From Gemmatimonadales bacterium (lineage in GTDB: Bacteria > Gemmatimonadota > Gemmatimonadetes > Gemmatimonadales > GWC2-71-9), in NCBI GenBank assembly GCA_019637315.1, contig JAHBVU010000001.1, positions 310,001 through 374,000 on the forward strand: a stretch of 64,000 bases of DNA. Direction: 5' to 3'. The notes beneath the pieces are model-generated. The model made no database searches. It was given only the letters and a program-made list of their open reading frames with translations, and was not told the origin of the DNA. Shown here piece after piece: positions 1 to 64,000 of this stretch; the stretch's first letter is position 1, and the number at the start of each line of letters is the position of its first letter. A program made the translations under genes and the position numbers.

Positions 1-2147
1 GAGCGAATCGCATCCGCTGGGCTCCCGGGAGTCCGTGCAATCATGTGCATCCGGCGCGGTGTAGCTTGGACGAGCGGTTGATACACAGCGTCGGCGTTGG
101 CGGTAAGACCCTGGTACTTCACATCCCCCACGACACCGACCACTGTGGTAAGTGGGCAACTGGTGCATCCCCCGCTGACCATCTGCTTGCCGACCGCGCT
201 GCCTTCGGGATAGTACCGTTTGGCCCACGCAGCACTTACCAGCACGACAGGCGGGCCGAGACCGGAATCTGCCGGGGTGAACATGCGGCCTTCGAGGAGG
301 GGGATGTTCAGGGTGGCAAAGTAGCCCGGGGTGACCCAGACCCACGGCGCGGTCGGTTCGCTGCCGCCTGACGGGACGGGTTTGTCGAGCAGGTCGAAGT
401 TGTTCATCGCATCCGACTCGTCGGGTGGCAGGCTCAACGTCATGCCAACCGCAGTGAATTCCGTCATGTCGTGAACTCTCTGCTCGAGCTGGCGCCAGAA
501 GGTCTGGATGGCAGGGTAGCCCCCGTAGCGAGAGTTCGGGAGCGCGAGCGTGGCGGTGACGACGCCTTCCGGATCAAACCCAGGATCGACCCGGCGGAGT
601 TCGATCAAGCTCTGCACCAGCAGGCTCGCACCCACCAGGAGCGGTAGCGCCAAGGCAAACTCGGCAACCACGAGGGCGGAGCGGATCGTGCCCGTGCGCC
701 GGTCGGTTCCGGCGCGACGGGTATCGATGCGCAGCGATGTGCTGGCCCGACTGGCGAGCGAGGCGATCATCGCAGGCGCGCTGATTGCCAGGCCGCTTGC
801 CAGCGCGGCGAGCAACAGGAAGCCGAGGGCCCGCGCATCGAGCGCGACGTGATGGACGCGGGGCAGGTCGGTAACATGCTCAGTCACCAGACGAACGCCT
901 GCGGAAGCCACCATCAATCCGAACACGCCAGCGGCGAGCGTGAGGATCACGCCGTCGGTCACCAGCAATCGGGCCAAGCGGCCCTTGCCGGCGCCGAGCG
1001 CGAGGCGAACCCCAAACTCCTGGGCTCGGCCCGAGGCGCGGACCAACATCAGCGTGGCCACGTTGGCAATCGCCACGAGCAGCACCAGGCCGACGGCCGC
1101 CGCAAAGAGGTTGACCTGCTGCCCGGCGTCGCCGACGATCGTCGTCACCAGCGGCACCGGCGTGAGCTTGGCGGTCTGATCGCGGAACCCGGTGGCCCAG
1201 AGAGGGAAGATCCGCTCGCTGATACCGGCCAGGTCGCGGGTGGCCGATTCGAGGGTCGCTCCCGGTTTGAGGCGGCCAACGACTCGGAGCCAGAACGGAC
1301 CTCGCCTCGACGGCGTATCGAGCTGAAGGGCAGTCCAGAGTTCGGCCCGGATTCCGGCCAGCTCTCGGACCGAGGGCGGGAAGACTCCGACGATCTCATG
1401 ACCGGTGCCGTCGATGGTGATGGGCTGGCCGACGGCACCGGCTGGGTCGCCCCAGCGTTGGCGGGCCATCGCGTCGGATACCAGAGCCACCGCCGGGGCG
1501 CCTGGTGTTTCGTCGTCGGGTCGGAGCGGGCGGCCTATGGCGACCGGCGTGCGGAGCGCGTCGAAGAATCCTGCTGTTGCCCAGCCGACGAGAAGCTGGT
1601 CCGGGCCGCTTGGACCAGGCACCTCAACCGGAAGAACCCGCAGCGCCCCAACGGATTCGAAGCTCTGCTGCTGCGCGATGATGGCTTGGGCATCGACCGT
1701 CGAGATGGCCCAGCGGTTGGAGGGATTCTGCTGATAGACCCGCAGCAGGCGGTCCGCATCGGGGTGCGGCAGCCGGGCAAGAAGGACGGCGTCGACCACG
1801 GCAAAGACCGTGGTGCTGGCACCCAGGCCGAGTCCTAGGACAACGACGGCAGCGGCAGTGAAGATCGGGTGCTTGCCGAGGTTGCGAACGGCGTAGCGGA
1901 CGTCAGCCAGCAGCTCTTCGAAACCACGGGTGCCACGGGCGTCGCGCACCTCCTCCTTGAACTGCTCGATTCCGCCGAAAGCCAGCAGTGCCGCACGCCG
2001 GGCCTCGACCGGGTCAGCTCCTTCCCGAATCCGATGCGCCACTTCCTGCTCCACATGGAAGCGCAGCTCAGCGTCGAGTTCCCGTTCGGAGCGTCGCTTG
2101 AGGGCCAATCCCCTGAGGCGTTCGCGCCAATCGCTCAGCAGGCTCAT
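1..2147 (-). CDS. ADOP-family ABC transporter permease (3' end beyond window)
   Basis: Reading from ATG at 2147 the frame stays open to base 1, giving about 715 residues, so the C-terminus is missing. The N-terminus has the helical prefix (RSERELDAELRFHVEQE) found before the first membrane helix in acidobacterial duplicated orphan permeases. Next come a MacB-type periplasmic core (residues about 95-260), an FtsX-like block near LFAAAVGLVLLVAIANVATL and a conserved VRLALGAGKGRL loop, then a second core domain. Family knowledge: ADOPs are large FtsX/MacB-like permeases without a fused ATPase, and their substrates are mostly unknown. The start overlaps the padR stop as ATGA, so translation is coupled. 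No ATPase gene lies nearby in the window. Confidence 0.85.
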   Translation of the reverse strand, partial: MSLLSDWRERLRGLALKRRSERELDAELRFHVEQEVAHRIREGADPVEARRAALLAFGGIEQFKEEVRDARGTRGFEELLADVRYAVRNLGKHPIFTAAAVVVLGLGLGASTTVFAVVDAVLLARLPHPDADRLLRVYQQNPSNRWAISTVDAQAIIAQQQSFESVGALRVLPVEVPGPSGPDQLLVGWATAGFFDALRTPVAIGRPLRPDDETPGAPAVALVSDAMARQRWGDPAGAVGQPITIDGTGHEIVGVFPPSVRELAGIRAELWTALQLDTPSRRGPFWLRVVGRLKPGATLESATRDLAGISERIFPLWATGFRDQTAKLTPVPLVTTIVGDAGQQVNLFAAAVGLVLLVAIANVATLMLVRASGRAQEFGVRLALGAGKGRLARLLVTDGVILTLAAGVFGLMVASAGVRLVTEHVTDLPRVHHVALDARALGFLLLAALASGLAISAPAMIASLASRASTSLRIDTRRAGTDRRTGTIRSALVVAEFALALPLLVGASLLVQSLIELRRVDPGFDPEGVVTATLALPNSRYGGYPAIQTFWRQLEQRVHDMTEFTAVGMTLSLPPDESDAMNNFDLLDKPVPSGGSEPTAPWVWVTPGYFATLNIPLLEGRMFTPADSGLGPPVVLVSAAWAKRYYPEGSAVGKQMVSGGCTSCPLTTVVGVVGDVKYQGLTANADAVYQPLVQATPRRMHMIARTPGSPADAIR

Positions 2148-2488
2148 CCTTCCGCCGCCAGGCGGAATGCCAGCACCCCTTCGATCGCTCCCGAGGCCCG
2201 GCGCCACGCCGTGATCTCCTGGTCGAGTTGAGCTTCGCCTGCTGGCGTGAGCAGGTAGTACCTCGCCTGACGGTTGTTTTCCGTGGTGCGCCACTCGGAC
2301 CGAATCAGGCCCTTGCGGAGCATCCGCTGCAGGGCGGGGTAGAGGGACCCCTGTGGAACCAGAAATACCTCGCGGGACATCTGACCGATTCGGTGGCCGA
2401 TGCCCCAGCCATGCATCGGTTCCAGGGAGAGCGCCTTCAGTACCAGGAGCTCGAGGGTGCCCTGCAGCAGCTCCGATGGCTGGCTCAT
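2144..2488 (-). CDS. PadR family transcriptional regulator
   Basis: This 114-residue protein is a typical short PadR repressor. It has a winged helix at residues 8-90 with the family hallmarks GTLELLVLKALS, HGWGIGHRIGQ, VPQGSLYPALQRM and RYYLLTPAGEAQL, followed by a short C-terminal helix. PadR proteins of this size usually sit directly before ADOP permease genes and repress their own operon. Here the stop codon overlaps the permease start (ATGA), and a near-ideal promoter with a perfect palindrome lies immediately upstream. Autorepression of this two-gene operon is therefore likely. The inducer cannot be read from sequence. Confidence 0.93.
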   Translation of the reverse strand: MSQPSELLQGTLELLVLKALSLEPMHGWGIGHRIGQMSREVFLVPQGSLYPALQRMLRKGLIRSEWRTTENNRQARYYLLTPAGEAQLDQEITAWRRASGAIEGVLAFRLAAEG

Positions 2489-2491
2489 ATC

Positions 2492-2512
2492 TTCTCCAGA
2501 TAATCTGGAGAA
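2492..2512. promoter_or_regulatory. Probable PadR operator palindrome
   Basis: Perfect inverted repeat: TTCTCCAGA, a 3-nt spacer, then TCTGGAGAA. It lies between the -10 box of the padR promoter and the padR start codon and includes the Shine-Dalgarno sequence GGAG. A protein bound here would cover the expected transcription start, which fits autorepression. That PadR binds it is inference. Confidence 0.7.
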
Positions 2513-2541
2513 ATACTACAGCTTTTCCTCCAGACCGTCAA
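2513..2541 (-). promoter_or_regulatory. sigma70-type promoter of padR operon
   Basis: On the minus strand TTGACG (2541-2536) and TAGTAT (2518-2513) are separated by 17 nt, an optimal -35/-10 arrangement. The predicted start point falls inside the 2492-2512 palindrome. Confidence 0.7.
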
Positions 2542-2653
2542 CAGAAGTGTCGGTCGGGTCACGCTCACGGGGTCCGGCCCCTGCTTCGCCTGTCGTGTAC
2601 ATTGAGGGCCCGCAGCCGCGGTGCTGCCGACGAATCACCAGGAGTGTTGATCA

Positions 2654-3499
2654 GTGTACGAGCAAACCCTGACCCGATCCGTGCGAGGCATTCAGATCTT
2701 CGAACGGCGGGTGGGCTCAGGGCCACCGACGGTTGTATTGCACGGCGGTCCGGGCGCGCATCACGACTACTTGCGACCCGGGTTCGACGCGCTGGCAACC
2801 GGTCGGACCCTGATTTACTACGATCAACGGGGTGGGGGGCAGTCGTCCGTCGAGCGGGACGTTCCGGTTGGCTGGCAGGAGCAAGTGGCGGATCTGGAGG
2901 AGCTGCGCACTATCTGGGGCCTCGACCGGCTGGTGCTGGCGGGCTACTCCTGGGGCGGCCTGCTCGCGACCCTGTACGCCGTGACCCATCCAAACCGCGT
3001 CGAACGCCTGGCGCTGGTGTCTCCAGCCCCCTTGTGGCAGGGCGCCCGGAGCGAGTTCGAACAACGGCTGGCCGAGCGCAACGCCGCCCCGCCGGTCCTG
3101 GAGGAGCGTCGCCGCGCCCAGGATGGAGGCCTGCGTGAACGTGACGCCGAGGGGTATCGGAAGCGGATGTTCGAGCTGTCGGTGGCGGGATACTTTCATG
3201 ACTTTGCCCGGGCCCGCGACCTGACGCCCTTTCGGATCACGGGCAGGACGCAGCAGGCGGTCTGGGACAGCCTGGGGGCCTTCGACTTTCGTCCCCAGGT
3301 CGCAGGGCTGTCGATCCCGGCGCTGGTGGTCCACGGAGAGGACGATCCGATTCCGATCGAAGCCGCGGAGGTGCTCGCCGATCTGCTGCACGCGCCGCTG
3401 GTGCGGATTCCCGACTGCGGTCACGTGCCCTATGTCGAAGCGCCCGACCGGTTCGTGGCGGCGCTCGACCCGTTCCTCCCGTCAGAAGGTCGGGCATGA
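2654..3499 (+). CDS. Alpha/beta hydrolase, proline iminopeptidase-like
   Basis: A 281-residue alpha/beta hydrolase. The oxyanion motif HGGPGAHHDY is at residues 31-40, YYDQRGGGQS follows, and the nucleophile elbow is GYSWGG near residue 98. The late acid (GEDDP) and the histidine (DCGHVPY) complete the triad. The HGGPG motif and spacing are those of prolyl aminopeptidase/tricorn-factor hydrolases (MEROPS S33), which remove N-terminal proline or hydrolyse small esters and amides. There is no signal peptide, so it is cytoplasmic. It begins with GTG behind an AGGAGTG ribosome site. The stop overlaps the next gene by ATGA, making it the first gene of the polX-nth operon. The substrate is not determined. 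Confidence 0.85.
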   Translation: MYEQTLTRSVRGIQIFERRVGSGPPTVVLHGGPGAHHDYLRPGFDALATGRTLIYYDQRGGGQSSVERDVPVGWQEQVADLEELRTIWGLDRLVLAGYSWGGLLATLYAVTHPNRVERLALVSPAPLWQGARSEFEQRLAERNAAPPVLEERRRAQDGGLRERDAEGYRKRMFELSVAGYFHDFARARDLTPFRITGRTQQAVWDSLGAFDFRPQVAGLSIPALVVHGEDDPIPIEAAEVLADLLHAPLVRIPDCGHVPYVEAPDRFVAALDPFLPSEGRA

Positions 3500-4185
3500 C
3501 CGACCGTCTGTCGCCGTTCGACCTGGTGTTCGGGTCGATCGCTGCGGAGAGATTCCCCGCTCTGAGGGATGAAATGGCGGCTGCTGGGCACGCCCCGCGC
3601 GATCGGGATGCCTTCGTCCTTGGCCGCGCCGCTGTTGCCCTGCTGCGCGAGCTCGGTCCCGACGATACGCTCGGTGAGGGTGTCAACGAGCTGGTAGCGC
3701 TGACGCACGCTGCCTATCAACACTGGCTCGATGATCAGGCGGTGGTGGCCCTCGACCGCGCAACACTCGACCAGCTGCTCCGTGACGAGGCCCGTCGAGC
3801 CACTCCCGTTCCTGACGGCCGCTCGTATTATCTGCAGTTGCCGGAGCGCCGGATCTGGGGTGAGGTCGAGACCGAGGTGCCGCGCGAGCCCCTCGACGGT
3901 TGCTTCGTGATCCCGATGGAAAACCGGATCGAACTAGTCGCCATTTTCGGTTTGCAACCAGGCCGCGACGGGTTCACTGTTGTAGCGGCGTCTGGAGTGC
4001 CGGGCCAGCCATTGGCCCGACCGGACGGGACGCCGTTGTTTGCCCCACGCATGGCCGGGGGTGCGGCGGCGGGGTTGTGGGAAATCACCGGTGGCGAGGA
4101 ACTCGTCGAACTGGTACATCGATGCCATGCGCTGCTGCCGGCAACGGGGGCAGCGCCTGGTATGCAGCGAGTGAGTCGGTTATGA
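3496..4185 (+). CDS. Conserved-looking protein of unknown function
   Basis: A 229-residue soluble protein whose family I do not recognise. The first 100 residues are helical and acidic (FALRDEM, LLRELGPDDTLGEGVNELVALTHAAYQHW). The second half is beta-rich with SYYLQLPERRIWGEVE and an ELVAIFGLQPGRDGF block. No signal peptide, membrane segment or metal motif is seen. Its ATG overlaps the upstream hydrolase stop and its own stop overlaps the polX start, both as ATGA, so it is made together with PolX and endonuclease III. The operon position hints at a link with nucleic-acid repair, but this is inference only. Confidence 0.75.
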   Translation: MTDRLSPFDLVFGSIAAERFPALRDEMAAAGHAPRDRDAFVLGRAAVALLRELGPDDTLGEGVNELVALTHAAYQHWLDDQAVVALDRATLDQLLRDEARRATPVPDGRSYYLQLPERRIWGEVETEVPREPLDGCFVIPMENRIELVAIFGLQPGRDGFTVVAASGVPGQPLARPDGTPLFAPRMAGGAAAGLWEITGGEELVELVHRCHALLPATGAAPGMQRVSRL

Positions 4186-5909
4186 CGTTGGATCGGATGG
4201 CGGTCGGCCGGGTGCTGGACCAGATCGCCGCACATCTCGAACTCAAGGGCGAAAGCCCCTTCAAGGTGCGCGCCTTTCGGACCGGGGCGCGCACAGTGAG
4301 CGGGCTGGCGGGTTCTCCGGCGCAATGGCTGGAGGACGGCACCTTGGAGCAGGTCCACGGCATCGGGCCGTCGATCGTCAGCGTGGTACGTGACCTGGTG
4401 CAGGCCGGGCGTTCGACCACGCTCGACGAGTTGCGCGAGGATGTTCCGCCGGGTCTGGTGGAAATGCTGCAGATCTCAGGGCTCGGCGTCACCAAGGTGC
4501 GCACCATTCACGAGAAGCTGCATCTCGAGTCGATCCCGGAGCTCGAGGCAGCGGCGCGTGACGGTCGCCTTGCTGCGCTGCCGGGGTTCGGCGCCAAGAC
4601 CGCGGAGAGTGTCCTCAAGGGTGTCTCGCGTCTTCGACAGTCGCGGAGCGTCCGGCTGATTCATCATGCGGCAACCGAAGCGGAGCTGCTGCGGACCACG
4701 CTCGAGCGGGTCCCGGGCGTTACATCAGCGATCGTCGCGGGCGAGGTCCGACGGGGGCTCGAGCTGGTCGGAGAGATCGTGATCGTGCTGGTCGCTGAAA
4801 CCGCGCCGGAGGAGGTGCTTCGCGCGATTGCCAAGTTGCCTGGCGTCGACGAATTCGGCGGTCAGGACGAGCGACGGGCCACGATCCGCTTCTCGGGTGG
4901 CGAGCGTTGCCAGGTCGTCGTGACGCCGAGTGCCAACCTCGGGCCGGTGCTGATCCAGGCGACCGGAGGTGCGCCGCATCTCGAACAACTGGTGGAGCGC
5001 GCCACCCGGACCGGCCACAGCTTTCGGGGTGCCGCGCTCTGGCGAGGCAGCGAGTTCGTCCCGACGGCCGACGAATCGGCCGTGTACCAGGCGCTGGGCC
5101 TGCAGTGGATTCCTCCCGAACTCCGGGAGGGCCTAGGCGAGGTTGCGCTCGCCGAAACGGTGCTGCCACCGCTGGTGACGCGCGCCGATCTTCGCGGTCT
5201 GATTCACTGTCATACCAGCTACTCGGACGGCAGTTTTTCAGTGCGAGGCCTGTCCAGTACCTGCGCAGAGGCCGGCTACCAGTACGTCGGCGTCACGGAT
5301 CACAGTGGCACCGCCGCCTATGTCGGCGGCATGAACGAGGCCGAGATCCGGGCGCAGTGGGCCGAGATCGATACAACCAACGCCGAGGGAGCGGGGGCGC
5401 GGGTTCTCAAAGGGATCGAAGCGGACATCCTGGCGGACGGCCGGATCGGCTATTCCGACGAGCTGCTGCAGGGATTCGACTTCGTGATTGCCTCGGTGCA
5501 CAACCGGTTCGAGATGAATCGGGAGGAGATGACGACTCGGATTCTGGCCGGGATGGACAACCCCTACGTCACCATCATCGGGCATCTGACTGGCCGCCTG
5601 CTGCTTTCGCGCGAGCCGTATCAGCTCGATTTCGAGCGGGTCTTTGCGCGGGCCGCGGAGCGGGGTGTGGCCATCGAGATCAACGCCGATCCGCAGCGGC
5701 TCGATCTCGACTGGCGACTGGTGCGTCAGGCGCGTGCGGCTGGCGTCGTGATCTCGATTGGCGCAGATGCCCATTCGCCGGCCGGGCTCGACAATGTCGA
5801 CTTGGGTGTGCTGATGGCGCGCAAGGCCTGGCTCGGTCCGGCCGACGTGCTCAATACCCGATCGGCGGAGGAGTTCCTGGCTTTTGCGCGGCGTCGGCGC
5901 TCCGTATGA
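4182..5909 (+). CDS. polX: PolX-type protein with active PHP domain and degenerate polymerase site
   Basis: This 575-residue protein has the PolX layout. An 8-kDa-like helix-hairpin-helix region occupies residues 1-150 (VHGIGPSIV, LPGFGAKTAESV), the polymerase beta-like fold about 155-320, and a C-terminal PHP exonuclease from about 340. The PHP metal ligands look complete (IHCHTSYSDG, VTDHS, GIEADI, SVHNRF, GADAHS), predicting 3'-5' exonuclease or AP-site activity. The palm motif normally reads G-(S)-x-R-R-x6-G-D-I-D; here it is GEVRRGLELVGEIVIVL, with Glu198 and Val200 in place of the two metal-binding aspartates. Polymerisation is therefore probably lost. The start was chosen at 4182 because it gives the family N-terminus and an ATGA overlap. 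It is coupled to nth downstream, consistent with base-excision repair. Confidence 0.9.
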   Translation: MTLDRMAVGRVLDQIAAHLELKGESPFKVRAFRTGARTVSGLAGSPAQWLEDGTLEQVHGIGPSIVSVVRDLVQAGRSTTLDELREDVPPGLVEMLQISGLGVTKVRTIHEKLHLESIPELEAAARDGRLAALPGFGAKTAESVLKGVSRLRQSRSVRLIHHAATEAELLRTTLERVPGVTSAIVAGEVRRGLELVGEIVIVLVAETAPEEVLRAIAKLPGVDEFGGQDERRATIRFSGGERCQVVVTPSANLGPVLIQATGGAPHLEQLVERATRTGHSFRGAALWRGSEFVPTADESAVYQALGLQWIPPELREGLGEVALAETVLPPLVTRADLRGLIHCHTSYSDGSFSVRGLSSTCAEAGYQYVGVTDHSGTAAYVGGMNEAEIRAQWAEIDTTNAEGAGARVLKGIEADILADGRIGYSDELLQGFDFVIASVHNRFEMNREEMTTRILAGMDNPYVTIIGHLTGRLLLSREPYQLDFERVFARAAERGVAIEINADPQRLDLDWRLVRQARAAGVVISIGADAHSPAGLDNVDLGVLMARKAWLGPADVLNTRSAEEFLAFARRRRSV

Positions 5910-6628
5910 GCCCGGCAAGTCCGGCGCTCAGGAAGCGAACTCTCGAGATTCTCGCGCGGCTGGCCAAGGCGTATCCTGACGCCCACTGCGCCCTGGATCA
6001 TCGCACCCCGTTCGAACTGCTGGTGGCGACCATCCTGTCGGCGCAGTGCACCGACGTACGGGTCAATCTGGTGACGCCAGCGCTGTTTGCCCGCTATCCC
6101 ACGGCGCGAGACCTCGCAGTCGCCGACCCGACGGAACTCGAAGAGCTGATTCGCTCGACCGGCTTCTTCCGGAGCAAAGCCAGGAATCTGCTCGGTATGG
6201 CGGCGGCATTGGTTGCTGAGCATCGTGGCGAGGTGCCGCCGGACATGGAGGCCCTCCGGCAACTTCCCGGTGTGGGCCGTAAGACCGCCAACGTCGTGCT
6301 CGGCAACGCCTTCGGGATCGACGAGGGTGTGGTGGTCGACACGCACGTGACCCGCTTGTCCCGCTTGCTTGGTCTGACGAAGGAGCAGAATGCGGAAAAG
6401 ATCGAACGTGATCTGATGGCGCTGGTGCCGCGCAATCGGTGGACCCTGGTGTCGCACTGGCTGATCTTCCACGGCCGCCAGGTATGCATTGCGCGGCGCC
6501 CGCGCTGCGGTGATTGCGTGCTGTCGTCCCTTTGTCCGTCTGCGAGCGTGCCGGGCGACGTGTCGGCGCGGGCCCGACCCGGATCCAGGGCTGGGTCTGC
6601 GGGGCGGACGCGGCGACGTCGGGCTTGA
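5906..6628 (+). CDS. nth: Endonuclease III
   Basis: A 240-residue DNA glycosylase/AP lyase that removes oxidised pyrimidines. The helix-hairpin-helix LPGVGRKTANVVL (residues 120-132) carries the catalytic lysine (Lys126), and Asp145 lies in VVVDTHV. The [4Fe-4S] loop is intact as Cys194-x6-Cys201-x2-Cys204-x5-Cys210. The last 30 residues are a basic Arg/Gly/Ala tail beyond the usual enzyme end. The ATG overlaps the polX stop (ATGA), so the exonuclease and the glycosylase are translationally coupled, which makes sense for processing abasic sites. Convergent with the next gene 9 nt away. Confidence 0.96.
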   Translation: MSPASPALRKRTLEILARLAKAYPDAHCALDHRTPFELLVATILSAQCTDVRVNLVTPALFARYPTARDLAVADPTELEELIRSTGFFRSKARNLLGMAAALVAEHRGEVPPDMEALRQLPGVGRKTANVVLGNAFGIDEGVVVDTHVTRLSRLLGLTKEQNAEKIERDLMALVPRNRWTLVSHWLIFHGRQVCIARRPRCGDCVLSSLCPSASVPGDVSARARPGSRAGSAGRTRRRRA

Positions 6629-6637
6629 GGTTGGGGG

Positions 6638-7297
6638 TCAGTCGTCTTCCTGTTTGAGCAGGCGTCCCAGTAAACCAGGTTTTCGATTCCGGGCCCCGCT
6701 CGGGAGCTTCTCCTTGATCTCCACCGATGCCAGGGTTGCCTGACCCGCCAGGCGAACCAGCAGTCCGTTGGGCCGCACCCCGCCGACACTGCGAGTCGAA
6801 TGACTCGAGCTGCTCAGGGTCTCCCGCACTTCGTTCTCAACCTGCGTACCTGCCGGAACGATCAGGGTAAACGAGCCCAGGTCGACGTCGATCGCGATGT
6901 CAACCACATCGGCGCCAAAGACCGCGTCGCGAAGATCGAGCGTCATCTCACCCAGCAGCACCCGGGCTTCGATCAGCAGGGGCACCGTCCAGGACCCGCC
7001 GCGCTTGGTCGAGCCGAAGACGCTCGAAATCCGGCTGAATTCGGCCGGAGCGACGGGACGTACAGCGGTGTGATCCGCCACAGTCGGGAGCCCGTACGCC
7101 CGTGTCGCTGGCGCGAGTGTACCTGTCGGCGAATCGTCGGTCAGATCGGCGATGATGGCCGCAATGGAGGCCTGGTTGGGTGCCCGTTTGATACCGTCCA
7201 GCCGGGTTTCAAACCCCTCGACGGAGAGTCGGTCGTCGGCCTGGGCTCGGCAGAGGAGGCGGATGGCTTCGCGTCGCGCCTGATCGAGGTCGTTCAT
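6638..7297 (-). CDS. DUF1707/LiaF-like cell-envelope response protein
   Basis: A 219-residue protein. Residues 1-55 (ARREAIRLLCRAQADDRLS, FETRLDGI) match the DUF1707/SHOCT-like helical module. Residues about 90-200 resemble the C-terminal beta domain of LiaF and other cell-wall-active-antibiotic response proteins (SVFGSTKRGGSW, VLLGEMTLDLRDA, LIVPAGTQV). Unlike LiaF there are no transmembrane helices between the two parts. Known relatives act in envelope stress sensing; the partner here is unknown because no sensor kinase is adjacent. Start 7297 was chosen over upstream codons because it gives the family N-terminus and lies 6 nt after a TATCTT box. Confidence 0.8.
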   Translation of the reverse strand: MNDLDQARREAIRLLCRAQADDRLSVEGFETRLDGIKRAPNQASIAAIIADLTDDSPTGTLAPATRAYGLPTVADHTAVRPVAPAEFSRISSVFGSTKRGGSWTVPLLIEARVLLGEMTLDLRDAVFGADVVDIAIDVDLGSFTLIVPAGTQVENEVRETLSSSSHSTRSVGGVRPNGLLVRLAGQATLASVEIKEKLPSGARNRKPGLLGRLLKQEDD

Positions 7298-7303
7298 AGG
7301 ATC

Positions 7304-7309
7304 AAGATA
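7304..7309 (-). promoter_or_regulatory. -10-like TATCTT box before LiaF-like gene
   Basis: TATCTT on the minus strand ends 6 nt before the ATG at 7297, with no ribosome-binding site between them. The position fits a leaderless transcript; it belongs to the recurrent set described in the findings. Confidence 0.45.
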
Positions 7310-7428
7310 TCGCGGACTCGGGCAAGGCGCTGCAGTTCCGGTGGTCATTCGGGCCAAGATCGCCGCGATCAGGCTCCCCGGGGCACTGCTCTCGTGATAC
7401 CTTTCGGCACCATTCCTGAGGATGTTCT

Positions 7429-7875
7429 GTGAAGACTGCTATCATCGAGACCGAGCGCGGCACCATCACTGCCGAGCTGTTCGATACCGAGACGCCGAAC
7501 ACCGTGGCCAACTTCGAGAAGCTCGCCAATGAGGGCTACTACGACGGCACCCGCTTTCATCGGGTCATTCCCGATTTCGTGATCCAGGGTGGGGATCCCT
7601 ACTCGAAGAACCCCAACGACCCCAAGGTCGGCACCGGTGGGCCCGGCTACACCATCAAGTGTGAAACCCATCTCAATACCCACCGCCACGAGGCGGGGTC
7701 GCTGTCGATGGCCCATGCGGGCAAGGACACCGGCGGAAGTCAATTTTTCGTCTGCCATTCCCCGCAGCCTCACCTCGACCGGAAGCACACGGTGTTCGGT
7801 AAGGTGACTGCCGGCATGGACGTGGTGAATGCCATCCGGAAGAACGATCTGATTCAGTCGATTCGTGTGGCGTGA
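7429..7875 (+). CDS. Peptidyl-prolyl cis-trans isomerase, cyclophilin type
   Basis: A 148-residue single-domain cyclophilin of bacterial PpiB type. The active-site blocks [46 protein letters not shown] are all present, including the catalytic Arg in FHRVI. There is no signal peptide, so it works in the cytoplasm on proline bonds of nascent or folding proteins. The GTG start lies behind TGAGGA, a reasonable ribosome site. The stop overlaps the start of the next gene as GTGA, opening a four-gene run to 10300. Confidence 0.94.
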
Positions 7876-8294
7876 GCGTGCACGTCGACTTCGCCGTATT
7901 GGCCGACTACGCCCTGATCGATCAGCAGGGCAAGCTGTCTGTGCTGGGCATCTTCCAGCACGTCTGGGTCGCCAGTTTTCCGGCGGTGCACCCCAGGACC
8001 CATCTGGTCCTGCGGGTGCGTGGCCGGCGAACTGAAATCGGCGAGCATCGGATCCGGATCCGATTCGTCGACGATCAGGGTCAGGAGCTGATGGGGGGCG
8101 ACGGCACGGTCCAGTTTGGCGAGCCGCCAGCTGGCGTAACGGAGGTCGAGGCTGGCGCGGTGCTGGTCTTCGACGTGCCGCTGCCGCGTCCCGGTGTGTA
8201 CGGCTTCGAGATCATTCTGTCTGACAACGTTGTCCGGGTGCCGCTCTCGGTCGCGCTGATTCCGCCGCCTGCCCCCGAAGGCGGCGTACACTAA
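7872..8294 (+). CDS. DUF6941-like protein
   Basis: A 140-residue beta-rich protein beginning [21 protein letters not shown]. The pattern (ALLADYA...G+LNILG+F) is that of a small uncharacterised family I know as DUF6941, which looks like an immunoglobulin/C2-type sandwich; the family name is from memory. No signal peptide or catalytic motif is visible. GTG at 7872 overlaps the cyclophilin stop (GTGA); a second GTG at 7878 is an alternative start. Function unknown. Confidence 0.72.
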
Positions 8295-8309
8295 CCTGAG
8301 TTGAATGCC

Positions 8310-8888
8310 ATGCTGACCCGAGCCGAAGCGCTGGATCTGATGCACGAGTACACGGCATCCGACGCGCTTCGAAAACACATGTATGCGGTCGAGATCGCCA
8401 TGCGCGCCATGGCGGGGCAGTTTGATGCGGATCCCGAGTACTGGGGTATCGTCGGATTGCTGCATGATTTCGACTATGAACGGTTTCCCAATCACGCCCG
8501 CTCGGCGACCGAGGAGCATCCGGCCGAAGGGGTGCGGATCCTCGCGGCGCGGGGCCTCCCGCTCGATGCGCAGGAGGCCATCCTCGGTCACGCGGCCTAC
8601 ACCGGTATAGCGCGAACCACACCGCTGGCGCGCTCGCTCTTTGCGGTCGATGAGCTGTCCGGCTTCCTGGTGGCGTGCGCCCTGGTGCGTCCGTCGCGCT
8701 CGCTGGCCGACCTCGAGGTGTCGAGTGTCAGGAAGAAGCTGAAGGACAAGGCGTTTGCCCGCGGGGTCAGCCGCGAGGACGTGGCGACCGGCATCGCGGA
8801 GCTCGAGGTGTCACCCGAGGCGCACATCGAGTTCGTGCTGACGGCGCTCCGGCCGCACGAGCGCATTCTCGGGCTTGGCGGGGCGTGA
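8310..8888 (+). CDS. HD-domain (HDIG-type) phosphohydrolase
   Basis: A 192-residue soluble protein with an HD fold. The metal-binding His-Asp pair is in GLLHDFDYERFP (about residue 50), an upstream His in LRKHMYAVEIAM and a downstream His in ILGHAAYTGI. These residues are typical of metal-dependent phosphohydrolases of the HDIG group, often annotated as hydrolases of unknown nucleotides. I chose ATG 8310; a TTG three codons upstream (8301) is possible. The stop overlaps GTG 8885 of the next gene (GTGA), linking it to the phospholipase D-like synthase. Substrate unknown. Confidence 0.82.
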   Translation: MLTRAEALDLMHEYTASDALRKHMYAVEIAMRAMAGQFDADPEYWGIVGLLHDFDYERFPNHARSATEEHPAEGVRILAARGLPLDAQEAILGHAAYTGIARTTPLARSLFAVDELSGFLVACALVRPSRSLADLEVSSVRKKLKDKAFARGVSREDVATGIAELEVSPEAHIEFVLTALRPHERILGLGGA

Positions 8889-10300
8889 CCTCGATGGCCC
8901 GGTCGCAGCAGCAGGCGGCCGACGCTGTCGACCGGGCCATCGATCGCGCTGCCGGCTCGCGCCCGATTCCCGGCAATCAGGTTCGGTTGTTGTTTGACGG
9001 ACCAGCCACGTTTGCCGGGATGCTCGACCTGATCGAGACCGCCGAGCGTTGGGTTCATCTCGAGTCGTACATCTTTCGCAGCGACGATATCGGCCACCGG
9101 TTCGCGGACGCACTCGCCCGGCGAGCGCGCGAAGGTCTCCCGGTCCGTGTCATGGTCGACTGGTTCGGGTCCTGGGAAACCCGGCGTCGGTTCTGGCGCC
9201 GGATGACGGATGCGGGTGTGGAGGTGCGCCAGTTCCATCGGCCCCGGCCGGGCGAGCTTCAGTCGCTGCTCAGTCGCAATCATCGCAAGCTCGTCGTGGC
9301 CGACGGCAACCGTGCCATATTGGGCGGGCTCTGTATTGGCGATGAGTGGGCCGGCGACCCTGGTCGCGGGCGGTTGCCCTGGCGGGATTCGTCGATTCTG
9401 GTCGAGGGTCCTGCGGCAGCGGGGATCGACCAGACCTTTGCGCGCACCTGGCAGGTGGCCGGGCCTCCGGTGCCAGCGGCGCACATCGCCGCGGATGTTC
9501 GAGAGCGGGGCAACACGGCGGTTCGCGTCCTGGCCGGTGAGCCGGCCCGCGAGCGCGCCTACCGCGTGTCCGAACTGCTGCTGGCAGGTGCCAGCGAGCG
9601 GGTCTGGGTCACGGATGCGTACCTGGTTGCGCCGCGCCGGCTGTTCCGGTACCTCATCGATGCCGCGCGCGAGGGCGTCGATGTTCGGCTGCTGGTGCCG
9701 GGGTCGAGCGACGTGCCCTGGGTGCGCAATGTGACGCGGATCGGATATCGGGATCTGCTTCGGGCGGGGGTTCGCATCTTCGAGTGGGGCGGGTCGATGC
9801 TGCACGCCAAGACGGTCGTCGCGGACGGGCGGTGGGTGCGGATCGGCTCCAGTAACCTCAATCACTCGAGTCTGAGCGCGAACTACGAGCTCGACGTGCT
9901 GCTGGATGACCCCCGGGTCGGCCAGGAAATGGAGGCGCAGTTCCGCCGCGATCTCGAGTCGGCCGCTGAAGTCGTGACTCGCCCTGTCCGGGTGCCCCGG
10001 ATCGGTGCTGCATTTCCCGCGGCCCTGGCCATTTCGAATGGGCCGGGGGCTCACCACCGCCCCGGGTTTCGCGAGCGTCGGGAACGGTCGTTGCTCGCCG
10101 TGCGGACGCTAGCGGCCGGCGCCAGGCTGGCGCTGTTTGGGCCTCTGGCCCTGCTGCTGACGGGTCTTGGTGTGCTCTTCTTCTTTTTTCCCCGAGCGAT
10201 GGCTGTGGCGTTTGGGGTCCTGTTTTCCCTGCTGGCAGTGGTGGTTGGCGGGGAGGCCCTGCGCCGGACCCAGGACCGGGTGTCGGGATCCGGTCCCTGA
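8885..10300 (+). CDS. Phospholipase D-family cardiolipin synthase-like protein
   Basis: A 471-residue protein with two HKD motifs: NHRKLVVADGNRAILGG (about residue 135) and LHAKTVVADGRWVRIGSSN (about 300). It therefore has the duplicated PLD fold of cardiolipin synthases (ClsB-like), which condense two phosphatidylglycerols or exchange phosphatidyl groups. It differs from ClsA in lacking N-terminal membrane helices; instead two hydrophobic segments lie at the very C-terminus (residues about 410-465, GPLALLLTGLGVLFFFF and FGVLFSLLAVVV). The GTG at 8885 overlaps the previous stop; ATG 8894 is an equally possible start. Last gene of the cyclophilin-led run. Confidence 0.88.
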   Translation: MTSMARSQQQAADAVDRAIDRAAGSRPIPGNQVRLLFDGPATFAGMLDLIETAERWVHLESYIFRSDDIGHRFADALARRAREGLPVRVMVDWFGSWETRRRFWRRMTDAGVEVRQFHRPRPGELQSLLSRNHRKLVVADGNRAILGGLCIGDEWAGDPGRGRLPWRDSSILVEGPAAAGIDQTFARTWQVAGPPVPAAHIAADVRERGNTAVRVLAGEPARERAYRVSELLLAGASERVWVTDAYLVAPRRLFRYLIDAAREGVDVRLLVPGSSDVPWVRNVTRIGYRDLLRAGVRIFEWGGSMLHAKTVVADGRWVRIGSSNLNHSSLSANYELDVLLDDPRVGQEMEAQFRRDLESAAEVVTRPVRVPRIGAAFPAALAISNGPGAHHRPGFRERRERSLLAVRTLAAGARLALFGPLALLLTGLGVLFFFFPRAMAVAFGVLFSLLAVVVGGEALRRTQDRVSGSGP

Positions 10301-10325
10301 CCGTCGCTCTTGCGCCCTCAACAAA

Positions 10326-10331
10326 TATCTT
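10326..10331 (+). promoter_or_regulatory. -10-like TATCTT box before ECF sigma gene
   Basis: TATCTT ends 5 nt before the ATG at 10337 and no Shine-Dalgarno sequence separates them. The spacing predicts transcription starting at or near the A of the start codon. Confidence 0.45.
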
Positions 10332-10336
10332 TCGGC

Positions 10337-10897
10337 ATGCGTAATACCGATGTGCCCGAGTCGCGGTTGGCTGCGGCAGCCCGGATGGGCGATGCCGAGG
10401 CCTACGGCCGGCTGGTGCTGGCACAAGGGCCGGTGGCGCGACGGGTGGCATACGGGATCCTGGGTAACTGGGACGAGGCGGACGACGTGGTCCAGGACGC
10501 CGCGCTGGCAGGCTGGCTCGCCATCGAGCGATTCGATCCGGATCGCGCGTTTCGCCCCTGGTTCCTTCGGATCGTGTCGAACGCCGCGCTCGACGGGCTG
10601 CGGCGCCGGCGGGTTCGGGAGAGTGATGTGCTCGACGAGTCAATGCCGAGTCGTGGGGCGGGGCCGGATCGCGAAGCCGATCGGTCGCTGCTGCGAGATC
10701 GGATCAAGGCGGCAATGGCTGAGCTGTCGGAACGGCAGCGGGTGGCGGTGATGTTGTTTGACGGTGAAGGATACAGTCATGCGGAAATTGCGGCCGTGCT
10801 GGAGGTGCCGGAAGGCACGGTTCGCTCTTACGTATTTCACGCGCGGCGGGCGCTCCGGAAGTCGCTCGCGGCCCTGGTAGAGGCACCGTCCAAATGA
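10337..10897 (+). CDS. ECF-type RNA polymerase sigma factor
   Basis: A 186-residue sigma70-family factor with region 2 (ADDVVQDAALAGWLAIERFD, FRPWFLRIVSNAALDGLRRRR) and region 4 (LSERQRVAVMLFDGEGYSHAEIA, VPEGTVRSYVFHARRAL) and nothing between or beyond, the extracytoplasmic-function layout. It overlaps the next gene by ATGA and leads a run of seven same-strand genes ending in a MacAB-TolC pump, so it probably controls envelope-stress-induced efflux and its own operon. The start follows a TATCTT box by 5 nt. Confidence 0.94.
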   Translation: MRNTDVPESRLAAAARMGDAEAYGRLVLAQGPVARRVAYGILGNWDEADDVVQDAALAGWLAIERFDPDRAFRPWFLRIVSNAALDGLRRRRVRESDVLDESMPSRGAGPDREADRSLLRDRIKAAMAELSERQRVAVMLFDGEGYSHAEIAAVLEVPEGTVRSYVFHARRALRKSLAALVEAPSK

Positions 10898-11232
10898 ATC
10901 GTTCTCCCTTTGACGCCGAGCGCGACGAAGAGCTGGGTGGATGGTTGCGTGAGGCGCTGACCGGTCCGGATCAGGATCGATTCCTCCGTCGGCTCGGAGT
11001 TGCGCTCAACGGGTTGCCGATGCGTCGGTCGGCCTGGGATGAACTGGCCGGGTGGGGCCGCCCACGGGTCCTGGCAGCAGCGGTGGCCGCAGGTTTTGTT
11101 CTCGGCGTCGCGCTCTTTCAGGGATGGCGCGATCGTGGCCGGGTCGAACCGGCACCCTCGGTGGCCGCGGCGCTGTTCGAGCAGCCGGTTGACGCTCCGG
11201 TTCTCTATGCCGTGCTCGGGGGCGAACCGTGA
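10894..11232 (+). CDS. Small single-pass membrane protein, putative anti-sigma factor
   Basis: A 112-residue protein with an acidic N-terminal cytoplasmic part (ERDEELGGWLREALTGPDQD), one hydrophobic helix at about residues 55-73 (VLAAAVAAGFVLGVALFQG) and a short external tail. No zinc-binding H-x3-C-x2-C is present, so it is not a classical ZAS anti-sigma factor. Its place directly after the sigma gene with an ATGA overlap, and a GTGA overlap to the CpxP-like gene, suggests it holds the sigma factor at the membrane. This role is inferred from context. Confidence 0.68.
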   Translation: MNRSPFDAERDEELGGWLREALTGPDQDRFLRRLGVALNGLPMRRSAWDELAGWGRPRVLAAAVAAGFVLGVALFQGWRDRGRVEPAPSVAAALFEQPVDAPVLYAVLGGEP

Positions 11233-11621
11233 TGGCGCCTCGATCGGCGGCCGCGCGATTGCTCGTACTGGCGTTTGCGCTCGGTTCGCTGGTCGGCGGA
11301 GGGATCATGCTCGTGGTCGACCGGGTCGTGGCCAAGGATGATCGCCCGCCGACACAGGAGGGCGGCTATCTGGGCCGTTTGACTCGGGAATTGAGTCTGA
11401 CCGAGCCGCAGCAGGCCTCGGTCAAAGAGGTGTTGCGTCGGCACGAGCCGGCGATGGATTCGGTGTGGGCGGAAGTGCGTTGGCGCTTCGATGCTCCGCG
11501 TCAGGCGGTCGCGCGCGACATCCGTACGGTGCTCACGGCCGAGCAAGTCACGAAATACGAGGCCTATCTGGCGCGGCGGGACAGTGCGCAGAAGGCGAAA
11601 GGGAAGCATGCTCCGAAGTAG
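11229..11621 (+). CDS. CpxP/Spy/CnrX-like periplasmic sensor protein
   Basis: A 130-residue protein with an N-terminal signal anchor (AARLLVLAFALGSLVGGGI) followed by a helical domain of the heavy-metal-resistance/Spy type (LTRELSLTEPQQASVKEVLRRHEPAMDSVW, IRTVLTAEQVTKYEAYL). The pair 'LTEPQ...' and 'LTAEQ...' corresponds to the LTxxQ motifs of CpxP and Spy. Such proteins sense misfolded envelope proteins or metals in the periplasm and can control a membrane anti-sigma factor. It starts with GTG overlapping the previous stop (GTGA), or at the adjacent ATG 11232, and overlaps tolC by 14 nt. Confidence 0.8.
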   Translation: MMAPRSAAARLLVLAFALGSLVGGGIMLVVDRVVAKDDRPPTQEGGYLGRLTRELSLTEPQQASVKEVLRRHEPAMDSVWAEVRWRFDAPRQAVARDIRTVLTAEQVTKYEAYLARRDSAQKAKGKHAPK

Positions 11622-12909
11622 TGTGGCGGCCGTGGTGGTTCTCGGAATGGCAGCGACCGGGGTCGCAGGGCAGGACAAGCCGGCGCTGACGCTGACCGAA
11701 GCGGTCGAGCGGGCGCAGCGAGCGCAGCCGCAGGTGGTGCAGGCCGAGAACGCGGTGCGGTCCGCGGACGCGCGTTTGCGTGCGGCGCGAGGTGCCTATC
11801 TGCCCAATCTGACGTTGACAAGCTCAGCAGGGCAGTTCTACACCGAAGGGCAGCGGATCGATCCGAGTACCGGGCAGCTGACGCCGAGCAACTCGACCAA
11901 CATCAGCTTGAACGGCAACGTGCAGTCGAACATCGAACTGTTCGACGGCTTTCGTCGCGGCGCGGAATCGCGCTCGGCGCGGGCCAGTCGGGAGGCGGCC
12001 TCGGAAAACCTCGAGAACGCCCGGTTTTCGCAGGAACTGATTACCACGAACCAGTTCTTCGATGTGCTGGCGGCGTTGCAGCTGGTGCGGGTCCGCGAAG
12101 CGAGCGTCCGGCGTGCCGACGAGCAACTCAAGGTCTCGATCGCGCGGCTGCGAGCCGGTGCCGCCATCCGGTCCGATTCTCTGCGGTCGCTCGTCAACCT
12201 GGGTACCGCGCAGATTCAGTTGCTGACGGCGCAGTCTCAGCTGGCGTCGGGCGAGGCCAACCTGGGGCGTTTGGTGGGCAACGAGGGGCCGGTCTCGGCC
12301 GTCGACGATTCCGCCTTCTACGTCACGCATGAGGCGCTCGACACCGTGGCGCTGCGAACCGAGGCGCTCAATCGCTCGCCGCAGGTCACCGCGGCCGAGG
12401 CGTCCTATCGCGCGGCACTGGCGACGGTCGACGTCGCTCGGGCGGGGTACTGGCCGACCGTCAACCTCGGCGGCTCGGCCTCGCTCAATGGCAGTCAGCA
12501 GAACGACTATCGCTTCAACCAGCAGCGGCAGGCGACCCTGTCGCTCAACTGGCAGGTGTTCAACCGGTTTACCCGGGAGCAGAACATTGCCAACCAGCGT
12601 GCGGCCGCCGACAACGCCGAGGCGACCGCAGCGGAAGCGCGTCGCCTGGTGCTGGCGAATTTGACGGCGCGCCTGGCCGAACTCGAGGCAGCCCGGACGC
12701 GGACCACGATCACCGGGACCAGCCTTGCAGCGGCAACGGAAGATCTGCGGGTCCAGCAGGAACGCTACCGATTGGGCGTTGCAACGATTGTCGACGTGTT
12801 GACGTCTCAGGAGGCGTTGACGCAGGCAGAGGTCGATGTGGTCAATGCGCGGTTCGACTACCTGCGCGCGCGGGCTCAGATTCAGGCGCTGATCGGACGG
12901 AAGCTATGA
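11608..12909 (+). CDS. TolC-type outer membrane efflux protein
   Basis: A 433-residue protein with a signal peptide ([18 protein letters not shown], cleavage near residue 21) and two repeated coiled-coil/strand halves of the OEP family ([66 protein letters not shown]). It forms the outer membrane exit duct of a tripartite pump. It lies between the CpxP-like sensor and the MacB ATPase gene and overlaps the latter by ATGA, so its partners are the MacA and MacB proteins encoded next. Confidence 0.93.
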
Positions 12910-13658
12910 GTGCAGCCTCGATCGAAACGACGGCCGAGCGGATGGCGATGCTGCCGCCCGACGTGCCGAGAGATGCGGTCATCGTCGTGCGGGATCTCCA
13001 CCGTGAATACGTGATGGGCAGCGAGGTGGTTCGTGCCCTGCGTGGCATCGACCTCACCATCCGCAGGAACGAGTTTGTCGCCATCATGGGGCCGTCCGGG
13101 TCGGGTAAGTCGACCCTGATGAACATGATCGGCTGCCTCGATACGCCCACGTCAGGCGAGTACTGGCTCAATGGCTATCGAGTCTCGGAGTTGAGCGACG
13201 ACCAGTTGGCTCGGATTCGCAACAAGGAAATCGGGTTCGTCTTTCAGACCTTCAATCTGCTGCCGCGTGCGTCGGCGTTGCAGAACGTCGAACTCCCGAT
13301 GGTTTACGCGGGAACGAGTTCCAAAGATCGCCGGGCAGCGGCCGAAGGCGCGTTATCGCGGGTTGGCCTGCAGGACCGGATGCACCATCGGCCGAACGAA
13401 CTGTCCGGTGGTCAGCGGCAGCGGGTGGCCATTGCCCGGGCGCTGGTCAACAACCCCAGCATCATCCTGGCCGACGAGCCGACCGGCAACCTCGACTCCA
13501 AGACCAGCGAGGAGATCCTGGCGCTGTTCGAGCAGTTGCACGACGAAGGCCAGACGATCGTGCTGGTAACACACGAGCCGGATATCGCGGCACACGCCCG
13601 CCGCCAGATCCATGTACGTGACGGGCGAGTCGAGCGCGATTTCGCAACGGAGAAGTGA
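12906..13658 (+). CDS. MacB/LolD-type ABC transporter ATP-binding protein
   Basis: A 250-residue ABC ATPase with Walker [10 protein letters not shown] (about residue 62), Q-loop [11 protein letters not shown], signature LSGGQRQR, Walker [14 protein letters not shown] and H-loop VTHEP. It is of the MacB/LolD/FtsE class that powers mechanotransmission through FtsX-fold permeases without carrying substrate through the membrane. In this operon the ATPase and permease are separate genes rather than fused as in E. coli MacB. The start overlaps the tolC stop (ATGA); the stop overlaps the macA-like start (GTGA). Confidence 0.95.
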
Positions 13659-15190
13659 TGATGGGACGTTTCAGTCGAGCCGCGGTAGTGGCAGTGACCG
13701 CGCTCGTGGTTGGCACGGGCTGCAATCGGCAGCAGGCGCCTGCGGTACTGTTTCAGTCGGTTCCGGTCGAGCGACGCGATGTCGTCGTTTCGGCGCGGGC
13801 GACCGGTACGATTCAGCCGGATACGGTCGTCGAGGTCAAGTCGAAGGCTTCGGGCGAGATTCTGGAAATGCGTGCCGAGACGGGTGCGACGGTACAGCGC
13901 GGCACGCTGCTGGTCCGGGTCGATCAGCGCTCGCCGCGCAACACGCTGAACCAGGCCGAGGCGGATTTGGACGTGGTGCGGGCGCGGCTGCAGAATGCTG
14001 AGGCGCAGAAGCGCAGGTCGGACGAACTCTTCAAGTCGCAGTCCATCACGGAGCAGGAGCATGAAACGGCAGTGCTCTCCGTGGCCAACGCGCGCGCGGA
14101 GGTGATTCGGGCCCAGGTGGCCGTCGAAGAGGCCCGAATCTCGATGGAAGATACTGACGTGCTGGCGCCGATTACCGGTACCATCATCGCGAAGAATGTG
14201 GAACGCGGGCAGGTCATTTCTTCGCCGACGCGCGATGTGGGCGGTGGCACGGTCCTGCTGACCATGGCCGATCTGGGCCTCGTGCAGGTCCGTACGCTGG
14301 TCGATGAGACCGACATCGGAAAGATCCGAGCCGGACTACGGGCCACGGTTACGGTCGATGCATATCCGAATCAGCCGTTTCAGGGTGAGATTCTCAAGGT
14401 CGAGCCAAAGGCAGAAACGCTCCAGAACGTGACCATGTTTCCGGTGCTGGTCCGGATCGACAATCGGAACGGGCTGCTCAAGCCGGGCATGAACGCGGAT
14501 GTTGAACTGCACATTGGCCGGCGTGACAGCGTGCTTGCGATTCCGAATGCCGCGCTCCGTACTCAGCGAGACGTAGGGTCGGCTGCCTCGGTGCTCGGCA
14601 TCTCGGATCAGGATCTCCAGACGATGCTGGCCGAGGCGCGTCGGACGGCTGAAGCAGCTGCCCAGCCGGCTGCAGCCGGTCGGGATTCCGCCGCGGCTCC
14701 GGCTCCGGCGCCTGCCCAGGCGGCGGCCAACACGATGACGACACCGGACGGTCGCACCATCACCCTGCCCGAGGGCGTCACGGCTACGCAGGCGCAGGCC
14801 ATCATGCGGAAGCGGTTCTCCGGCGAAACCCTGACGGCCCAGGAGCAGCAGGTCATGCAGCAGCTGCAGCGCAGCTTCCGTGGCGGTGCGGGTGGAGGGG
14901 GCAGCCCCGGCGGCGGCCGGGGGCGTCAGGCCGCCAGCGGTAACGACTTCCAGTTCGGCGGCGACTACATCGTCTTCGTGATGAAGAACGGGCGGCCAAC
15001 CCCCGTCATGGTGCGCACCGGCCTGACCGACCTGGACTACAGCGAAGTCGTGCGCGGCTTGAGCGCAGATGATTCGGTGCTGGTCTTGCCGAGTGCCAGC
15101 CTGGTGCAGCAGCAGCAGGAGCAGCGGACCCGGATCAATCAGATGACCGGGGGCGGTGGACTCCCCGGAGTGCGAACAGGAGGTCGCTAA
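13655..15190 (+). CDS. MacA-type periplasmic adaptor, lipoprotein
   Basis: A 511-residue membrane-fusion protein. A lipoprotein signal ends in a lipobox-like VGTGC with Cys23 as acylation site. The biotinyl-lipoyl half-motif [25 protein letters not shown] is cut here to [15 protein letters not shown] for reference; a coiled coil follows at about 85-150, then the second lipoyl half ([19 protein letters not shown]) and beta-barrel domains. Between about 310 and 420 there is an unusual insertion rich in Ala, Pro, Gln and Gly ([25 protein letters not shown]). It joins the ATPase/permease to TolC. GTG 13655 or ATG 13658 is the start. Confidence 0.92.
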
Positions 15191-15191
15191 C

Positions 15192-16406
15192 GTGATCGTC
15201 GGCGAAACGTTCAAAGTTGCGCTTTCGAGCATCCGGGCCAACAAGCTCCGGGCGGCGCTCACCATGCTCGGCATCATCATCGGCGTCGGTGCGGTGATTG
15301 CCGTCGTGGCGCTGGGGACGGGTGCACAGCGGGCGGTCGAGGAACGAATCAAGGCGCTCGGTACCAACGTGTTGACCGTGTTCCCCGGCCAGTCGTTCTT
15401 CGGAGGACGTGCGTCGGATGTCCGGGTCAACCTGACCGTCGACGATGCCAACGCGCTCCGGTCCGATGCCAAGCTGATTGCCGAGGTCGTGCCGGAGATC
15501 TCCCGGAACATGACCGTCGTGTACGGCAATCAGAACCTCAACTCGAGCATCGTCGGGACCACTCCGAACTTCTTGCCGGTCAAGAACTTTCAGATCGAGT
15601 ACGGCGAGATGTTCACCACCGGCGATGACGCCGCCCGGCAGCGGTACGCCGTGGTCGGCAATGCCATCCCGAATATGCTGAATGCCAACCCCGCGGCGCT
15701 GATCAGGCAGACCATCTCTATCGGCGGGCAGAACTTCGAGGTCATCGGCGTGCTCGCGGCCAAGGGAGCCGCCATGTCGTTTCAGAACCCGGACGAGCAG
15801 ATCCTGATTCCGCTCAGCACCGCCCGCTATCGATTGATGGGTACCGACAGGCTGCGGCAGATCAGTCTTCAGGTGCGCGACGGCGTTCCGCTCGATCAGG
15901 GTATGGTCGACATCGAGCGCATCATGCGGCGGGAGCACAAGATTCGGCCGGGTGCGGCGAACGACTTCCAGATTCGCAACCAGCAGGAGTTCCTCGCGAC
16001 GCAGCAGCAGACTACCCAGGTCTTCGGCGTGCTGCTGGCCAGCATTGCGGCTGTGTCGCTCGTGGTGGGCGGTATCGGGATCATGAACATCATGCTCGTG
16101 TCGGTGACCGAGCGGACCCGTGAAATCGGCGTGCGCCGGGCACTCGGCGCCACCAAGCTCAATATCATGGGTCAGTTCCTGGTCGAGGCGGTCGTGCTCT
16201 GCCTGATGGGAGGGTTGTTCGGTGTCCTGGCAGGGGCCGGCGGTGCGATGGCGATGTCGAAGTTTCTGGGCTGGTCGACCATCGTTTCGCCCACCGCGGT
16301 GATGGTGGCATTCCTGTTCAGCGCCTTCGTCGGGCTCTTCTTCGGGCTCTGGCCCGCGCGCCGGGCTGCCAACCTGAATACCATCGACGCCCTGCGATAC
16401 GAGTAG
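15192..16406 (+). CDS. MacB-type ABC transporter permease
   Basis: A 404-residue permease with one N-terminal membrane helix (LTMLGIIIGVGAVIAVVAL), a MacB periplasmic core domain (residues 50-245) and three C-terminal helices of the FtsX fold, including the family signature VTERTREIGVRRALGA before helix 3. It is the membrane partner of the ATPase at 12906. The start at GTG 15192, just after the previous stop, gives the usual short N-terminus; an upstream GTG at 15156 overlapping the adaptor is possible. Last gene of the sigma-led operon. Confidence 0.93.
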   Translation: MIVGETFKVALSSIRANKLRAALTMLGIIIGVGAVIAVVALGTGAQRAVEERIKALGTNVLTVFPGQSFFGGRASDVRVNLTVDDANALRSDAKLIAEVVPEISRNMTVVYGNQNLNSSIVGTTPNFLPVKNFQIEYGEMFTTGDDAARQRYAVVGNAIPNMLNANPAALIRQTISIGGQNFEVIGVLAAKGAAMSFQNPDEQILIPLSTARYRLMGTDRLRQISLQVRDGVPLDQGMVDIERIMRREHKIRPGAANDFQIRNQQEFLATQQQTTQVFGVLLASIAAVSLVVGGIGIMNIMLVSVTERTREIGVRRALGATKLNIMGQFLVEAVVLCLMGGLFGVLAGAGGAMAMSKFLGWSTIVSPTAVMVAFLFSAFVGLFFGLWPARRAANLNTIDALRYE

Positions 16407-16456
16407 CTGCTGTTCTGGCCGGCCGCGGTGGGCTCCCCGCCGCGCGCCGGTCTTCC

Positions 16457-16462
16457 TATCTT
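16457..16462 (+). promoter_or_regulatory. -10-like TATCTT box before fabH
   Basis: TATCTT ends 10 nt before the ATG at 16473. The intervening bases carry no Shine-Dalgarno sequence, so the mRNA leader would be only a few nucleotides. Confidence 0.4.
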
Positions 16463-16472
16463 GCTGCACGCC

Positions 16473-17468
16473 ATGCCTACCAGCGCCATACTCGGCACCG
16501 GCCGAGCCGTTCCCGAGCGGGTCGTCACCAACCACGAACTCGCGACCCTGATGGACACGTCCGACGAGTGGATCCGAACCCGGACCGGGATCGAGCGCCG
16601 GCATTGGATCACGCCGGGCGAAACCGGGGTTGCCCTGGCCGTCACGGCATCGCGGCAAGCGCTCGAGATGGCGGGCATCGAACCGTCCGAGCTCGATGCC
16701 ATCGTCTATTCCTCGTCGACTCCGGACCAGTTTCTTCCCGGCAACGGGGTGTTGCTGCAGGATCGACTCGGTGCGGGGACGATTCCGGCCATCGACCTCC
16801 GGATGCAGTGTGCCGGGTTCATCTACGGCCTGTCCGTGGCCGACAACTTCATCCGGCTGGGCACCTACCGGAGGATCCTGGTGGTGGGTCAGGAGATTCA
16901 GTCGACCCGGATGGATGTCAGCGATCGGGGTCGCAATACCGCGGTGATCTTTGCGGACGGAGCGGGGGCCGCCGTGCTTTCGGCCACCGACGACCCGGGG
17001 CGCGGCATTCTGGCCGTCGACCTCGGCTCGGATGGTGCGCATGCCGAGTCGCTCTGGGTCCCTGAGCCCGGGGCGATCCATTCTCCGATGATCGACGCCG
17101 GGCGCTACGCGCAGGGCCGCTACTTCCTGCACATGGATGGGAAAGAGGTCTTTCGTCACGCGGTGGAGCGAATGCCGGCCTCGGTGCGCAGCTGCCTCGA
17201 TCGAGTCAGCCTCACTCCGGCCAGCATCGATCTTCTGATACCGCACCAGGCCAATGCTCGCATCACTGATGCGGTCCAGCGTTCACTTGGCCTTCGCGAC
17301 GACCAGGTCTACGGCAACATTGCCCGGTACGGCAACACCACCTCGGCCAGCATTCCGATTGCGCTGGACGAGTGCGTCCGCGCCGAGCGCGTGAAGCCGG
17401 GCGCGCTGGTGGCGTTCACGGCGTTCGGGTCGGGCTTTGTCTGGGGCAGCGTCCTGCTGCGCTGGTAG
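16473..17468 (+). CDS. fabH: 3-oxoacyl-[acyl-carrier-protein] synthase III
   Basis: A 331-residue thiolase-fold enzyme that condenses acetyl-CoA (or another acyl-CoA) with malonyl-ACP to start fatty acid synthesis. The Cys-His-Asn triad is clear: Cys113 in DLRMQCAGFIYGL, His258 in LIPHQANARI and Asn288 in YGNTTSASIP. The N-terminal SDEWIRTRTGI motif is typical of FabH. It stands alone, not in a fab cluster, so it may instead serve a specialised acyl primer; nearby genes do not decide this. It converges with the next gene 3 nt away. Confidence 0.93.
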   Translation: MPTSAILGTGRAVPERVVTNHELATLMDTSDEWIRTRTGIERRHWITPGETGVALAVTASRQALEMAGIEPSELDAIVYSSSTPDQFLPGNGVLLQDRLGAGTIPAIDLRMQCAGFIYGLSVADNFIRLGTYRRILVVGQEIQSTRMDVSDRGRNTAVIFADGAGAAVLSATDDPGRGILAVDLGSDGAHAESLWVPEPGAIHSPMIDAGRYAQGRYFLHMDGKEVFRHAVERMPASVRSCLDRVSLTPASIDLLIPHQANARITDAVQRSLGLRDDQVYGNIARYGNTTSASIPIALDECVRAERVKPGALVAFTAFGSGFVWGSVLLRW

Positions 17469-17471
17469 CGG

Positions 17472-17903
17472 CTAGCGCGCCACCAGCGGATACTTGCGGG
17501 AGTAGTAGTCGCCCGTGCGGTAGCCCACGGCGCGGTAGAGCTGCTGATTCGGATCGTCGACGTCCTGGACGAACAGGTGCAGCGAGCCGGGCCACATGGT
17601 GGCCTGCATGGTCCACCGGTCCTCCTCGGACACATAGACCCATTGGAGGGCGCCGCCGCCCGCGTCCGTCAGATGAACGCGGCTGGCCCGTTCCAGCGAT
17701 ACCTTCTCGGGCAGGCCGGCAACCGCAGCGCCCCAGGGCTCGAGTTCGATGGTGGCCTGCATCCAGGTGTCGACAACCAGCGTGCCGGCAATCGGGTTGG
17801 CCATCGAGGGGATTTCGAAATCGACATTCCATTCGCCCAGCACGTCCCAGGCGTGGTCCATAGGACCGATGTTGGGAATCTCGATGGTGGGATGTTTCGC
17901 CAT
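17472..17903 (-). CDS. Protein of unknown function
   Basis: A 143-residue soluble protein that I do not recognise. It is beta-rich and acidic with many tryptophans (HAWDVLGEWNVDFEIPSM, LQWVYVSEEDRWTMQATMWPG) and ends TGDYYSRKYPLVAR. No signal peptide, membrane helix or metal motif is visible. ATG 17903 follows GGAGAAACC, a good ribosome site, which decides the start; the frame is open further upstream but without a plausible start. Confidence 0.7.
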   Translation of the reverse strand: MAKHPTIEIPNIGPMDHAWDVLGEWNVDFEIPSMANPIAGTLVVDTWMQATIELEPWGAAVAGLPEKVSLERASRVHLTDAGGGALQWVYVSEEDRWTMQATMWPGSLHLFVQDVDDPNQQLYRAVGYRTGDYYSRKYPLVAR

Positions 17904-18111
17904 GGTTTCTCCGGCTGGCTCCGGGGGTTGTCCCGGGGCGGTCGGTTCCTGGAAGTGGTGGCGCAAACGCCGCCATCCTTCCGCCCGCGGCTTTCCTGCG
18001 GGTAGCGGTAGTATCGGCAGGGGTGCCCGAGTATGAAGGGCTGAAACAGGCCGCCGTTCCGTCGCGTACTGGAACGCCGGGGCAGACACTCAGGTGAACG
18101 GAGGTGGGAGC

Positions 18112-18378
18112 GTGTTCGAGATCATTTCACTGGCCCTGGCGGCGGCTGTCGGGGTCCTTTCGTTCGGGTTTGCCCGTGGCTTCGTCCGGCGCCGGCTTCG
18201 GTTTGTGGACGGGGTCTATTCCCCTGTCGTTCCAGTACTTGCGGCTGTCGGGGCTGCTCTGGTCGCCCTCCCGTTGACGCTGTTGCCGCTGATCACGGGC
18301 TTTACGGCGGCCGTCTTTGGGCTCGGGGCCGGGTTGGGAACCGCCAGCGGGGTCAAGGCCCTGAAACGGGGCGAGTAA
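18112..18378 (+). CDS. Small membrane protein of unknown function
   Basis: An 88-residue protein with two or three hydrophobic segments (IISLALAAAVGVLSFGFA, VVPVLAAVGAALVALPLTLL, ITGFTAAVFGLGAGLGTA) separated by a basic loop (RGFVRRRLRF). GTG 18112 is preceded by GGAGGTGGGAG, an unusually strong ribosome site; GTG 18094 in the same frame is less likely. No family recognised. Confidence 0.6.
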   Translation: MFEIISLALAAAVGVLSFGFARGFVRRRLRFVDGVYSPVVPVLAAVGAALVALPLTLLPLITGFTAAVFGLGAGLGTASGVKALKRGE

Positions 18379-18395
18379 GGGCTGCGGGGATCGCT

Positions 18396-18401
18396 TATCT
18401 T
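18396..18401 (+). promoter_or_regulatory. -10-like TATCTT box before yggX-like gene
   Basis: TATCTT ends 6 nt before the ATG at 18408. The spacer AGGGTC does not place a ribosome site at usable distance, so leaderless initiation is plausible. Confidence 0.45.
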
Positions 18402-18407
18402 AGGGTC

Positions 18408-18650
18408 ATGGCAACCGTGACCTGTGTGCGCTGCAGTGAGACTCGAGACGGGGTTCCCTTTCGCCCGTTCCCGAACGAGCTGGGTCAGCGCATCGTCGAC
18501 CAGATCTGCAATGTCTGTTGGGCCGAGTGGCTCAAGCTGCAGCAGCAGCTGATCAACCACTACGGCCTCAATCTGCGGGACCAGCGCGCCAAGGAGTTTC
18601 TCTACACCGAGCTGGAAAAGCTCCTTTTTACCAGCGCATCCCAATCCTGA
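18408..18650 (+). CDS. yggX: YggX-like Fe(II)-trafficking family protein with zinc-ribbon cysteines
   Basis: An 80-residue protein aligning with YggX: the PNELGQRI, WAEWLKLQQQLINHYGLNL and EQ-type C-terminal helix (LYTELEKLLF) correspond to the PGELGKRI, AWxxWxxxQTMLINExxLN and C-terminal helix of the family. YggX proteins protect iron-sulfur clusters from oxidation and may traffic Fe(II). Unlike E. coli YggX with one N-terminal Cys, this one has two CxxC pairs (Cys6/Cys9 and Cys34/Cys37), a likely zinc or iron site. Its last 23 nt overlap the convergent DUF3187 gene. Confidence 0.8.
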   Translation: MATVTCVRCSETRDGVPFRPFPNELGQRIVDQICNVCWAEWLKLQQQLINHYGLNLRDQRAKEFLYTELEKLLFTSASQS

Positions 18651-19578
18651 ACGACAGGTCGACGGCGGGGCCTGAGGGCAGCAGGTCCTCGGTCATGCCG
18701 AAGAACCACTCCGGGCCTTTCTTCGCCTTCAGCAGGAAGCCGTAGTCGAGGGTCAGCTCGGGGTTGTCCAGGGGTTTGACCGTGGTGCCCCGGTAGGTCG
18801 GGGTATGGTAGAACAGGTTGATGAACGCGGCCTGTTGTCCCCAAAAACGAAAACGCACCCCACCGTTGGCCGAAGCGAAGACCGTACGCTGGTACTCGCT
18901 CAGGTCGCCGTGTTTCGGGGTGGTGCCGAGGCCGATTCCTCCCTCCGCAGTCCACCGCTCGTTGAGCTCGGCGCGGGCGGTGGTCAGCAGGCTGGCTGAA
19001 GCGACCCTGCGGCCGTAGCCCTCTGGCGCGCCGACGGGCAGGGTGACGGACAGGGCGGTCTGCCAGTGACGGGTGTGCCGATGGCCGGCCATCAGGCGGA
19101 GGTCACCGAGGAATCCGCGGTGTTTTGGGTAGGCAATGCTGTCGCCGGCGGGTGTCTGGATGAGATACTCGAACCGGTTTCGGGGTCGGACCTCGCGGGC
19201 GGCTACCTGGAGGCCGGTCAGGTTGTGGTACCAGTCGAGGAAGCCGTCGAGGAAACCATCGTTCGAGGCGTTGAAGCCGATCGAAGCGCCGATGAACCCC
19301 GGGCCCAGGTTCCTGGTCGCTGTCAGATCGACCCGGAGCACCTCGGCGTCGAGGACGATGCGGCTGCCTGGGCGTCCCTGGTACTCGATCATGTTGGCCA
19401 GGTCCATCAGTGCCCGAAACTCCCAGGCCTTGCCCGAGTCGATGTAGGGCTGGGTGTAAAGGCCTGATCGGGCGGTTTGGACCGGGTTGACGGGGATGTA
19501 TGGCGGCAGTCCCTGCGCAAACATCGGCGCACCAAGGGTCAGGACAAAGAGCGACAGAAGGAAGCAACGCATGGGCAT
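18628..19578 (-). CDS. DUF3187-family outer membrane protein
   Basis: A 316-residue secreted protein with signal peptide (RCFLLSLFVLTLGAPMFA) and alternating hydrophobic strands ending in a C-terminal aromatic (SFRIGMRW), as in outer membrane beta-barrels. The segment NDGFLDGFLDWYHNLTGL corresponds to the conserved D-GF-D-(x)-FH motif of the DUF3187 family. Function of the family is not known. ATG 19578 (or 19572) is the start; a TATGTT box lies 6 nt upstream. It is divergent from the sulfatase, sharing a 79-nt intergenic region. Confidence 0.8.
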   Translation of the reverse strand: MPMRCFLLSLFVLTLGAPMFAQGLPPYIPVNPVQTARSGLYTQPYIDSGKAWEFRALMDLANMIEYQGRPGSRIVLDAEVLRVDLTATRNLGPGFIGASIGFNASNDGFLDGFLDWYHNLTGLQVAAREVRPRNRFEYLIQTPAGDSIAYPKHRGFLGDLRLMAGHRHTRHWQTALSVTLPVGAPEGYGRRVASASLLTTARAELNERWTAEGGIGLGTTPKHGDLSEYQRTVFASANGGVRFRFWGQQAAFINLFYHTPTYRGTTVKPLDNPELTLDYGFLLKAKKGPEWFFGMTEDLLPSGPAVDLSFRIGMRW

Positions 19579-19584
19579 CCTGCA

Positions 19585-19590
19585 AACATA
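19585..19590 (-). promoter_or_regulatory. -10-like TATGTT box before DUF3187 gene
   Basis: TATGTT (followed by TG, giving TATGTTTG) ends 6 nt before ATG 19578 on the minus strand. It also matches the TAnnTTTG -7 element known from Bacteroidota promoters. Confidence 0.45.
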
Positions 19591-19623
19591 GCTAGGCGTG
19601 ACGGCACCGACGTGACGGTCGCT

Positions 19624-19629
19624 TAGATT
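19624..19629 (+). promoter_or_regulatory. -10-like TAGATT box before sulfatase
   Basis: TAGATT followed by GTC, the same nine bases (TTAGATTGTC with the preceding T) as found before the rhomboid gene at 23358. Here the box ends 28 nt before the ATG at 19658, so a short leader is expected. Confidence 0.35.
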
Positions 19630-19657
19630 GTCAGCACCTCTCCTTCGCGAGTCCAAG

Positions 19658-21013
19658 ATGCTTGCACTGGTTGGGCTGCTCCTGGGGGCTGCCGTGATGT
19701 CGTCTTTCGCAGAGCCGCAACCGGGACGGCCGCCGAACGTCGTTCTGGTTATCACCGACGATGCAGGCTACGGCGATCTCGGCAGCTACGGTGCCACCGA
19801 CCTTCGTACCCCGCACCTCGATGCCTTGGCACGCGCCGGGGTTCGTTTCACCGATTTCTACGCCAATGCGCCACTCTGCACGCCGACGCGCGCTGCGCTG
19901 ATTTCCGGTCGGTATCAGCAGCGCTCGAATCTCGAACAGGCGTTGAGCCACGCGGCATCGTCGCATGCCGAGTCGGGGCTGATTCCGACCGGGACATCAC
20001 TGCCCCAGCTGCTCAAGAATCGCGGCTATGCAACGGCGCTGGTCGGCAAATGGCACCTGGGATACAAAGCCGAGTACAGTCCGGCGGCCCACGGGTTCGA
20101 CTACTTCTTCGGGTTCAAGAGCGGCTACGTCGATTACTACCGCCACACCGACGGGAACGGCCGACCTGACTTCTTCGAGAACGAAACGCCGATTACCCGC
20201 AACGGCTACATGACCGATCTGATCACGGAGCGGTCGGTCGACTTCATACGCCAGCATGCGACGAAGCCGTTCTTCCTCGAGGTCGCGTATAGCGCGCCGC
20301 ACTGGCCCTATCAGCCGCCGGGGCAGCCTTCGACTGCGCGAGGTAATGCTCGCCACCTGATGCCCTCCGACGACTCTACGGGTACACGAGCCGATTACGT
20401 CGCGATGGTGGAGCGAGCCGACTGGGGTGTCGGTCGGATTCTTCGGGTTCTCGATAGCCTGGGGCTCGAGCGGAACACCCTGGTCATCTTCACGAACGAC
20501 AACGGCGGCGAGTGGCTTTCGCGTAACGAACCGTTCTTTCATCGCAAGTGGACGCTCTGGGAGGGTGGCATTCGGGTCCCGACGATCATGCGCTGGCCCG
20601 GCCGGATTCCGGCCGGCACCGTGACCGGTCAAGTCGGCATCACGATGGATCTCTCGGCCACCATCCTGTCCGCAGCTGGGGCCTTGGTCCCTCCCGAGGC
20701 TCGGCTCGAAGGAATCGATCTGCTTCCGATTGTGAGTGGCGGCGCCCCGATCGCCGAGCGCACCCTGTTCTGGCGTACCGCAGCTGGGGGTTGGAATCAG
20801 CGGGCGGTGCGCTCGGGAGACTGGAAACTTCTGGTCGATGGTCTCTCGACTTTTGTCTTCAACCTTCGGGACGATCCGAGTGAGCGGCACGATCTGGCTG
20901 CGCAGCGGTCGGACATTGCTCAGCGGCTCCGCCCGCTTCTCAACGCCTGGGAGGCTGACGTGTCGGCCGAGGCGAAGGCTCGAGCGGCGACACCAGCACC
21001 TGGCGGGCACTGA
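19658..21013 (+). CDS. Type I sulfatase, exported
   Basis: A 451-residue sulfatase with a signal peptide (LALVGLLLGAAVMSSFA). Metal ligands appear in VITDDAGYGD and FTNDNGGEW, and the sulfatase signature CTPTRAALISG carries Cys74, the residue converted to formylglycine. KWHLGY and HWPYQPP are further active-site blocks. It hydrolyses sulfate esters in the periplasm or outside, probably of polysaccharides; the substrate is not readable. The cysteine type needs a formylglycine-generating enzyme, which is not in the window. Confidence 0.93.
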   Translation: MLALVGLLLGAAVMSSFAEPQPGRPPNVVLVITDDAGYGDLGSYGATDLRTPHLDALARAGVRFTDFYANAPLCTPTRAALISGRYQQRSNLEQALSHAASSHAESGLIPTGTSLPQLLKNRGYATALVGKWHLGYKAEYSPAAHGFDYFFGFKSGYVDYYRHTDGNGRPDFFENETPITRNGYMTDLITERSVDFIRQHATKPFFLEVAYSAPHWPYQPPGQPSTARGNARHLMPSDDSTGTRADYVAMVERADWGVGRILRVLDSLGLERNTLVIFTNDNGGEWLSRNEPFFHRKWTLWEGGIRVPTIMRWPGRIPAGTVTGQVGITMDLSATILSAAGALVPPEARLEGIDLLPIVSGGAPIAERTLFWRTAAGGWNQRAVRSGDWKLLVDGLSTFVFNLRDDPSERHDLAAQRSDIAQRLRPLLNAWEADVSAEAKARAATPAPGGH

Positions 21014-21041
21014 CGGAACAAGTTGAACCAGGATGGCAACG

Positions 21042-21077
21042 CAACGGGGCCGCGCTGATCGAAGCGCGGCCCCGTTG
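21042..21077. terminator. Bidirectional hairpin terminator
   Basis: Perfect 15-bp stem (CAACGGGGCCGCGCT and its complement) with a 6-nt loop at 21057-21062. It lies between the convergent sulfatase and PDZ-protein genes and is followed by a short T-rich stretch on the plus strand (TCCTTTCCC). Confidence 0.75.
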
Positions 21078-21104
21078 TCCTTTCCCAATCAGCGTCCTGA
21101 GCGA

Positions 21105-21998
21105 TCAGTCTCGCTGCCAATCCACCTTGGAGGTGACGGTCTGCTTTGACTTGTTGCGCAGGATCTCCAGCTTCATCACGTCGCCGGGCTCGTACGAGTG
21201 GAGGATGCGGAGCAAGCTCGACGGTCCGCGAGCCGGACGACCATCCACGCTCAGCACTACGTCCCCCCCCTTGAGGCCCATCGGGTTGTTGCGCGGCGTG
21301 TCGATGACGAGCACTCCTTCCGAGGTCCCGAAGTAGGCGCCGAGATCCGGATTGATCGGAGCCAGCTCGAGTTCGGCAAAGGGCCCGCCGATCCGGCGAA
21401 ACATCACATCGGGCGATCCGAGCGACATCACGCGACGCTGACTCGGATCCCCTGGTGGCTGCGGGATCCGGAAGCGCACTTCGCCGTCGTCGATGCCACG
21501 GAAGGTGAACATTCGGTCGTCCGACGCGATGACGTTGACCGTCTTGGTGTCCCCACCACGCCGGTACTCGATCGCTGCCGTATCACCCGGCTCGAGCTTG
21601 GCGGCCAACTCGACCATTCGAAGGCCGGGATACGATTCGTTGCCGGCGGCGCTCCGGTCGCGCTCGGTGCCGATCAGGCGCTGGCCGTTGAATCGGGTCA
21701 CGATGTCACCGGAACGCAGTCCGGCCTTGGCGGCGGGGCTGGCCGGCGTCACCGAAAGAATCGTGGCTCCGATCGAGTCCGCGGGCGTAGCCTCGACTTG
21801 GATGATGATGCCGAGGCGCGCACGCCGGTTAGAAAAAAAGTCGAGCGGGTCGACCTCGGTATCGTTGACCCAGACGCGCGAGCGAGGCTCACCCGCGCCT
21901 CGCCGCACTTCGATCCGCTCGACCGGCGGCTGTGCCCAAAGCGGAGTTGTGATGGTGCCGACAGCCAGAGTGGTCAGCAGTAACTGCTTAGTACGCAT
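21105..21998 (-). CDS. Exported protein with two PDZ domains
   Basis: A 297-residue secreted protein: signal peptide (LLLTTLAVGTITTPLWA), then two PDZ domains. The first is near residues 60-160 (ATILSVTPASPAAKAGLRSGDIVTRFNGQ is the binding groove and loop, given here as SPAAKAGLRSGDIVTRFNGQ). The second is near 220-290 (NNPMGLKGGDVVLSVDGRP). No protease domain is fused, unlike DegS or DegP. Downstream of an ECF sigma and its anti-sigma gene, it may bind unfolded outer-membrane protein tails and signal to the anti-sigma factor; this is inferred. ATG 21998 is preceded by AGGAG. Confidence 0.85.
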   Translation of the reverse strand: MRTKQLLLTTLAVGTITTPLWAQPPVERIEVRRGAGEPRSRVWVNDTEVDPLDFFSNRRARLGIIIQVEATPADSIGATILSVTPASPAAKAGLRSGDIVTRFNGQRLIGTERDRSAAGNESYPGLRMVELAAKLEPGDTAAIEYRRGGDTKTVNVIASDDRMFTFRGIDDGEVRFRIPQPPGDPSQRRVMSLGSPDVMFRRIGGPFAELELAPINPDLGAYFGTSEGVLVIDTPRNNPMGLKGGDVVLSVDGRPARGPSSLLRILHSYEPGDVMKLEILRNKSKQTVTSKVDWQRD

Positions 21999-22021
21999 GT
22001 GATCTATCACTCCTGTGGGCG

Positions 22022-22630
22022 CTAAAAGCCCACGTAACGGGCGCCGGACAGGTGAACATCGACCAGCGCATCGAGCAGTCCGACACGCTCACGCCACAGC
22101 CTGAGCATCTGCTCGCGCCGGGTTTGCTGGTCCATCAGATTGACCGCTTGGATCTGGCGGTCGAGGCGCGCGACCCGGTCTTCGAGCAGCGACGTCACCG
22201 CCACGGTGTGGCCATTGACGACCTGCCGGTCCTGATCGAAGCCCGACAGCGCCTGCTCGAGCTGCGAGGCGCGGCTCATCACCTCAGCCAGCTCCGGATC
22301 GGCGGCCACCAGGGTGCGCTCCTCTTTACGGAGCGAGAATCCCGTGATTGCAAGAACGACGGTTGCCGCGAGGGCCACACCACCCAGCGCAACCTGCCTG
22401 AGCCGAAGCCGCCGGCGTTCGCGGGCGGCTTCGAGTCGGACGGCGCCGAACAGGTCGCGGGAAGGACGCAGGGTCGGGAGCGCGCGGAGCCGAGCGCTCC
22501 GCTGATCCAGCCGAGCCAATTCGTCTCGGCAGGCGTCACAGTGATCGAGATGCTCGCGCCACGACATGACCTGAGGCTCGAGGCCGGGCTCACGAGTCGC
22601 CAACAGCTGTTCAACGTTCAAATGTGTCAT
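22022..22630 (-). CDS. Zinc-type (ZAS-like) transmembrane anti-sigma factor
   Basis: A 202-residue protein. Residues 1-60 form an anti-sigma domain with His27-x3-Cys31-x2-Cys34 (EHLDHCDACRDEL). One membrane helix lies at about residues 76-97 (VALGGVALAATVVLAITGF), and a periplasmic coiled-coil-like region (ASQLEQALSGFDQDRQ, LLEDRVARLDRQIQAV) follows. Such proteins bind and hold the cognate ECF sigma until released by proteolysis or redox change. ATG 22630 overlaps the sigma stop (ATGA). Confidence 0.88.
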   Translation of the reverse strand: MTHLNVEQLLATREPGLEPQVMSWREHLDHCDACRDELARLDQRSARLRALPTLRPSRDLFGAVRLEAARERRRLRLRQVALGGVALAATVVLAITGFSLRKEERTLVAADPELAEVMSRASQLEQALSGFDQDRQVVNGHTVAVTSLLEDRVARLDRQIQAVNLMDQQTRREQMLRLWRERVGLLDALVDVHLSGARYVGF

Positions 22631-23166
22631 ACGGGTACCGCTTCCTCGCCCAGCCATCGCCGAAGCCGGGCGTGGGCACGGGCCAGCTGTGATTTCGAAA
22701 AGCTGACCGTGCGGTCCATCATTTTGGCGATTTCTTCGTGGGTGTAGCCCTCGACGTCGTGGAGCCAGACCACGGCACGTGAGGTTTCGGGCAGGCGCTC
22801 CAGCGCAGCTTCCAGGTCCATCCGGAGCGCCGTGTCTTCTCGGCGCATCGGGGCGATCTCGTCGTTGAGCTCGTCGGTGTCGCGGTACTTGTTGCGACGG
22901 AGGCGCATCAGTGCTTTGCTGGACGCAATCGTCCGGATCCAGCCCCAGAGGCTTCCGTCGCCCCGATACTGCCGGATGCTGCGGAAGACCTCGAGGAAGG
23001 TTTCCTGGACCACGTCTTCGGCATCTTCGGTGGTGCGGCAGATTCGCCGGGCCAGGTTGTACACCGGAGACTCGAAGGCGCGGAACAGAGCTTCCTGCGC
23101 TTCCGGATCGCCGGCCCTGAGCCGGGGCAGTACCGCATCGGCATTGGCCAGCCGGAATGCGTCCAT
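22627..23166 (-). CDS. ECF-type RNA polymerase sigma factor
   Basis: A 179-residue sigma factor with region 2 (TTEDAEDVVQETFLEVFRSI, SLWGWIRTIASSKALMRLRR) and region 4 (LPETSRAVVWLHDVEGYTHEEIA, SFSKSQLARAHARLRRWL). It is first in the operon with its anti-sigma factor and a double-PDZ protein and is divergent from the rhomboid protease gene, with about 200 nt between them. The start at 23166 gives the usual N-terminus; in-frame codons upstream exist but would add a non-conserved extension. Confidence 0.93.
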   Translation of the reverse strand: MDAFRLANADAVLPRLRAGDPEAQEALFRAFESPVYNLARRICRTTEDAEDVVQETFLEVFRSIRQYRGDGSLWGWIRTIASSKALMRLRRNKYRDTDELNDEIAPMRREDTALRMDLEAALERLPETSRAVVWLHDVEGYTHEEIAKMMDRTVSFSKSQLARAHARLRRWLGEEAVPV

Positions 23167-23357
23167 TCGAAGGGTTCCTGTCAGCACACCATGGGTCCTG
23201 TGGGTCCGCCCTCCAAGATGCGTAATATGGACCTTTGGTTGCACCACCGCCTGTTCGGGGCTCGGTCAGACCCGATTCCTGCCCTGACCGCGACCGGTCT
23301 CGTTCAGTTTAAGTAACCACGCTGTAAGGGTTTACGACCATCGGCCGTGTTTGAGAT

Positions 23358-23363
23358 TAGATT
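23358..23363 (+). promoter_or_regulatory. -10-like TAGATT box before rhomboid gene
   Basis: TAGATT ends 3 nt before GTG 23367 and 9 nt before the in-frame GTG 23373. If it is a -10 element the second GTG is the likelier start, giving a near-leaderless mRNA. The ten bases TTAGATTGTC are shared with the sulfatase upstream region. Confidence 0.35.
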
Positions 23364-23366
23364 GTC

Positions 23367-24218
23367 GTGGTTGTGGACCGGCGCACGCGCTGGTCGGGCC
23401 GCCAGTTTCCCCGGATCAGGGTCGGTTTCGTGACTCCTTGGGTTCTTCGCATTGTGATCGCGTGTGTGGGCGTCTTCTTCCTGCAGACGACCATGCCAGC
23501 CGTTACCGGGCTGCTCGGCCTCCAGATGCATGGCTTGCTGTTCCGTCCCTGGACGCTGGTGACGTACATGTTCGTCCACGGCGGGTTGAGCCACATCTTC
23601 TGGAACCTGCTGATTCTCTATTTCTTCGGCCCGGCCCTCGAGTCGCGACTTGGCGGCACCCGTTTCCTGCGGCTCTTCCTGATCAGCGGCATCGTGGGCG
23701 GCCTGGGCTGGCTGATCTTCAGCGCCGTTCCCGGCGGAGGGTTTGGCCTCCTGATCGGCGCCTCAGGCGGCGTGTATGGCGTCCAGCTGGCCTTTGCGTA
23801 CTATTGGCCGAGACAGCGGATCTACATCTGGGGCATCCTGCCAATCGAGGCCCGCTGGCTCGTCATCATCATGACGGCGATGTCGCTCTACGCAGGGCTG
23901 GGCGGTGGCGGCGGCAACGTGGCCCATTTTGCCCATCTCGGCGGATTCCTGGGCGGCTACCTCTATCTCAAGTTCATGGAACGACGCCAGCAGGCACCGC
24001 TACGGGAGTGGCGTGAGGCCGCCCGGCCTGCGGTGCCGAAACTCGAATCGACTTCAGGCGCGATGGAGCGCTGGTCGCGGATTCGCCGCGAGGATCTGCA
24101 CGAGGTCAATCGGAGCGAGCTCGACCGCATTCTCGACAAGATCAGCGCATCAGGGATCAGCAGTCTGTCGCCGGCCGAGCGGGAGTTCTTGGATCGGTTC
24201 AGCGCCAGGTTGCACTAG
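23367..24218 (+). CDS. Rhomboid-family intramembrane serine protease
   Basis: A 283-residue membrane protein with about six helices. The catalytic Ser is in GASGGVYG, the catalytic His in HFAHLGGFLGGY, and the oxyanion Asn in HGGLSHIFWNLLIL, all at the positions expected for GlpG-type rhomboids. The last 80 residues are a soluble helical tail (RREDLHEVNRSELDRILDKI, LSPAEREFLDRFSARLH) that is common in rhomboids of this sort. Rhomboids cut single-pass membrane proteins; the adjacent divergent anti-sigma factor is a candidate substrate. Starts at GTG 23367 or 23373. Confidence 0.93.
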   Translation: MVVDRRTRWSGRQFPRIRVGFVTPWVLRIVIACVGVFFLQTTMPAVTGLLGLQMHGLLFRPWTLVTYMFVHGGLSHIFWNLLILYFFGPALESRLGGTRFLRLFLISGIVGGLGWLIFSAVPGGGFGLLIGASGGVYGVQLAFAYYWPRQRIYIWGILPIEARWLVIIMTAMSLYAGLGGGGGNVAHFAHLGGFLGGYLYLKFMERRQQAPLREWREAARPAVPKLESTSGAMERWSRIRREDLHEVNRSELDRILDKISASGISSLSPAEREFLDRFSARLH

Positions 24219-24240
24219 CCGCTGTCTCTCCGAGCAAGCG

Positions 24241-24275
24241 AAAGGCCGGTCCCTTACGTGAGGGGCCGGCCTTTT
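24241..24275 (+). terminator. Rho-independent terminator after rhomboid gene
   Basis: AAGGCCGGTCCC and GGGGCCGGCCTT form a 12-bp stem with one mismatch and an 8-nt loop, followed by TTTTC. Confidence 0.75.
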
Positions 24276-24292
24276 CATTCAGATCTCCCGGC

Positions 24293-25294
24293 CTAGGCGA
24301 ACAGCGCCACCTGGCCGCCGGTGTGCCAGAACAGGACGGTCGCATCCTTCGGGATCCGGCCGTCGCGGCAGTAGGCTACGAGGCCGGCCAGTCCTTTCGC
24401 GCTGTAGGTATGATCGACGAAGACCGCCTGGGTGCGTGCCGCCGTGCTCTGAGCCTCTCGGGAGGCCGCCGTCGGCAGGCCGTAGCCCTCACCGACGAAG
24501 CCGTCGTCGACTTCGACCGTGATGGCCGCATCGAGACTGCCACCATCGAGCCCGAGCAAGGGACCCAGTCCGCGGACGATCGATCGCACCTCAGCCTCGA
24601 CGGCGGCAGGCGGGTCGTCGGCACTGATGCCGATCACGCGGGTCGACAGACCGTGCAGCGCGACCCCGGCCAGGATCCCTGCGGAGGTACCCCCCGAGGA
24701 ACAGGCGTGGACGATCACGTCCGGAACCAGGCCCTGGGCCTTCATCTCGCCGATGCCGTCGACGAATCCCAGCGCACCTTGCGGCGTCGACGCGCCCAGC
24801 GGAATGATCGCGGGGCGGCGGCCCTCGGCGCGATACCGCTCGGCGGCGCGTTCCATGGCTGGCTTCCGCTCCTCTCGGCCCGCGACGTACTCGACCGTGG
24901 CACCGAGCAGCCCGTTGAGCAGGGCGTTGCCGGTCAGGCGCTCGGGGGCCACACCGTTGGCCACCAGGTGGCAGACGAGGCCCGAGGCGGCGGCCACCGC
25001 AGCGGTGGCCCGGGCGTGGTTGGACTGGACTCCGCCACAGGAAATCAGCGTGTCGACACCTTCGGCCAGCAGCGGGGGCAGGACGTAGCGTAGCTTGCGG
25101 ACCTTGTTGCCTCCGAAGCCGAACGAGACGGCATCGTCGCGTTTGCAGAGGATCTGCTGTCTAAGGCCCAGCGTCTGACGGAACCGGTCGAGCTCATCGA
25201 TCGGGGTCGGATAGTGGCCGAAGGAGGCAATGGGCAGCCGGGCAAGGGCTTCCAGTGCCGAACTGGCTTGGGATGACGGAATCGGAATAGGCAT
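24293..25294 (-). CDS. ACC deaminase/D-cysteine desulfhydrase family PLP enzyme
   Basis: A 333-residue fold-type II PLP enzyme. The lysine that binds PLP is in GFGGNKVRKLRYV (about residue 60), the phosphate-binding loop is SSGGTSAGI, and CGGVQSNHARATA holds the substrate-carboxylate loop. This layout is shared by 1-aminocyclopropane-1-carboxylate deaminase and D-cysteine desulfhydrase, both of which release ammonia from small amino acids. Sequence alone does not separate the two. It is cytoplasmic, monocistronic and preceded by a TAGACT box 6 nt from the ATG. Confidence 0.88.
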   Translation of the reverse strand: MPIPIPSSQASSALEALARLPIASFGHYPTPIDELDRFRQTLGLRQQILCKRDDAVSFGFGGNKVRKLRYVLPPLLAEGVDTLISCGGVQSNHARATAAVAAASGLVCHLVANGVAPERLTGNALLNGLLGATVEYVAGREERKPAMERAAERYRAEGRRPAIIPLGASTPQGALGFVDGIGEMKAQGLVPDVIVHACSSGGTSAGILAGVALHGLSTRVIGISADDPPAAVEAEVRSIVRGLGPLLGLDGGSLDAAITVEVDDGFVGEGYGLPTAASREAQSTAARTQAVFVDHTYSAKGLAGLVAYCRDGRIPKDATVLFWHTGGQVALFA

Positions 25295-25300
25295 GCGACC

Positions 25301-25306
25301 AGTCTA
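25301..25306 (-). promoter_or_regulatory. -10-like TAGACT box before PLP enzyme gene
   Basis: TAGACT on the minus strand ends 6 nt before ATG 25294; the spacer GGTCGC holds no ribosome site. One of the recurrent start-proximal boxes. Confidence 0.45.
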
Positions 25307-25518
25307 GGTGGCGGAGCCGGACCATGCAATGAGTCCCCGGGGGGTGCTTGCCGGTTTCCTGTCCGGGCTTAGGTTCCCATTCATCATCGACAATACAACT
25401 GTCGGATGTCCCGCGGATCCGGCGGCCGATTGGCGGCACGCCGGTTTTCTGTCGGTTCCGCCCCACCGTTCATTCGTCCATCGCAGTGTGGACGGCAACC
25501 CTGTGCTGCGGGTGACAT

Positions 25519-27678
25519 ATGCCACGGTTCTTCGCGGTATCGCTGGTGCTGGCGTTGGTCGGCTGCGGGAGTCCCTCTGCCGGCAACATCGATCTGGCCC
25601 GTCTCAAGGGCGCGGATCGCGAACCCGGGCAGTGGCTCGGCCTGGGCGGCACCTACCGCAGTGATCGCTTCAGCCCACTGACCGGGATCGATGAATCGAA
25701 CGCGGCGTCCCTGGGCTTTGCCTGGGAGTACGACGCCAGCTCGCGTCGCGGTCGAGTCGAGCGGGGCCAGGAAGCCACCCCGATTATGGTCGATGGGGTG
25801 CTTTATCTTGCAGGCCCCTGGGGGTCCGTGGCTGCAGTCGATGCCCGGACCGGTCAGGAACGGTGGCGTTATGACCCGGATGTCGATGGCAGCTACGCGC
25901 GGCGAGCGTGCTGTGATGCGGTCAATCGCGGGCTGCAGGTCTGGCGAGGCAAGGTCTACGTCGGTACGCTCGACGGCTTCCTGGTGGCGCTCGACGCCGA
26001 GACCGGTCGTGAGATCTGGAAGCGCGACACCTTCGTCGATCGCGAGACTCGTTCCTACACCATCACCGGCCCGCCGCAGGTCGCCAGGGGCGTGGTGGTG
26101 ATCGGTAACAGCGGTGGCGAGTTCGGGGTGCGCGGCTACATCACGGCATACGACGTCGAGACCGGTGAACAGCGCTGGCGTTTCTTCGTCGTACCCGGCG
26201 ATCCGGCCAAGGGACCGCCGGAGCACCCCGAAGTGGCTCGGGCGCTCGAGACCTGGGGCCCCGACACCGACTGGCAGTCGGGTCTCGGCGGCACGGTGTG
26301 GGGTGAGATGACCTACGACCCCGAGCTCGACCTGCTGTACGTGGGGACTGGCAACAGCACACCATACTCCGGCTGGAATCGGGACCCCTCGGGTGGCGAC
26401 AATCTCTATCTCGTATCGATCCTGGCAATCAAGCCGACCGATGGTCGACTGGTCTGGCATTATCAGCAGGTGCCCTGGGAACTCTGGGACTACACCGCGA
26501 CCCAGAACATGATCCTGGCTGATCTGACCATCGATGGGGCGCCCCGCAAGGTGATCATGCAGGCGCCGAAGAACGGAATCTTCTACGTCCTCGATCGCCA
26601 GACGGGTGAGTTCATTTCCGGCACGCCGTTTGTTCGGGTCAACTGGCTCACCGGTTTCGATTCGACCGGGCGGCCGCAGATCAATCCTGCGGCCATCTAT
26701 CGCGACCAGCCTGCCATCGTGTTTCCGTCTCAAGTTGGTGCGCACAACTGGCAACCGATGGCCTTCAGTCGCCAGACCGGGCTGGTCTACATTCCGGCGC
26801 GTGAATCCGGCATGATCATGCTCGACGAGCCGGGCTATACCTGGAAGCCGGGCACCGGGAACGTTGGAGCGGGCGGGCTGTTCGACTTGGTGCTGGGGTT
26901 GATGCCAAGCGTGCGGCCCGCCTACGAGGCCATCCTCAAAGGGTCACCCGACTCGACGTCGCTGGGCGTGTCCGAGTTCCTCCTGGCCTGGGATCCGGTA
27001 GCCCGGCAGGAGCGCTGGCGGGTGCCGCTGGCCAACACGACCTATGCTGGCGGTGGTGTCCTTACCACGGCTGGCAACCTCGTCTTTCAGGGAACCTCCG
27101 ACGGACGGTTGGTGGTGTACTCCGCGTCGAGCGGCGAAAAGCGGACCGAGATCAACGTCGGGACTGCGATCATGGCGGCCCCGATGACGTATCAGCTCGA
27201 CGGGGAACAATATGTGGTCGTCGCGGCAGGTTTCGGCGGCGCGGTTGGTCGGCAGTATCCGTACGGGACGGCGGGGTACACCTACCAGAACGCAGGGCGT
27301 CTGCTCGCGTTCAAGCTCGGGGGCGGTGCCACGCCGCTGCCTCCTCCGTACCTGCCTCTCGCGACGCCTGAACCGCCGGCGCGGCCGCCGGCGTCGCCGG
27401 CGGTGCTCGCCAAGGGCGAGGAGCTCTTCGGTGCCAATTGTGTCACTTGTCACGGCGCACGCGAGGATCGAATCTCGGCCTTTCCCGACCTTCGGCGCAT
27501 GTCGGCGGCGACGCATAGCGTGTTCGACGCCATCGTACGGCAGGGCAGTCTCAGCGCAGGGGGGATGGCCGGTTTTGCCGACCTCCTGAGCGCCAAAGAT
27601 GCCCAGGCCATTCATGAGTATCTGATTCAGGAGCAACGGCTCCTGTGGCAACGTGAGGGACGAGGAAGAACGCGATGA
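25519..27678 (+). CDS. Quinoprotein (PQQ) dehydrogenase with C-terminal cytochrome c domain, lipoprotein
   Basis: A 719-residue exported oxidoreductase. A lipoprotein signal ends VSLVLALVGC with Cys16 at the acylation position. Residues 40-600 form an eight-bladed PQQ propeller with repeated W-motifs (DARTGQERWRYDPD, DAETGREIWKRD, DVETGEQRWRF). ARRACCDAVNRG holds the vicinal Cys-Cys that stacks on PQQ, and LWDYTATQN gives the catalytic Asp. After a proline-rich linker, a cytochrome c domain carries CVTCH, with Met in GGMAGF as likely sixth ligand. This is the quinohaemoprotein alcohol/aldose dehydrogenase layout; the substrate is open. The stop overlaps the acylase start (ATGA). Confidence 0.92.
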   Translation: MPRFFAVSLVLALVGCGSPSAGNIDLARLKGADREPGQWLGLGGTYRSDRFSPLTGIDESNAASLGFAWEYDASSRRGRVERGQEATPIMVDGVLYLAGPWGSVAAVDARTGQERWRYDPDVDGSYARRACCDAVNRGLQVWRGKVYVGTLDGFLVALDAETGREIWKRDTFVDRETRSYTITGPPQVARGVVVIGNSGGEFGVRGYITAYDVETGEQRWRFFVVPGDPAKGPPEHPEVARALETWGPDTDWQSGLGGTVWGEMTYDPELDLLYVGTGNSTPYSGWNRDPSGGDNLYLVSILAIKPTDGRLVWHYQQVPWELWDYTATQNMILADLTIDGAPRKVIMQAPKNGIFYVLDRQTGEFISGTPFVRVNWLTGFDSTGRPQINPAAIYRDQPAIVFPSQVGAHNWQPMAFSRQTGLVYIPARESGMIMLDEPGYTWKPGTGNVGAGGLFDLVLGLMPSVRPAYEAILKGSPDSTSLGVSEFLLAWDPVARQERWRVPLANTTYAGGGVLTTAGNLVFQGTSDGRLVVYSASSGEKRTEINVGTAIMAAPMTYQLDGEQYVVVAAGFGGAVGRQYPYGTAGYTYQNAGRLLAFKLGGGATPLPPPYLPLATPEPPARPPASPAVLAKGEELFGANCVTCHGAREDRISAFPDLRRMSAATHSVFDAIVRQGSLSAGGMAGFADLLSAKDAQAIHEYLIQEQRLLWQREGRGRTR

Positions 27679-30005
27679 TGAAGCAACGGATATCACTGCT
27701 GACGCTCGTACTTGCCATATTGGGTACCGCGCCTGCGCTGGGCCAGGCCACCTTGGCAGAAGCCAAGCGCCGTCTGTCCCAGATCGAGGGGCGGATCCCG
27801 ATTGCCGGGCTCGACTCCGCAGTTGAGGTTCGCCGCGATCAGTGGGGTGTTCCGCACATCTATGCGAGGACGGTGTCGGACCTCTTCTTTGCGCAGGGGT
27901 TCGTTGCTGCGCAGGATCGGCTTTGGCAGATGGAAATCTGGCGGCGCCAGGGCGATGGATTGCTGGCCGAGGTGCTGGGGCCGGAGCTGGTGGAGCGAGA
28001 TCGGTTTGCCCGGCTGCTCAAGTACCGGGGTGACATGGAAGCAGAGTGGACCAGCTATGCGCCGGACACGAAGGAGATTGTCCGCGCGTTCGTGGCTGGC
28101 GTCAACGCGCAGATCAGGCTGGTTCGGGACAACCCTCCGATCGAGTTTGCCCTGCAGGGGTTCCGGCCGGAGCCGTGGGGTGAGCACGTGCCGCTGCAGC
28201 GGATGGCGGCACTGGCCATGACGGGCAATGCGCTGGTGGAGGTCGATCGGGCACGCCTGCTCAATGAGATCGAGCAGGCCACCCTCGAAGCGCTGTTCCC
28301 TCTGGATCCGTCCCGCAAGCTCGATCCCGTCCCGGACTTCGATCTGACCGGGATCTCGGTGCGCTCCCTCGGCGCGGCGGCAGCTGCGTACACCGGTGTG
28401 CCGTTTCAGCGCTTCGACGGCTCCAACAACTGGGTTGTCAGCGGCGCCCGGACCAGGACCGGCAAGCCCCTGCTGGCCAACGATCCGCACCGAGCCGTCA
28501 CGCTGCCTGCCTTGCGGTACCTGACCCACCTCGTCGGTCCCGGATGGAACGTCATCGGCGCGGGGGAGCCCGGCGTTCCGGGCGTGGCAGGCGGGCACAA
28601 CGGCGCCATGGCGTTCGGGTTCACCATCGTCGGCATGGATCAGCAGGACGTCTACGTCGAGAGGCTTGGTCCCTGCCCGCTGGCGTCGACCAGGCGGTGC
28701 TATTGGAATCGAGGCGAGTGGAAGCCGGTCCACGTCATCGTCGATACCATCCCGGTGCGCGGCGAGCGGGCGCGGGTCGTCAACTTGGAGTTCACCGAGC
28801 ACGGTCCCATCGTCTCGGAGGATCGCAACGGAACGCGCGGCTTCGTGATTCGGTTCGTGGGCAGTGAACCTGGTACCGCCGGCTACCTGGCGCAGATCTC
28901 GATCAACCGTGCCAAGGACTGGAAGAGCTTCCGAGAGGCCGCCCATCGGTGGCGGTTGCCGACGGAAAACCTCGTCTACGCCGATACCAGTGGTACGATC
29001 GGCTGGATTGCCGCCGGGCTCAACCCGATTCGATCCTGGAGTGGCCTCCTCCCGGTTCCGGGCGACGGCCGTTTCGAGTGGGAAGGGTTCCTGCCGTTTG
29101 CCGAGCTACCGGAAAGCGTCAACCCGGCCAGCGGTATCATCGTCACCGCCAACCACAATATCCTGCCGGCCGGGTACCCGCATCAGCTCAACTATGACTG
29201 GGCCACACCGTACCGGGCGGATCGGATCACCCAGGAACTGGCCAGGCGCCGCAACTGGACCCGTCAGGCGTTCGAGACGCTGCAGCACGATGAGTATTCG
29301 CTGCCGGCGTCTGAACTGGTACCGGTACTCTTGCGAGCGGCAGAGCGGCGGCGCGCTCGAGGGCCCGAGCTCGATCTGATGAAGCGCTGGGACTTCGTGA
29401 TGCGTCGCGATGACGCGGCGCCGCTCATCTACACCGCCTGGCTGCGCGATCTTGCCGCCGCGGTGTACCGCCCTCGCTTCGGCGATCGAACCCGGGAACG
29501 CGGCAGGGCGTACGACTTGCCCACGGTCATTCGTCTGGTGCGCTCTCCCGACCGTGTCTTCGGGGCCAACCCGGAAGCGGCTCGTGATTCGATGGTGCTT
29601 GCCGCCTTTGATCAGGCAGTTGCCAAAGTCCGGGCCGAAGTCGGAGGGGCCGCCTCGAGCTGGAGGTGGGGCGACCTGCATCAGGCCCATTTCCGTCATC
29701 CGCTGGCCAGCGCCTTCGACCTGCCATCGATCCGTCGTGGCGGCGACGACAACACCGTCAACATGACGGCGGGAAGCGGATGGACCCAATCGGCGGGCGC
29801 GTCCTACCGGGGCATCTTCGACCTTGCCGATCTCGACAACTCGGTTGCCACATCGGTACCCGGGCAGTCGGGGCAGCCGGGAAGTCCCTTCTACGGCAAC
29901 CTGCTCGACCTCTGGGGTGAGGGGCGGTACTTCCCCTTGCTCTTCAGTCGCGCGGCGGTCGAGCAGGGAACCCGCTACCAGCTCTGGCTCGATCCGGCGC
30001 GTTAG
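27675..30005 (+). CDS. Penicillin acylase-family Ntn hydrolase
   Basis: A 776-residue secreted precursor with signal peptide (SLLTLVLAILGTAPALG). The alpha chain spans about residues 25-235. A spacer precedes the autocatalytic site, and Ser250 in FDGSNNWVVSG is the N-terminal nucleophile of the beta chain. Other family blocks are ANDPHRAVTLPALRYL, TEHGPIVS and ANHNILP (oxyanion Asn). The family cleaves amides such as penicillins, acyl-homoserine lactones or N-acyl peptides. It is translationally coupled to the PQQ dehydrogenase gene, an uncommon pairing that suggests consecutive steps on one compound. Confidence 0.92.
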   Translation: MMKQRISLLTLVLAILGTAPALGQATLAEAKRRLSQIEGRIPIAGLDSAVEVRRDQWGVPHIYARTVSDLFFAQGFVAAQDRLWQMEIWRRQGDGLLAEVLGPELVERDRFARLLKYRGDMEAEWTSYAPDTKEIVRAFVAGVNAQIRLVRDNPPIEFALQGFRPEPWGEHVPLQRMAALAMTGNALVEVDRARLLNEIEQATLEALFPLDPSRKLDPVPDFDLTGISVRSLGAAAAAYTGVPFQRFDGSNNWVVSGARTRTGKPLLANDPHRAVTLPALRYLTHLVGPGWNVIGAGEPGVPGVAGGHNGAMAFGFTIVGMDQQDVYVERLGPCPLASTRRCYWNRGEWKPVHVIVDTIPVRGERARVVNLEFTEHGPIVSEDRNGTRGFVIRFVGSEPGTAGYLAQISINRAKDWKSFREAAHRWRLPTENLVYADTSGTIGWIAAGLNPIRSWSGLLPVPGDGRFEWEGFLPFAELPESVNPASGIIVTANHNILPAGYPHQLNYDWATPYRADRITQELARRRNWTRQAFETLQHDEYSLPASELVPVLLRAAERRRARGPELDLMKRWDFVMRRDDAAPLIYTAWLRDLAAAVYRPRFGDRTRERGRAYDLPTVIRLVRSPDRVFGANPEAARDSMVLAAFDQAVAKVRAEVGGAASSWRWGDLHQAHFRHPLASAFDLPSIRRGGDDNTVNMTAGSGWTQSAGASYRGIFDLADLDNSVATSVPGQSGQPGSPFYGNLLDLWGEGRYFPLLFSRAAVEQGTRYQLWLDPAR

Positions 30006-30020
30006 GCGGAGCCTGCTACC

Positions 30021-31298
30021 GTGATAACGTCCGACGCTGTTTTCGGCCTGGTTGCCGCCGCCCTGGGCGGAACAGCCGTTGGATTCGAGCGGCAGTGGTC
30101 CGGGCACGCGGATGGTCCGGATGCCCATTTCGCCGGGATTCGCACCTTTACCATGCTGGGCTTCCTGGGCGGGCTTTCGGGCTGGCTCTGGCTGGAGGGG
30201 GCGGCCGTCCTGGCTGGGATTCTGCTTGCCGGTGTCGTGGCCTTTACGGTTGGTGCCTACATCGCGGCCAGCCGGCGCGACATCGATGGGACCACTGAAG
30301 CAGCTGCACTGATCGTGATCGCCGCCGGGATTCTCGCGGGGATGGGCAATGCCAAGGTGGCTGCCGGGATCATCGCGGTTCTGAGCGTCGTCCTGCTCGA
30401 GAAGTCACGGGTCCACACCTTCGTGTCGCGGATCGAGGGCGCCGAGCTCAAGGCCGGAGCGCGTTTTGCGGTCATGGCGCTCGTCATCCTGCCCCTGTTG
30501 CCGCAAGGTCCGTTCGGGCCATGGGGCGGGATTCGGCCGCGCGAACTCTGGCTGCTCGTCCTCTTCTTTACCGGCCTGAGCTTCTTCGGTCACCTGATGC
30601 GCCGCGCGGTTGGGGCCCATCGCGGCTATCTCATCAGCGGCCTCGCGGGTGGACTGGTGTCGTCCACCAACGTGACGTGGACCTTTGCGCGCCTCAGTCG
30701 GACCGAGCCGGCGTTCGGCCGTGCGCTGGCACTCGGTATCATCGGCGCCAACGCCATGCTGTACCCCCGAGTGCTGGCAGCGACGACCGTACTCAATCCC
30801 TCGCTGGTGCCGGCGTTGTTGCCGCTGCTGGCGGCGCCGGCCTTGCTTGCAGCCGGTGTGGTTGCGGTGGCCGCCTGGCGATCGCGGCCAGAGGAATCCG
30901 GCGCGTCGGACACGCAGCAAGCCCAAGCGGTTTCACGAGCCGATCGGAACCCGCTCCAACTCGCCAACGCGCTGCAGATGGCACTGTTGTTTCAGGCCGT
31001 TCTGCTGATCGTGCATGTGGCCGGCAATCGGTTCGGTCAGGCGGGACTGCTCGCCACTGCAGCGGTGCTTGGTCTCACCGATGTCGATGCGCTGACGATC
31101 TCGATGGCCCGCCAGGCGGCGCCGACCGTCTCGATCGAGATGGCGGCGCTCGCGCTGGCGGTCGGTGTTCTCTCCAACACGGCCCTCAAGACCGGACTGG
31201 TGATCCTCTTCGGTACGACGACCGTGCGCCTGATTGCCGGCGGAACCCTGCTTGCCATGATCGTTGCCGGCGCGGTCGCAATCTGGCTCAGGGCTTGA
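30021..31298 (+). CDS. MgtC/SapB-DUF4010 membrane protein
   Basis: A 425-residue protein with some 12 hydrophobic segments. Residues 1-135 match the MgtC/SapB module (GTAVGFERQWSG, FAGIRTFTMLGFLGGLSGWL, RDIDGTTEAAALIV). The rest matches DUF4010 (GAHRGYLISGLAGGLVSSTNVTW, LTDVDALTISMARQA). The function of this fused form is unknown, though MgtC parts are linked to Mg limitation and acid tolerance. It follows the acylase gene by 15 nt and may be cotranscribed. The last 11 nt overlap the convergent peptidase gene. Confidence 0.88.
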   Translation: MITSDAVFGLVAAALGGTAVGFERQWSGHADGPDAHFAGIRTFTMLGFLGGLSGWLWLEGAAVLAGILLAGVVAFTVGAYIAASRRDIDGTTEAAALIVIAAGILAGMGNAKVAAGIIAVLSVVLLEKSRVHTFVSRIEGAELKAGARFAVMALVILPLLPQGPFGPWGGIRPRELWLLVLFFTGLSFFGHLMRRAVGAHRGYLISGLAGGLVSSTNVTWTFARLSRTEPAFGRALALGIIGANAMLYPRVLAATTVLNPSLVPALLPLLAAPALLAAGVVAVAAWRSRPEESGASDTQQAQAVSRADRNPLQLANALQMALLFQAVLLIVHVAGNRFGQAGLLATAAVLGLTDVDALTISMARQAAPTVSIEMAALALAVGVLSNTALKTGLVILFGTTTVRLIAGGTLLAMIVAGAVAIWLRA

Positions 31299-33399
31299 GG
31301 TAGCGTTCGAAAAACTCCGCGGTCGCTCGCCCGACGGTCAGCCAGTTCGCGTGTCGCATGAAATGGTGGGTGTCGTCGACGATGACGAGCGACTCGACGG
31401 TGACGCCCTGCCGATCGAGCCGCTGCACCAGGTCGGTGCTCTGGCTGAACAGCACGTTGCGGTCGTCGTCGGCATGGATCATCAGGACCGGTGAGGTCCA
31501 GGTCGAAACGCTCGACACCGGTGATGATTCCCAGGCAATCTTGGCCGCCAGGTCGGCATCGGGTGCGCGCTCGTAGCGGTCGGGACTGACCAGGTTCCGG
31601 GTTCGGTTGATGGTCCGATCGTGGACTCCGTGAATATCGACACCAGCCGCGAAGAGCTTCGAGTCGCGACCGAGTGCCATGGCAACCAGATAGCCGCCGT
31701 AGGATCCGCCATACACGCCGATTCGCTTCGGATCGACATTGGGTTGCGCGGCAAGCCACTCGCCTGCGGCCTTGATGTCGAGATACTCGGACGCGCCGTT
31801 GACCCCGGCACGCTCCGGCTGGTGGAACTCGTAGCCGTAGCCGATGCCGAGCCGGTAGTTGACCGAGAGTACCACGAATCCGCGGCTCGCCAGGTACTGG
31901 TTGGTCGCGTACGCGTTGGTGTAGTAATCGGAGTAGTGCCAGCCGAGCAGCATCTGACGCGGCGGGCCGCCGTGGATGTAAATCACGGCCGGCCGCCGGC
32001 CGGCGCCGGTCGTGGGCTCGAACAGCTGCGCATGCACTGCCACCCCGTCCGACGCTCGGTAGACCACCTGCTTGGGCGTCACCAGCCGTCCGGCCGGAAA
32101 CGCGGCAGGGATTCGATCCGCACCGAGCAGACGCACCGCACCTCCGCTCAGGGGCATGACCGCCGGAAGCGGGGGGCGATCCGTTGTGGCACTGATGAAG
32201 GCGAGCGTGCCGTCGCCGGTCACGACGGGGCTCCACTCCAGGCCGGCGCCTGGCGTCACGACTTCCATCGCGGCCCGATCGACCGGCACCTTGACCACGT
32301 GCCGGCGATCGATGTCGAGTTTGTCCGGCCCGGTATTGCCCGCAAACACCATCCACTTCCGGTCCGGCGACATCTGGATGTGCTCGGCCATGAAGTTCCC
32401 AGGCGTGAGCAGGAGTGGTTCACCGCCGCCTTCCGGAAGGGAATAAAGGTGAGGCCAGCCGTCCTGGTACGACAGGAAGACGATGCGCCCCGCTGCCCAG
32501 TGAAGGTTGGTGCCGCCGTGAGTCGTCGGGACCGAGCCGCGCAGCGTTCGAGGGGCGGTCCAGAGCCGCGTCGCGACCTCCGGCTTGGCGAGGTCGACCG
32601 AGTAGAGTGACCAGGGCGAATGCCGCCGGACCAGGGCCGAATCGGGCGCGCCGCCCGCCCCGGGAACCCGAACGAAGGCCAGCTTGCGCCCATCTGGCGA
32701 CCAGCGCGGCGATCGATCGCGCGCGTAGCCCGGCGCCACCCAGATGAGTGGGGTCCTTTCGTCTGTGTACACCCCGATGAACGCATGGCCGCCACGATTC
32801 GACACGAACGCCAGCCGGCTCCCGTCCGGCGACCAGACCGGCGAACCGTTCGAACCGCGCGCGGTGAAGAGCGCCTTGCCAGGTGCGGATCCATCGATCG
32901 GGGCGGCGTGGATCTGGTTGCCACGCAGATAGGCAACTCGGTCGCCGCGGGGTGAGATGACCGGACTCTCACCCTCACCAATTGCTTTGGGCTCTCCGCC
33001 GGCAAACGGTACCGCCCAGATCTGAACCCGAGTCGGCGTCGGGCTGAAGCTGGGGTTGACGGGGAGCGCGTCGTCCCAGTTCGAGCTGAAGTCGCCACCG
33101 CGGACGTAGACGACCCAGCGGCCATCCGGCGAGAGGCTCACGCTGGTGAGTTCCTGGCCGTCGTCCTGGTCGTAGCTCGTCAGCTTGCGCGGCGTGAAGG
33201 CCGGCCCCTCGGCCACGTAGATGTTGCGGAGTCCCTGTTCGTTGAGCGCCCAGGCAATCCGCGCCCCCGAGCTGGCGGCGGTCAGCTCGTTCGGAAACGG
33301 GTAGGAGCGGATCTGCTCCAGCGTGTACCGTTGCTGCGCAGCAGACGGCACGGCGCCGAGGAGCGTCATCAGGCATACGGCGCGGATGACAGGATGCAT
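31288..33399 (-). CDS. S9-family (prolyl oligopeptidase/DPP-IV type) peptidase, exported
   Basis: A 703-residue secreted peptidase: signal peptide (MHPVIRAVCLMTLLGAVPSAA), a beta-propeller with TolB/DPP-IV-like repeats (SVSLSPDGRWVVYVRGG, SPRWSPDGRKLAFVRV) at 25-420, and an alpha/beta hydrolase domain from about 440. Catalytic residues are Ser566 in YGGSYGG, an Asp in HADDDRN and His in DDTHHF. It trims proline- or alanine-containing peptides in the periplasm. The start at 33399 is fixed by GGAGGTACGCT just upstream. It lies 19 nt downstream of the SLC13 transporter gene and is probably cotranscribed. Confidence 0.93.
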   Translation of the reverse strand: MHPVIRAVCLMTLLGAVPSAAQQRYTLEQIRSYPFPNELTAASSGARIAWALNEQGLRNIYVAEGPAFTPRKLTSYDQDDGQELTSVSLSPDGRWVVYVRGGDFSSNWDDALPVNPSFSPTPTRVQIWAVPFAGGEPKAIGEGESPVISPRGDRVAYLRGNQIHAAPIDGSAPGKALFTARGSNGSPVWSPDGSRLAFVSNRGGHAFIGVYTDERTPLIWVAPGYARDRSPRWSPDGRKLAFVRVPGAGGAPDSALVRRHSPWSLYSVDLAKPEVATRLWTAPRTLRGSVPTTHGGTNLHWAAGRIVFLSYQDGWPHLYSLPEGGGEPLLLTPGNFMAEHIQMSPDRKWMVFAGNTGPDKLDIDRRHVVKVPVDRAAMEVVTPGAGLEWSPVVTGDGTLAFISATTDRPPLPAVMPLSGGAVRLLGADRIPAAFPAGRLVTPKQVVYRASDGVAVHAQLFEPTTGAGRRPAVIYIHGGPPRQMLLGWHYSDYYTNAYATNQYLASRGFVVLSVNYRLGIGYGYEFHQPERAGVNGASEYLDIKAAGEWLAAQPNVDPKRIGVYGGSYGGYLVAMALGRDSKLFAAGVDIHGVHDRTINRTRNLVSPDRYERAPDADLAAKIAWESSPVSSVSTWTSPVLMIHADDDRNVLFSQSTDLVQRLDRQGVTVESLVIVDDTHHFMRHANWLTVGRATAEFFERYLKP

Positions 33400-33418
33400 A
33401 GCGTACCTCCGGTAAAGA

Positions 33419-34876
33419 TCAGCCCAGGACAACCGGCACCAGTAGACCGAGAACGAGAACGAGCACGATGATCGCAGCAATGTCGAGCAGGAACCCAGCC
33501 TTGGCCATGTTCCGCACGCTGACCTGCCCCGAACCGAATACGATGGTGTTCGGCGGCGTGGCCATCGGCAGCATGAAGCCGACGGATGCCGCGAAGGCCG
33601 CCACCATCATGAGGACGAGTGGCGGCTGGTCGAGGCTGCGCGCCAGGGCGACCGCAATCGGCATCATCATTGCCGCAACCGCCATGTTGGACGCAAGCTC
33701 ACTCAGGATCACGACGATCACCGCCAAACCGAGATAGATCACGATCGGCGGCATCCCGGCAAGACCCGACAGCTGGCCGGTCAGCCAGTCGGTGACGCCA
33801 TGTTTCTCGATGGCTGACGCGATGGAGAGACCGCCGCCAAAAAAGAGGAGGATGTCCCAGGGAATCCGTCGTGCCTCCTGCCAGGTCATCAGCGGGCGCA
33901 CCTCGCCCTCCCGGGTCCGACCGGTCACAATGAACAGTGTCAGCGCCGCGCCGAGTGCGATCCCGGTGTCGGAGAGCATGGGGACCCACGCCACCAGTCC
34001 GGGAATCGTGACGCCGCCAATCACCTTGGTGTCCCTGAGGAACCAGGCCAGCGCCGTGATCACGAAGATGATCAGCACACGGGCCTCGCCGCCCCGAATC
34101 GGTCCGAGTGCGGCCAACCGCTGAGCCAGCATCTCGCGTGCGCCGCTTCCCAGGTCTGCCGTGCTGCGGAAGCAGACAAATGAAAGCAGAAACCAGCAGA
34201 CCGGCGTCAACAGGATGACAATCGGCCCGCCCAGCATCATGAACTCGGCAAACGTGACGCTTTCGCCGACGAGCTCTCGCATCGCTCCGACGGCAACCAG
34301 GTTGGGAGGCGTGCTGATCATTGTACCCATGCCGCCGATCGACGCGGCGTACGCCACGCCGAGCATCAGAGCGGTTCGGGTCTTGTCTCCCTCGGTGCCA
34401 CTCGGATAGAGGGCGCCGACGGCCAGGGCAATCGGGTACATCATTGCCGCCGTGGCGGTGTTGGAAATCCAGACCGAGATGAACGTGGTGGCCAGCATGA
34501 TGCCGAGCACGGCGCGACGGCTGGTCAGCCCGACGGTCAGCACCAGCTGGTAGGCGAGCCGAACATGGCTCTGCCAGTACTCGAGCGCGGCGGCCAGGAA
34601 GAAACCGCCCATGAAGAGGAACACGAGTTCGTTGGCGTAGGGTGCGGCTGCCTCACGAGTTCCCGCAATGCCGAGCAGCGGAAACAGCAGGATCGGCAGC
34701 AGCGACGTGGCCACGATCGGCATCGTCTCGGTGATGAGCCAGGTCATGACCCACGCGGTAATGCCCAGCGTCTTGCGACCCTCGGGGGTCAGCTCAGACG
34801 GTCCGAGCCAGAGAATCAGTACGAACAGCAACGGCCCGGCAACCTGGGCGACCAGCTTGGGGTTGAGTCGTTTCAT
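33419..34876 (-). CDS. SLC13/DASS-family sodium:anion (dicarboxylate) symporter
   Basis: A 485-residue transporter with about 11 membrane segments. The two repeated SNT-type substrate and sodium motifs are ISNTATAAMM (about 140) and ASNMAVAAMM (about 415), with matching TPPNLVAVG and TPPNTIVFG loops. Family members (VcINDY, CitT-like, DASS) import succinate, citrate, sulfate or similar anions with Na+. The substrate cannot be fixed from sequence. It appears to be the first gene of a two-gene unit with the S9 peptidase. Confidence 0.9.
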   Translation of the reverse strand: MKRLNPKLVAQVAGPLLFVLILWLGPSELTPEGRKTLGITAWVMTWLITETMPIVATSLLPILLFPLLGIAGTREAAAPYANELVFLFMGGFFLAAALEYWQSHVRLAYQLVLTVGLTSRRAVLGIMLATTFISVWISNTATAAMMYPIALAVGALYPSGTEGDKTRTALMLGVAYAASIGGMGTMISTPPNLVAVGAMRELVGESVTFAEFMMLGGPIVILLTPVCWFLLSFVCFRSTADLGSGAREMLAQRLAALGPIRGGEARVLIIFVITALAWFLRDTKVIGGVTIPGLVAWVPMLSDTGIALGAALTLFIVTGRTREGEVRPLMTWQEARRIPWDILLFFGGGLSIASAIEKHGVTDWLTGQLSGLAGMPPIVIYLGLAVIVVILSELASNMAVAAMMMPIAVALARSLDQPPLVLMMVAAFAASVGFMLPMATPPNTIVFGSGQVSVRNMAKAGFLLDIAAIIVLVLVLGLLVPVVLG

Positions 34877-35047
34877 GGGCCTCGGGAATCCGTACTGAGA
34901 GCGACGGGACGGGGCCGCAAATATGGCCCGGGGATCGCGGTTTCGTCCATTGCCGACTTGTGCATCCGCCCACCGGCGGCCAAAATCAAGTCACTCGCGA
35001 GGGGTATCGCCTCGGTGGCACCCAAACTGCTCGATGCGGAACGTACT

Positions 35048-36460
35048 ATGCGGCCTCTGACTCGAACTGCGCTTGCGCTCACCGTTGGCCTTGCGGTCGG
35101 TGGTGCCATCGGGTTTGGGGTCGGCGAGTACCGGCAACGCACCAAGGCAACCGCAGTAACGACGGCGCAGGTCTTCAATCACGTCTTCAACACCATCCGG
35201 GCCGATTTCGTCGATTCGTTGTCCGATGCCGAGCTGTACACCAAGGCGGCGCAAGGCATTGTCAGCACCCTGGGCGACCCCTACTCGGCGTTTCTCGGCC
35301 CGGCCGACTACCGGGCCTATCGCGACATGCTGCGGGGGCAGGGCAACACGTACGGCGTCTCGATGCAAATGGGCCTGACCGGGCTTCGGATCACCTCGGT
35401 CTCGCCCAACACAGCAGCAGAGCGAGCTGGTCTGGTGGTCGGCGACTACGTCGAGCTCGTTCGTGGCGCGTCGCCAGTGGGCTGGACGCCGGCCGACATC
35501 GCGACGGCGCTCAGGGCGGACAGCACAACCCTTCGGCTGCTGGTTCGGGCGCCGGCCGACAGCGTCGGGAGCGAGGTCGAACTGGCGGCGGAGTCTGCGC
35601 GGCTACCGGCCGTCGGGCCGGTGGTTCGTCTCAGCGACTCGGTGGGGTACCTTGCGCTGCGTACGGTATCGGACCGGGCCGGCAAGGAGCTCGAAGACGC
35701 ACTCGATGCTCTCGACCCGGCGACGCTGCGCGGGCTGGTGCTCGATCTCCGCGGCAACACCGGGGGGCGTCTCGACCAGGCCATTGCCATTGCCAACACG
35801 TTCCTCGACCCGGGCCAGCGAATCGGCGAGGTGGCGAAGCGGCGACTCCGCTGGGGCTATGAGTCGCGCGATCCGGCTCGGTATCCGACCCTGCAGCTCG
35901 TCCTGCTGGTCGATCGGCGTACCGCCAGCTCGGCCGAGATCGTGGCGGCCGCGCTGCGGGACAACGAACGCGCAACCCTGGTGGGCGAGCGGACCTTCGG
36001 CAAGGGCCTGATCCAGACCACCATATCGTTAGGCGATAGCATCGGACTCCGCCTCACGACCGGCCGTTGGCAGGGTCCCGGCGGTCGACTGATTGCCGGG
36101 GGCCTGACGCCCGATTCCGCCGTGGTCCAGAGCGAATGGGAAAGGTCGCTTCGACGGTCGCTGGCCGGCCGGTCGGCCGTGGTCAGCGATGTTCTCGAGG
36201 GGCTGGTCCGACGCCGGATCAAAGCCGGCATCGGACCTGAGGCCGTCTCGCTCAGCCGGACCGAGCAGGACGAGATCCGGGCCCGGATCCGCCAGGTCGG
36301 CCTGCCGCTGTCCCGGCAAACCATCCGGGCCCATCTGCCCATCTTTGAGCGCGAGGTCGCCCGCCAACTCGCGGGCGCCAGTCGCGACCCGCAGCTTGCG
36401 ATTCGTTATGCCCTGCTGGCCGACCCGGTTGTCACGGCGGGGATGGCAGTTCTTCGGTAA
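35048..36460 (+). CDS. S41 carboxyl-terminal processing protease
   Basis: A 470-residue protease with an N-terminal signal anchor (LTRTALALTVGLAVGGAIGF), a helical N-region, a PDZ domain at about 95-175 (GLRITSVSPNTAAERAGLVV) and the peptidase core. The catalytic Ser is in RRTASSAEIVAAAL and the general-base Lys in ERTFGKGLIQ, as in CtpA. It works in the periplasm on protein C-termini. The C-terminal 100 residues are helical and of no known family. ATG 35048 was chosen; an in-frame GTG at 35015 would add 11 residues before the anchor. Confidence 0.9.
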   Translation: MRPLTRTALALTVGLAVGGAIGFGVGEYRQRTKATAVTTAQVFNHVFNTIRADFVDSLSDAELYTKAAQGIVSTLGDPYSAFLGPADYRAYRDMLRGQGNTYGVSMQMGLTGLRITSVSPNTAAERAGLVVGDYVELVRGASPVGWTPADIATALRADSTTLRLLVRAPADSVGSEVELAAESARLPAVGPVVRLSDSVGYLALRTVSDRAGKELEDALDALDPATLRGLVLDLRGNTGGRLDQAIAIANTFLDPGQRIGEVAKRRLRWGYESRDPARYPTLQLVLLVDRRTASSAEIVAAALRDNERATLVGERTFGKGLIQTTISLGDSIGLRLTTGRWQGPGGRLIAGGLTPDSAVVQSEWERSLRRSLAGRSAVVSDVLEGLVRRRIKAGIGPEAVSLSRTEQDEIRARIRQVGLPLSRQTIRAHLPIFEREVARQLAGASRDPQLAIRYALLADPVVTAGMAVLR

Positions 36461-36549
36461 CCGTTTCCACCTGAAACATAGCTCGCGATGCGACCGTAGG
36501 CCGCCTCAGTCCCGAGCCCCCCTGAACTCACCGACTCGCGAGGTGGCGC

Positions 36550-38964
36550 GTGTTGTATTGGCAGGATATCCGGTACGCCGTCCGAACACTCCAAAAATCT
36601 CCCTGGTTCACGGCTCTCACGGTGGCTGTGCTGGGTGGCGGTCTTGGGATCGCGATCTTCACGTTTTCGTTCCTCTACACGGCCATGGTTCGGCCCCTCC
36701 CGGTCGAGGGTGGGGGGTCGATCGTCCGGGTTCAATTCGAGTCTGACGGTCGCACCCGAGGTGTCGATGCGGCCGACCTGGTGGCGATCCGTTCGCAACT
36801 GACCTCGGTAGACCAGCTCGGCGCGTTTGTGACCCGGGAGCTGGTGGTCGGCGAGGGTGACAGCCGCCAGGTGATCGCGGCAACCGCAACCGAATGGAAC
36901 CTGTTCGACCTGACGCGGACCCCGCCGGCTCGAGGCCGAGCGTTACAGCCGAGTGATCATGACCCGGGGGCTGAGCCGGTTGCGGTCCTGAGCGATTGGA
37001 CCTGGCGGACGGTGTTTGGGGCGGATCCTGACATGCTTGACAGTCAGGTTCGTCTCAACGGCGTCCCGACCAGAGTCGTAGGCATCGCGCCGCCCGGTTT
37101 CGGATTTCCGGTGGCGACTCGGGCCTGGGTGCCGCTGGAGAGTGAGCTGCTGCGCGGCACGGTGGCCAATGGTCGCCTGCTCGACGTGTATGCGAAGCTG
37201 GCACCAGGCGGTACACCCGCGGCCCTCGAGGCGGAACTGGCGGTGGTCGTAGCTCGGGTCCAGGCTGATCGTCCGGATCGTGCCGCGTTGCCGCCGTCGC
37301 TGCCGTTGGTTCGGTCGTTTCCGATGGCCCAGATGGGTAGCGAAGGTCCGTTGTTCTATGTCATCCTGCACCTGCTCGCGGGCATGATTCTGCTCCTGGC
37401 CTGTACCAACGTGATCAACCTGCTGCTGGCGCGCGCCAACGAACGGGTTCGTGAGACGGCGGTTCGGTTGGCGCTCGGTGCGCCTCGCGGACGCCTAATC
37501 GTTCAAAGCATGTGGGAAACGGTCCTCCTCTGTGTGGTTGGGGGTGTCCTTGCCACGGGTGTCGCGGCGTTAGGCTTGACGGTAGTGAACGATTGGGCCC
37601 ATGCCCGGCTCGTGGGCAACCTGGCCTTCTGGTGGGTCTGGGCGCCAGACCTCACGACCCTCGCGGCCGCCGGGGTGCTGGTGACGGCGGTGATTGCCCT
37701 TTTGGGCACCGTCGTGGCTGGTCGGGTGACCAGTACGCGCCTCAATGCCGTGCTGCAGGATGGCACGATTTCGGGTGGGTCTCGGCGCGAGGGACGGGTG
37801 GCGCGCTACCTCGTCATCGGGCAGATCGCGACCGTATCCTCCCTGCTCTTCTTCGGACTGATGTCGGGTCTCGTCGCGAGCCGGGTCGTTAACGTCGACT
37901 TCGGCTACGATACTGAGCGCCTGGTACAGACCTGGGTCGATGACCGGGATGTCCCGATCGAAGCTCGTCCGATGTTCCGTCGGTCGTTGCTCGACCTTCT
38001 CGAGCAGCAGTCAGAGGCCGAGGCGCCCGTGTTCCGTGCCGACCTGGCCGACATGACGGCGCCAGCGGGCAAGTTCATGATCCGTGGCCAGGAAGGGGCG
38101 CGGGCCGAGGATCTGCCACGGGCCTTCGTTCGAGCGGTCCAGGGTGCGCACCCGACCGCTGGGGTCGACGTGCTCATGGGTCGGGGTTTCGACGCGCGTG
38201 ACAGCGAAGCAGGAGTTGCGGTTGCCATCGTCAGCCAGGCGGTCGCAGCGCAATGGTGGCCAGGCCGGTCGCCGATCGGAGAGGAAATCCGGCTCACGGG
38301 ACTGGCCGACTCGCTGGTCTGGCGCACCGTCGTCGGTGTGGCACGGGACATTCCGATGGGGAACTTCCTGGCGCGAAACCGCAGCTCACTGGCCGTGTAC
38401 CTGCCGCTCGAGCAGGCCGACGCGCCGTATCCGACCCTCGCGTTCCGACACGTTGGTGGAGAAGCTGCTGCGCACGCAGCCCTGCATCGCGCCGTCACGA
38501 CGCTGGATCCCACCCGGATGCCTGCATCCCTCCAGGGAATGGATGACGTCATCGAGAAGACCACGGCGCTGACTCGTGGGACGGCAATACTCTTCGGTAC
38601 GTGCTTTGGCTTTGCAATGCTCCTCGCGGCGAGTGGCATCTACGGTCTGGCCGCGCGATCGATTGGACAGCGAACGCGGGAAATCGGGGTTCGGCGGGCG
38701 GTCGGAGCGGATGATCGTCGCATCCTGGCCCTGTTGCTGGGCCAGAGCGCGCGCCAGCTAGGCATCGGGGCGGTTCTCGCGCTGCCGCTCCTGCTGGGGA
38801 CGGCCTGGCTCTTTGCGCGGACGCTTCCGATCGGCTTGGTCGAAGGAGCTCTGGCGGCGATTGGTGTTGCGGTGGCCATCGCGGGGGTCGTGTTGGCAGC
38901 CACCTGGATCCCGGCGCGTCGGGCGGTCCGGATCGAGCCTCGTGACGCCCTGTGGCAAGGGTAG
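36550..38964 (+). CDS. ADOP/MacB-like ABC transporter permease
   Basis: An 804-residue duplicated permease. It opens with the first membrane helix (SPWFTALTVAVLGGGLGIAIF), then a MacB-type periplasmic core (residues 45-250) and FtsX helices from 270 (VRETAVRLALGAPRGRL). A second core follows (445-640), then FtsX helices with QRTREIGVRRAVGADDRRI. Compared with the permease at 1-2147 it lacks the helical cytoplasmic prefix and has no padR gene beside it. It starts with GTG after GAGGTGG. Which ATPase drives it is not shown here. Confidence 0.88.
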   Translation: MLYWQDIRYAVRTLQKSPWFTALTVAVLGGGLGIAIFTFSFLYTAMVRPLPVEGGGSIVRVQFESDGRTRGVDAADLVAIRSQLTSVDQLGAFVTRELVVGEGDSRQVIAATATEWNLFDLTRTPPARGRALQPSDHDPGAEPVAVLSDWTWRTVFGADPDMLDSQVRLNGVPTRVVGIAPPGFGFPVATRAWVPLESELLRGTVANGRLLDVYAKLAPGGTPAALEAELAVVVARVQADRPDRAALPPSLPLVRSFPMAQMGSEGPLFYVILHLLAGMILLLACTNVINLLLARANERVRETAVRLALGAPRGRLIVQSMWETVLLCVVGGVLATGVAALGLTVVNDWAHARLVGNLAFWWVWAPDLTTLAAAGVLVTAVIALLGTVVAGRVTSTRLNAVLQDGTISGGSRREGRVARYLVIGQIATVSSLLFFGLMSGLVASRVVNVDFGYDTERLVQTWVDDRDVPIEARPMFRRSLLDLLEQQSEAEAPVFRADLADMTAPAGKFMIRGQEGARAEDLPRAFVRAVQGAHPTAGVDVLMGRGFDARDSEAGVAVAIVSQAVAAQWWPGRSPIGEEIRLTGLADSLVWRTVVGVARDIPMGNFLARNRSSLAVYLPLEQADAPYPTLAFRHVGGEAAAHAALHRAVTTLDPTRMPASLQGMDDVIEKTTALTRGTAILFGTCFGFAMLLAASGIYGLAARSIGQRTREIGVRRAVGADDRRILALLLGQSARQLGIGAVLALPLLLGTAWLFARTLPIGLVEGALAAIGVAVAIAGVVLAATWIPARRAVRIEPRDALWQG

Positions 38965-38985
38965 CGGTACGCTCTCGTTCTCGGA

Positions 38986-39014
38986 GCGGCGGGCGACAGA
39001 GAATCGCCCGCCGC
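38986..39014. terminator. Hairpin between convergent genes
   Basis: Perfect 11-bp stem (GCGGCGGGCGA / TCGCCCGCCGC) with a 7-nt loop, placed between the ends of the permease gene and the OsmC gene. There is no T-run, so it may be a weak or Rho-assisted bidirectional terminator. Confidence 0.55.
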
Positions 39015-39022
39015 CGCGAACC

Positions 39023-39448
39023 TCAGCCAATCAGCGTGGCTTTCAGTGTCATCGGTACAGCCGACAGGGCGCGAGACACGATACAGTTGACCTTGGTGGC
39101 TTCGGCGAGTTGCTGGAACTTATCGTTCGACAGACCGGGCACCTCGGCCTCGGTGACGAGGTCGATGCCGGTAATGGCGAACCCGCCGTCGACCTGACCC
39201 AGGTGCACCACCGCGTTGGTGTCGATCCGCTTGGCCGTGTGCCCGGCCTTGGAAATTCCGACCGAAAGGGCCATCGAGAAGCAGCCGGCGTGGGCCGCGC
39301 CGAGTAGCTCCTCGGGATTGGTGCCGGGGCTGGCCTCGAATCGAGTTCCAAACGAATACTCGCCTTCGAAAGCTCCGCTGCCGAGCTTGACCTTGCCGGA
39401 GCCGGAGCGGAGGTCGCCTTCCCAGCGTGCCGATGCTTTTCTGTCCAT
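39023..39448 (-). CDS. OsmC/Ohr-family peroxiredoxin
   Basis: A 141-residue protein of the OsmC subgroup. The two redox cysteines are in GAAHAGCFSMAL (about residue 56) and TKVNCIVSRAL (about 122), separated by the usual central helix. Such enzymes reduce organic hydroperoxides with a dithiol donor in the cytoplasm. The N-terminus (RKASARWEGDLRSGSGKV) is typical of OsmC rather than Ohr. A ribosome site (GAGGTTTAC) precedes the ATG. Monocistronic. Confidence 0.93.
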   Translation of the reverse strand: MDRKASARWEGDLRSGSGKVKLGSGAFEGEYSFGTRFEASPGTNPEELLGAAHAGCFSMALSVGISKAGHTAKRIDTNAVVHLGQVDGGFAITGIDLVTEAEVPGLSNDKFQQLAEATKVNCIVSRALSAVPMTLKATLIG

Positions 39449-39755
39449 GTAAACCTCGATCGTGGATGGTCGCGGTCCCGATGGGCACCGCCTGGTGTTC
39501 GCTCCAACCTAATCGCGATTGCCCCGTGCTGGGCATGGCGGCCGATCGTTGGCGCGACTGGCCGCCGATCGCATCCACGCCCTCCCGGGTTCTTCCCGGT
39601 CCATGTTCCCCCGGTTCGAAACCGACTGTTCGGCCTAGGGCAATTGCTAGAACGAGTGGCAATCTGCCAACTGAGACTTCTTTCTTAGCAAACTCTTCGG
39701 GGTCAGCTAGCGGGTCAAGTGACCGACTTTCGGCCACTTAGGGGGTAGCCGTGCT
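39449..39755. other. Intergenic region with inverted repeats, no clear gene
   Basis: About 300 nt between the OsmC start and the next plausible frame. It holds several inverted repeats: GGCGGCC (39537-39543) with GGCCGCC (39560-39566), a small hairpin CCGGG-TTCTT-CCCGG (39585-39599), and a 10-bp stem with one mismatch at 39717-39738. The stretch 39640-39720 is less GC-rich than its surroundings and may hold the promoter for the downstream diguanylate cyclase. I see no tRNA, known riboswitch or convincing coding frame. Confidence 0.4.
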
Positions 39756-39953
39756 GTGGACCGCGACTGGCGCGCGGTCTGCCTCATGGGAGTCCTGCCT
39801 GTGGCTGCCTGGGGCGTGGGTCTGGCGGCGCCAGGATCCGACGTTTCCGAATCAGAGGCAGCGGTTTCTCTGGGTGGGTTGGCCGCAGCGCGTCGACTCC
39901 GAGAGGGGGCGAGCCTGGTAACCGTGTCCCGAGCTATCAGTGAAGGACGTTGA
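39756..39953 (+). CDS. Possible small protein upstream of diguanylate cyclase
   Basis: A 65-residue frame beginning GTG GAC CGC with a hydrophobic stretch (AVCLMGVLPVAAWGVGLAA) and a charged tail. Its stop shares bases with the ATG of the response regulator gene (TGATG), an arrangement that favours translational coupling. It matches no family I know. The frame may be fortuitous; coupling geometry is its main support. Confidence 0.3.
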   Translation: MDRDWRAVCLMGVLPVAAWGVGLAAPGSDVSESEAAVSLGGLAAARRLREGASLVTVSRAISEGR

Positions 39954-40849
39954 TGCGTGTTCTGATCGCCGACGATGATGCGATTTCCCGGACCGTGCTG
40001 CAGCGAACCCTGACGCAGCTCGGCCATGAGGTCGTCGCGGTCGAGGACGGCCCGTCCGCCATCGTCCACCTCCTCGAGCCAGACGGTCCTCGGCTGGCCG
40101 TGCTCGATTGGATGATGCCGGGGGCAGACGGTCTGACGGTCTGCCGGGCGGTCCGACAGCGGGCCGCGCCATACGTGTATACGATCGTGTTGACAGCACG
40201 AGACGCCCGGCAGGACATGGTCGAGGCGCTCGAGGCCGGGGCTGACGACTTCCTCACCAAGCCGCTCGATCCGGCGGAACTCACGGCCCGGATGCGGGCG
40301 GGTGTGCGGGTCGTCGAACTCCAGGAGCGCCTGCTCGAAATTCAGGAAGGACTCCGGATCCAGGCGACCCGGGACGACCTGACCGGGCTGGACAATCGCC
40401 GAGTGGTACTCGACCATCTCGAGCGCGAGCTGCGACGAGGGCGTCACGAGCAGCGACCGGTCGCGGTGGCTCTGACGGATATCGACAACTTCAAGGCAAT
40501 CAACGATCGCTACGGGCATCCCGCGGGAGACGTCGTGCTCAAGCGGGTGGCCGAGGCGTTGCGCCGCGAAGTCCGCGAGTATGACGCGGTCGGTCGGTAT
40601 GGCGGTGAGGAATTTCTCTTCGTCCTGCCCGGATGTGATGGCGAAACCGGCCTGGTAGCTGCGGAGAGGATCCGGGCGCGCGTTGCCGCAACGACGGCGG
40701 TGTGGGAAGGCGTGGAGTTACCGGTAACCGTGAGCGTCGGATTGGCTTGGGCCGCTCCGGGAACCGGCAAGGTGGCCGATCTGATTGCCGCGGCGGATGG
40801 TGCGCTCTATCGAGCCAAGGCGGGGGGCCGGAACCGGGTCGAATCCTGA
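39953..40849 (+). CDS. Response regulator-diguanylate cyclase (REC-GGDEF)
   Basis: A 298-residue two-domain protein. The receiver domain (1-115) has Asp52 in LAVLDWMMPG as phospho-acceptor, with Thr81 and Lys103 (LTKPLD). The GGDEF domain (about 140-298) has the active site GGEEF at 217-221 and the product-inhibition motif RxxD (Arg208-Asp211). It should make cyclic di-GMP when phosphorylated, as PleD-like proteins do. No sensor kinase is adjacent. ATG 39953 follows a stop codon as TGATG; TTG 39950 is a less likely start. Confidence 0.92.
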   Translation: MRVLIADDDAISRTVLQRTLTQLGHEVVAVEDGPSAIVHLLEPDGPRLAVLDWMMPGADGLTVCRAVRQRAAPYVYTIVLTARDARQDMVEALEAGADDFLTKPLDPAELTARMRAGVRVVELQERLLEIQEGLRIQATRDDLTGLDNRRVVLDHLERELRRGRHEQRPVAVALTDIDNFKAINDRYGHPAGDVVLKRVAEALRREVREYDAVGRYGGEEFLFVLPGCDGETGLVAAERIRARVAATTAVWEGVELPVTVSVGLAWAAPGTGKVADLIAAADGALYRAKAGGRNRVES

Positions 40850-40861
40850 CCCCCTGACCGA

Positions 40862-41167
40862 TCAACCGGGCTGGCTGGCGATCCTTTCGAGCCGGCGATC
40901 CATGATGAACGGACCAAACGGAACCACCGCAGCAGCGATGCCTGCGAAAGCGACGCCTTTCGGCAGCGGAATCCGCTGAATACCAACCAGAAACGTCACG
41001 ACCAGCGCGACGAACAGCAGCCCGTGGATCGATCCCACGAGGCTGACTGCCCCCGGCATGTCGGCGAAGTATTTGAGCGGCATGGCGATGCCGAACAAGG
41101 CGAGGGTGGAGACTCCCTCGACCAGGCTCAGCACCCGCAGACCCTTCAGAAACGATCGATCGATCAC
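40862..41167 (-). CDS. DUF3817 membrane protein
   Basis: A 101-residue integral membrane protein with three helices (VLSLVEGVSTLALFGIAMPLK, with the SLVEGVS motif; VSLVGSIHGLLFVALVV; VAFAGIAAAVVPFGPFI). The E-G-x-S and S-I-H-G residues are the hallmarks of DUF3817, also called the YdzA/integral membrane family. Function unknown. GTG 41167 is selected because AGGAGG lies 8 nt before it. It lies just beyond the TerC gene end and may be cotranscribed. Confidence 0.85.
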   Translation of the reverse strand: MIDRSFLKGLRVLSLVEGVSTLALFGIAMPLKYFADMPGAVSLVGSIHGLLFVALVVTFLVGIQRIPLPKGVAFAGIAAAVVPFGPFIMDRRLERIASQPG

Positions 41168-41193
41168 TGCTATGTCCTCCTGTGCTCGCCGGC

Positions 41194-41940
41194 TCAAAGG
41201 CCCGGCGGAATGGGCTTGTGGAGATGAACGGGATCACGCGCAGGTTTGCGCAGCTTGAGATTGATTATTTCGACGAACACCGAGAATGCCATCGCAAAGT
41301 AGATGTACCCCTTCGGGATATGCTGATCGAACCCCTCGGCTACCAGCGTCATGCCGATCAGGAGCAGAAAGCTCAGCGCCAGCATCTTGACCGTCGGATG
41401 GCGATCCACGAAATCGCTGATCGGCGTGGCAAACAGAATCATGAAGATGACGGCGATGATCACGGCCGTGACCATGACCCAGAGCTGTTCGACCATGCCG
41501 ACAGCCGTAATCACTGAATCGAGCGAGAAGACGACGTCGAGCAGCAGAATCTGAAAGATGACGGTGGCGAACGACGGATAGGCCGGCGTCTTCGATTCCG
41601 TGGTTGCACCTTCGAGCTTGCTGTGAATCTCATGGGTGCTCTTGGCCAGCAGGAAGAGCCCTCCCAGGATCAGAATCAGATCACGACCTGAGATCTCCTC
41701 GGTGAAGACGGCAAAGAGCGGAGTCGTGAGTTGAATGATCCAGGAAATCGAGAAGAGCAGGCCGATGCGCGTGATCATCGCGAGCATCAGGCCGATCTGC
41801 CGTGCCCGTTTCTGCTGATGGGACGGCAGCTTGGCGCTCAGGATGGAGATGAAGACGATATTGTCGATCCCCAGGACCACCTCGAGTACCGTCAGGGTCG
41901 CCAGGGCAATCCAGATCTGCGGATCCGCCAGCCATTCCAT
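41194..41940 (-). CDS. TerC-family membrane protein
   Basis: A 248-residue protein with seven hydrophobic segments. The TerC motifs LTVLEVVLGIDNIVFISIL and ILLLDVVFSLDSVITAVGMV each carry the paired acidic residues thought to bind metal within the membrane. Family members export manganese or act in tellurite resistance and metalation of exoproteins. It ends with a charged tail (RKPARDPVHLHKPIPPGL). It follows the SDR gene by 3 nt, so both are likely on one mRNA. Confidence 0.92.
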   Translation of the reverse strand: MEWLADPQIWIALATLTVLEVVLGIDNIVFISILSAKLPSHQQKRARQIGLMLAMITRIGLLFSISWIIQLTTPLFAVFTEEISGRDLILILGGLFLLAKSTHEIHSKLEGATTESKTPAYPSFATVIFQILLLDVVFSLDSVITAVGMVEQLWVMVTAVIIAVIFMILFATPISDFVDRHPTVKMLALSFLLLIGMTLVAEGFDQHIPKGYIYFAMAFSVFVEIINLKLRKPARDPVHLHKPIPPGL

Positions 41941-41943
41941 GGT

Positions 41944-43527
41944 CTACCAGTCCGTCGGTTCGTAGTCTTTGAGGAACTTGCCCCAGATGTGGTGCCCCGT
42001 ATTGAAGCCGACGATGATCGGATCGACGATTCGAGCGGCGCCATCGACAATGTCGAGCGGCGGGTGGAAACGGTGCTCCGCGGTCTTGCGTGCCGCGATC
42101 TCGACGGGATCCTCGTCGGTCACCCAGCCGGTGTCGACGCTGTTCATGTGGATTCCGTCGTTGAAGTAGTCGGTGGCCGAGGTTCGCGTCATCATATTGA
42201 GCGCCGCCTTGGCCATGTTGGTATGCGGATGCCGAGTCGTCTTGAAACGGCGATAGAACTGACCTTCGACTGCCGAGACGTTGACGATGTGTTTGTCACG
42301 CTCGCTGGTACGGAGCATCAGGGGCTTGAGCCGGGCGTTCAGAATGAACGGCGCAATGGCGTTGACCAGCTGGACCTCGATCAGCTCGACCGAAGGAACA
42401 TCCGCCAGGAGCATTCGCCACGAGTTGTGGCTGCGGAGGTCGATTTGTTGCAGGTCCTGATCGAAATGCCCCTCGGGAAACAGATGGCGCTGCGCATCGA
42501 TCTCGTCGGGGAGGAGCGGAACCTGGGACAGCGCGGCGGCGTGCAACAGACCGGTGGCTGCCTGGGTGACGGCATCGACGTCCGACGACCCCGAGTGCTC
42601 GGCCAGGAGTCGGTGGCTGCGTAGGCCCTCGTAGCCGCCCAGCAGCTTTCTGGCCGGGGTCGGCAGCGCAGAAGCGGCTGCCGTTTCCTGATCCATCATG
42701 TGCTGGTAGAACGCCGGCGGCCGCCGCACCGTCTGGCAGGCATTGTTGACGATGAAGTCCAGCCGATCCTGCGTCGCCAGCAGGTGATGGCAGAATGCCT
42801 CGACGCTCGGCGTGTGCCGCAGGTCGAGGCCGAAGATCTCGAGTCGATCCTTCCAGGCTTCGAAATCCGGTTCTGCTGCATATCGAGCGGCGGAGTCTCG
42901 CGGAAATCGCGTCGTGACGATCAGGTGCGCACCAGAGCGCAGCAGTTTGATGCCTGCCTGATAGCCGATCTTGACACGCCCTCCTGTGAGAAGGGCCACG
43001 CGGCCGTTCAGGTTCGCCAGCTCGGTCCGCTTCCGGAAGTTGAGCTCTGCGCAGCGCGGGCAGAGCTGGTCGTAGAAGTGATGGACCTCGATGAAGCGAA
43101 CCTTGCAGGTATAGCAGTGTCGATCGTCGAGCTGATCCTGCTGGGTCGTGCCTGTCTTGGATTCTCCCCCCGTGTCCTCGGCGTCGTCCGCCTGACTCGG
43201 CGGAAAGACGTTGGGGGTCGTGAAGATCTTTTCTCGGCGCAGCTTCCGGATCCCGGTGGACGACAGCGCCTGCTCCTCGCGCGCCACCCGGGCCGCTTTC
43301 CGCTGCCGGCGCGACGCTTTGACGAGTTGCCGACGAACCAGGGCGTCGGGTCGGGAGAGCCGCCCGGCGGCGCCCAGGAGTCTGATCTTCAGGTCGGCCG
43401 GGATCCCGGCGAGGAGGCCGCGATCGTCAACGAGCTCTTCCAGGAGATCCGCTGAGGCCTCCAGGCGGGCCAGCAGGGCTGGGTCGAGGATGGACGGAGG
43501 TTGGGCTGAGTCAGAGGGGCTCGACAT
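41944..43527 (-). CDS. Zinc-ribbon/short-chain dehydrogenase fusion protein
   Basis: A 527-residue cytoplasmic protein. Residues 1-100 are helical and basic ([20 protein letters not shown]). A zinc ribbon follows with Cys138-x2-Cys141-x14-Cys156-x2-Cys159. From about 175 an SDR Rossmann domain begins ([19 protein letters not shown]), with NNAC and a Ser in VNVSAVEGQ (about 418). The usual Tyr-x3-Lys is altered: the expected position reads Thr436-x3-Lys440 (TNMAK), while a Tyr-x3-Lys (YRRFK, 425-429) occurs too near the Ser. The reaction is unknown. ATG 43527 follows a TATGTT box by 8 nt. Probably cotranscribed with terC. Confidence 0.82.
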
Positions 43528-43535
43528 GGGGGCGC

Positions 43536-43541
43536 AACATA
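43536..43541 (-). promoter_or_regulatory. -10-like TATGTT box before SDR-fusion gene
   Basis: TATGTT on the minus strand ends 8 nt before ATG 43527, with only C-rich bases between. Candidate leaderless promoter element. Confidence 0.4.
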
Positions 43542-43600
43542 TCAGGGACTGCGGGGCGAGCAAGTCTCCCTGCGTCTGTCGGGTGACTGATCGATTTGCG

Positions 43601-44092
43601 TCAGGGAGGCGTCAGGGCCTGGACCTCCTCGGAGGTCAGGCCGTAGATCGGCGGGGTTGGAACCCCCAGGATACCAAGCATGAGGTAAAGCTGGCCACGG
43701 TGATGGGCCTCGTGTTCCAAGTGGGCTCGGAGCCACTTCCACACCGTGATGGGCGTACCGGCCGGGGTCAGGCACTTCTCGGTCATCCGGTCGGCAGGGA
43801 GCGCCGCGAAGAGCGCCCGTGACTCGTCGTGAAGGCGATCGTAGTACGCCCGGGCCTCGTGATAGGAACGCCCCAGCGCCGGGTCGTGGCCGGGATATCG
43901 GCTGGGTCGGCCGTGGACCGTTTCGCCGTACATGTACCGTTCTATCCCAGCGAGATGGCGAATCAGATCGCCGAACGACCAGCGGCCGGCCGCCGGGCGC
44001 CAGTCGATTTGGTCGGGCGGAATCACGTCGACGAGTCGCCGGGTCCGGCCGTGAACGCTGTCCAGGTGCGTCAGAAAGGTGGGCAGATCCAT
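43601..44092 (-). CDS. DinB-like four-helix protein
   Basis: A 163-residue DinB/YfiT-type protein. The three metal-binding histidines are at about residues 46 ([13 protein letters not shown]) and in [19 protein letters not shown] (H-x3-H), which also gives the family signature HHRGQL. The proline-rich P-P-x-Y-G-L C-terminus is usual. Relatives include thiol S-transferases that use bacillithiol or mycothiol; activity here is unproven. Third gene of the bactofilin run, 8 nt after the zinc-ribbon gene. Confidence 0.85.
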
Positions 44093-44100
44093 CGGTTGGG

Positions 44101-44454
44101 TCAGGACCCGACTGGCTGTCGGGCTCCGCTTGGTGTGTACACCTCGACGGCCAGCGTGAAGGTGCGTTCGTCGGTGCCCTGCAGTGCGCCCACCCCCACG
44201 ACATGGCGGCCGATCTCTTCGCCCTTGGCGTTGCGAATGGTGAGCAGGACCGAGTACTCCCACGCCTCCCCGACCTCAGGATGGCGAATAGTGCCCTCGA
44301 CCTGGAGCGCGGAGAAGGCCGGTTCCACCTTGCCACCTGCGCCGGAGCGGAGGTGGTGGCGGCACGCCGGGCAGACGCTCGCGCTCTCGAGGATCGAGGT
44401 TCGGCAATGGGGGCAGGTGCGCGTGGCCCCAGGAGTACCCGGCCGAGCGCTCAT
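44101..44454 (-). CDS. Zinc-ribbon protein with beta-sandwich tail
   Basis: A 117-residue protein. An N-terminal zinc ribbon has Cys-x2-Cys pairs CPHC (about residue 14) and CPAC (about 28), followed by a beta-rich domain (VEPAFSALQVEGTIRHPEVG, WEYSVLLTIRNAKGEEIG). No signal peptide. It is coupled to the bactofilin gene by an ATGA overlap at 44451-44454 and may bind or regulate the bactofilin polymer. I do not recognise the second domain. Confidence 0.75.
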   Translation of the reverse strand: MSARPGTPGATRTCPHCRTSILESASVCPACRHHLRSGAGGKVEPAFSALQVEGTIRHPEVGEAWEYSVLLTIRNAKGEEIGRHVVGVGALQGTDERTFTLAVEVYTPSGARQPVGS

Positions 44455-44936
44455 TTCCCGGCGTTATCCCACCCGAACTCGGCCTGTCCGCGCATCCGGG
44501 ATCCGGCAGCGACGGTGAGGGAGCCGGCTTTGAGGTCGCCGGTCAGCACGCCGGTCTGCAGCAGTTCGACCCGGGTGGCGTCCTCGATATTGCCCTCGAC
44601 TTCGCCGGCGACGATCACGGTATGAGCGCGGATAGCACCGGTCAGCTTGGCACCCTGTTCGATGGTCAGGTTGCCCTGGACATTGACGTCGCCCTTGAAG
44701 CGGCCGGCGATCCGGATATGGCCGGTACCCTCGATCTTACCCTCGATCGTCAGCTCCGCTGCAATCAGGGATTCTTTCATTTCTCGCTCCGGGGCTTTTC
44801 GCCCCACCTCGAAGTTGGTCGACGGGAGGGTGACACGATTGGCTTCAGCGTCCTTGGCGGTCGCGGGCTCCGGGATCGGCGCAGCGTCCTTTTTGACGAT
44901 AACCGGGTCCTTTTCTTTTTCTTTCCAGATGGCCAT
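44451..44936 (-). CDS. Bactofilin (polymer-forming cytoskeletal protein)
   Basis: A 161-residue protein whose central region (about 55-150) is a bactofilin beta-helix built of short hydrophobic repeats: AELTIEGKIEGTGHIRIAGR, FKGDVNVQGNLTIEQGAKLTG is continued by VIVAGEVEGNIEDATRVELL. The flexible N-terminus (KEKEKDPVIVKKDAAPIPE) is charged and proline-rich, as in other bactofilins. Bactofilins assemble into nucleotide-free filaments that place cell-wall enzymes and shape cells. An AGGAG ribosome site precedes the ATG. Confidence 0.92.
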   Translation of the reverse strand: MAIWKEKEKDPVIVKKDAAPIPEPATAKDAEANRVTLPSTNFEVGRKAPEREMKESLIAAELTIEGKIEGTGHIRIAGRFKGDVNVQGNLTIEQGAKLTGAIRAHTVIVAGEVEGNIEDATRVELLQTGVLTGDLKAGSLTVAAGSRMRGQAEFGWDNAGK

Positions 44937-45091
44937 GGTGTGAAGCTCCTGTGAGTACCGACGCCCCTGACGGCCGGAAGGAGGCGGCCGCAGCGGTGAT
45001 CGATGGGACGGTGATGATCGCTACTACCCGGAACTCGAAGGAGGCTCGCCCGGGTCGAGCCGGGTCCGGCGCGCAAAGCGCCAACCCCGAA

Positions 45092-45115
45092 GACCGGGTG
45101 ACGTCCGACCCGGTC
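45092..45115. repeat. Inverted repeat upstream of bactofilin gene
   Basis: Perfect 8-bp arms GACCGGGT and ACCCGGTC with an 8-nt spacer, in the 269-nt gap (44937-45205) between the bactofilin start and the dehydrogenase end. It may terminate the dehydrogenase mRNA or serve as an operator. Nothing else is seen in that gap. Confidence 0.45.
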
Positions 45116-45205
45116 CACGTCTGCACATCTCCGCGAGAACGACTGTCGAAATCCTGGGCGCTCTCCCCCGATCGGCTACGTCGCGAATCTGACGGCTGCC
45201 CGGTC

Positions 45206-46378
45206 CTAGTACCCCGCTGCCCGGTCGACGACGTTGAGGAGCGGCTCACCCGCAGCGAAGCGTCGGAGGTTCTCGCGGTAGAGGGCGGCGCCTCGCTCCA
45301 CCGTCAGCTCTCCGCGCGACGCCATATGGGGCGTGATGATGACGTTGGCCTGCTTCCAGAGCGGATGATCACTCGGGAGCGGCTCTGGATCAGTCACGTC
45401 GAGCCCGGCGCCGGCCAGGCGCCCCGAGCGCAAGGCCTCTAGCATGGGCCCGGTTTCGACCACCTTGCCGCGGGCAATATTGATGAGATAGCTGCCCGGC
45501 TTCATCGCGGCAAAGGCTGCCCCGTTGATCATATACTCCGTTTCAGGCGTCAGCGGGACCGCCAGCGCAATCACGTCAGCTTCGGGAAGCATGGCGAGCA
45601 GCTCGTTAGGCTTGCCGACCCGTTCGACGAAGGCCGGCGCCGGATCATCGCTCCGCCGGGTGCCGATGACCCGCATGCCGAAGCCCGCGCCGCGGCGCGC
45701 GATTTCCGTTCCGATGCCTCCCAGGCCGACCACCAGCAGCGTGCGACCCTGCAGGGCAACCCGGGGCAACCCGACGCTCTCGTCACGCACCCACTGCCCA
45801 GTCTTCTGAGCCTCCAGGTAAGTCGGCAGGTTCCGGGTCAGGCTCAGCAGCATCGCGAAGACGTGGTCGGCAATGGCTGGCCCGTGAACGGCGCGCGAGT
45901 TGGTGACCACGATGCGATCGGATTCGGCGCCGAGCTGGATCAGGAGCTGCTCGACGCCGGCACTGGTGGTGTGGACCCAGGCGAGGTTCTTGGCAGCCGC
46001 AACGAACTCCGGACGGGCGTAGAACGCATCGATGCCATGCGCCTCCTCGGCCCGGCTGAGTGCCTCCTCCCGTGAAAGCCCGATCACGACGCGAACGCCA
46101 GGGCCGAGTCCCGTCGTGTCGCCGAGGCGGTCCTGAGCGCCGGCGGGTACGAACACGGTGAGTGGAGGCGCACCGGCGCTTCGTTCGATGGCGACCCTGC
46201 TGTTCCGGGTCGAGCCAAGTTCCTCCGCCGTCGAGCGAACATCGGCGGTGGCATTCCGCCGCCCGGCGGTGGGCTCAGGTGCCTTTGACGCAACGCTGCA
46301 GCTCGTCCCAACCGCTCCCGCGAGGCAGACGAACAGCAACCAGGATGTGGCGCGTGAGCGCGCGGCAGGAGTTGGCAT
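45206..46378 (-). CDS. D-2-hydroxyacid dehydrogenase with export signal
   Basis: A 390-residue protein with two unusual features. Residues 1-27 look like a signal or lipoprotein peptide (TSWLLFVCLAGAVGTSC, Cys27), followed by 40 low-complexity residues. Then comes a complete NAD-dependent D-2-hydroxyacid dehydrogenase: Rossmann motif VVGLGGIGTEIARR, catalytic Arg in INIARGK, Glu in DVTDPEPLP and His in TPHMASR. It should reduce 2-keto acids, but the family is cytosolic because it needs NAD(P)H. The start at 46378 is the nearest ATG that gives this layout. It is divergent from the beta-lactamase-like gene. Confidence 0.88.
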   Translation of the reverse strand: MPTPAARSRATSWLLFVCLAGAVGTSCSVASKAPEPTAGRRNATADVRSTAEELGSTRNSRVAIERSAGAPPLTVFVPAGAQDRLGDTTGLGPGVRVVIGLSREEALSRAEEAHGIDAFYARPEFVAAAKNLAWVHTTSAGVEQLLIQLGAESDRIVVTNSRAVHGPAIADHVFAMLLSLTRNLPTYLEAQKTGQWVRDESVGLPRVALQGRTLLVVGLGGIGTEIARRGAGFGMRVIGTRRSDDPAPAFVERVGKPNELLAMLPEADVIALAVPLTPETEYMINGAAFAAMKPGSYLINIARGKVVETGPMLEALRSGRLAGAGLDVTDPEPLPSDHPLWKQANVIITPHMASRGELTVERGAALYRENLRRFAAGEPLLNVVDRAAGY

Positions 46379-46551
46379 GGAGAGACTCGTGACGGTGGAG
46401 TGGTAACGACGGACGCTCTCATCGCAAGATACGATAAAGCACGCTTGCAGGGGAGCGGCGCAAGCCGGATCGTTGACGGGGTCGGCCTGCACCCCGAACT
46501 TTGGCCGCATCCAGGCCGCTCCGATTCTACCACTCAATGACGTTGGTCCCT

Positions 46552-48144
46552 ATGACGAAACGTTCTCTGCTCCCCATGGTTGCGGCGTTGCTGGTTGTCG
46601 GCCCGCCGGCCGCCTCGGCCCAACCTGACGCCAGCAGTCTGGCGCCACCGCCATCGTTCACCGATCCGGACCGGGTGGCCAAGCTGTCTCAGGCGTTTCC
46701 GGCCATCGACCGCCTGATGCGGGACTTTGCCCAGCGGTCGCGGGTGCCTGGTATTGCCTACGGCATCGTCATCGACGGACAGCTTGCCCATCGCGGTACG
46801 GCCGGCTTTCGCGAACTCGGTTCGCGAGCGCCAGTCGATTCGGCAAGCGTGTTCCGGATCGCGTCGATGTCGAAGAGCTTCACGGCACTCGCGATTCTGC
46901 AGCTGCGTGACGAAGGGAAGCTGGGACTCGACGATCCGGCCGAACGCTACGTGCCTGAGCTGGCGACGTTGCGCTATCCGACGACCGATTCACCCAAGAT
47001 CACGATTCGTCATCTGCTCTCGCATTCCGAAGGGTTCCCGGAAGACAACCCCTGGGGTGATCAGCAGCTGGCGATCAGCGACGAGGAAATGAACCGGCTG
47101 ATGCGGAGCGGGATACCGTTCTCGACCGCGCCGGGTACGGCCTACGAGTACTCGAACTACGGCTATGCCATACTGGGGCGGATCGTCGCCAACGTTTCGG
47201 GTATGCCGTTCGCGCGCTACCTGGACCAGCGGATCCTTGCGCCGCTCGGGATGACCGTCACCACGATGGAGGCGCGCACGGTGGCGGCCTCCCGACTGGC
47301 GCACGGTTATCGGTGGCAGGACACCACCTGGCTCGAGGAAGCGCAGCTGTCGGATGGAGCATTCGGTCCGATGGGTGGCATGCTGACGTCGATCGATGAT
47401 CTGAGCCGCTGGGTAGGCTTCATGCTCGATGCCTGGCCACCGCGGGACGGCGTGGAGCGCGGGCCGGTGCGCCGAGCCTCGGTTCGGGAGATGCAGCAGG
47501 TGGCGCGTTACAACGGGGCCTCGGCGGTGCGCGACCCCGCGACGGGTGCGGTCACCCTGAGTGCGGGCGGATATGGGTATGGTCTGGGTGTTCGGCAGAC
47601 GTGCCAGGTGCCGTCCAACGTATCGCACAGCGGCGGGTTGCCAGGCTTCGGCTCGATCATGCAGTGGTTGCCTGACTATGGGGTCGGGATCGTGACGCTC
47701 GGGAATCTGACCTATACCGGGTGGCGGGGGCCGGTCGAGCAGGCGTTCGAGCTGCTGGGCAAGACGGGCGGTCTGGTGCGGCGGGTGCCGCAGCCGGCGC
47801 CAGTGCTGGTGCAGGCCAGGGAGCAGGTGACCCGTCTGGTCCAGCGCTGGTCGGAGCCATTGGCTGACAGCATTGCTGCGATGAATCTCTACCTGGACGA
47901 GCCGAAGCCTCGCCGGCGGGCGGCAATCGAGCGGGTTCGCGCCGAGGTCGGCGGCAGCTGCCGTCCCGAAGGACCTTTCGAAGTCGAGAATGCGCTGCGG
48001 GGCCGCTGGCGACTGCGCTGCGCGACGGGCGATCTGCGTGTCTCGATTACGCTGGCGCCGACCGAGCCGGCCAAGGTGCAGCATCTCGACGTGCGCACCA
48101 TGGCTCGGGACGAGTCGCTCGCCGCGCCGCCGGCCTGCCGGTAG
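46552..48144 (+). CDS. Beta-lactamase-fold serine hydrolase, exported
   Basis: A 530-residue secreted protein with signal peptide (SLLPMVAALLVVGPPAASA). It has a class C beta-lactamase/esterase domain with Ser105-x2-Lys108 (ASMSKSF), a Tyr-Ser-Asn motif (YEYSNYGYA) and an HSGG motif (VSHSGGLPGFGS). The C-terminal 130 residues (after about 400) form a separate helical and beta region of no recognised family. Members act on peptides, esters or cell-wall fragments; the long tail makes antibiotic resistance an unlikely main role. ATG 46537 is an alternative start. Confidence 0.9.
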   Translation: MTKRSLLPMVAALLVVGPPAASAQPDASSLAPPPSFTDPDRVAKLSQAFPAIDRLMRDFAQRSRVPGIAYGIVIDGQLAHRGTAGFRELGSRAPVDSASVFRIASMSKSFTALAILQLRDEGKLGLDDPAERYVPELATLRYPTTDSPKITIRHLLSHSEGFPEDNPWGDQQLAISDEEMNRLMRSGIPFSTAPGTAYEYSNYGYAILGRIVANVSGMPFARYLDQRILAPLGMTVTTMEARTVAASRLAHGYRWQDTTWLEEAQLSDGAFGPMGGMLTSIDDLSRWVGFMLDAWPPRDGVERGPVRRASVREMQQVARYNGASAVRDPATGAVTLSAGGYGYGLGVRQTCQVPSNVSHSGGLPGFGSIMQWLPDYGVGIVTLGNLTYTGWRGPVEQAFELLGKTGGLVRRVPQPAPVLVQAREQVTRLVQRWSEPLADSIAAMNLYLDEPKPRRRAAIERVRAEVGGSCRPEGPFEVENALRGRWRLRCATGDLRVSITLAPTEPAKVQHLDVRTMARDESLAAPPACR

Positions 48145-48159
48145 CAGCGCAGCGGAGAA

Positions 48160-49500
48160 TCACACGGTCGGCGGCGAGCCCTCTGCGCCGCCGACCGCCT
48201 TCTTGGATGCCAGCGGCAGCAGGGGCAGTCCGACCAGGACCACCGCGATACCCAGTAGCGAGCCAATCCCGGCGTAGAGTACGCTCGAGTAGACCATCCA
48301 GGCCGCAGCGGCGGCGAAGAGCAGCGGCGGAAGCGGGTACAGCGGCATCCGGTAGGGCAGCGGCACCCCGCGCTGGCGGAAGACGATCACCGAGATCGCC
48401 ACCAGGAACAGGAAGAACCAGAAGACCGGGGCCGTATACGCTACCATCGCCTCGAAACCGCTGCGCGTCGCGGCGCCGAACACCACCAGACCGATCGCGA
48501 TGGCTGTCTGCAGCAGGATCGCGTTGGCAGGCTTGTCGCCCTGTTCGTCCCAGATGCCGAGGCGCCGAATCAGGGACACGTCCCGACCAAGCGCGTAGTA
48601 TGCTCTGGCTCCGGTAAACACTGTGGCATTGAGAGTGCTGAGCGCACAGATGCAGACCGAGAGGCTGAAGAGCATGGCGCCGATGTCGCCCGCCAATCGT
48701 CGAATCAGCTCGGCGCCAACGGTATCGGTCGCACGAAGCTGCTCCAGTCCCAGAGTCCGCAGGTAGCCATAGTTGGCGGCGAGATAAAGCGCCACGACGA
48801 CGGCGGTACCCAGGCCCAGGGCGCGGATCATGTTTCGCTGAACGTCCTTCATCTCGCCTGACAGGTAGGCCACTTCGTTCCATCCGCCGTAGGTGAGCAG
48901 CACGAACACCATGGCCAACCCGACGGCTCCGCCCCCAGCCGGTGGCTCTGTGGCTGGTGCCGCAGGTACCGTGAACCCTGCGGCGACGACGATGCCAAGC
49001 GCCGTGACCGCCAGCACGGTCAGGCCGAGTTGTACTCGGGTGCTGGGTCGGGTGCCGGCAAGATTGACTGCCGTTATGATCGCGATGGCCAGCAGCGCGT
49101 GAATGGCGCTGCCGAACTCGCCGAGCGGCAGGATCCGGGAGGCGTAGTCGCCGTAGACGAATGCAACGGCCGCAATCGCCCCGGTTTGGATCACAGTGCC
49201 TCTGCTCCAGGCGAACAGCACCCCGATTCGCGCGCCGAAGGCAGATCTGAGAAAGTGGTACTCGCCGCCCGCGTTCGGCCAGGCGCTTCCCAACTCGGCG
49301 TAGCAGAGGGCGCCGACCAGCATGATCAGGCCACCGGCCAGCCACACCGCCATGAACGCTGCATCGTTTGGCACGTTGGCCGCAACCAGCGACGGAGTCC
49401 GAAAGATTCCGATGCCGATCACGATACCGATCAGGAAGGAAGCACCGGCCCCGATCGACAGGGTTTGGCGCGGACCGCTCGTCTGGGTCTGGTCAGCCAC
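48160..49500 (-). CDS. APC-superfamily amino acid permease
   Basis: A 446-residue transporter with 12 predicted helices. Helix 1 has the broken-helix motif GIVIGIGIFRTP that binds the amino acid backbone, and EYHFLRSAFGARIG and GWNEVAYLSGEMKDVQRNM match the LAT/SteT branch of the family. It should exchange or import amino acids. GTG 49500 gives a normal short N-terminus; GTG 49545 would add 15 residues. The preceding gene is convergent 15 nt away. Confidence 0.88.
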   Translation of the reverse strand: MADQTQTSGPRQTLSIGAGASFLIGIVIGIGIFRTPSLVAANVPNDAAFMAVWLAGGLIMLVGALCYAELGSAWPNAGGEYHFLRSAFGARIGVLFAWSRGTVIQTGAIAAVAFVYGDYASRILPLGEFGSAIHALLAIAIITAVNLAGTRPSTRVQLGLTVLAVTALGIVVAAGFTVPAAPATEPPAGGGAVGLAMVFVLLTYGGWNEVAYLSGEMKDVQRNMIRALGLGTAVVVALYLAANYGYLRTLGLEQLRATDTVGAELIRRLAGDIGAMLFSLSVCICALSTLNATVFTGARAYYALGRDVSLIRRLGIWDEQGDKPANAILLQTAIAIGLVVFGAATRSGFEAMVAYTAPVFWFFLFLVAISVIVFRQRGVPLPYRMPLYPLPPLLFAAAAAWMVYSSVLYAGIGSLLGIAVVLVGLPLLPLASKKAVGGAEGSPPTV

Positions 49501-49581
49501 GATCTGCTCGCTTGGGAGGGGAGTCGGGAAGCAGCGTGTCGGCACCGCTTCCCGGGCAGGAACATCGAATCCTTTGTGGAA

Positions 49582-50385
49582 TCAGGAGCCTCGTTCGGCA
49601 CGCCAGGGACGACCACCGGCACCCTGGACTGCGGCGATTCGGTCGCCGCTAACGCGACCAACATAGCTATGCCGGCCATCGGGCCCGTCGATCACGAAGC
49701 GAATCTCGTCGCCACGCAGCGCCGCTTCCTGAAGACGGAAGTTGGACTCGCCGATCTTGGCCGTACCCTCGATGATCTGGTACTGCTGCGTCAGCTCGAT
49801 CGTGTAGGTGCGGGGGCCATCGGTCACGTTCCACTTGCCGCCGACTTTGGCCGGAACGATCCACAGGTACGCATTGCGTCCGTCGACGATATCATGACGG
49901 TCCGGGCGCCAGTCGCCCATGTCGAATGCGTGCGAGGCGAGTCGGGTGCCCGGCTTGAGATCGAGCAGGATCGGTCGGAGCTTGATGTTCAGGCTGGGCA
50001 ACAGGTACATCGTAATGACGGTTGCCTTGCTGAGATCCGTCTCAAACAGGTTCTGCTGGTGAAACGTGACGCGATCGCCGACACCGGAGGTGCGGAGATT
50101 CTCCTGTGCCTCGCTGATCCGCTGCGGATCGAGGTCAACGCCCATACCCCGGGCCCCGTGCCGCTTCGCAGCCGCGATGGGAATCCGGCCGTCTCCCGAT
50201 CCCAAGTCGATCACGAAATCGCTCTTCGTCACCTTGGCCATGTCGAGCATCCGTTCCACGACCTGGTTCGGCGTGGGCACGAAGTGGACATCGAGGTTGG
50301 GCGGATCCTGCGCATGAGCTGGCGCGGCGGCCAGAGCCATCGTGGCGAGCGTGGCAAGTGAACCGGCAACAGTGCGAGTCAGCAT
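49582..50385 (-). CDS. Exported SAM-dependent methyltransferase-like protein
   Basis: A 267-residue protein with a clear signal peptide (GSLATLATMALAAAPAHA, cleavage near residue 25). A class I methyltransferase domain follows: motif I FVIDLGSGDGRIPIAAA, GMGVDLDPQRI, and VTFHQQNLFETDL. The last 100 residues are beta-rich (GGKWNVTDGPRTYTIELTQQ). A methyltransferase outside the cytoplasm would lack SAM, so it may bind another ligand, or the signal may serve as a membrane anchor. AGGAGAA lies before the ATG. It is 26 nt upstream of nothing co-directional except the RND gene behind it, whose end lies at 50412. Confidence 0.85.
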   Translation of the reverse strand: MLTRTVAGSLATLATMALAAAPAHAQDPPNLDVHFVPTPNQVVERMLDMAKVTKSDFVIDLGSGDGRIPIAAAKRHGARGMGVDLDPQRISEAQENLRTSGVGDRVTFHQQNLFETDLSKATVITMYLLPSLNIKLRPILLDLKPGTRLASHAFDMGDWRPDRHDIVDGRNAYLWIVPAKVGGKWNVTDGPRTYTIELTQQYQIIEGTAKIGESNFRLQEAALRGDEIRFVIDGPDGRHSYVGRVSGDRIAAVQGAGGRPWRAERGS

Positions 50386-50411
50386 GGGGACCGTTCTCCT
50401 CTGGGAAATGG

Positions 50412-53400
50412 TCAGGCAGCGCCGTCAGGGCGCAAATCCGGTTCGGGCGCAGCAGGCGACGGTTGCTTCCGATCGCCGACCACCGCTCGACGGACTCGAT
50501 CGGTGATGGCGTGGGCCGCGACGTACACAGCAGGAACCACGAGCAGCGTCAGTGCCGAAGCAACGATGATACCCCCGACCATGGCCACGGCAAGCGGCTG
50601 CATCAGCTCGGTCCCCTGGCCGATGCCGATGGCAAGCGGCAACATGCCGAGGCTGCTGGTAAAGGTCGTCATCAAAATGGGGCGCAGGCGCACCACCCCG
50701 GCTTCGACGACGGCGTCCTCGGTCGAAAGGCCGCCATCGCGCTTGCCGATCTCGACGTACTCGACCAGGAGGATGGCGTTGTTTACGACGATGCCGGCAA
50801 GCAGGATAACACCGAGCAGCACCGGGGCGCTGAGGGTCGTGCCCGTCAGAAGCAGCGCCGCGCCGACCCCAACCAGCGCCAGCGGGACGGAGACGAGAAT
50901 GACCAGCGGGTTGACCAGGCTTTCATACTGCACGGCCATCACGACGAACACCAGGAAGATGGCCAGCACGATGACAATGGCGAGGTTGCGGTTATTCTCC
51001 CGAATCGCCTCCTCCTCGCCGCCGTAGAGGATGGCGAAACCCTCAGGCAGTGCCACGTCGGCCAGGCGGGCACGAATCTCCGTGCTGACCTGGCTGATAT
51101 TGGTGAGCGAGGTGTTGACGTCGCCTTGGACCTGAATCTGCCGGTTCTGGTTCTCGCGAATGATCGTGGTTGGTCCGGTCCCGATGCTGATCGAGGCAAC
51201 GTCGCGGAGGTAGATCGGCCGGTCGCGGCCCGAGAAGAGTGCAATGGCACCCAGATCCTCGGCGCTGGTGAACTGCTCCCGCGGCAAACGCACCCGGACG
51301 TCATACTCGTAGTTGCCCTCGGCATACCGGGTCGGAATGGCGCCTTCGAGGGCGGTTCGCACGCTCTGTCCGACCGCCGCGACATTGAGTCCGAGATCCG
51401 CGGTGCGGTCGCGGTCGATCCGGATCGCGAGCTGGGGGCTCGCTTCCTCGGTAGACATTTGGATGCCCTCGAGACCGCGGATGCCCTGCATCCGACCCAT
51501 GACCTCCGCGCCGATCCGCTGCAGCGTCGCGAGGTCATTGCCCTGGATGGCAACTGCGGCATCCGTACCGGAGCGGTTGGTGCGCAGTCCGCGAATTCGC
51601 GGTGGCCGGACCCCGATACGGGCGCCGGGAATGCCCAGCGCGTCGATATCCCGCTGGAACTCGGCCACCCAGTCTGAGGCGCTCACCCCGGGTCGGTTCG
51701 GTGCCGGGGTCAACTGGATGTTGATCGAGCCGCGACCGCCGCGCTCCGAGGTGCTGCTGCCGAAGAGGAAGCCACCGGCGGTGGCAAAGACATCCTGGAC
51801 GTGCGGTCGCTCGGCCACCATCGACTCGAGTTGCCGGACGACTGCATCGGTGCGCTCAGGAGGTGTTCCCGGCGGCATCGAGATCCAGACTCCCACCGTT
51901 CCGTCGTCGACGACCGGGAGAAACTCGCTCGGCAGCCGGTTGACCAGCACCAGGGTTCCAGCCAGGACGGCGAACGACCCGCCAACGACCCAGCCTCGGC
52001 GGCGCAGCGTCGCGCGGGACAGCGTGCGGTACTTGCTGCTGAGACCGGTGATCGCGCGATTGAAGGCGAGGATCGGGCGGGAACGGTCCAAGCCGGTGCT
52101 CCAGCGGACCTTGGCAAGCTGCGCAGTCAGCATCGGCACCACCGTGAGTGCCACCGGCAGCGACACGGCGATGGCAAACGTGACTGTCAGGATCAGTTCC
52201 CTGAAGATCAGCGCGGCGAGGCCGGTAATCATCAGGAACGGCACTACGGCTGCGATGTTGGTGGTGGTAGACGCGGTGACGGCCGAGGTCACTTCGCCGG
52301 CGCCGTGGTGGGCGGCGGTTTCCGGGTCCTTCCCCATGCCACGATGCCGGAAGACGTTCTCGAGCATCACGATCGCGTTGTCGAGCAGCAGCCCGACGCC
52401 CAGGGCCAGACCTCCCATGCTCATGATGTTGAGGGTGAGCCCGGTGGCGCCCATCAGTGCCAGCGTAGCGAGAATGGCAATGGGAATCGAGACGCCGATG
52501 ATCAGCGTCTTGCGAATGCTGCCGAGAAAGAGGAGCACGACGAGCATTGCCAGCAGTGACCCGGCAAGGGCAGCGATCGTCACGCTAGCAATTGCATTCT
52601 CGATGAAGAACGACTGATCTGCGACGACCCGGTAGGCAACGTCGTCCGGGATGAACCGGGACGCGGCCAGCTGCTCGAGCTTAGTCCCGACGCCCGCGGC
52701 GACTTCGACGGTATTTGCCTCCGGCAACTTGCGCACCGAGAGCTTGACGGCCGGCACGCCGTTGAGACGGCTCCAGAGGCGCTGCTCCCGGTTGGTGTCT
52801 GAGACGGCCGCCAGGTCCGACAGCGGCAGCCGCTGGGAGGTTCCCGGCCGGTTGATCAGCAGACGACGAATGTCGTCGACCGATCGGAACTTGCCGGCCG
52901 TCTTCCCGACCACCTCGAACTGGGGTGATGTCAGACTTCCCGCCGCAACGTCCTGATTCTCATCGCGCAGGGTCGACAGGACATCGGTGACGGTGAATCC
53001 GTACGAGCGCAGCCGTTCCTGATCGAGGGTGACCCGGATCTCGCGAATCAGGCCGCCCGAAATGTCGACCGAGCCGACGCCCTCGACGGTCAGCAGCTGA
53101 GGCAGCAGTTGCAGATCGACCCACCGCCGCAATTCGACCTGGCTCATGCTGCCGCTACTGAAGCCGACTTCGTATACCGGCATCTGCGACGGGTCGGACT
53201 TGTTGATCGACGGTGGCTGCACGTCGATCGGCAAGCGGGACCGGGCACGGTCGAGATTCTTCGACGCATCCTGCAGCGCGAAGTTCATGTCGGTGCCGTA
53301 TCGGAAGTGAAGCCCGACTTCCGTGCGCCCTTCCTGGGTTTCCGATTCCAGCCGAATCAGATTCTCGGTCGTAGCGAGCGCGGTCTCCAGCACCTTGGTG

Positions 53401-53603
53401 ACCTGCTCCTCCATCACCTCGGGCGCTATGCCCGGATACTGGACGTTGACGCGAACCTGCGGATAGACGATCTGAGGCAGCAGGTCGATCGGCAGGCGTC
53501 GGCTCATGAAGAGGCCGAGGACGACGACGACCGCAGCAAGCGCGAGGGTGCCGATCGGACGCCTGATCGCGAGACTCGGGAGAGTCGAACGGCGCTCGCT
53601 CAT
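50412..53603 (-). CDS. RND efflux transporter permease
   Basis: A 1063-residue inner membrane pump with the full RND repeat: helix 1 (PIGTLALAAVVVVLGLFMS), two large periplasmic loops and 12 helices. The proton-relay helix 4 reads GVGLLLDNAIVMLENV, with a single Asp followed by Asn rather than the Asp-Asp of AcrB, as in a common HAE-type subgroup. It exports hydrophobic or amphiphilic compounds using the proton gradient. Its ATG overlaps the adaptor stop (ATGA at 53600). No TolC gene is adjacent; the one at 11608 belongs to another pump. Confidence 0.95.
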   Translation of the reverse strand: MSERRSTLPSLAIRRPIGTLALAAVVVVLGLFMSRRLPIDLLPQIVYPQVRVNVQYPGIAPEVMEEQVTKVLETALATTENLIRLESETQEGRTEVGLHFRYGTDMNFALQDASKNLDRARSRLPIDVQPPSINKSDPSQMPVYEVGFSSGSMSQVELRRWVDLQLLPQLLTVEGVGSVDISGGLIREIRVTLDQERLRSYGFTVTDVLSTLRDENQDVAAGSLTSPQFEVVGKTAGKFRSVDDIRRLLINRPGTSQRLPLSDLAAVSDTNREQRLWSRLNGVPAVKLSVRKLPEANTVEVAAGVGTKLEQLAASRFIPDDVAYRVVADQSFFIENAIASVTIAALAGSLLAMLVVLLFLGSIRKTLIIGVSIPIAILATLALMGATGLTLNIMSMGGLALGVGLLLDNAIVMLENVFRHRGMGKDPETAAHHGAGEVTSAVTASTTTNIAAVVPFLMITGLAALIFRELILTVTFAIAVSLPVALTVVPMLTAQLAKVRWSTGLDRSRPILAFNRAITGLSSKYRTLSRATLRRRGWVVGGSFAVLAGTLVLVNRLPSEFLPVVDDGTVGVWISMPPGTPPERTDAVVRQLESMVAERPHVQDVFATAGGFLFGSSTSERGGRGSINIQLTPAPNRPGVSASDWVAEFQRDIDALGIPGARIGVRPPRIRGLRTNRSGTDAAVAIQGNDLATLQRIGAEVMGRMQGIRGLEGIQMSTEEASPQLAIRIDRDRTADLGLNVAAVGQSVRTALEGAIPTRYAEGNYEYDVRVRLPREQFTSAEDLGAIALFSGRDRPIYLRDVASISIGTGPTTIIRENQNRQIQVQGDVNTSLTNISQVSTEIRARLADVALPEGFAILYGGEEEAIRENNRNLAIVIVLAIFLVFVVMAVQYESLVNPLVILVSVPLALVGVGAALLLTGTTLSAPVLLGVILLAGIVVNNAILLVEYVEIGKRDGGLSTEDAVVEAGVVRLRPILMTTFTSSLGMLPLAIGIGQGTELMQPLAVAMVGGIIVASALTLLVVPAVYVAAHAITDRVRRAVVGDRKQPSPAAPEPDLRPDGAA

Positions 53604-54703
53604 GGGGAGTCCATCCGAACGACGGAGATCGAGTCGCGGACCGGCAGTCCGGCGGTGACGCGGACTTCGGCGCCAGGCCGAAGATTGAGTTGGCCGGAGG
53701 TGACGACGAGTTCACCCGGGGCGAGACCCTCGAGGACTTCGACGACACCGGCGGAGGTCATGCCCGTCACGATGGGACGGCGCTGCAGTGTGTCGTTCTC
53801 GACAACGAATACGAAGTTGCCGCTGGAGGTGGCGCCGATGGCGCCGGCTGGTACAGCCAGGATGCCGCTGCGCCGCTCGACGCTGAACTCGGCGCGCGCC
53901 AGAAAGCCTGGCTGAATGCGAACAGACGGCGGAGGACGAGCGAGTCCGACTTCAACGGGGACGAGCCGGGTTGCCGGGTCGGCGCTCGGGAAGACCCGGC
54001 GGACCCATCCCCGCAGGCGTGCTCCGGGCTGGGCATCGAGGCGGACCGATACCGAATCGTTGTCAGCGACGTGCACGACATCGAGTTCCGACATCTGCAC
54101 TCGAACGACCAGCAGCGCATCGTCAGCAATGTCGAAGAGCCGCTGATTGGTGGATACGGCGCTGCCGGTTTCCACGGCTTTGCTCGTGATGACACCCGCA
54201 CTCGGTGCGGTAACCCGACTGAACTCGAGCCTGGTTTCCCAAAGCTTGACATCGCTGGTTGCAGTTGCGAACGCCGCCCGGGCCTGCTCGAACTCGGCAT
54301 CCGTGATGATGCCCGCCTTCTGCATCGCTTCGCTGCGTTCGAACGCCGTCAGCGCATTGGCGAGAACCGCCCTGGCTCGTTCGAGCTGAGCGACGGTTTC
54401 CCGCGCGTCGAGCTCAGCAAGCAGCTGGCCGGGCCGGACCCGGTCCCCCTCGGTCACCCGAACGGCGAGTATGGTTCCGGACGCCTGGCTGTTGACACCG
54501 ATGACCCGGATCGGTTCGACGGGGCCGGTGAGGGTGACCGTGCGGGAAAGATTCTGGCGCTCAGCGGGCACCACCGCGACCGCAGTGGCCGGTCGGCGAT
54601 TGCGGCCCTGTTCGCCGGTGCTCGAGGAGCAGCCCGCCAGCGCCGCACTTGAAGCAAACAGCAGGGCACTGAGCGGCCCGTAGTGCGAGGGGAAGAAAGC
54701 CAT
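53600..54703 (-). CDS. RND efflux periplasmic adaptor, lipoprotein
   Basis: A 367-residue membrane-fusion protein with a lipoprotein signal (FASSAALAGC as lipobox). It has paired lipoyl halves (VNSQASGTILAVRVTEGDRV and APSAGVITSKAVETGSAVST), a short alpha-hairpin at about 90-150 and a beta-barrel/membrane-proximal part. It connects the RND permease to an outer membrane channel. ATG 54703 is preferred because AGGGG lies 5 nt upstream; ATG 54718 is possible. First gene of the pump operon. Confidence 0.93.
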   Translation of the reverse strand: MAFFPSHYGPLSALLFASSAALAGCSSSTGEQGRNRRPATAVAVVPAERQNLSRTVTLTGPVEPIRVIGVNSQASGTILAVRVTEGDRVRPGQLLAELDARETVAQLERARAVLANALTAFERSEAMQKAGIITDAEFEQARAAFATATSDVKLWETRLEFSRVTAPSAGVITSKAVETGSAVSTNQRLFDIADDALLVVRVQMSELDVVHVADNDSVSVRLDAQPGARLRGWVRRVFPSADPATRLVPVEVGLARPPPSVRIQPGFLARAEFSVERRSGILAVPAGAIGATSSGNFVFVVENDTLQRRPIVTGMTSAGVVEVLEGLAPGELVVTSGQLNLRPGAEVRVTAGLPVRDSISVVRMDSP

Positions 54704-54739
54704 ATAACCCCTACGCATTACGGGCCACCGACGTTGAGC

Positions 54740-55387
54740 CTAGTCGTCGGTATTGCTGGGAACGCCCTCGATGACAAAAACGACCCGCCGATTGGCTTCA
54801 GCACCGGGCATACTACCGTAGGCGCCGTCGACCAGTTGGCGGGTCTTACCCATCCCGACTGCCCGCAGGGTTACACCCGAGACACCAGCCTGCTCCAGAT
54901 AGGCCCGGACGTTATCAGCCCGCTGCTGGGAGAGCCGTCGGTTGTAGGCGACGGTGCCTGCCGGATCGGCAAAGCCCTCGATCGTGACGATGGACCCGGA
55001 GTAGTGGCGAGAGACTACCTGTGCGAAGCGGTCCAGTGCCGCGCGATCAGCCGGGCGGACCGTCGCGTCATCGAAGGCAAACCGAATCGGGAAGGCGAAC
55101 TGCATCCCGCCTTCCATAGCGATGATGCGGGCCCCAAGGGAATCGCGGAGCACTCGGAGATCCTGCTGCAGCGTCGTGACGTCGCGCTTGACGCCGTCGA
55201 CATCGGTGCGGACGCTGGCGATCTGGCCGGAGAGGTCACGGCGCACCGTTTCGTCGCCCGCGGTCCACCCCGCACGGCTGGTGTCCGCCGCAGCCTGGAC
55301 CTGGCGATTGACGTACCCTTTGGTTGCGCAGCCACTCACCGATGCCATGAGAAGCGCAGCGCCCGTGAACTTCGCGATCGTCATCAT
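54740..55387 (-). CDS. OmpA-family lipoprotein
   Basis: A 215-residue protein. A lipoprotein signal (GAALLMASVSGC) is followed by a coiled-coil stretch with heptad spacing (LSGQIASVRTDVDGVKRDVT, LQQDLRVLRDSL; residues 50-90). The OmpA peptidoglycan-binding domain (about 100-215) has its anchor residues in EGFADPAGTVAYNRRLSQQRADNV and ANRRVVFVI. It links the outer membrane to peptidoglycan, like Pal but with a coiled-coil spacer. It sits upstream of the RND adaptor gene on the same strand; cotranscription is possible. Confidence 0.9.
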   Translation of the reverse strand: MMTIAKFTGAALLMASVSGCATKGYVNRQVQAAADTSRAGWTAGDETVRRDLSGQIASVRTDVDGVKRDVTTLQQDLRVLRDSLGARIIAMEGGMQFAFPIRFAFDDATVRPADRAALDRFAQVVSRHYSGSIVTIEGFADPAGTVAYNRRLSQQRADNVRAYLEQAGVSGVTLRAVGMGKTRQLVDGAYGSMPGAEANRRVVFVIEGVPSNTDD

Positions 55388-55575
55388 CTGGAGTCCCCCA
55401 TCAGGTTGATACGTTCATCCCCCGAGCCAGTCGGGGGTCGATGCTCGAAATGCCGCACCATGACGTGCTGTCTGAGTGAGAGACGAACGAGGGCGCTCGA
55501 GGTTGACGTGACCAGGATCCGCCACAGAGTGGTGAAGGACATTCGGTCGGCAGATTTCGCCGCCGCCGGGGCGGG

Positions 55576-56304
55576 TCAGCAGTACGGGCGAGCGATGAAG
55601 ATGTGGCGTTCCCAAGGGTCGACCGACGTCTCGACGGAAAGGCCGGTAGCTTCGAACCAACCCTGCCACTGCGCCAGTGAGAAGACGCCCTCGACGTGCT
55701 GGTCGTGCTCGACGGAGACGCTGCCATCGGCGTGGCGCAGGAGAAAGGCGTAGTCGACGAGGTAGGTGCTGTCGTTAGGGTCCGGATCCGAACACCAGGC
55801 CAGGTAGCGAAGGCCCCGACCATCGGGTCCGTCAGCGCCGCCGGATTCGAGGCCCTCGGCGAACGTTTCACGCAGGTAGTCTGGCACGACGGCGATGATG
55901 CCACCCGTGCGGCAGTGGAGAGCCGCAGTACCGAGCGCGGCCAGGACGGCGTCCGGCGTCGTGGCGTACATGATGGCGTCGTGCACCAGGACGACATCGA
56001 AGCGCCGGTCGAGCCTCAGTGTCTGCATATCGCCGACGATGTGCTCGGCCCCGGGATTCACGACCTGGCTCACGGCCAGCATGGCTGGGGCCCGATCTGT
56101 CAGGGTCAGCGCGAAATGGGGCGCGAGATGCGAGGCCAGGCTGCCGCCCCCGGCACCCAGCTCGAGCAGGGTCGGGCGGTGATGCCCTGGTCCCGGGCCA
56201 ATTCGGCCGAGCAGGTCCTCGGCCTCTTCGGCATAGTCGGCTGGCGGCGAGAACAGGGGCCACCAGTCGGCCAAATCATCGTAGAAGCGGGGCTGGTTTG
56301 GCAT
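55576..56304 (-). CDS. Class I SAM-dependent methyltransferase
   Basis: A 242-residue cytoplasmic methyltransferase. Motif I is LLELGAGGGSLASHLA, followed by LTDRAPAMLAVSQ and VVLVHDAIMYATTPDAVLAA, the usual SAM-binding blocks. The second half (EHDQHVEGVFSLAQWQGWFEATG) resembles small-molecule methyltransferases. Substrate unknown. CATACT ends 6 nt before the ATG. The 188 nt between this gene and the OmpA gene hold no recognised element. Confidence 0.87.
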   Translation of the reverse strand: MPNQPRFYDDLADWWPLFSPPADYAEEAEDLLGRIGPGPGHHRPTLLELGAGGGSLASHLAPHFALTLTDRAPAMLAVSQVVNPGAEHIVGDMQTLRLDRRFDVVLVHDAIMYATTPDAVLAALGTAALHCRTGGIIAVVPDYLRETFAEGLESGGADGPDGRGLRYLAWCSDPDPNDSTYLVDYAFLLRHADGSVSVEHDQHVEGVFSLAQWQGWFEATGLSVETSVDPWERHIFIARPYC

Positions 56305-56310
56305 GGGCGG

Positions 56311-56316
56311 AGTATG
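56311..56316 (-). promoter_or_regulatory. -10-like CATACT box before methyltransferase gene
   Basis: CATACT ends 6 nt before ATG 56304 on the minus strand; the spacer CCGCCC has no ribosome site. Confidence 0.35.
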
Positions 56317-56399
56317 GCCAGACGAGCCGAACCGTTCAACAACCCCGTGGACTGCACCTGGAGCGTTTTCGATCAGGATGCGTTGGTTCGAAATCAGGG

Positions 56400-56520
56400 C
56401 ACGCTTTATGCGTCTAATCTTACGTTATGTGGGGAGCAATTAATGTTAAATAGAGCGCCATTTACAATAAATGGACTCTTGTTTAGCTTATACCAATTGC
56501 TTTTTAACAATCTGACCTGT
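56400..56520 (+). promoter_or_regulatory. AT-rich glnA leader with perfect palindrome
   Basis: About 120 nt that are markedly AT-rich against a GC-rich window. It contains a perfect inverted repeat CCATTTA-CAA-TAAATGG (56458-56474) and separated repeats AGCAATT (56435) / AATTGCT (56494) and TGTTAAA (56444) / TTTAACA (56503). It lies directly before glnA and most likely carries its promoter and a regulator site; the regulator is unknown. Confidence 0.6.
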
Positions 56521-56534
56521 CGGAGCAACCTTCC

Positions 56535-57962
56535 ATGAGCCTGCGTGACTTCCTCGAAATTCCGTATGACGAGCTCGAGGAAATCAACCTCCAAGCCAAG
56601 GCTGAACGGCTTGATCTGGTCGACCCGGATGTGATCCGCGAACAGCGGATCAAGTATTTGAGTGATGAGAAGCGTATCAAGGCAGTGACCGTCTGCTTCG
56701 CAGACCTCGAAGGTCGCCTTCATATGCTCGACTACGACAAGAAGTTTCTGATCAAGTCGTACGACAATCTGACCTTCGACGGGTCGTCGGTTCGGGGTTT
56801 TTCTGCGCAGCAGGAGTCTGACCTTCGCTTGAGCATCGACTGGCCGGCCTTCTACTGGCTGCCGTCTGATGTGTTCGGGCCGGGGAAAACACTTGTCTTC
56901 GGCGATGTGCTCGAGAAGGATGGCACACCATACCCCGCGGACATCCGTTCCCGGCTCAAGAGTTATCTCAAGACGCTTCGGGAAACCGAGGGCTACACCT
57001 GCAATGTGGCCCCCGAGATCGAGGGCTTCCTCTTCAAGGGGCGAGACGCCGAGCGCCGGTACCATGAGACGGGCCGGTTCGAGTACGTCTCGACGGGTGG
57101 CTATTATCACTCGCTTCCGGGCGATGCGCTGCGCACGTTCATCGACACTGTGGCAGAGTCGCAGCGGGCGCTCGGTTTTGGCAATGAGAAAGATCACCCC
57201 GAGGTGGCGCCGTCGCAGTTCGAGGTCAACTACGGCTACACCGAGGCCAGCATCGCAGCCGACCAGGTGCTGCTGTATAAGCTGGTCTGCCGTCAGGTGG
57301 CGTCCCGGCTCGATATGACCGCGAGCTTCCTGCCCAAGCCGGTCACCGGCGTCAACGGGTCGGGCATGCACACCAACATGTCGATCAACAAGAACGGCAA
57401 GAACCTCTTCTACGACAAGAAAGGCCAGGACTTCCTGTCGGAGTTCGGCTGGAGCTTCATCGATCGGATTCTGTCGAGTGGGCAGGAGCTCTGCCTTCTC
57501 CTCAATCCGAGCGTCAACGCCTATCGACGCCTCGATCCGCACTACGAAGCGCCGAATCAGATCAAGGCGTCCGCGGTGGACCGTGGCTCGATGGTTCGGA
57601 TTCCGATCGGTAACGAGAAGTCGGCCCGCGTCGAGGTGCGCTCGATTGCGCCCGACGCGAACCCCTATATGGTACTCTATTCGCTCCTCAGGACGGGGCT
57701 CGAGGGGCCGATCGAGGATTCTGGCGACAAGAAGCGGGATCGGACCAAGTTCCTGCCCGACAACATTTACGACGGGATCCGGCTGTTCAAGAGCTCCAAG
57801 TACGCGGCCGATCTGCTGACGGAGTCGGTTCACAAGAAATATGCAGATCTCAAGCTTGCCTCGGCGGAGCGTTGCCCCAAGGCGTTGGGCTCACTGATCA
57901 AGATTCCGGAGATTCAGTTCCACCACGAGGTTACCAATCAGTATCTCTGGTCGAAGTTCTGA
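56535..57962 (+). CDS. glnA: Glutamine synthetase, type I
   Basis: A 475-residue GSI enzyme making glutamine from glutamate, ammonia and ATP. Active-site blocks are FDGSSVRGF, EIEGFLF, FEVNYGYTEAS, VNGSGMHTNMS and IPIGNEKSARVEVR. NPYMVLYSLL follows in the C-terminal domain. Near the end, LPDNIYDGIRLF places a Tyr where the adenylylated Tyr of E. coli GlnA (NLYDLP) would be, so covalent control is possible. A GGAG ribosome site precedes the ATG, behind the AT-rich regulatory region. Monocistronic, with a strong terminator. Confidence 0.95.
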   Translation: MSLRDFLEIPYDELEEINLQAKAERLDLVDPDVIREQRIKYLSDEKRIKAVTVCFADLEGRLHMLDYDKKFLIKSYDNLTFDGSSVRGFSAQQESDLRLSIDWPAFYWLPSDVFGPGKTLVFGDVLEKDGTPYPADIRSRLKSYLKTLRETEGYTCNVAPEIEGFLFKGRDAERRYHETGRFEYVSTGGYYHSLPGDALRTFIDTVAESQRALGFGNEKDHPEVAPSQFEVNYGYTEASIAADQVLLYKLVCRQVASRLDMTASFLPKPVTGVNGSGMHTNMSINKNGKNLFYDKKGQDFLSEFGWSFIDRILSSGQELCLLLNPSVNAYRRLDPHYEAPNQIKASAVDRGSMVRIPIGNEKSARVEVRSIAPDANPYMVLYSLLRTGLEGPIEDSGDKKRDRTKFLPDNIYDGIRLFKSSKYAADLLTESVHKKYADLKLASAERCPKALGSLIKIPEIQFHHEVTNQYLWSKF

Positions 57963-57968
57963 GCGGGG

Positions 57969-58030
57969 GCCGCCGGGTTCACCGGCGGCGGGATCTGAGA
58001 AGAAGGGGGCGAATTCCGGTTCGCCCCCTT
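57969..58030 (+). terminator. Tandem hairpins ending glnA transcript
   Basis: First hairpin GCCGCCGG-GTTCA-CCGGCGGC (57969-57989). Second, stronger stem AAGGGGGCGAA-TTCCGG-TTCGCCCCCTT (58003-58030), followed by ATTCTTTTTC. The second is a textbook intrinsic terminator. Confidence 0.85.
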
Positions 58031-58116
58031 ATTCTTTTTCGCGCATCGTGCGGCGGGGCGATTCCTTCCTGCGCCATGTCCGCGCGAGACGCCTCGGCCT
58101 TCGCCTTCGTGAGATC

Positions 58117-59577
58117 ATGACCGACTCGGAAGCTCTGATTGCCCGCTTGAAGGAGCTGGAGCGCGCCTCCCGCCCGCTCAATCCCGGAACGGGGCGTCGC
58201 CGTGCGGCGCGGGCCGCAGTTACGGCCGCGGGTGATCGCTATCTCCGGTCGATCGAGCACCTGCCGGCGTTCGAAAGCCACCAGGGTGATGGCCTCCTCC
58301 ACGCGCCCATTGGTGAGCATGGCCTCGAGTTTCGAGAGCTGATGCCCCTGGTGGAGCAGGAGATGCTTCGGTCCGGTGGTAATACGGCGGGGCCAGGGTT
58401 TCTGGGATACATTCCGGGCGGCGGGATCTACTATTCGGCGTTAGGCGACTACCTGGCGGCGGTGTCCAACAAGTACTCCGGCGTCTTTTTCGGCAGTCCA
58501 GGAGCTGTTCGCGCCGAGAACATGGTGTTGCGCTGGGTCGCGGACGAACTCGGTTTTCCGCCGGAAGCGGCGGGTAATCTGACTTCCGGCGGCAGCATCG
58601 CCAACCTGATCGCGGTGGTCACGGCGCGTGAAGCTCACGCGATCGGTGCCGCCTCAGTGAGCTCGCAGGTTGTGTATCTGACGTCGCAGGCGCACCACTC
58701 GCTCGACAAGGCGCTCCGGATTGCCGGCCTCGGTGAGGTCGTGGTGCGTCGGATTCCGATCGATGCCGCGTTTCGGATGCGGGCCGACCTGCTCGCCGAC
58801 CAGATTGTCGCCGATCGGGCCGCGGGGCTCCGCCCCTGGCTCATCCTTGGGGCGGCGGGAACTACCGATACCGGTGCGGTCGATCCGCTCGATCAGCTGG
58901 CGGACATTGCGGCGCGTGAGCGATGCTGGTTTCACGTCGACGGTGCTTACGGCGGCTTCTTTGTTCTGACCGAATCCGGCAAGCGAAAGCTGCGTGGCAT
59001 CGAGCGGGCCGATTCTGTGGTGCTGGACCCGCACAAAAGTCTCTTCCTGCCCTACGGCTCGGGCATCGTCCTGGTTCGCGATCCGGAGCCGATGCGTCGG
59101 GCGCATCAGGGTGATGGGGCGTATATGCAGGACATTCCTGACGACCTCACAGAGACCTCGCCGTCCGATGTGTCTCCTGAGTTGACGCGGCCCTTTCGGG
59201 GCCTGCGGATCTGGTTGCCGCTCAAGCTGCTTGGCGTCAAGCCGTTCCGGGCTGCGCTGGACGAGAAGCTGCTGCTGGCCCGGTACTTCTATGCCCGGGT
59301 CGCCGAACTGGGTTTCGAGGTCGGTCCGCCCCCCGATCTTTCGCTGGTGACCTTCCGGTGGGCGCCCCCGGGGCTGACGCTCGAGGAAACCAACGCCTTG
59401 AATCGCCGCATCGTCGAGTGGCTGCGCACCGACGGGCGGGTCTTCCTGTCATCCACCATGATCGACGGGCGTTACACGCTGCGGATGGCGATTCTGTCCT
59501 TCCGAACCCATCGGCGCACCGTCGACGTGGCGCTGCGGGCGTTGGGTGAGGCGGTCAGCGCGCTGCCGCAAGGCTGA
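58117..59577 (+). CDS. PLP-dependent group II amino acid decarboxylase
   Basis: A 486-residue enzyme of the aromatic-L-amino-acid/glutamate decarboxylase fold. The PLP lysine is in VVLDPHKSLFLPYGSG, the ring-stacking His in TSQAHHSLDKAL, and the Asp/Ala pair in WFHVDGAYGGFF; GAAGTTDTGAVDPL is the cofactor-phosphate region. It decarboxylates an amino acid in the cytoplasm. The aromatic branch fits better than glutamate decarboxylase, but the substrate is not settled. ATG 58117 gives the normal N-terminus. The last 23 nt overlap the convergent gene. Confidence 0.9.
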   Translation: MTDSEALIARLKELERASRPLNPGTGRRRAARAAVTAAGDRYLRSIEHLPAFESHQGDGLLHAPIGEHGLEFRELMPLVEQEMLRSGGNTAGPGFLGYIPGGGIYYSALGDYLAAVSNKYSGVFFGSPGAVRAENMVLRWVADELGFPPEAAGNLTSGGSIANLIAVVTAREAHAIGAASVSSQVVYLTSQAHHSLDKALRIAGLGEVVVRRIPIDAAFRMRADLLADQIVADRAAGLRPWLILGAAGTTDTGAVDPLDQLADIAARERCWFHVDGAYGGFFVLTESGKRKLRGIERADSVVLDPHKSLFLPYGSGIVLVRDPEPMRRAHQGDGAYMQDIPDDLTETSPSDVSPELTRPFRGLRIWLPLKLLGVKPFRAALDEKLLLARYFYARVAELGFEVGPPPDLSLVTFRWAPPGLTLEETNALNRRIVEWLRTDGRVFLSSTMIDGRYTLRMAILSFRTHRRTVDVALRALGEAVSALPQG

Positions 59578-60226
59578 GCAGGTACCCGAACAGGTTGTCA
59601 CCGAGCCGGGTTGGCGTGGCTTTCGCATCGTAGTGGTCGAAGCGGGTGCAGGCGACCACCACGTGTCCGGTTCCGAAGGCGGCCTCGACGATCACGGCGT
59701 TGCGACTCAGCCTGGCGTGACGTGCGAGGACCTTCCATTCGCGCGCCGGCTCGGTCAACGAACAGTTGCCGACAAAGGCCCCGTTCGATTCGGCAAAGTC
59801 AGCGAGCTTGTCGCCGGAAATCCCGGCGAAAATGGGGTGCTTGCGGTTGGTGATGCGCGCCTCGACCGTGTGTTCGCCCGCGAAAATCTCGTACGGTGCC
59901 CAGCCTCGGGAGAAACCGTCTACTCTCGGATTGATGACCAGGAGCACACCGCCGTTCTGGACATACGCCTTGAACGCCGGGCCGTTCAGGTCCTGAAGTC
60001 GGAACAGGTTGTCAATCACGATCAGGTCGTAGCGGCCCAGGTCGGCCCCAGCGATGGAGCTTGGGATCGTGTCGAATGGGGTCTGCCGATGCGCCAGGAT
60101 CGTCGCACCGAACGAGCCCATCCCGGTGGCCTGGATGATGCCCACTCGCGGTGCCGTTTGGGCGGCGGAGGGACCTGGTCCGGCCAGCAGGAGCAACAGG
60201 ACGAAAATCGGGCCGAAGCGAGGCAT
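59555..60226 (-). CDS. Exported glutamine-amidotransferase-like (ThuA/DUF4350-type) protein
   Basis: A 223-residue secreted protein with signal peptide (FGPIFVLLLLLAGPGPSAA). The body has a class I GATase-like Rossmann core (VGIIQATGMGSFG, YDLIVIDNLFRLQDLNG, FKAYVQNGGVLLVINPR, HPIFAGISGDKL), but no catalytic Cys-His-Glu set is evident, so it probably binds rather than hydrolyses. Function unknown. GGAGACGCC precedes ATG 60226. It is divergent from the Sel1-repeat gene and overlaps the decarboxylase 3' end by 23 nt. Confidence 0.72.
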   Translation of the reverse strand: MPRFGPIFVLLLLLAGPGPSAAQTAPRVGIIQATGMGSFGATILAHRQTPFDTIPSSIAGADLGRYDLIVIDNLFRLQDLNGPAFKAYVQNGGVLLVINPRVDGFSRGWAPYEIFAGEHTVEARITNRKHPIFAGISGDKLADFAESNGAFVGNCSLTEPAREWKVLARHARLSRNAVIVEAAFGTGHVVVACTRFDHYDAKATPTRLGDNLFGYLLSLAAAR

Positions 60227-60312
60227 GGCGTCTCCGCAGAACGGGTGCCGGGAATCTGCGGGGCCGGGGTCGGGTCGCAAGGGGTGCGACCTTGCTGCCA
60301 AGGTGATAGTGT

Positions 60313-60340
60313 CTAACGTTAGGAATCCGGACGTGCCGGA
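60313..60340. promoter_or_regulatory. Palindromes in divergent intergenic region
   Basis: A perfect 10-bp palindrome CTAACGTTAG (60313-60322) is followed by the inverted repeat TCCGG-ACGTG-CCGGA (60326-60340). Both lie upstream of the GATAAT box of the Sel1-repeat gene and may be regulator sites for the divergent pair. Confidence 0.4.
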
Positions 60341-60354
60341 CGCCGGGTCCGTGG

Positions 60355-60360
60355 GATAAT
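60355..60360 (+). promoter_or_regulatory. -10-like GATAAT box before kinase-lobe/Sel1 gene
   Basis: GATAAT ends 7 nt before GTG 60368. Transcription would begin on or next to that GTG, so the mRNA would be leaderless from it; ATG 60401 would have a short leader without a ribosome site. Confidence 0.4.
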
Positions 60361-60367
60361 CTCTGCT

Positions 60368-62242
60368 GTGGAGTTCGTGACTGTGGCCGATGGTCAGACC
60401 ATGTTCAATGTCGCCCCGGGTAGTGGCGATCCGTTCGAACAGCTGCTGGAGCAAGTCCGCCTTGCCGCCGAAGGTGCCTATGACATCCTGGGCGAGATGG
60501 GGCGGAGCAAGAGCGGCAATGTCGTGTATCTCGCCCGGGAGCTCGAGGGCGGCAATCTGGTGGCGATGAAGCTCTCGCGTGAGGCGGGTGCGCCGGACGA
60601 GTTCAACCTCGAAGTGGTTCGCACGCTGGACGGATCAGTGCCGGGGTTGGAGAGCAAGTGTCCCGAGTGCAAGGGCACCCTGCCGGACTGGGACCGCTTT
60701 TGTTTCCGCTGCGGTGCGGACCTTTCGGTCGTCGGCTTTACGCCGCCGGACGACGAGGGGGCCGAGATCCTCGCCGCCGTCAAGGAGGCGACGGCGGGCG
60801 CCTATGATATCGTCGGCAAGATGGATCGTGCCGATGGTGGCGGGGTGGTCTTCTTTGCCCGTGATCTGGAGCGGAACCGTCTGGTGGCACTCCGGCTCAA
60901 GCAGGATCAGAGCGCCGACCCCGAGCAGGCGAGCTACTCGATCGGTGAGACGCAGGTCTTCCGTCCTCTTGCTGCGGAACTTGGCGCGACTCAGGTTGCG
61001 CCCGCTGCTTCGGTCTACCCAACGCCATTGCCCGCTCCTGCGCCCGTCATTCCTTCAGCGGCAACGCCAGCTGCGGCGCAGCCTGTGCAGGTCGGCTCGC
61101 CTTCAGGGAGCATGGGGAAGAAGCTTGCCCTGGCTGCCGGAGTGGTGTTGCTCGTGGTGATTGCCGTGGTGGCCTTCAGCGGCGGTGATGACGTCGTGCC
61201 GGTCTCGCCACCACCTGCGGTGAGCGAGACGCCGCTCGCGGCCGAGCCGGTCGAGCCGCCGCCGCCCGCGCCGGAGGTGCTGGCCGCCGCTGATTCCGGC
61301 ACGATCGCGGTCGGCGTACCCCTGCCCGGCGGGGCTCGTCTGACCATCGATGGTCGCGCGGTGCAGGGTGCACAGCATCGTGTTGCGGCGGGGCTTCGGG
61401 TCGTGGCCTTGGCAGCGTCCGGTTACGAGCCAGTCCGTGAGCGGATCGAAGTCGGGGCCGGGCAAACCGTGGTCTGGCGTCCGCAGCTTGCTCGGGTCGT
61501 TGCGTCGGCGCCGGTCCCGACTCCGGCCCCCGCCCCGGCTCCAGCGCCGGTTCCGCCGCCGCCGGTTGCGGCGGTGACGCCGACGTGCGCTCGTGCGGTC
61601 AGCCGGTCGGAGTGGAGCGCGGCGCTGGAACTGTGCCGCGCCGAGGCACAAGCCGGGAACGCAACTGCGCAACGGAACCTCGCCAGGCTCTATGACGACG
61701 GAAGCGGGGTGCCGCAGGACCGTGCGCAGGCAGCTGATTGGTATCAGCGCGCCGCGGCAGGTGGGAATCGGGAGTCGCAGGAACGGTTGGGGTACCTGTA
61801 TCGAGACGGTCTTGGGGTGCGCCGAGACGACCGCCAGTCGGCAAGTTACTTCCTGCAGGCGGCGCAGGGCGGGCAGGTGCGGGCGCAGCTCGAGTACGGT
61901 GTTGCCCTCGAGGATGGCAAGGGTGTCAGTCGGAACCAGACTGAAGCTGCGCAGTGGTATGAGAAGGCGTCTGCCGGGGGGAGTCCGCAGGCGGCTCGTC
62001 GGCTGGGCCGCCTGTATGAACGTGGGGCGGGCGTTGCCAAGGATGAGGCCGAGGCCGCCAGATGGTATCGAATCGCGGGCGAGCGGGGAGATGCCGAGGC
62101 GCAGTACTTCCTGGGACGGCTCTACAAGGACGGCAAAGGGGTGGCCCGATCGCCTGAGCAGGCGCTCGAGTGGTTCCAGAAGGCAGCGGCGCAGGGGCAC
62201 CGCGACGCGGCCAATGAGGTCAGGCGGCTCGAGCGTCCCTGA
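60368..62242 (+). CDS. Membrane protein with two kinase N-lobe remnants, zinc ribbon, PEGA domain and Sel1 repeats
   Basis: A 624-residue protein. Two short modules resemble only the N-lobe of Ser/Thr kinases: residues 38-70 (AYDILGEMGRSKSGNVVYLA, then VAMKL) and 146-178 (YDIVGKMDRADGGGVVFFA, then VALRL). No HRD catalytic loop or DFG motif follows either, and the second has lost the ATP lysine. Between them a zinc ribbon has Cys98, Cys101, Cys112 and Cys115. One membrane helix lies at about 252-270, then Pro/Ala linkers, a PEGA domain at about 309-372, and five Sel1 repeats (433-609) with an exact 36-residue period. Probably a cytoplasmic sensor or scaffold part joined to a periplasmic binding part. 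GTG 60368; ATG 60401 possible. Confidence 0.85.
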   Translation: MEFVTVADGQTMFNVAPGSGDPFEQLLEQVRLAAEGAYDILGEMGRSKSGNVVYLARELEGGNLVAMKLSREAGAPDEFNLEVVRTLDGSVPGLESKCPECKGTLPDWDRFCFRCGADLSVVGFTPPDDEGAEILAAVKEATAGAYDIVGKMDRADGGGVVFFARDLERNRLVALRLKQDQSADPEQASYSIGETQVFRPLAAELGATQVAPAASVYPTPLPAPAPVIPSAATPAAAQPVQVGSPSGSMGKKLALAAGVVLLVVIAVVAFSGGDDVVPVSPPPAVSETPLAAEPVEPPPPAPEVLAAADSGTIAVGVPLPGGARLTIDGRAVQGAQHRVAAGLRVVALAASGYEPVRERIEVGAGQTVVWRPQLARVVASAPVPTPAPAPAPAPVPPPPVAAVTPTCARAVSRSEWSAALELCRAEAQAGNATAQRNLARLYDDGSGVPQDRAQAADWYQRAAAGGNRESQERLGYLYRDGLGVRRDDRQSASYFLQAAQGGQVRAQLEYGVALEDGKGVSRNQTEAAQWYEKASAGGSPQAARRLGRLYERGAGVAKDEAEAARWYRIAGERGDAEAQYFLGRLYKDGKGVARSPEQALEWFQKAAAQGHRDAANEVRRLERP

Positions 62243-62266
62243 AGTTGCGCCAAGGAGTTTCGCGGT

Positions 62267-64000
62267 TCAGGGCAGCCGCGGGATGCTGACCCGTACGGTG
62301 GCTTCGTATTCGACCGGCTCAGTGTCACCGAACATTCCGCTCACCAGATTGATCTGTTGTGCCAGGTTGTTGCCGGCCCCAACCGGCACGAAGCGGTTGC
62401 CGATCAAGCGGGCCATGACGGTGGTTTGCTGATCGGGCGGCTGCCCGGCTGCGTTGTCCTTGAGGTACCTTACCAGTCGTCCGGCGCTGGAGAGCCGGTC
62501 CCATTCCGGAATAATTGCTCCTCGGGCACGGCGCACGTCGTGCGGGAGCAGATCGTCGCCGACACCCTCGACCCAGCCGATCGGTTCATCGTGCCGATTG
62601 AAGACCGGTGCGGGGCGGACCCAGAGTTCCCGGGCAATGGCAGAGACCCGCTGCTGTTCGGCGAGGTCATCGGTTTCGCGCCTGGCGTCGATATCGGAGA
62701 GCCAGTCCGGCGTATAGCGTTGCCCGATGAAGTCACCCAGGGATTCGAGCAGCGCATCGATGCGTTTCAGGTCTGCCTCGATCATGACCCGCTCGGCCAC
62801 GGTTCGCGCCTGTTGCAGCTTCTCTTCGAGATCCTTCTTGATATCGATGATTCCACCGACCCGCAGGTGGCGCTCGGCCAGTCGGGTACCCTCGAGGTAC
62901 TCCCCAAACCCATGTCTAGTGGTGCCGTGAACCGAAATCGCCAGCCGGGCATCGTTCGGCAGGTGGAACTGCTCCTGCTGGTTGATCGGCACGCGTTCCT
63001 TCTCGTCGACATCGGACCGGACCGTGATCTTCCAGCGCCCGTTGATGCAGGTCTTGAGTCGAACCGGGGCGTGATCCTCGGCGAAGGTCAGCGACTCGAA
63101 GGTGACCGTTACCGGCTGCAGGAGTTCCGCCTCTGATCCATCCGGATCGTGCCAACCAAGCGCCAGGTCAAACGCATACACCTCAGCTGCGTCCGGTCTG
63201 CCGGCGGGGAGTTTGTCGAGGGGAATGATGACCCGGGCCTGCTTCGACGCCTCGCCCGGCTTGTCGGGAGGCAGCAACACGACCTTGGGCAGGATGCTGT
63301 CATGGAAGTGCAGGCCGGGGGTCCAGGCGGGGGTCTGCTTGTCGCCTCCAGTAAACGGAGCCATCCGGATCTGCATCAGCAGGCGCGGGCGAACCACGAT
63401 GGTGTTGCGCATGAAGCGGGTCGTCGCGCCGATCGGGTGTGGGCTGCGGATCGGCGCGCGTTCGGGGAGGTCGACAATGAACTCGTAGGGTCGATCGCGC
63501 AGCGTGATCGGTGCCTGGTGCGTCTTCCCGTCGCGGTCGGTACTTGCCCGGAAATTGATGTAGCCGCCCTCGGACGTGGCCATGAAGAAGAATCGCACGG
63601 CCCGGACGCCACCCTGATTCTCTGGGAACTTGAATCCTTCGTACCTCGAGAAGGCAATCGCTTTACAGGGATGGATCTGGGTCGGGTGCAGTTCGTCGGG
63701 GTCGTCGTCGCGGCCGAGCGGTTTGCCCGCCCGGGCGCAGTCGTAGGCCCAGCGACCCGCGGCCCAGAAGTGGTCGCCAGTCATTGGCCAGTAGGGCCAG
63801 CGAGGGTCGAACATCACGCCGTGCGAGCCGCCGTCGGCTGGGGGCAGCGAAACGGCCCCAACATCGAACAGACATTCGATGGCGCCGAGATCACTATCGT
63901 CCTGCCTGGCATGCTGCCCATAAATATCGAGCACCGGCTTGTACCGGTCGGTGCCCAGCTGGGACCCGGGTGGGTCGATGAACTCCTCCTCCTGACTGAT
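62267..64000 (-). CDS. Large protein of unknown function (5' end beyond window)
   Basis: The frame is open to the window end, so the N-terminus is missing; at least 577 residues are visible. The first part looks beta-rich and mentions no known motif (DPRWPYWPMTGDHFWAAGRW, CKAIAFSRYEGFKFPENQGG, GGYINFRASTDRDGKTH). A coiled-coil stretch follows (IIDIKKDLEEKLQQARTVAE to LLESLGDFIG), and the C-terminus is again mixed (NNLAQQINLVSGMFG, YEATVRVSIPRLP). I do not recognise a family. The many aromatic strands resemble structural or binding proteins. Convergent with the Sel1 gene 24 nt away. Confidence 0.7.
   Translation of the reverse strand: MSQEEEFIDPPGSQLGTDRYKPVLDIYGQHARQDDSDLGAIECLFDVGAVSLPPADGGSHGVMFDPRWPYWPMTGDHFWAAGRWAYDCARAGKPLGRDDDPDELHPTQIHPCKAIAFSRYEGFKFPENQGGVRAVRFFFMATSEGGYINFRASTDRDGKTHQAPITLRDRPYEFIVDLPERAPIRSPHPIGATTRFMRNTIVVRPRLLMQIRMAPFTGGDKQTPAWTPGLHFHDSILPKVVLLPPDKPGEASKQARVIIPLDKLPAGRPDAAEVYAFDLALGWHDPDGSEAELLQPVTVTFESLTFAEDHAPVRLKTCINGRWKITVRSDVDEKERVPINQQEQFHLPNDARLAISVHGTTRHGFGEYLEGTRLAERHLRVGGIIDIKKDLEEKLQQARTVAERVMIEADLKRIDALLESLGDFIGQRYTPDWLSDIDARRETDDLAEQQRVSAIARELWVRPAPVFNRHDEPIGWVEGVGDDLLPHDVRRARGAIIPEWDRLSSAGRLVRYLKDNAAGQPPDQQTTVMARLIGNRFVPVGAGNNLAQQINLVSGMFGDTEPVEYEATVRVSIPRLP

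Follow-up and report, generated by a model that had tools for sequence, protein, structure and literature searches.

The window, a 64,000-nucleotide stretch of a Gemmatimonadales genome, contains the four genes described in an earlier note on this DNA: three on the minus strand and one, encoding a rhomboid, divergent from them on the plus strand. An ECF sigma factor (22627..23187, minus), recognized by its Sigma70 r2 and r4 Pfam domains, likely starts at GTG 23187 or ATG 23166, as judged by comparison of upstream regions and start codons across 61 loci; the N-terminus read from GTG 23187, VLTGTLRMDAF, matches the MTRTLxM of relatives. It is followed by a single-pass ZAS anti-sigma factor of 202 amino acids (22022..22630, minus), for which comparison with relatives favors a start at ATG 22630 rather than at 22657, so that its start codon and the stop codon of the sigma gene overlap as ATGA. 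The third minus-strand gene encodes a periplasmic double-PDZ protein (21105..21998, minus; likely start ATG 21998, again by comparison with relatives). The rhomboid-family intramembrane serine protease (23367..24218, plus; Pfam PF01694, 5e-28) carries a C-terminal DUF6576 and the motifs GASGG, with the catalytic serine, and AHFAHLGG, with the histidine.

Searching 102 genomes of the family returned an anti-sigma match at E <= 0.01 in 95, some of these matches being weak or partial. Synteny was then compared in the window plus 60 further anti-sigma loci (n = 61, regions of up to ~12 kb each) and in 40 outgroup loci belonging to other Gemmatimonadota families. The sigma and anti-sigma genes are adjacent in all 61 family loci, and the PDZ gene comes next in 60, the contig ending in the remaining one. 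The trio is also present in most outgroup loci across Gemmatimonadota; the PDZ gene was not detected at one f9 locus that has the anti-sigma gene (L229), and two f2 relatives (L242, L243) have neither the PDZ gene nor the C-terminal tail discussed below. Each of the 61 family loci has HxxxCxxC in the N-terminal cytoplasmic domain of the anti-sigma factor and an adjacent ECF sigma gene, the features of class I ZAS proteins, and Gemmatimonadetes have been reported to be rich in ECF sigma factors with class I anti-sigma factors (PMC7406223). The sigma/anti-sigma/PDZ trio is the real unit at this locus, and only three of the four genes belong to it. As for the wider surroundings, the divergent neighbor of the trio is often a VIT1/CCC1-like protein whose N-terminal half is ferritin-like (gene cluster 2, seen in L036, L037 and a further 32 loci), and a leucyl-tRNA synthetase gene lies close to the trio in 41 loci, these names having been assigned by reading the sequences rather than by family search.

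The rhomboid had been assigned a central role in the earlier note, in which the adjacent protease cuts the anti-sigma factor and the PDZ protein merely detects damage. Its divergent adjacency in the window and its two intact catalytic motifs are in keeping with that role, as is a loose linkage in five further genomes from three genera, where the rhomboid lies ~1.4 to 4.2 kb from the trio on the same side and the opposite strand. Across relatives, however, the four genes do not travel together. A rhomboid of some kind was matched in 100 of the 102 family genomes. Only 6 of the 61 family loci, window included (four in the window's genus, two in other genera), have one no more than 6 kb from the trio, and none of the 40 outgroup loci does. 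Direct adjacency, and with it the intergenic region shared by sigma and rhomboid genes, exists in the window and in no other of the 61 loci. In the five other linked loci the rhomboid adjoins a small cupin-like gene or overlaps with it (approximately L036:11060-11490 and its equivalents in L037, L038, L050 and L052; cluster 20), which suggests a rhomboid-cupin operon in the relatives; this gene and the other intervening genes are missing from the window, so the common intergenic region is peculiar to the window genome. Elsewhere the orthologue is distant, being on another contig or at 78 kb (G095), 298 kb (G039), 0.8 Mb (G051) or 1.9 Mb (G052).

A phylogenetic tree separates the clade of the window's rhomboid from a second widespread paralogue. 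Judged by the strength of the matches, the window's clade is present in roughly 40 of the 102 genomes, and genera such as g14, g35, g3, g4 and g8 keep the trio while having the second paralogue only. Neither the window's rhomboid nor the related ones that were read are preceded by the promoter motif of the sigma factor (see below), apart from one degenerate match (L134). Known bacterial rhomboid substrates are few, and no anti-sigma factor is among those named (PMC12067869). Because linkage is rare, the sigma promoter is missing and the clade is absent from trio-keeping genera, release of the sigma factor by the rhomboid is left unsupported and we regard it as very improbable; nor does anything point to a role for the rhomboid in trans. 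Synteny, tree and promoter rule it out as a member of the module, and it was rejected as a sigma target since the motif is not upstream of it. It is most likely a chance neighbor of the trio, and the lesson is that the rhomboid reading relied on adjacency in a single genome and was misled by it.

Upstream of the sigma gene, GCRAC, a spacer of exactly 16 bases and GCATC or a close variant occur in 60 of the 61 loci, and the one remaining locus differs by one further base change. The consensus of the 61 loci is YGCRAC-N16-GCATCTWW, represented in the window by TGCAAC-N16-GCATCT (23217..23243, minus; the coordinates reach GCATC), and the strict form YGCRAC-N16-GCATC has its single match in the whole window at the sigma gene. 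Families f3 and f9 keep the motif, and more distant families have a looser version of it. Autoregulation from their own promoter is usual for ECF sigma factors. The fixed motif and spacing upstream of the sigma gene therefore mark a promoter that is probably the sigma factor's own, from which the trio would be transcribed under autoregulation. In many genera (L036-L095) no more than 12-15 bases separate the end of the -10 element from the sigma start codon, which would make the message almost leaderless.

Strict promoter sites elsewhere are few; leaving out the trio's own site, their number is about that found with a reversed control. One target recurs: in three genomes (L175, L179, L182) a strict site precedes the gene of a secreted beta-propeller-like protein, which is a possible regulon member on this evidence. 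With so few further sites the case for a regulon is weak, and so is the claim that the trio is an envelope-stress switch.

The double-PDZ protein has a Sec signal peptide and is thus exported. Pfam finds two PDZ_2 domains, both predicted with high confidence and matching the DegP/DegQ PDZ tandem in fold and sequence. The trypsin-like protease domain of HtrA/Deg proteins is absent from it, in agreement with its earlier description as protease-less. The loops are invariant in each domain but not alike. PDZ1 keeps the canonical loop RLG[VI], with the glycine conserved in 60 of 60 aligned sequences; PDZ2 has an invariant YFG stretch and, by our own reading of an alignment with DegP-like proteins, glutamate in place of the loop glycine. 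As it has the canonical loop, PDZ1 is the better candidate for binding a C-terminal tail, and its groove would most likely be the tail-binding one.

The anti-sigma factor has the motif HLDHCDAC and one transmembrane segment, bearing out its designation as a one-helix ZAS protein; the HxxxCxxC motif, the transmembrane segment and periplasmic helices are found in all 61 family loci. An arginine-rich stretch precedes the membrane segment and indicates an N-in/C-out orientation, as in RseA and other S2P substrates. The periplasmic part had been described as a coiled coil; an AF2 model predicts a three-helix bundle followed by a short disordered tail. A fold search with the anti-sigma factor returned no significant match.

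The tail itself (..YVGF-COOH with the stop codon, 22022..22036, minus) is conserved to the last residue. In the alignment of the 61 family loci every anti-sigma factor ends in the same column, with leucine (41) or phenylalanine (16) as the last residue (F/L in 57 of 61), preceded by glycine (57/61), valine (53/61) and tyrosine or asparagine (53/61), which gives the pattern [Y/N]VG[L/F] right at the stop codon. Between loci, identity over the last four residues is 0.63 vs 0.45 for the whole protein; tail identity of the partner proteins is low (sigma 0.25, PDZ 0.10), and among seven neighboring gene clusters compared, only cluster 10 is slightly similar (0.66 for the tail vs 0.62). Outgroup tails differ and are recognizable within groups: AGL in f3, WR in f9, W[F/Y] or similar in f4 and f5, and GTRTW, VEY or YR in f7. 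Aromatic or hydrophobic endings are thus retained in the outgroup as well, the tails there including ..DNWF, ..DWY, ..VEY, ..GTRTW, ..WR and ..AGL. The f9 tails, ending in arginine, are no classical PDZ ligands.

PDZ domains bind free carboxy-termini. A tail that is conserved, predicted to be disordered and ends in a free carboxy-terminus has the form of a PDZ ligand, and in the window's family the two sides of such a contact, a hydrophobic free C-terminus and a canonical carboxylate-binding loop, are both present. In the sigma E and AlgU pathways, the known ligands recognized by HtrA PDZ domains are likewise C-terminal tails, YYF and WVF (PMC8545111). We therefore infer from the sequence pattern that the anti-sigma C-terminus is probably a PDZ ligand, held by the adjoining double-PDZ protein.

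A natural gene fusion in one metagenome-assembled genome (G170; locus L240, C2, 5482-6321) bears on this pairing. Here a single reading frame joins the anti-sigma factor to a PDZ domain. The sigma factor of this locus shares 72% identity with its counterpart in a relative (L279), the N-terminal half of the fusion, including the transmembrane segment, is an orthologous anti-sigma part (43% identity over 181 residues), and its PDZ domain is 46% identical to the second PDZ domain of the relative's partner protein. A separate PDZ gene was not detected at the locus, and missing from the fusion are the periplasmic end of the anti-sigma factor with its tail, and PDZ1. If the tail and PDZ1 serve to join two proteins, a covalent link would make exactly that pair dispensable; the fusion thus lends support to a tail-PDZ1 pairing, as a lead and not as proof.

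The gene set, its order and overlap, the promoter, the conservation of tail and loop, the fusion and the presence of RseP in the genome (TIGR00054, 274 bits vs a cut-off of 147.6) are direct observations, from which we infer the binding, its direction (cap rather than adaptor), the ligand and the proteases. In the model that best accommodates them, the anti-sigma factor would keep the sigma factor at the membrane at rest, while its free tail (YVGF here), extending past the periplasmic helical bundle, would sit in the PDZ groove of the partner, which would cap the anti-sigma factor as RseB caps RseA. The aromatic or hydrophobic C-terminal tails of misfolded or unassembled outer-membrane proteins would compete for the groove, and the uncapped anti-sigma factor could be cut by a periplasmic site-1 protease of HtrA or Prc type, the genome having five Trypsin_2 matches, and then by RseP, releasing the sigma factor. 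We put the probability of this reading at roughly 0.55. More tentative, and in our estimate short of even odds, is its extension to a phylum-wide switch in which the anti-sigma tail imitates an outer-membrane-protein tail, a protease-less PDZ protein acts as the gate, and sensing is by competition between the real tail and the imitation.

The main rival has the opposite sign. The PDZ protein could be an activating adaptor, one PDZ domain sensing misfolded proteins and the tail contact delivering the anti-sigma factor to HtrA, Prc or RseP; in a cell that lost the PDZ protein, the sigma factor would then be locked off. The same trio, tail and fusion fit this arrangement, and the two PDZ domains, their loops being different, could each have a partner of its own. 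A protease conserved beside the trio was not found, however, and the separate periplasmic partners RseB of E. coli and MucB of Pseudomonas protect (PMC8545111); we consider an adaptor unlikely. The conserved tail could instead serve a contact with a protease, a chaperone or an oligomer. It might, for instance, be a structural or proteolytic signal, such as a recognition end for Prc or HtrA, that works independently of the PDZ protein, the latter being an output of the operon and a chaperone of outer-membrane proteins. Prc and HtrA do have PDZ domains themselves, and the Trypsin_2 matches would supply candidates. Against this stand the near-constant pairing of the anti-sigma factor with the PDZ gene, the fusion's lack of both tail and PDZ1, and C-terminal conservation limited to the anti-sigma factor, unlike the sigma factor and the PDZ protein; an independent tail is accordingly, in our judgment, a less probable account again than an adaptor.

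The earlier interpretation thus survives in its PDZ half, through the phylum-wide trio, the PDZ-ligand-like tail and the fusion, but not in its rhomboid half. If capping by the PDZ protein is true, regulated intramembrane proteolysis would here have its PDZ sensor and its protease on separate proteins, and the little-studied phylum Gemmatimonadota would gain a predicted envelope-stress pathway that can be checked by simple peptide binding. ZAS anti-sigma factors, ECF sigma factors and HtrA PDZ domains are already known. In the literature searched, mostly papers open without subscription, we found no description of the trio or of a rhomboid acting on an anti-sigma factor, and the element that appears new is a protease-less PDZ partner dedicated to an anti-sigma factor with a PDZ-ligand-like tail.

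Three known systems invite comparison. The trio resembles the RseA/RseB/DegS/RseP system that controls sigma E in E. coli in its ECF sigma factor, its N-in/C-out single-pass anti-sigma factor with a cytoplasmic sigma-binding domain, its co-encoded periplasmic partner, its HtrA-type PDZ domains and the RseP in the genome. In contrast to E. coli, the partner is a double-PDZ protein and not RseB, which has a lipid-binding fold (neither Pfam nor NCBIfam gave an RseB-family match), PDZ and protease are separate, and the PDZ ligand is apparently the anti-sigma factor's own C-terminus. With the MucA/MucB/AlgW/MucE system of Pseudomonas, which controls AlgU, it shares an aromatic C-terminal tail (..WVF in MucE) read by a PDZ domain of the pathway (PMC8545111); there, however, the tail is on MucE or outer-membrane proteins and the PDZ domain on the protease AlgW, whereas here the tail is on the anti-sigma factor and the PDZ protein is protease-less. 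Finally, both PDZ domains correspond in fold and sequence to the tandem of the HtrA proteins DegP and DegQ, yet the protein lacks their trypsin domain and is instead a dedicated operon partner of an anti-sigma factor.
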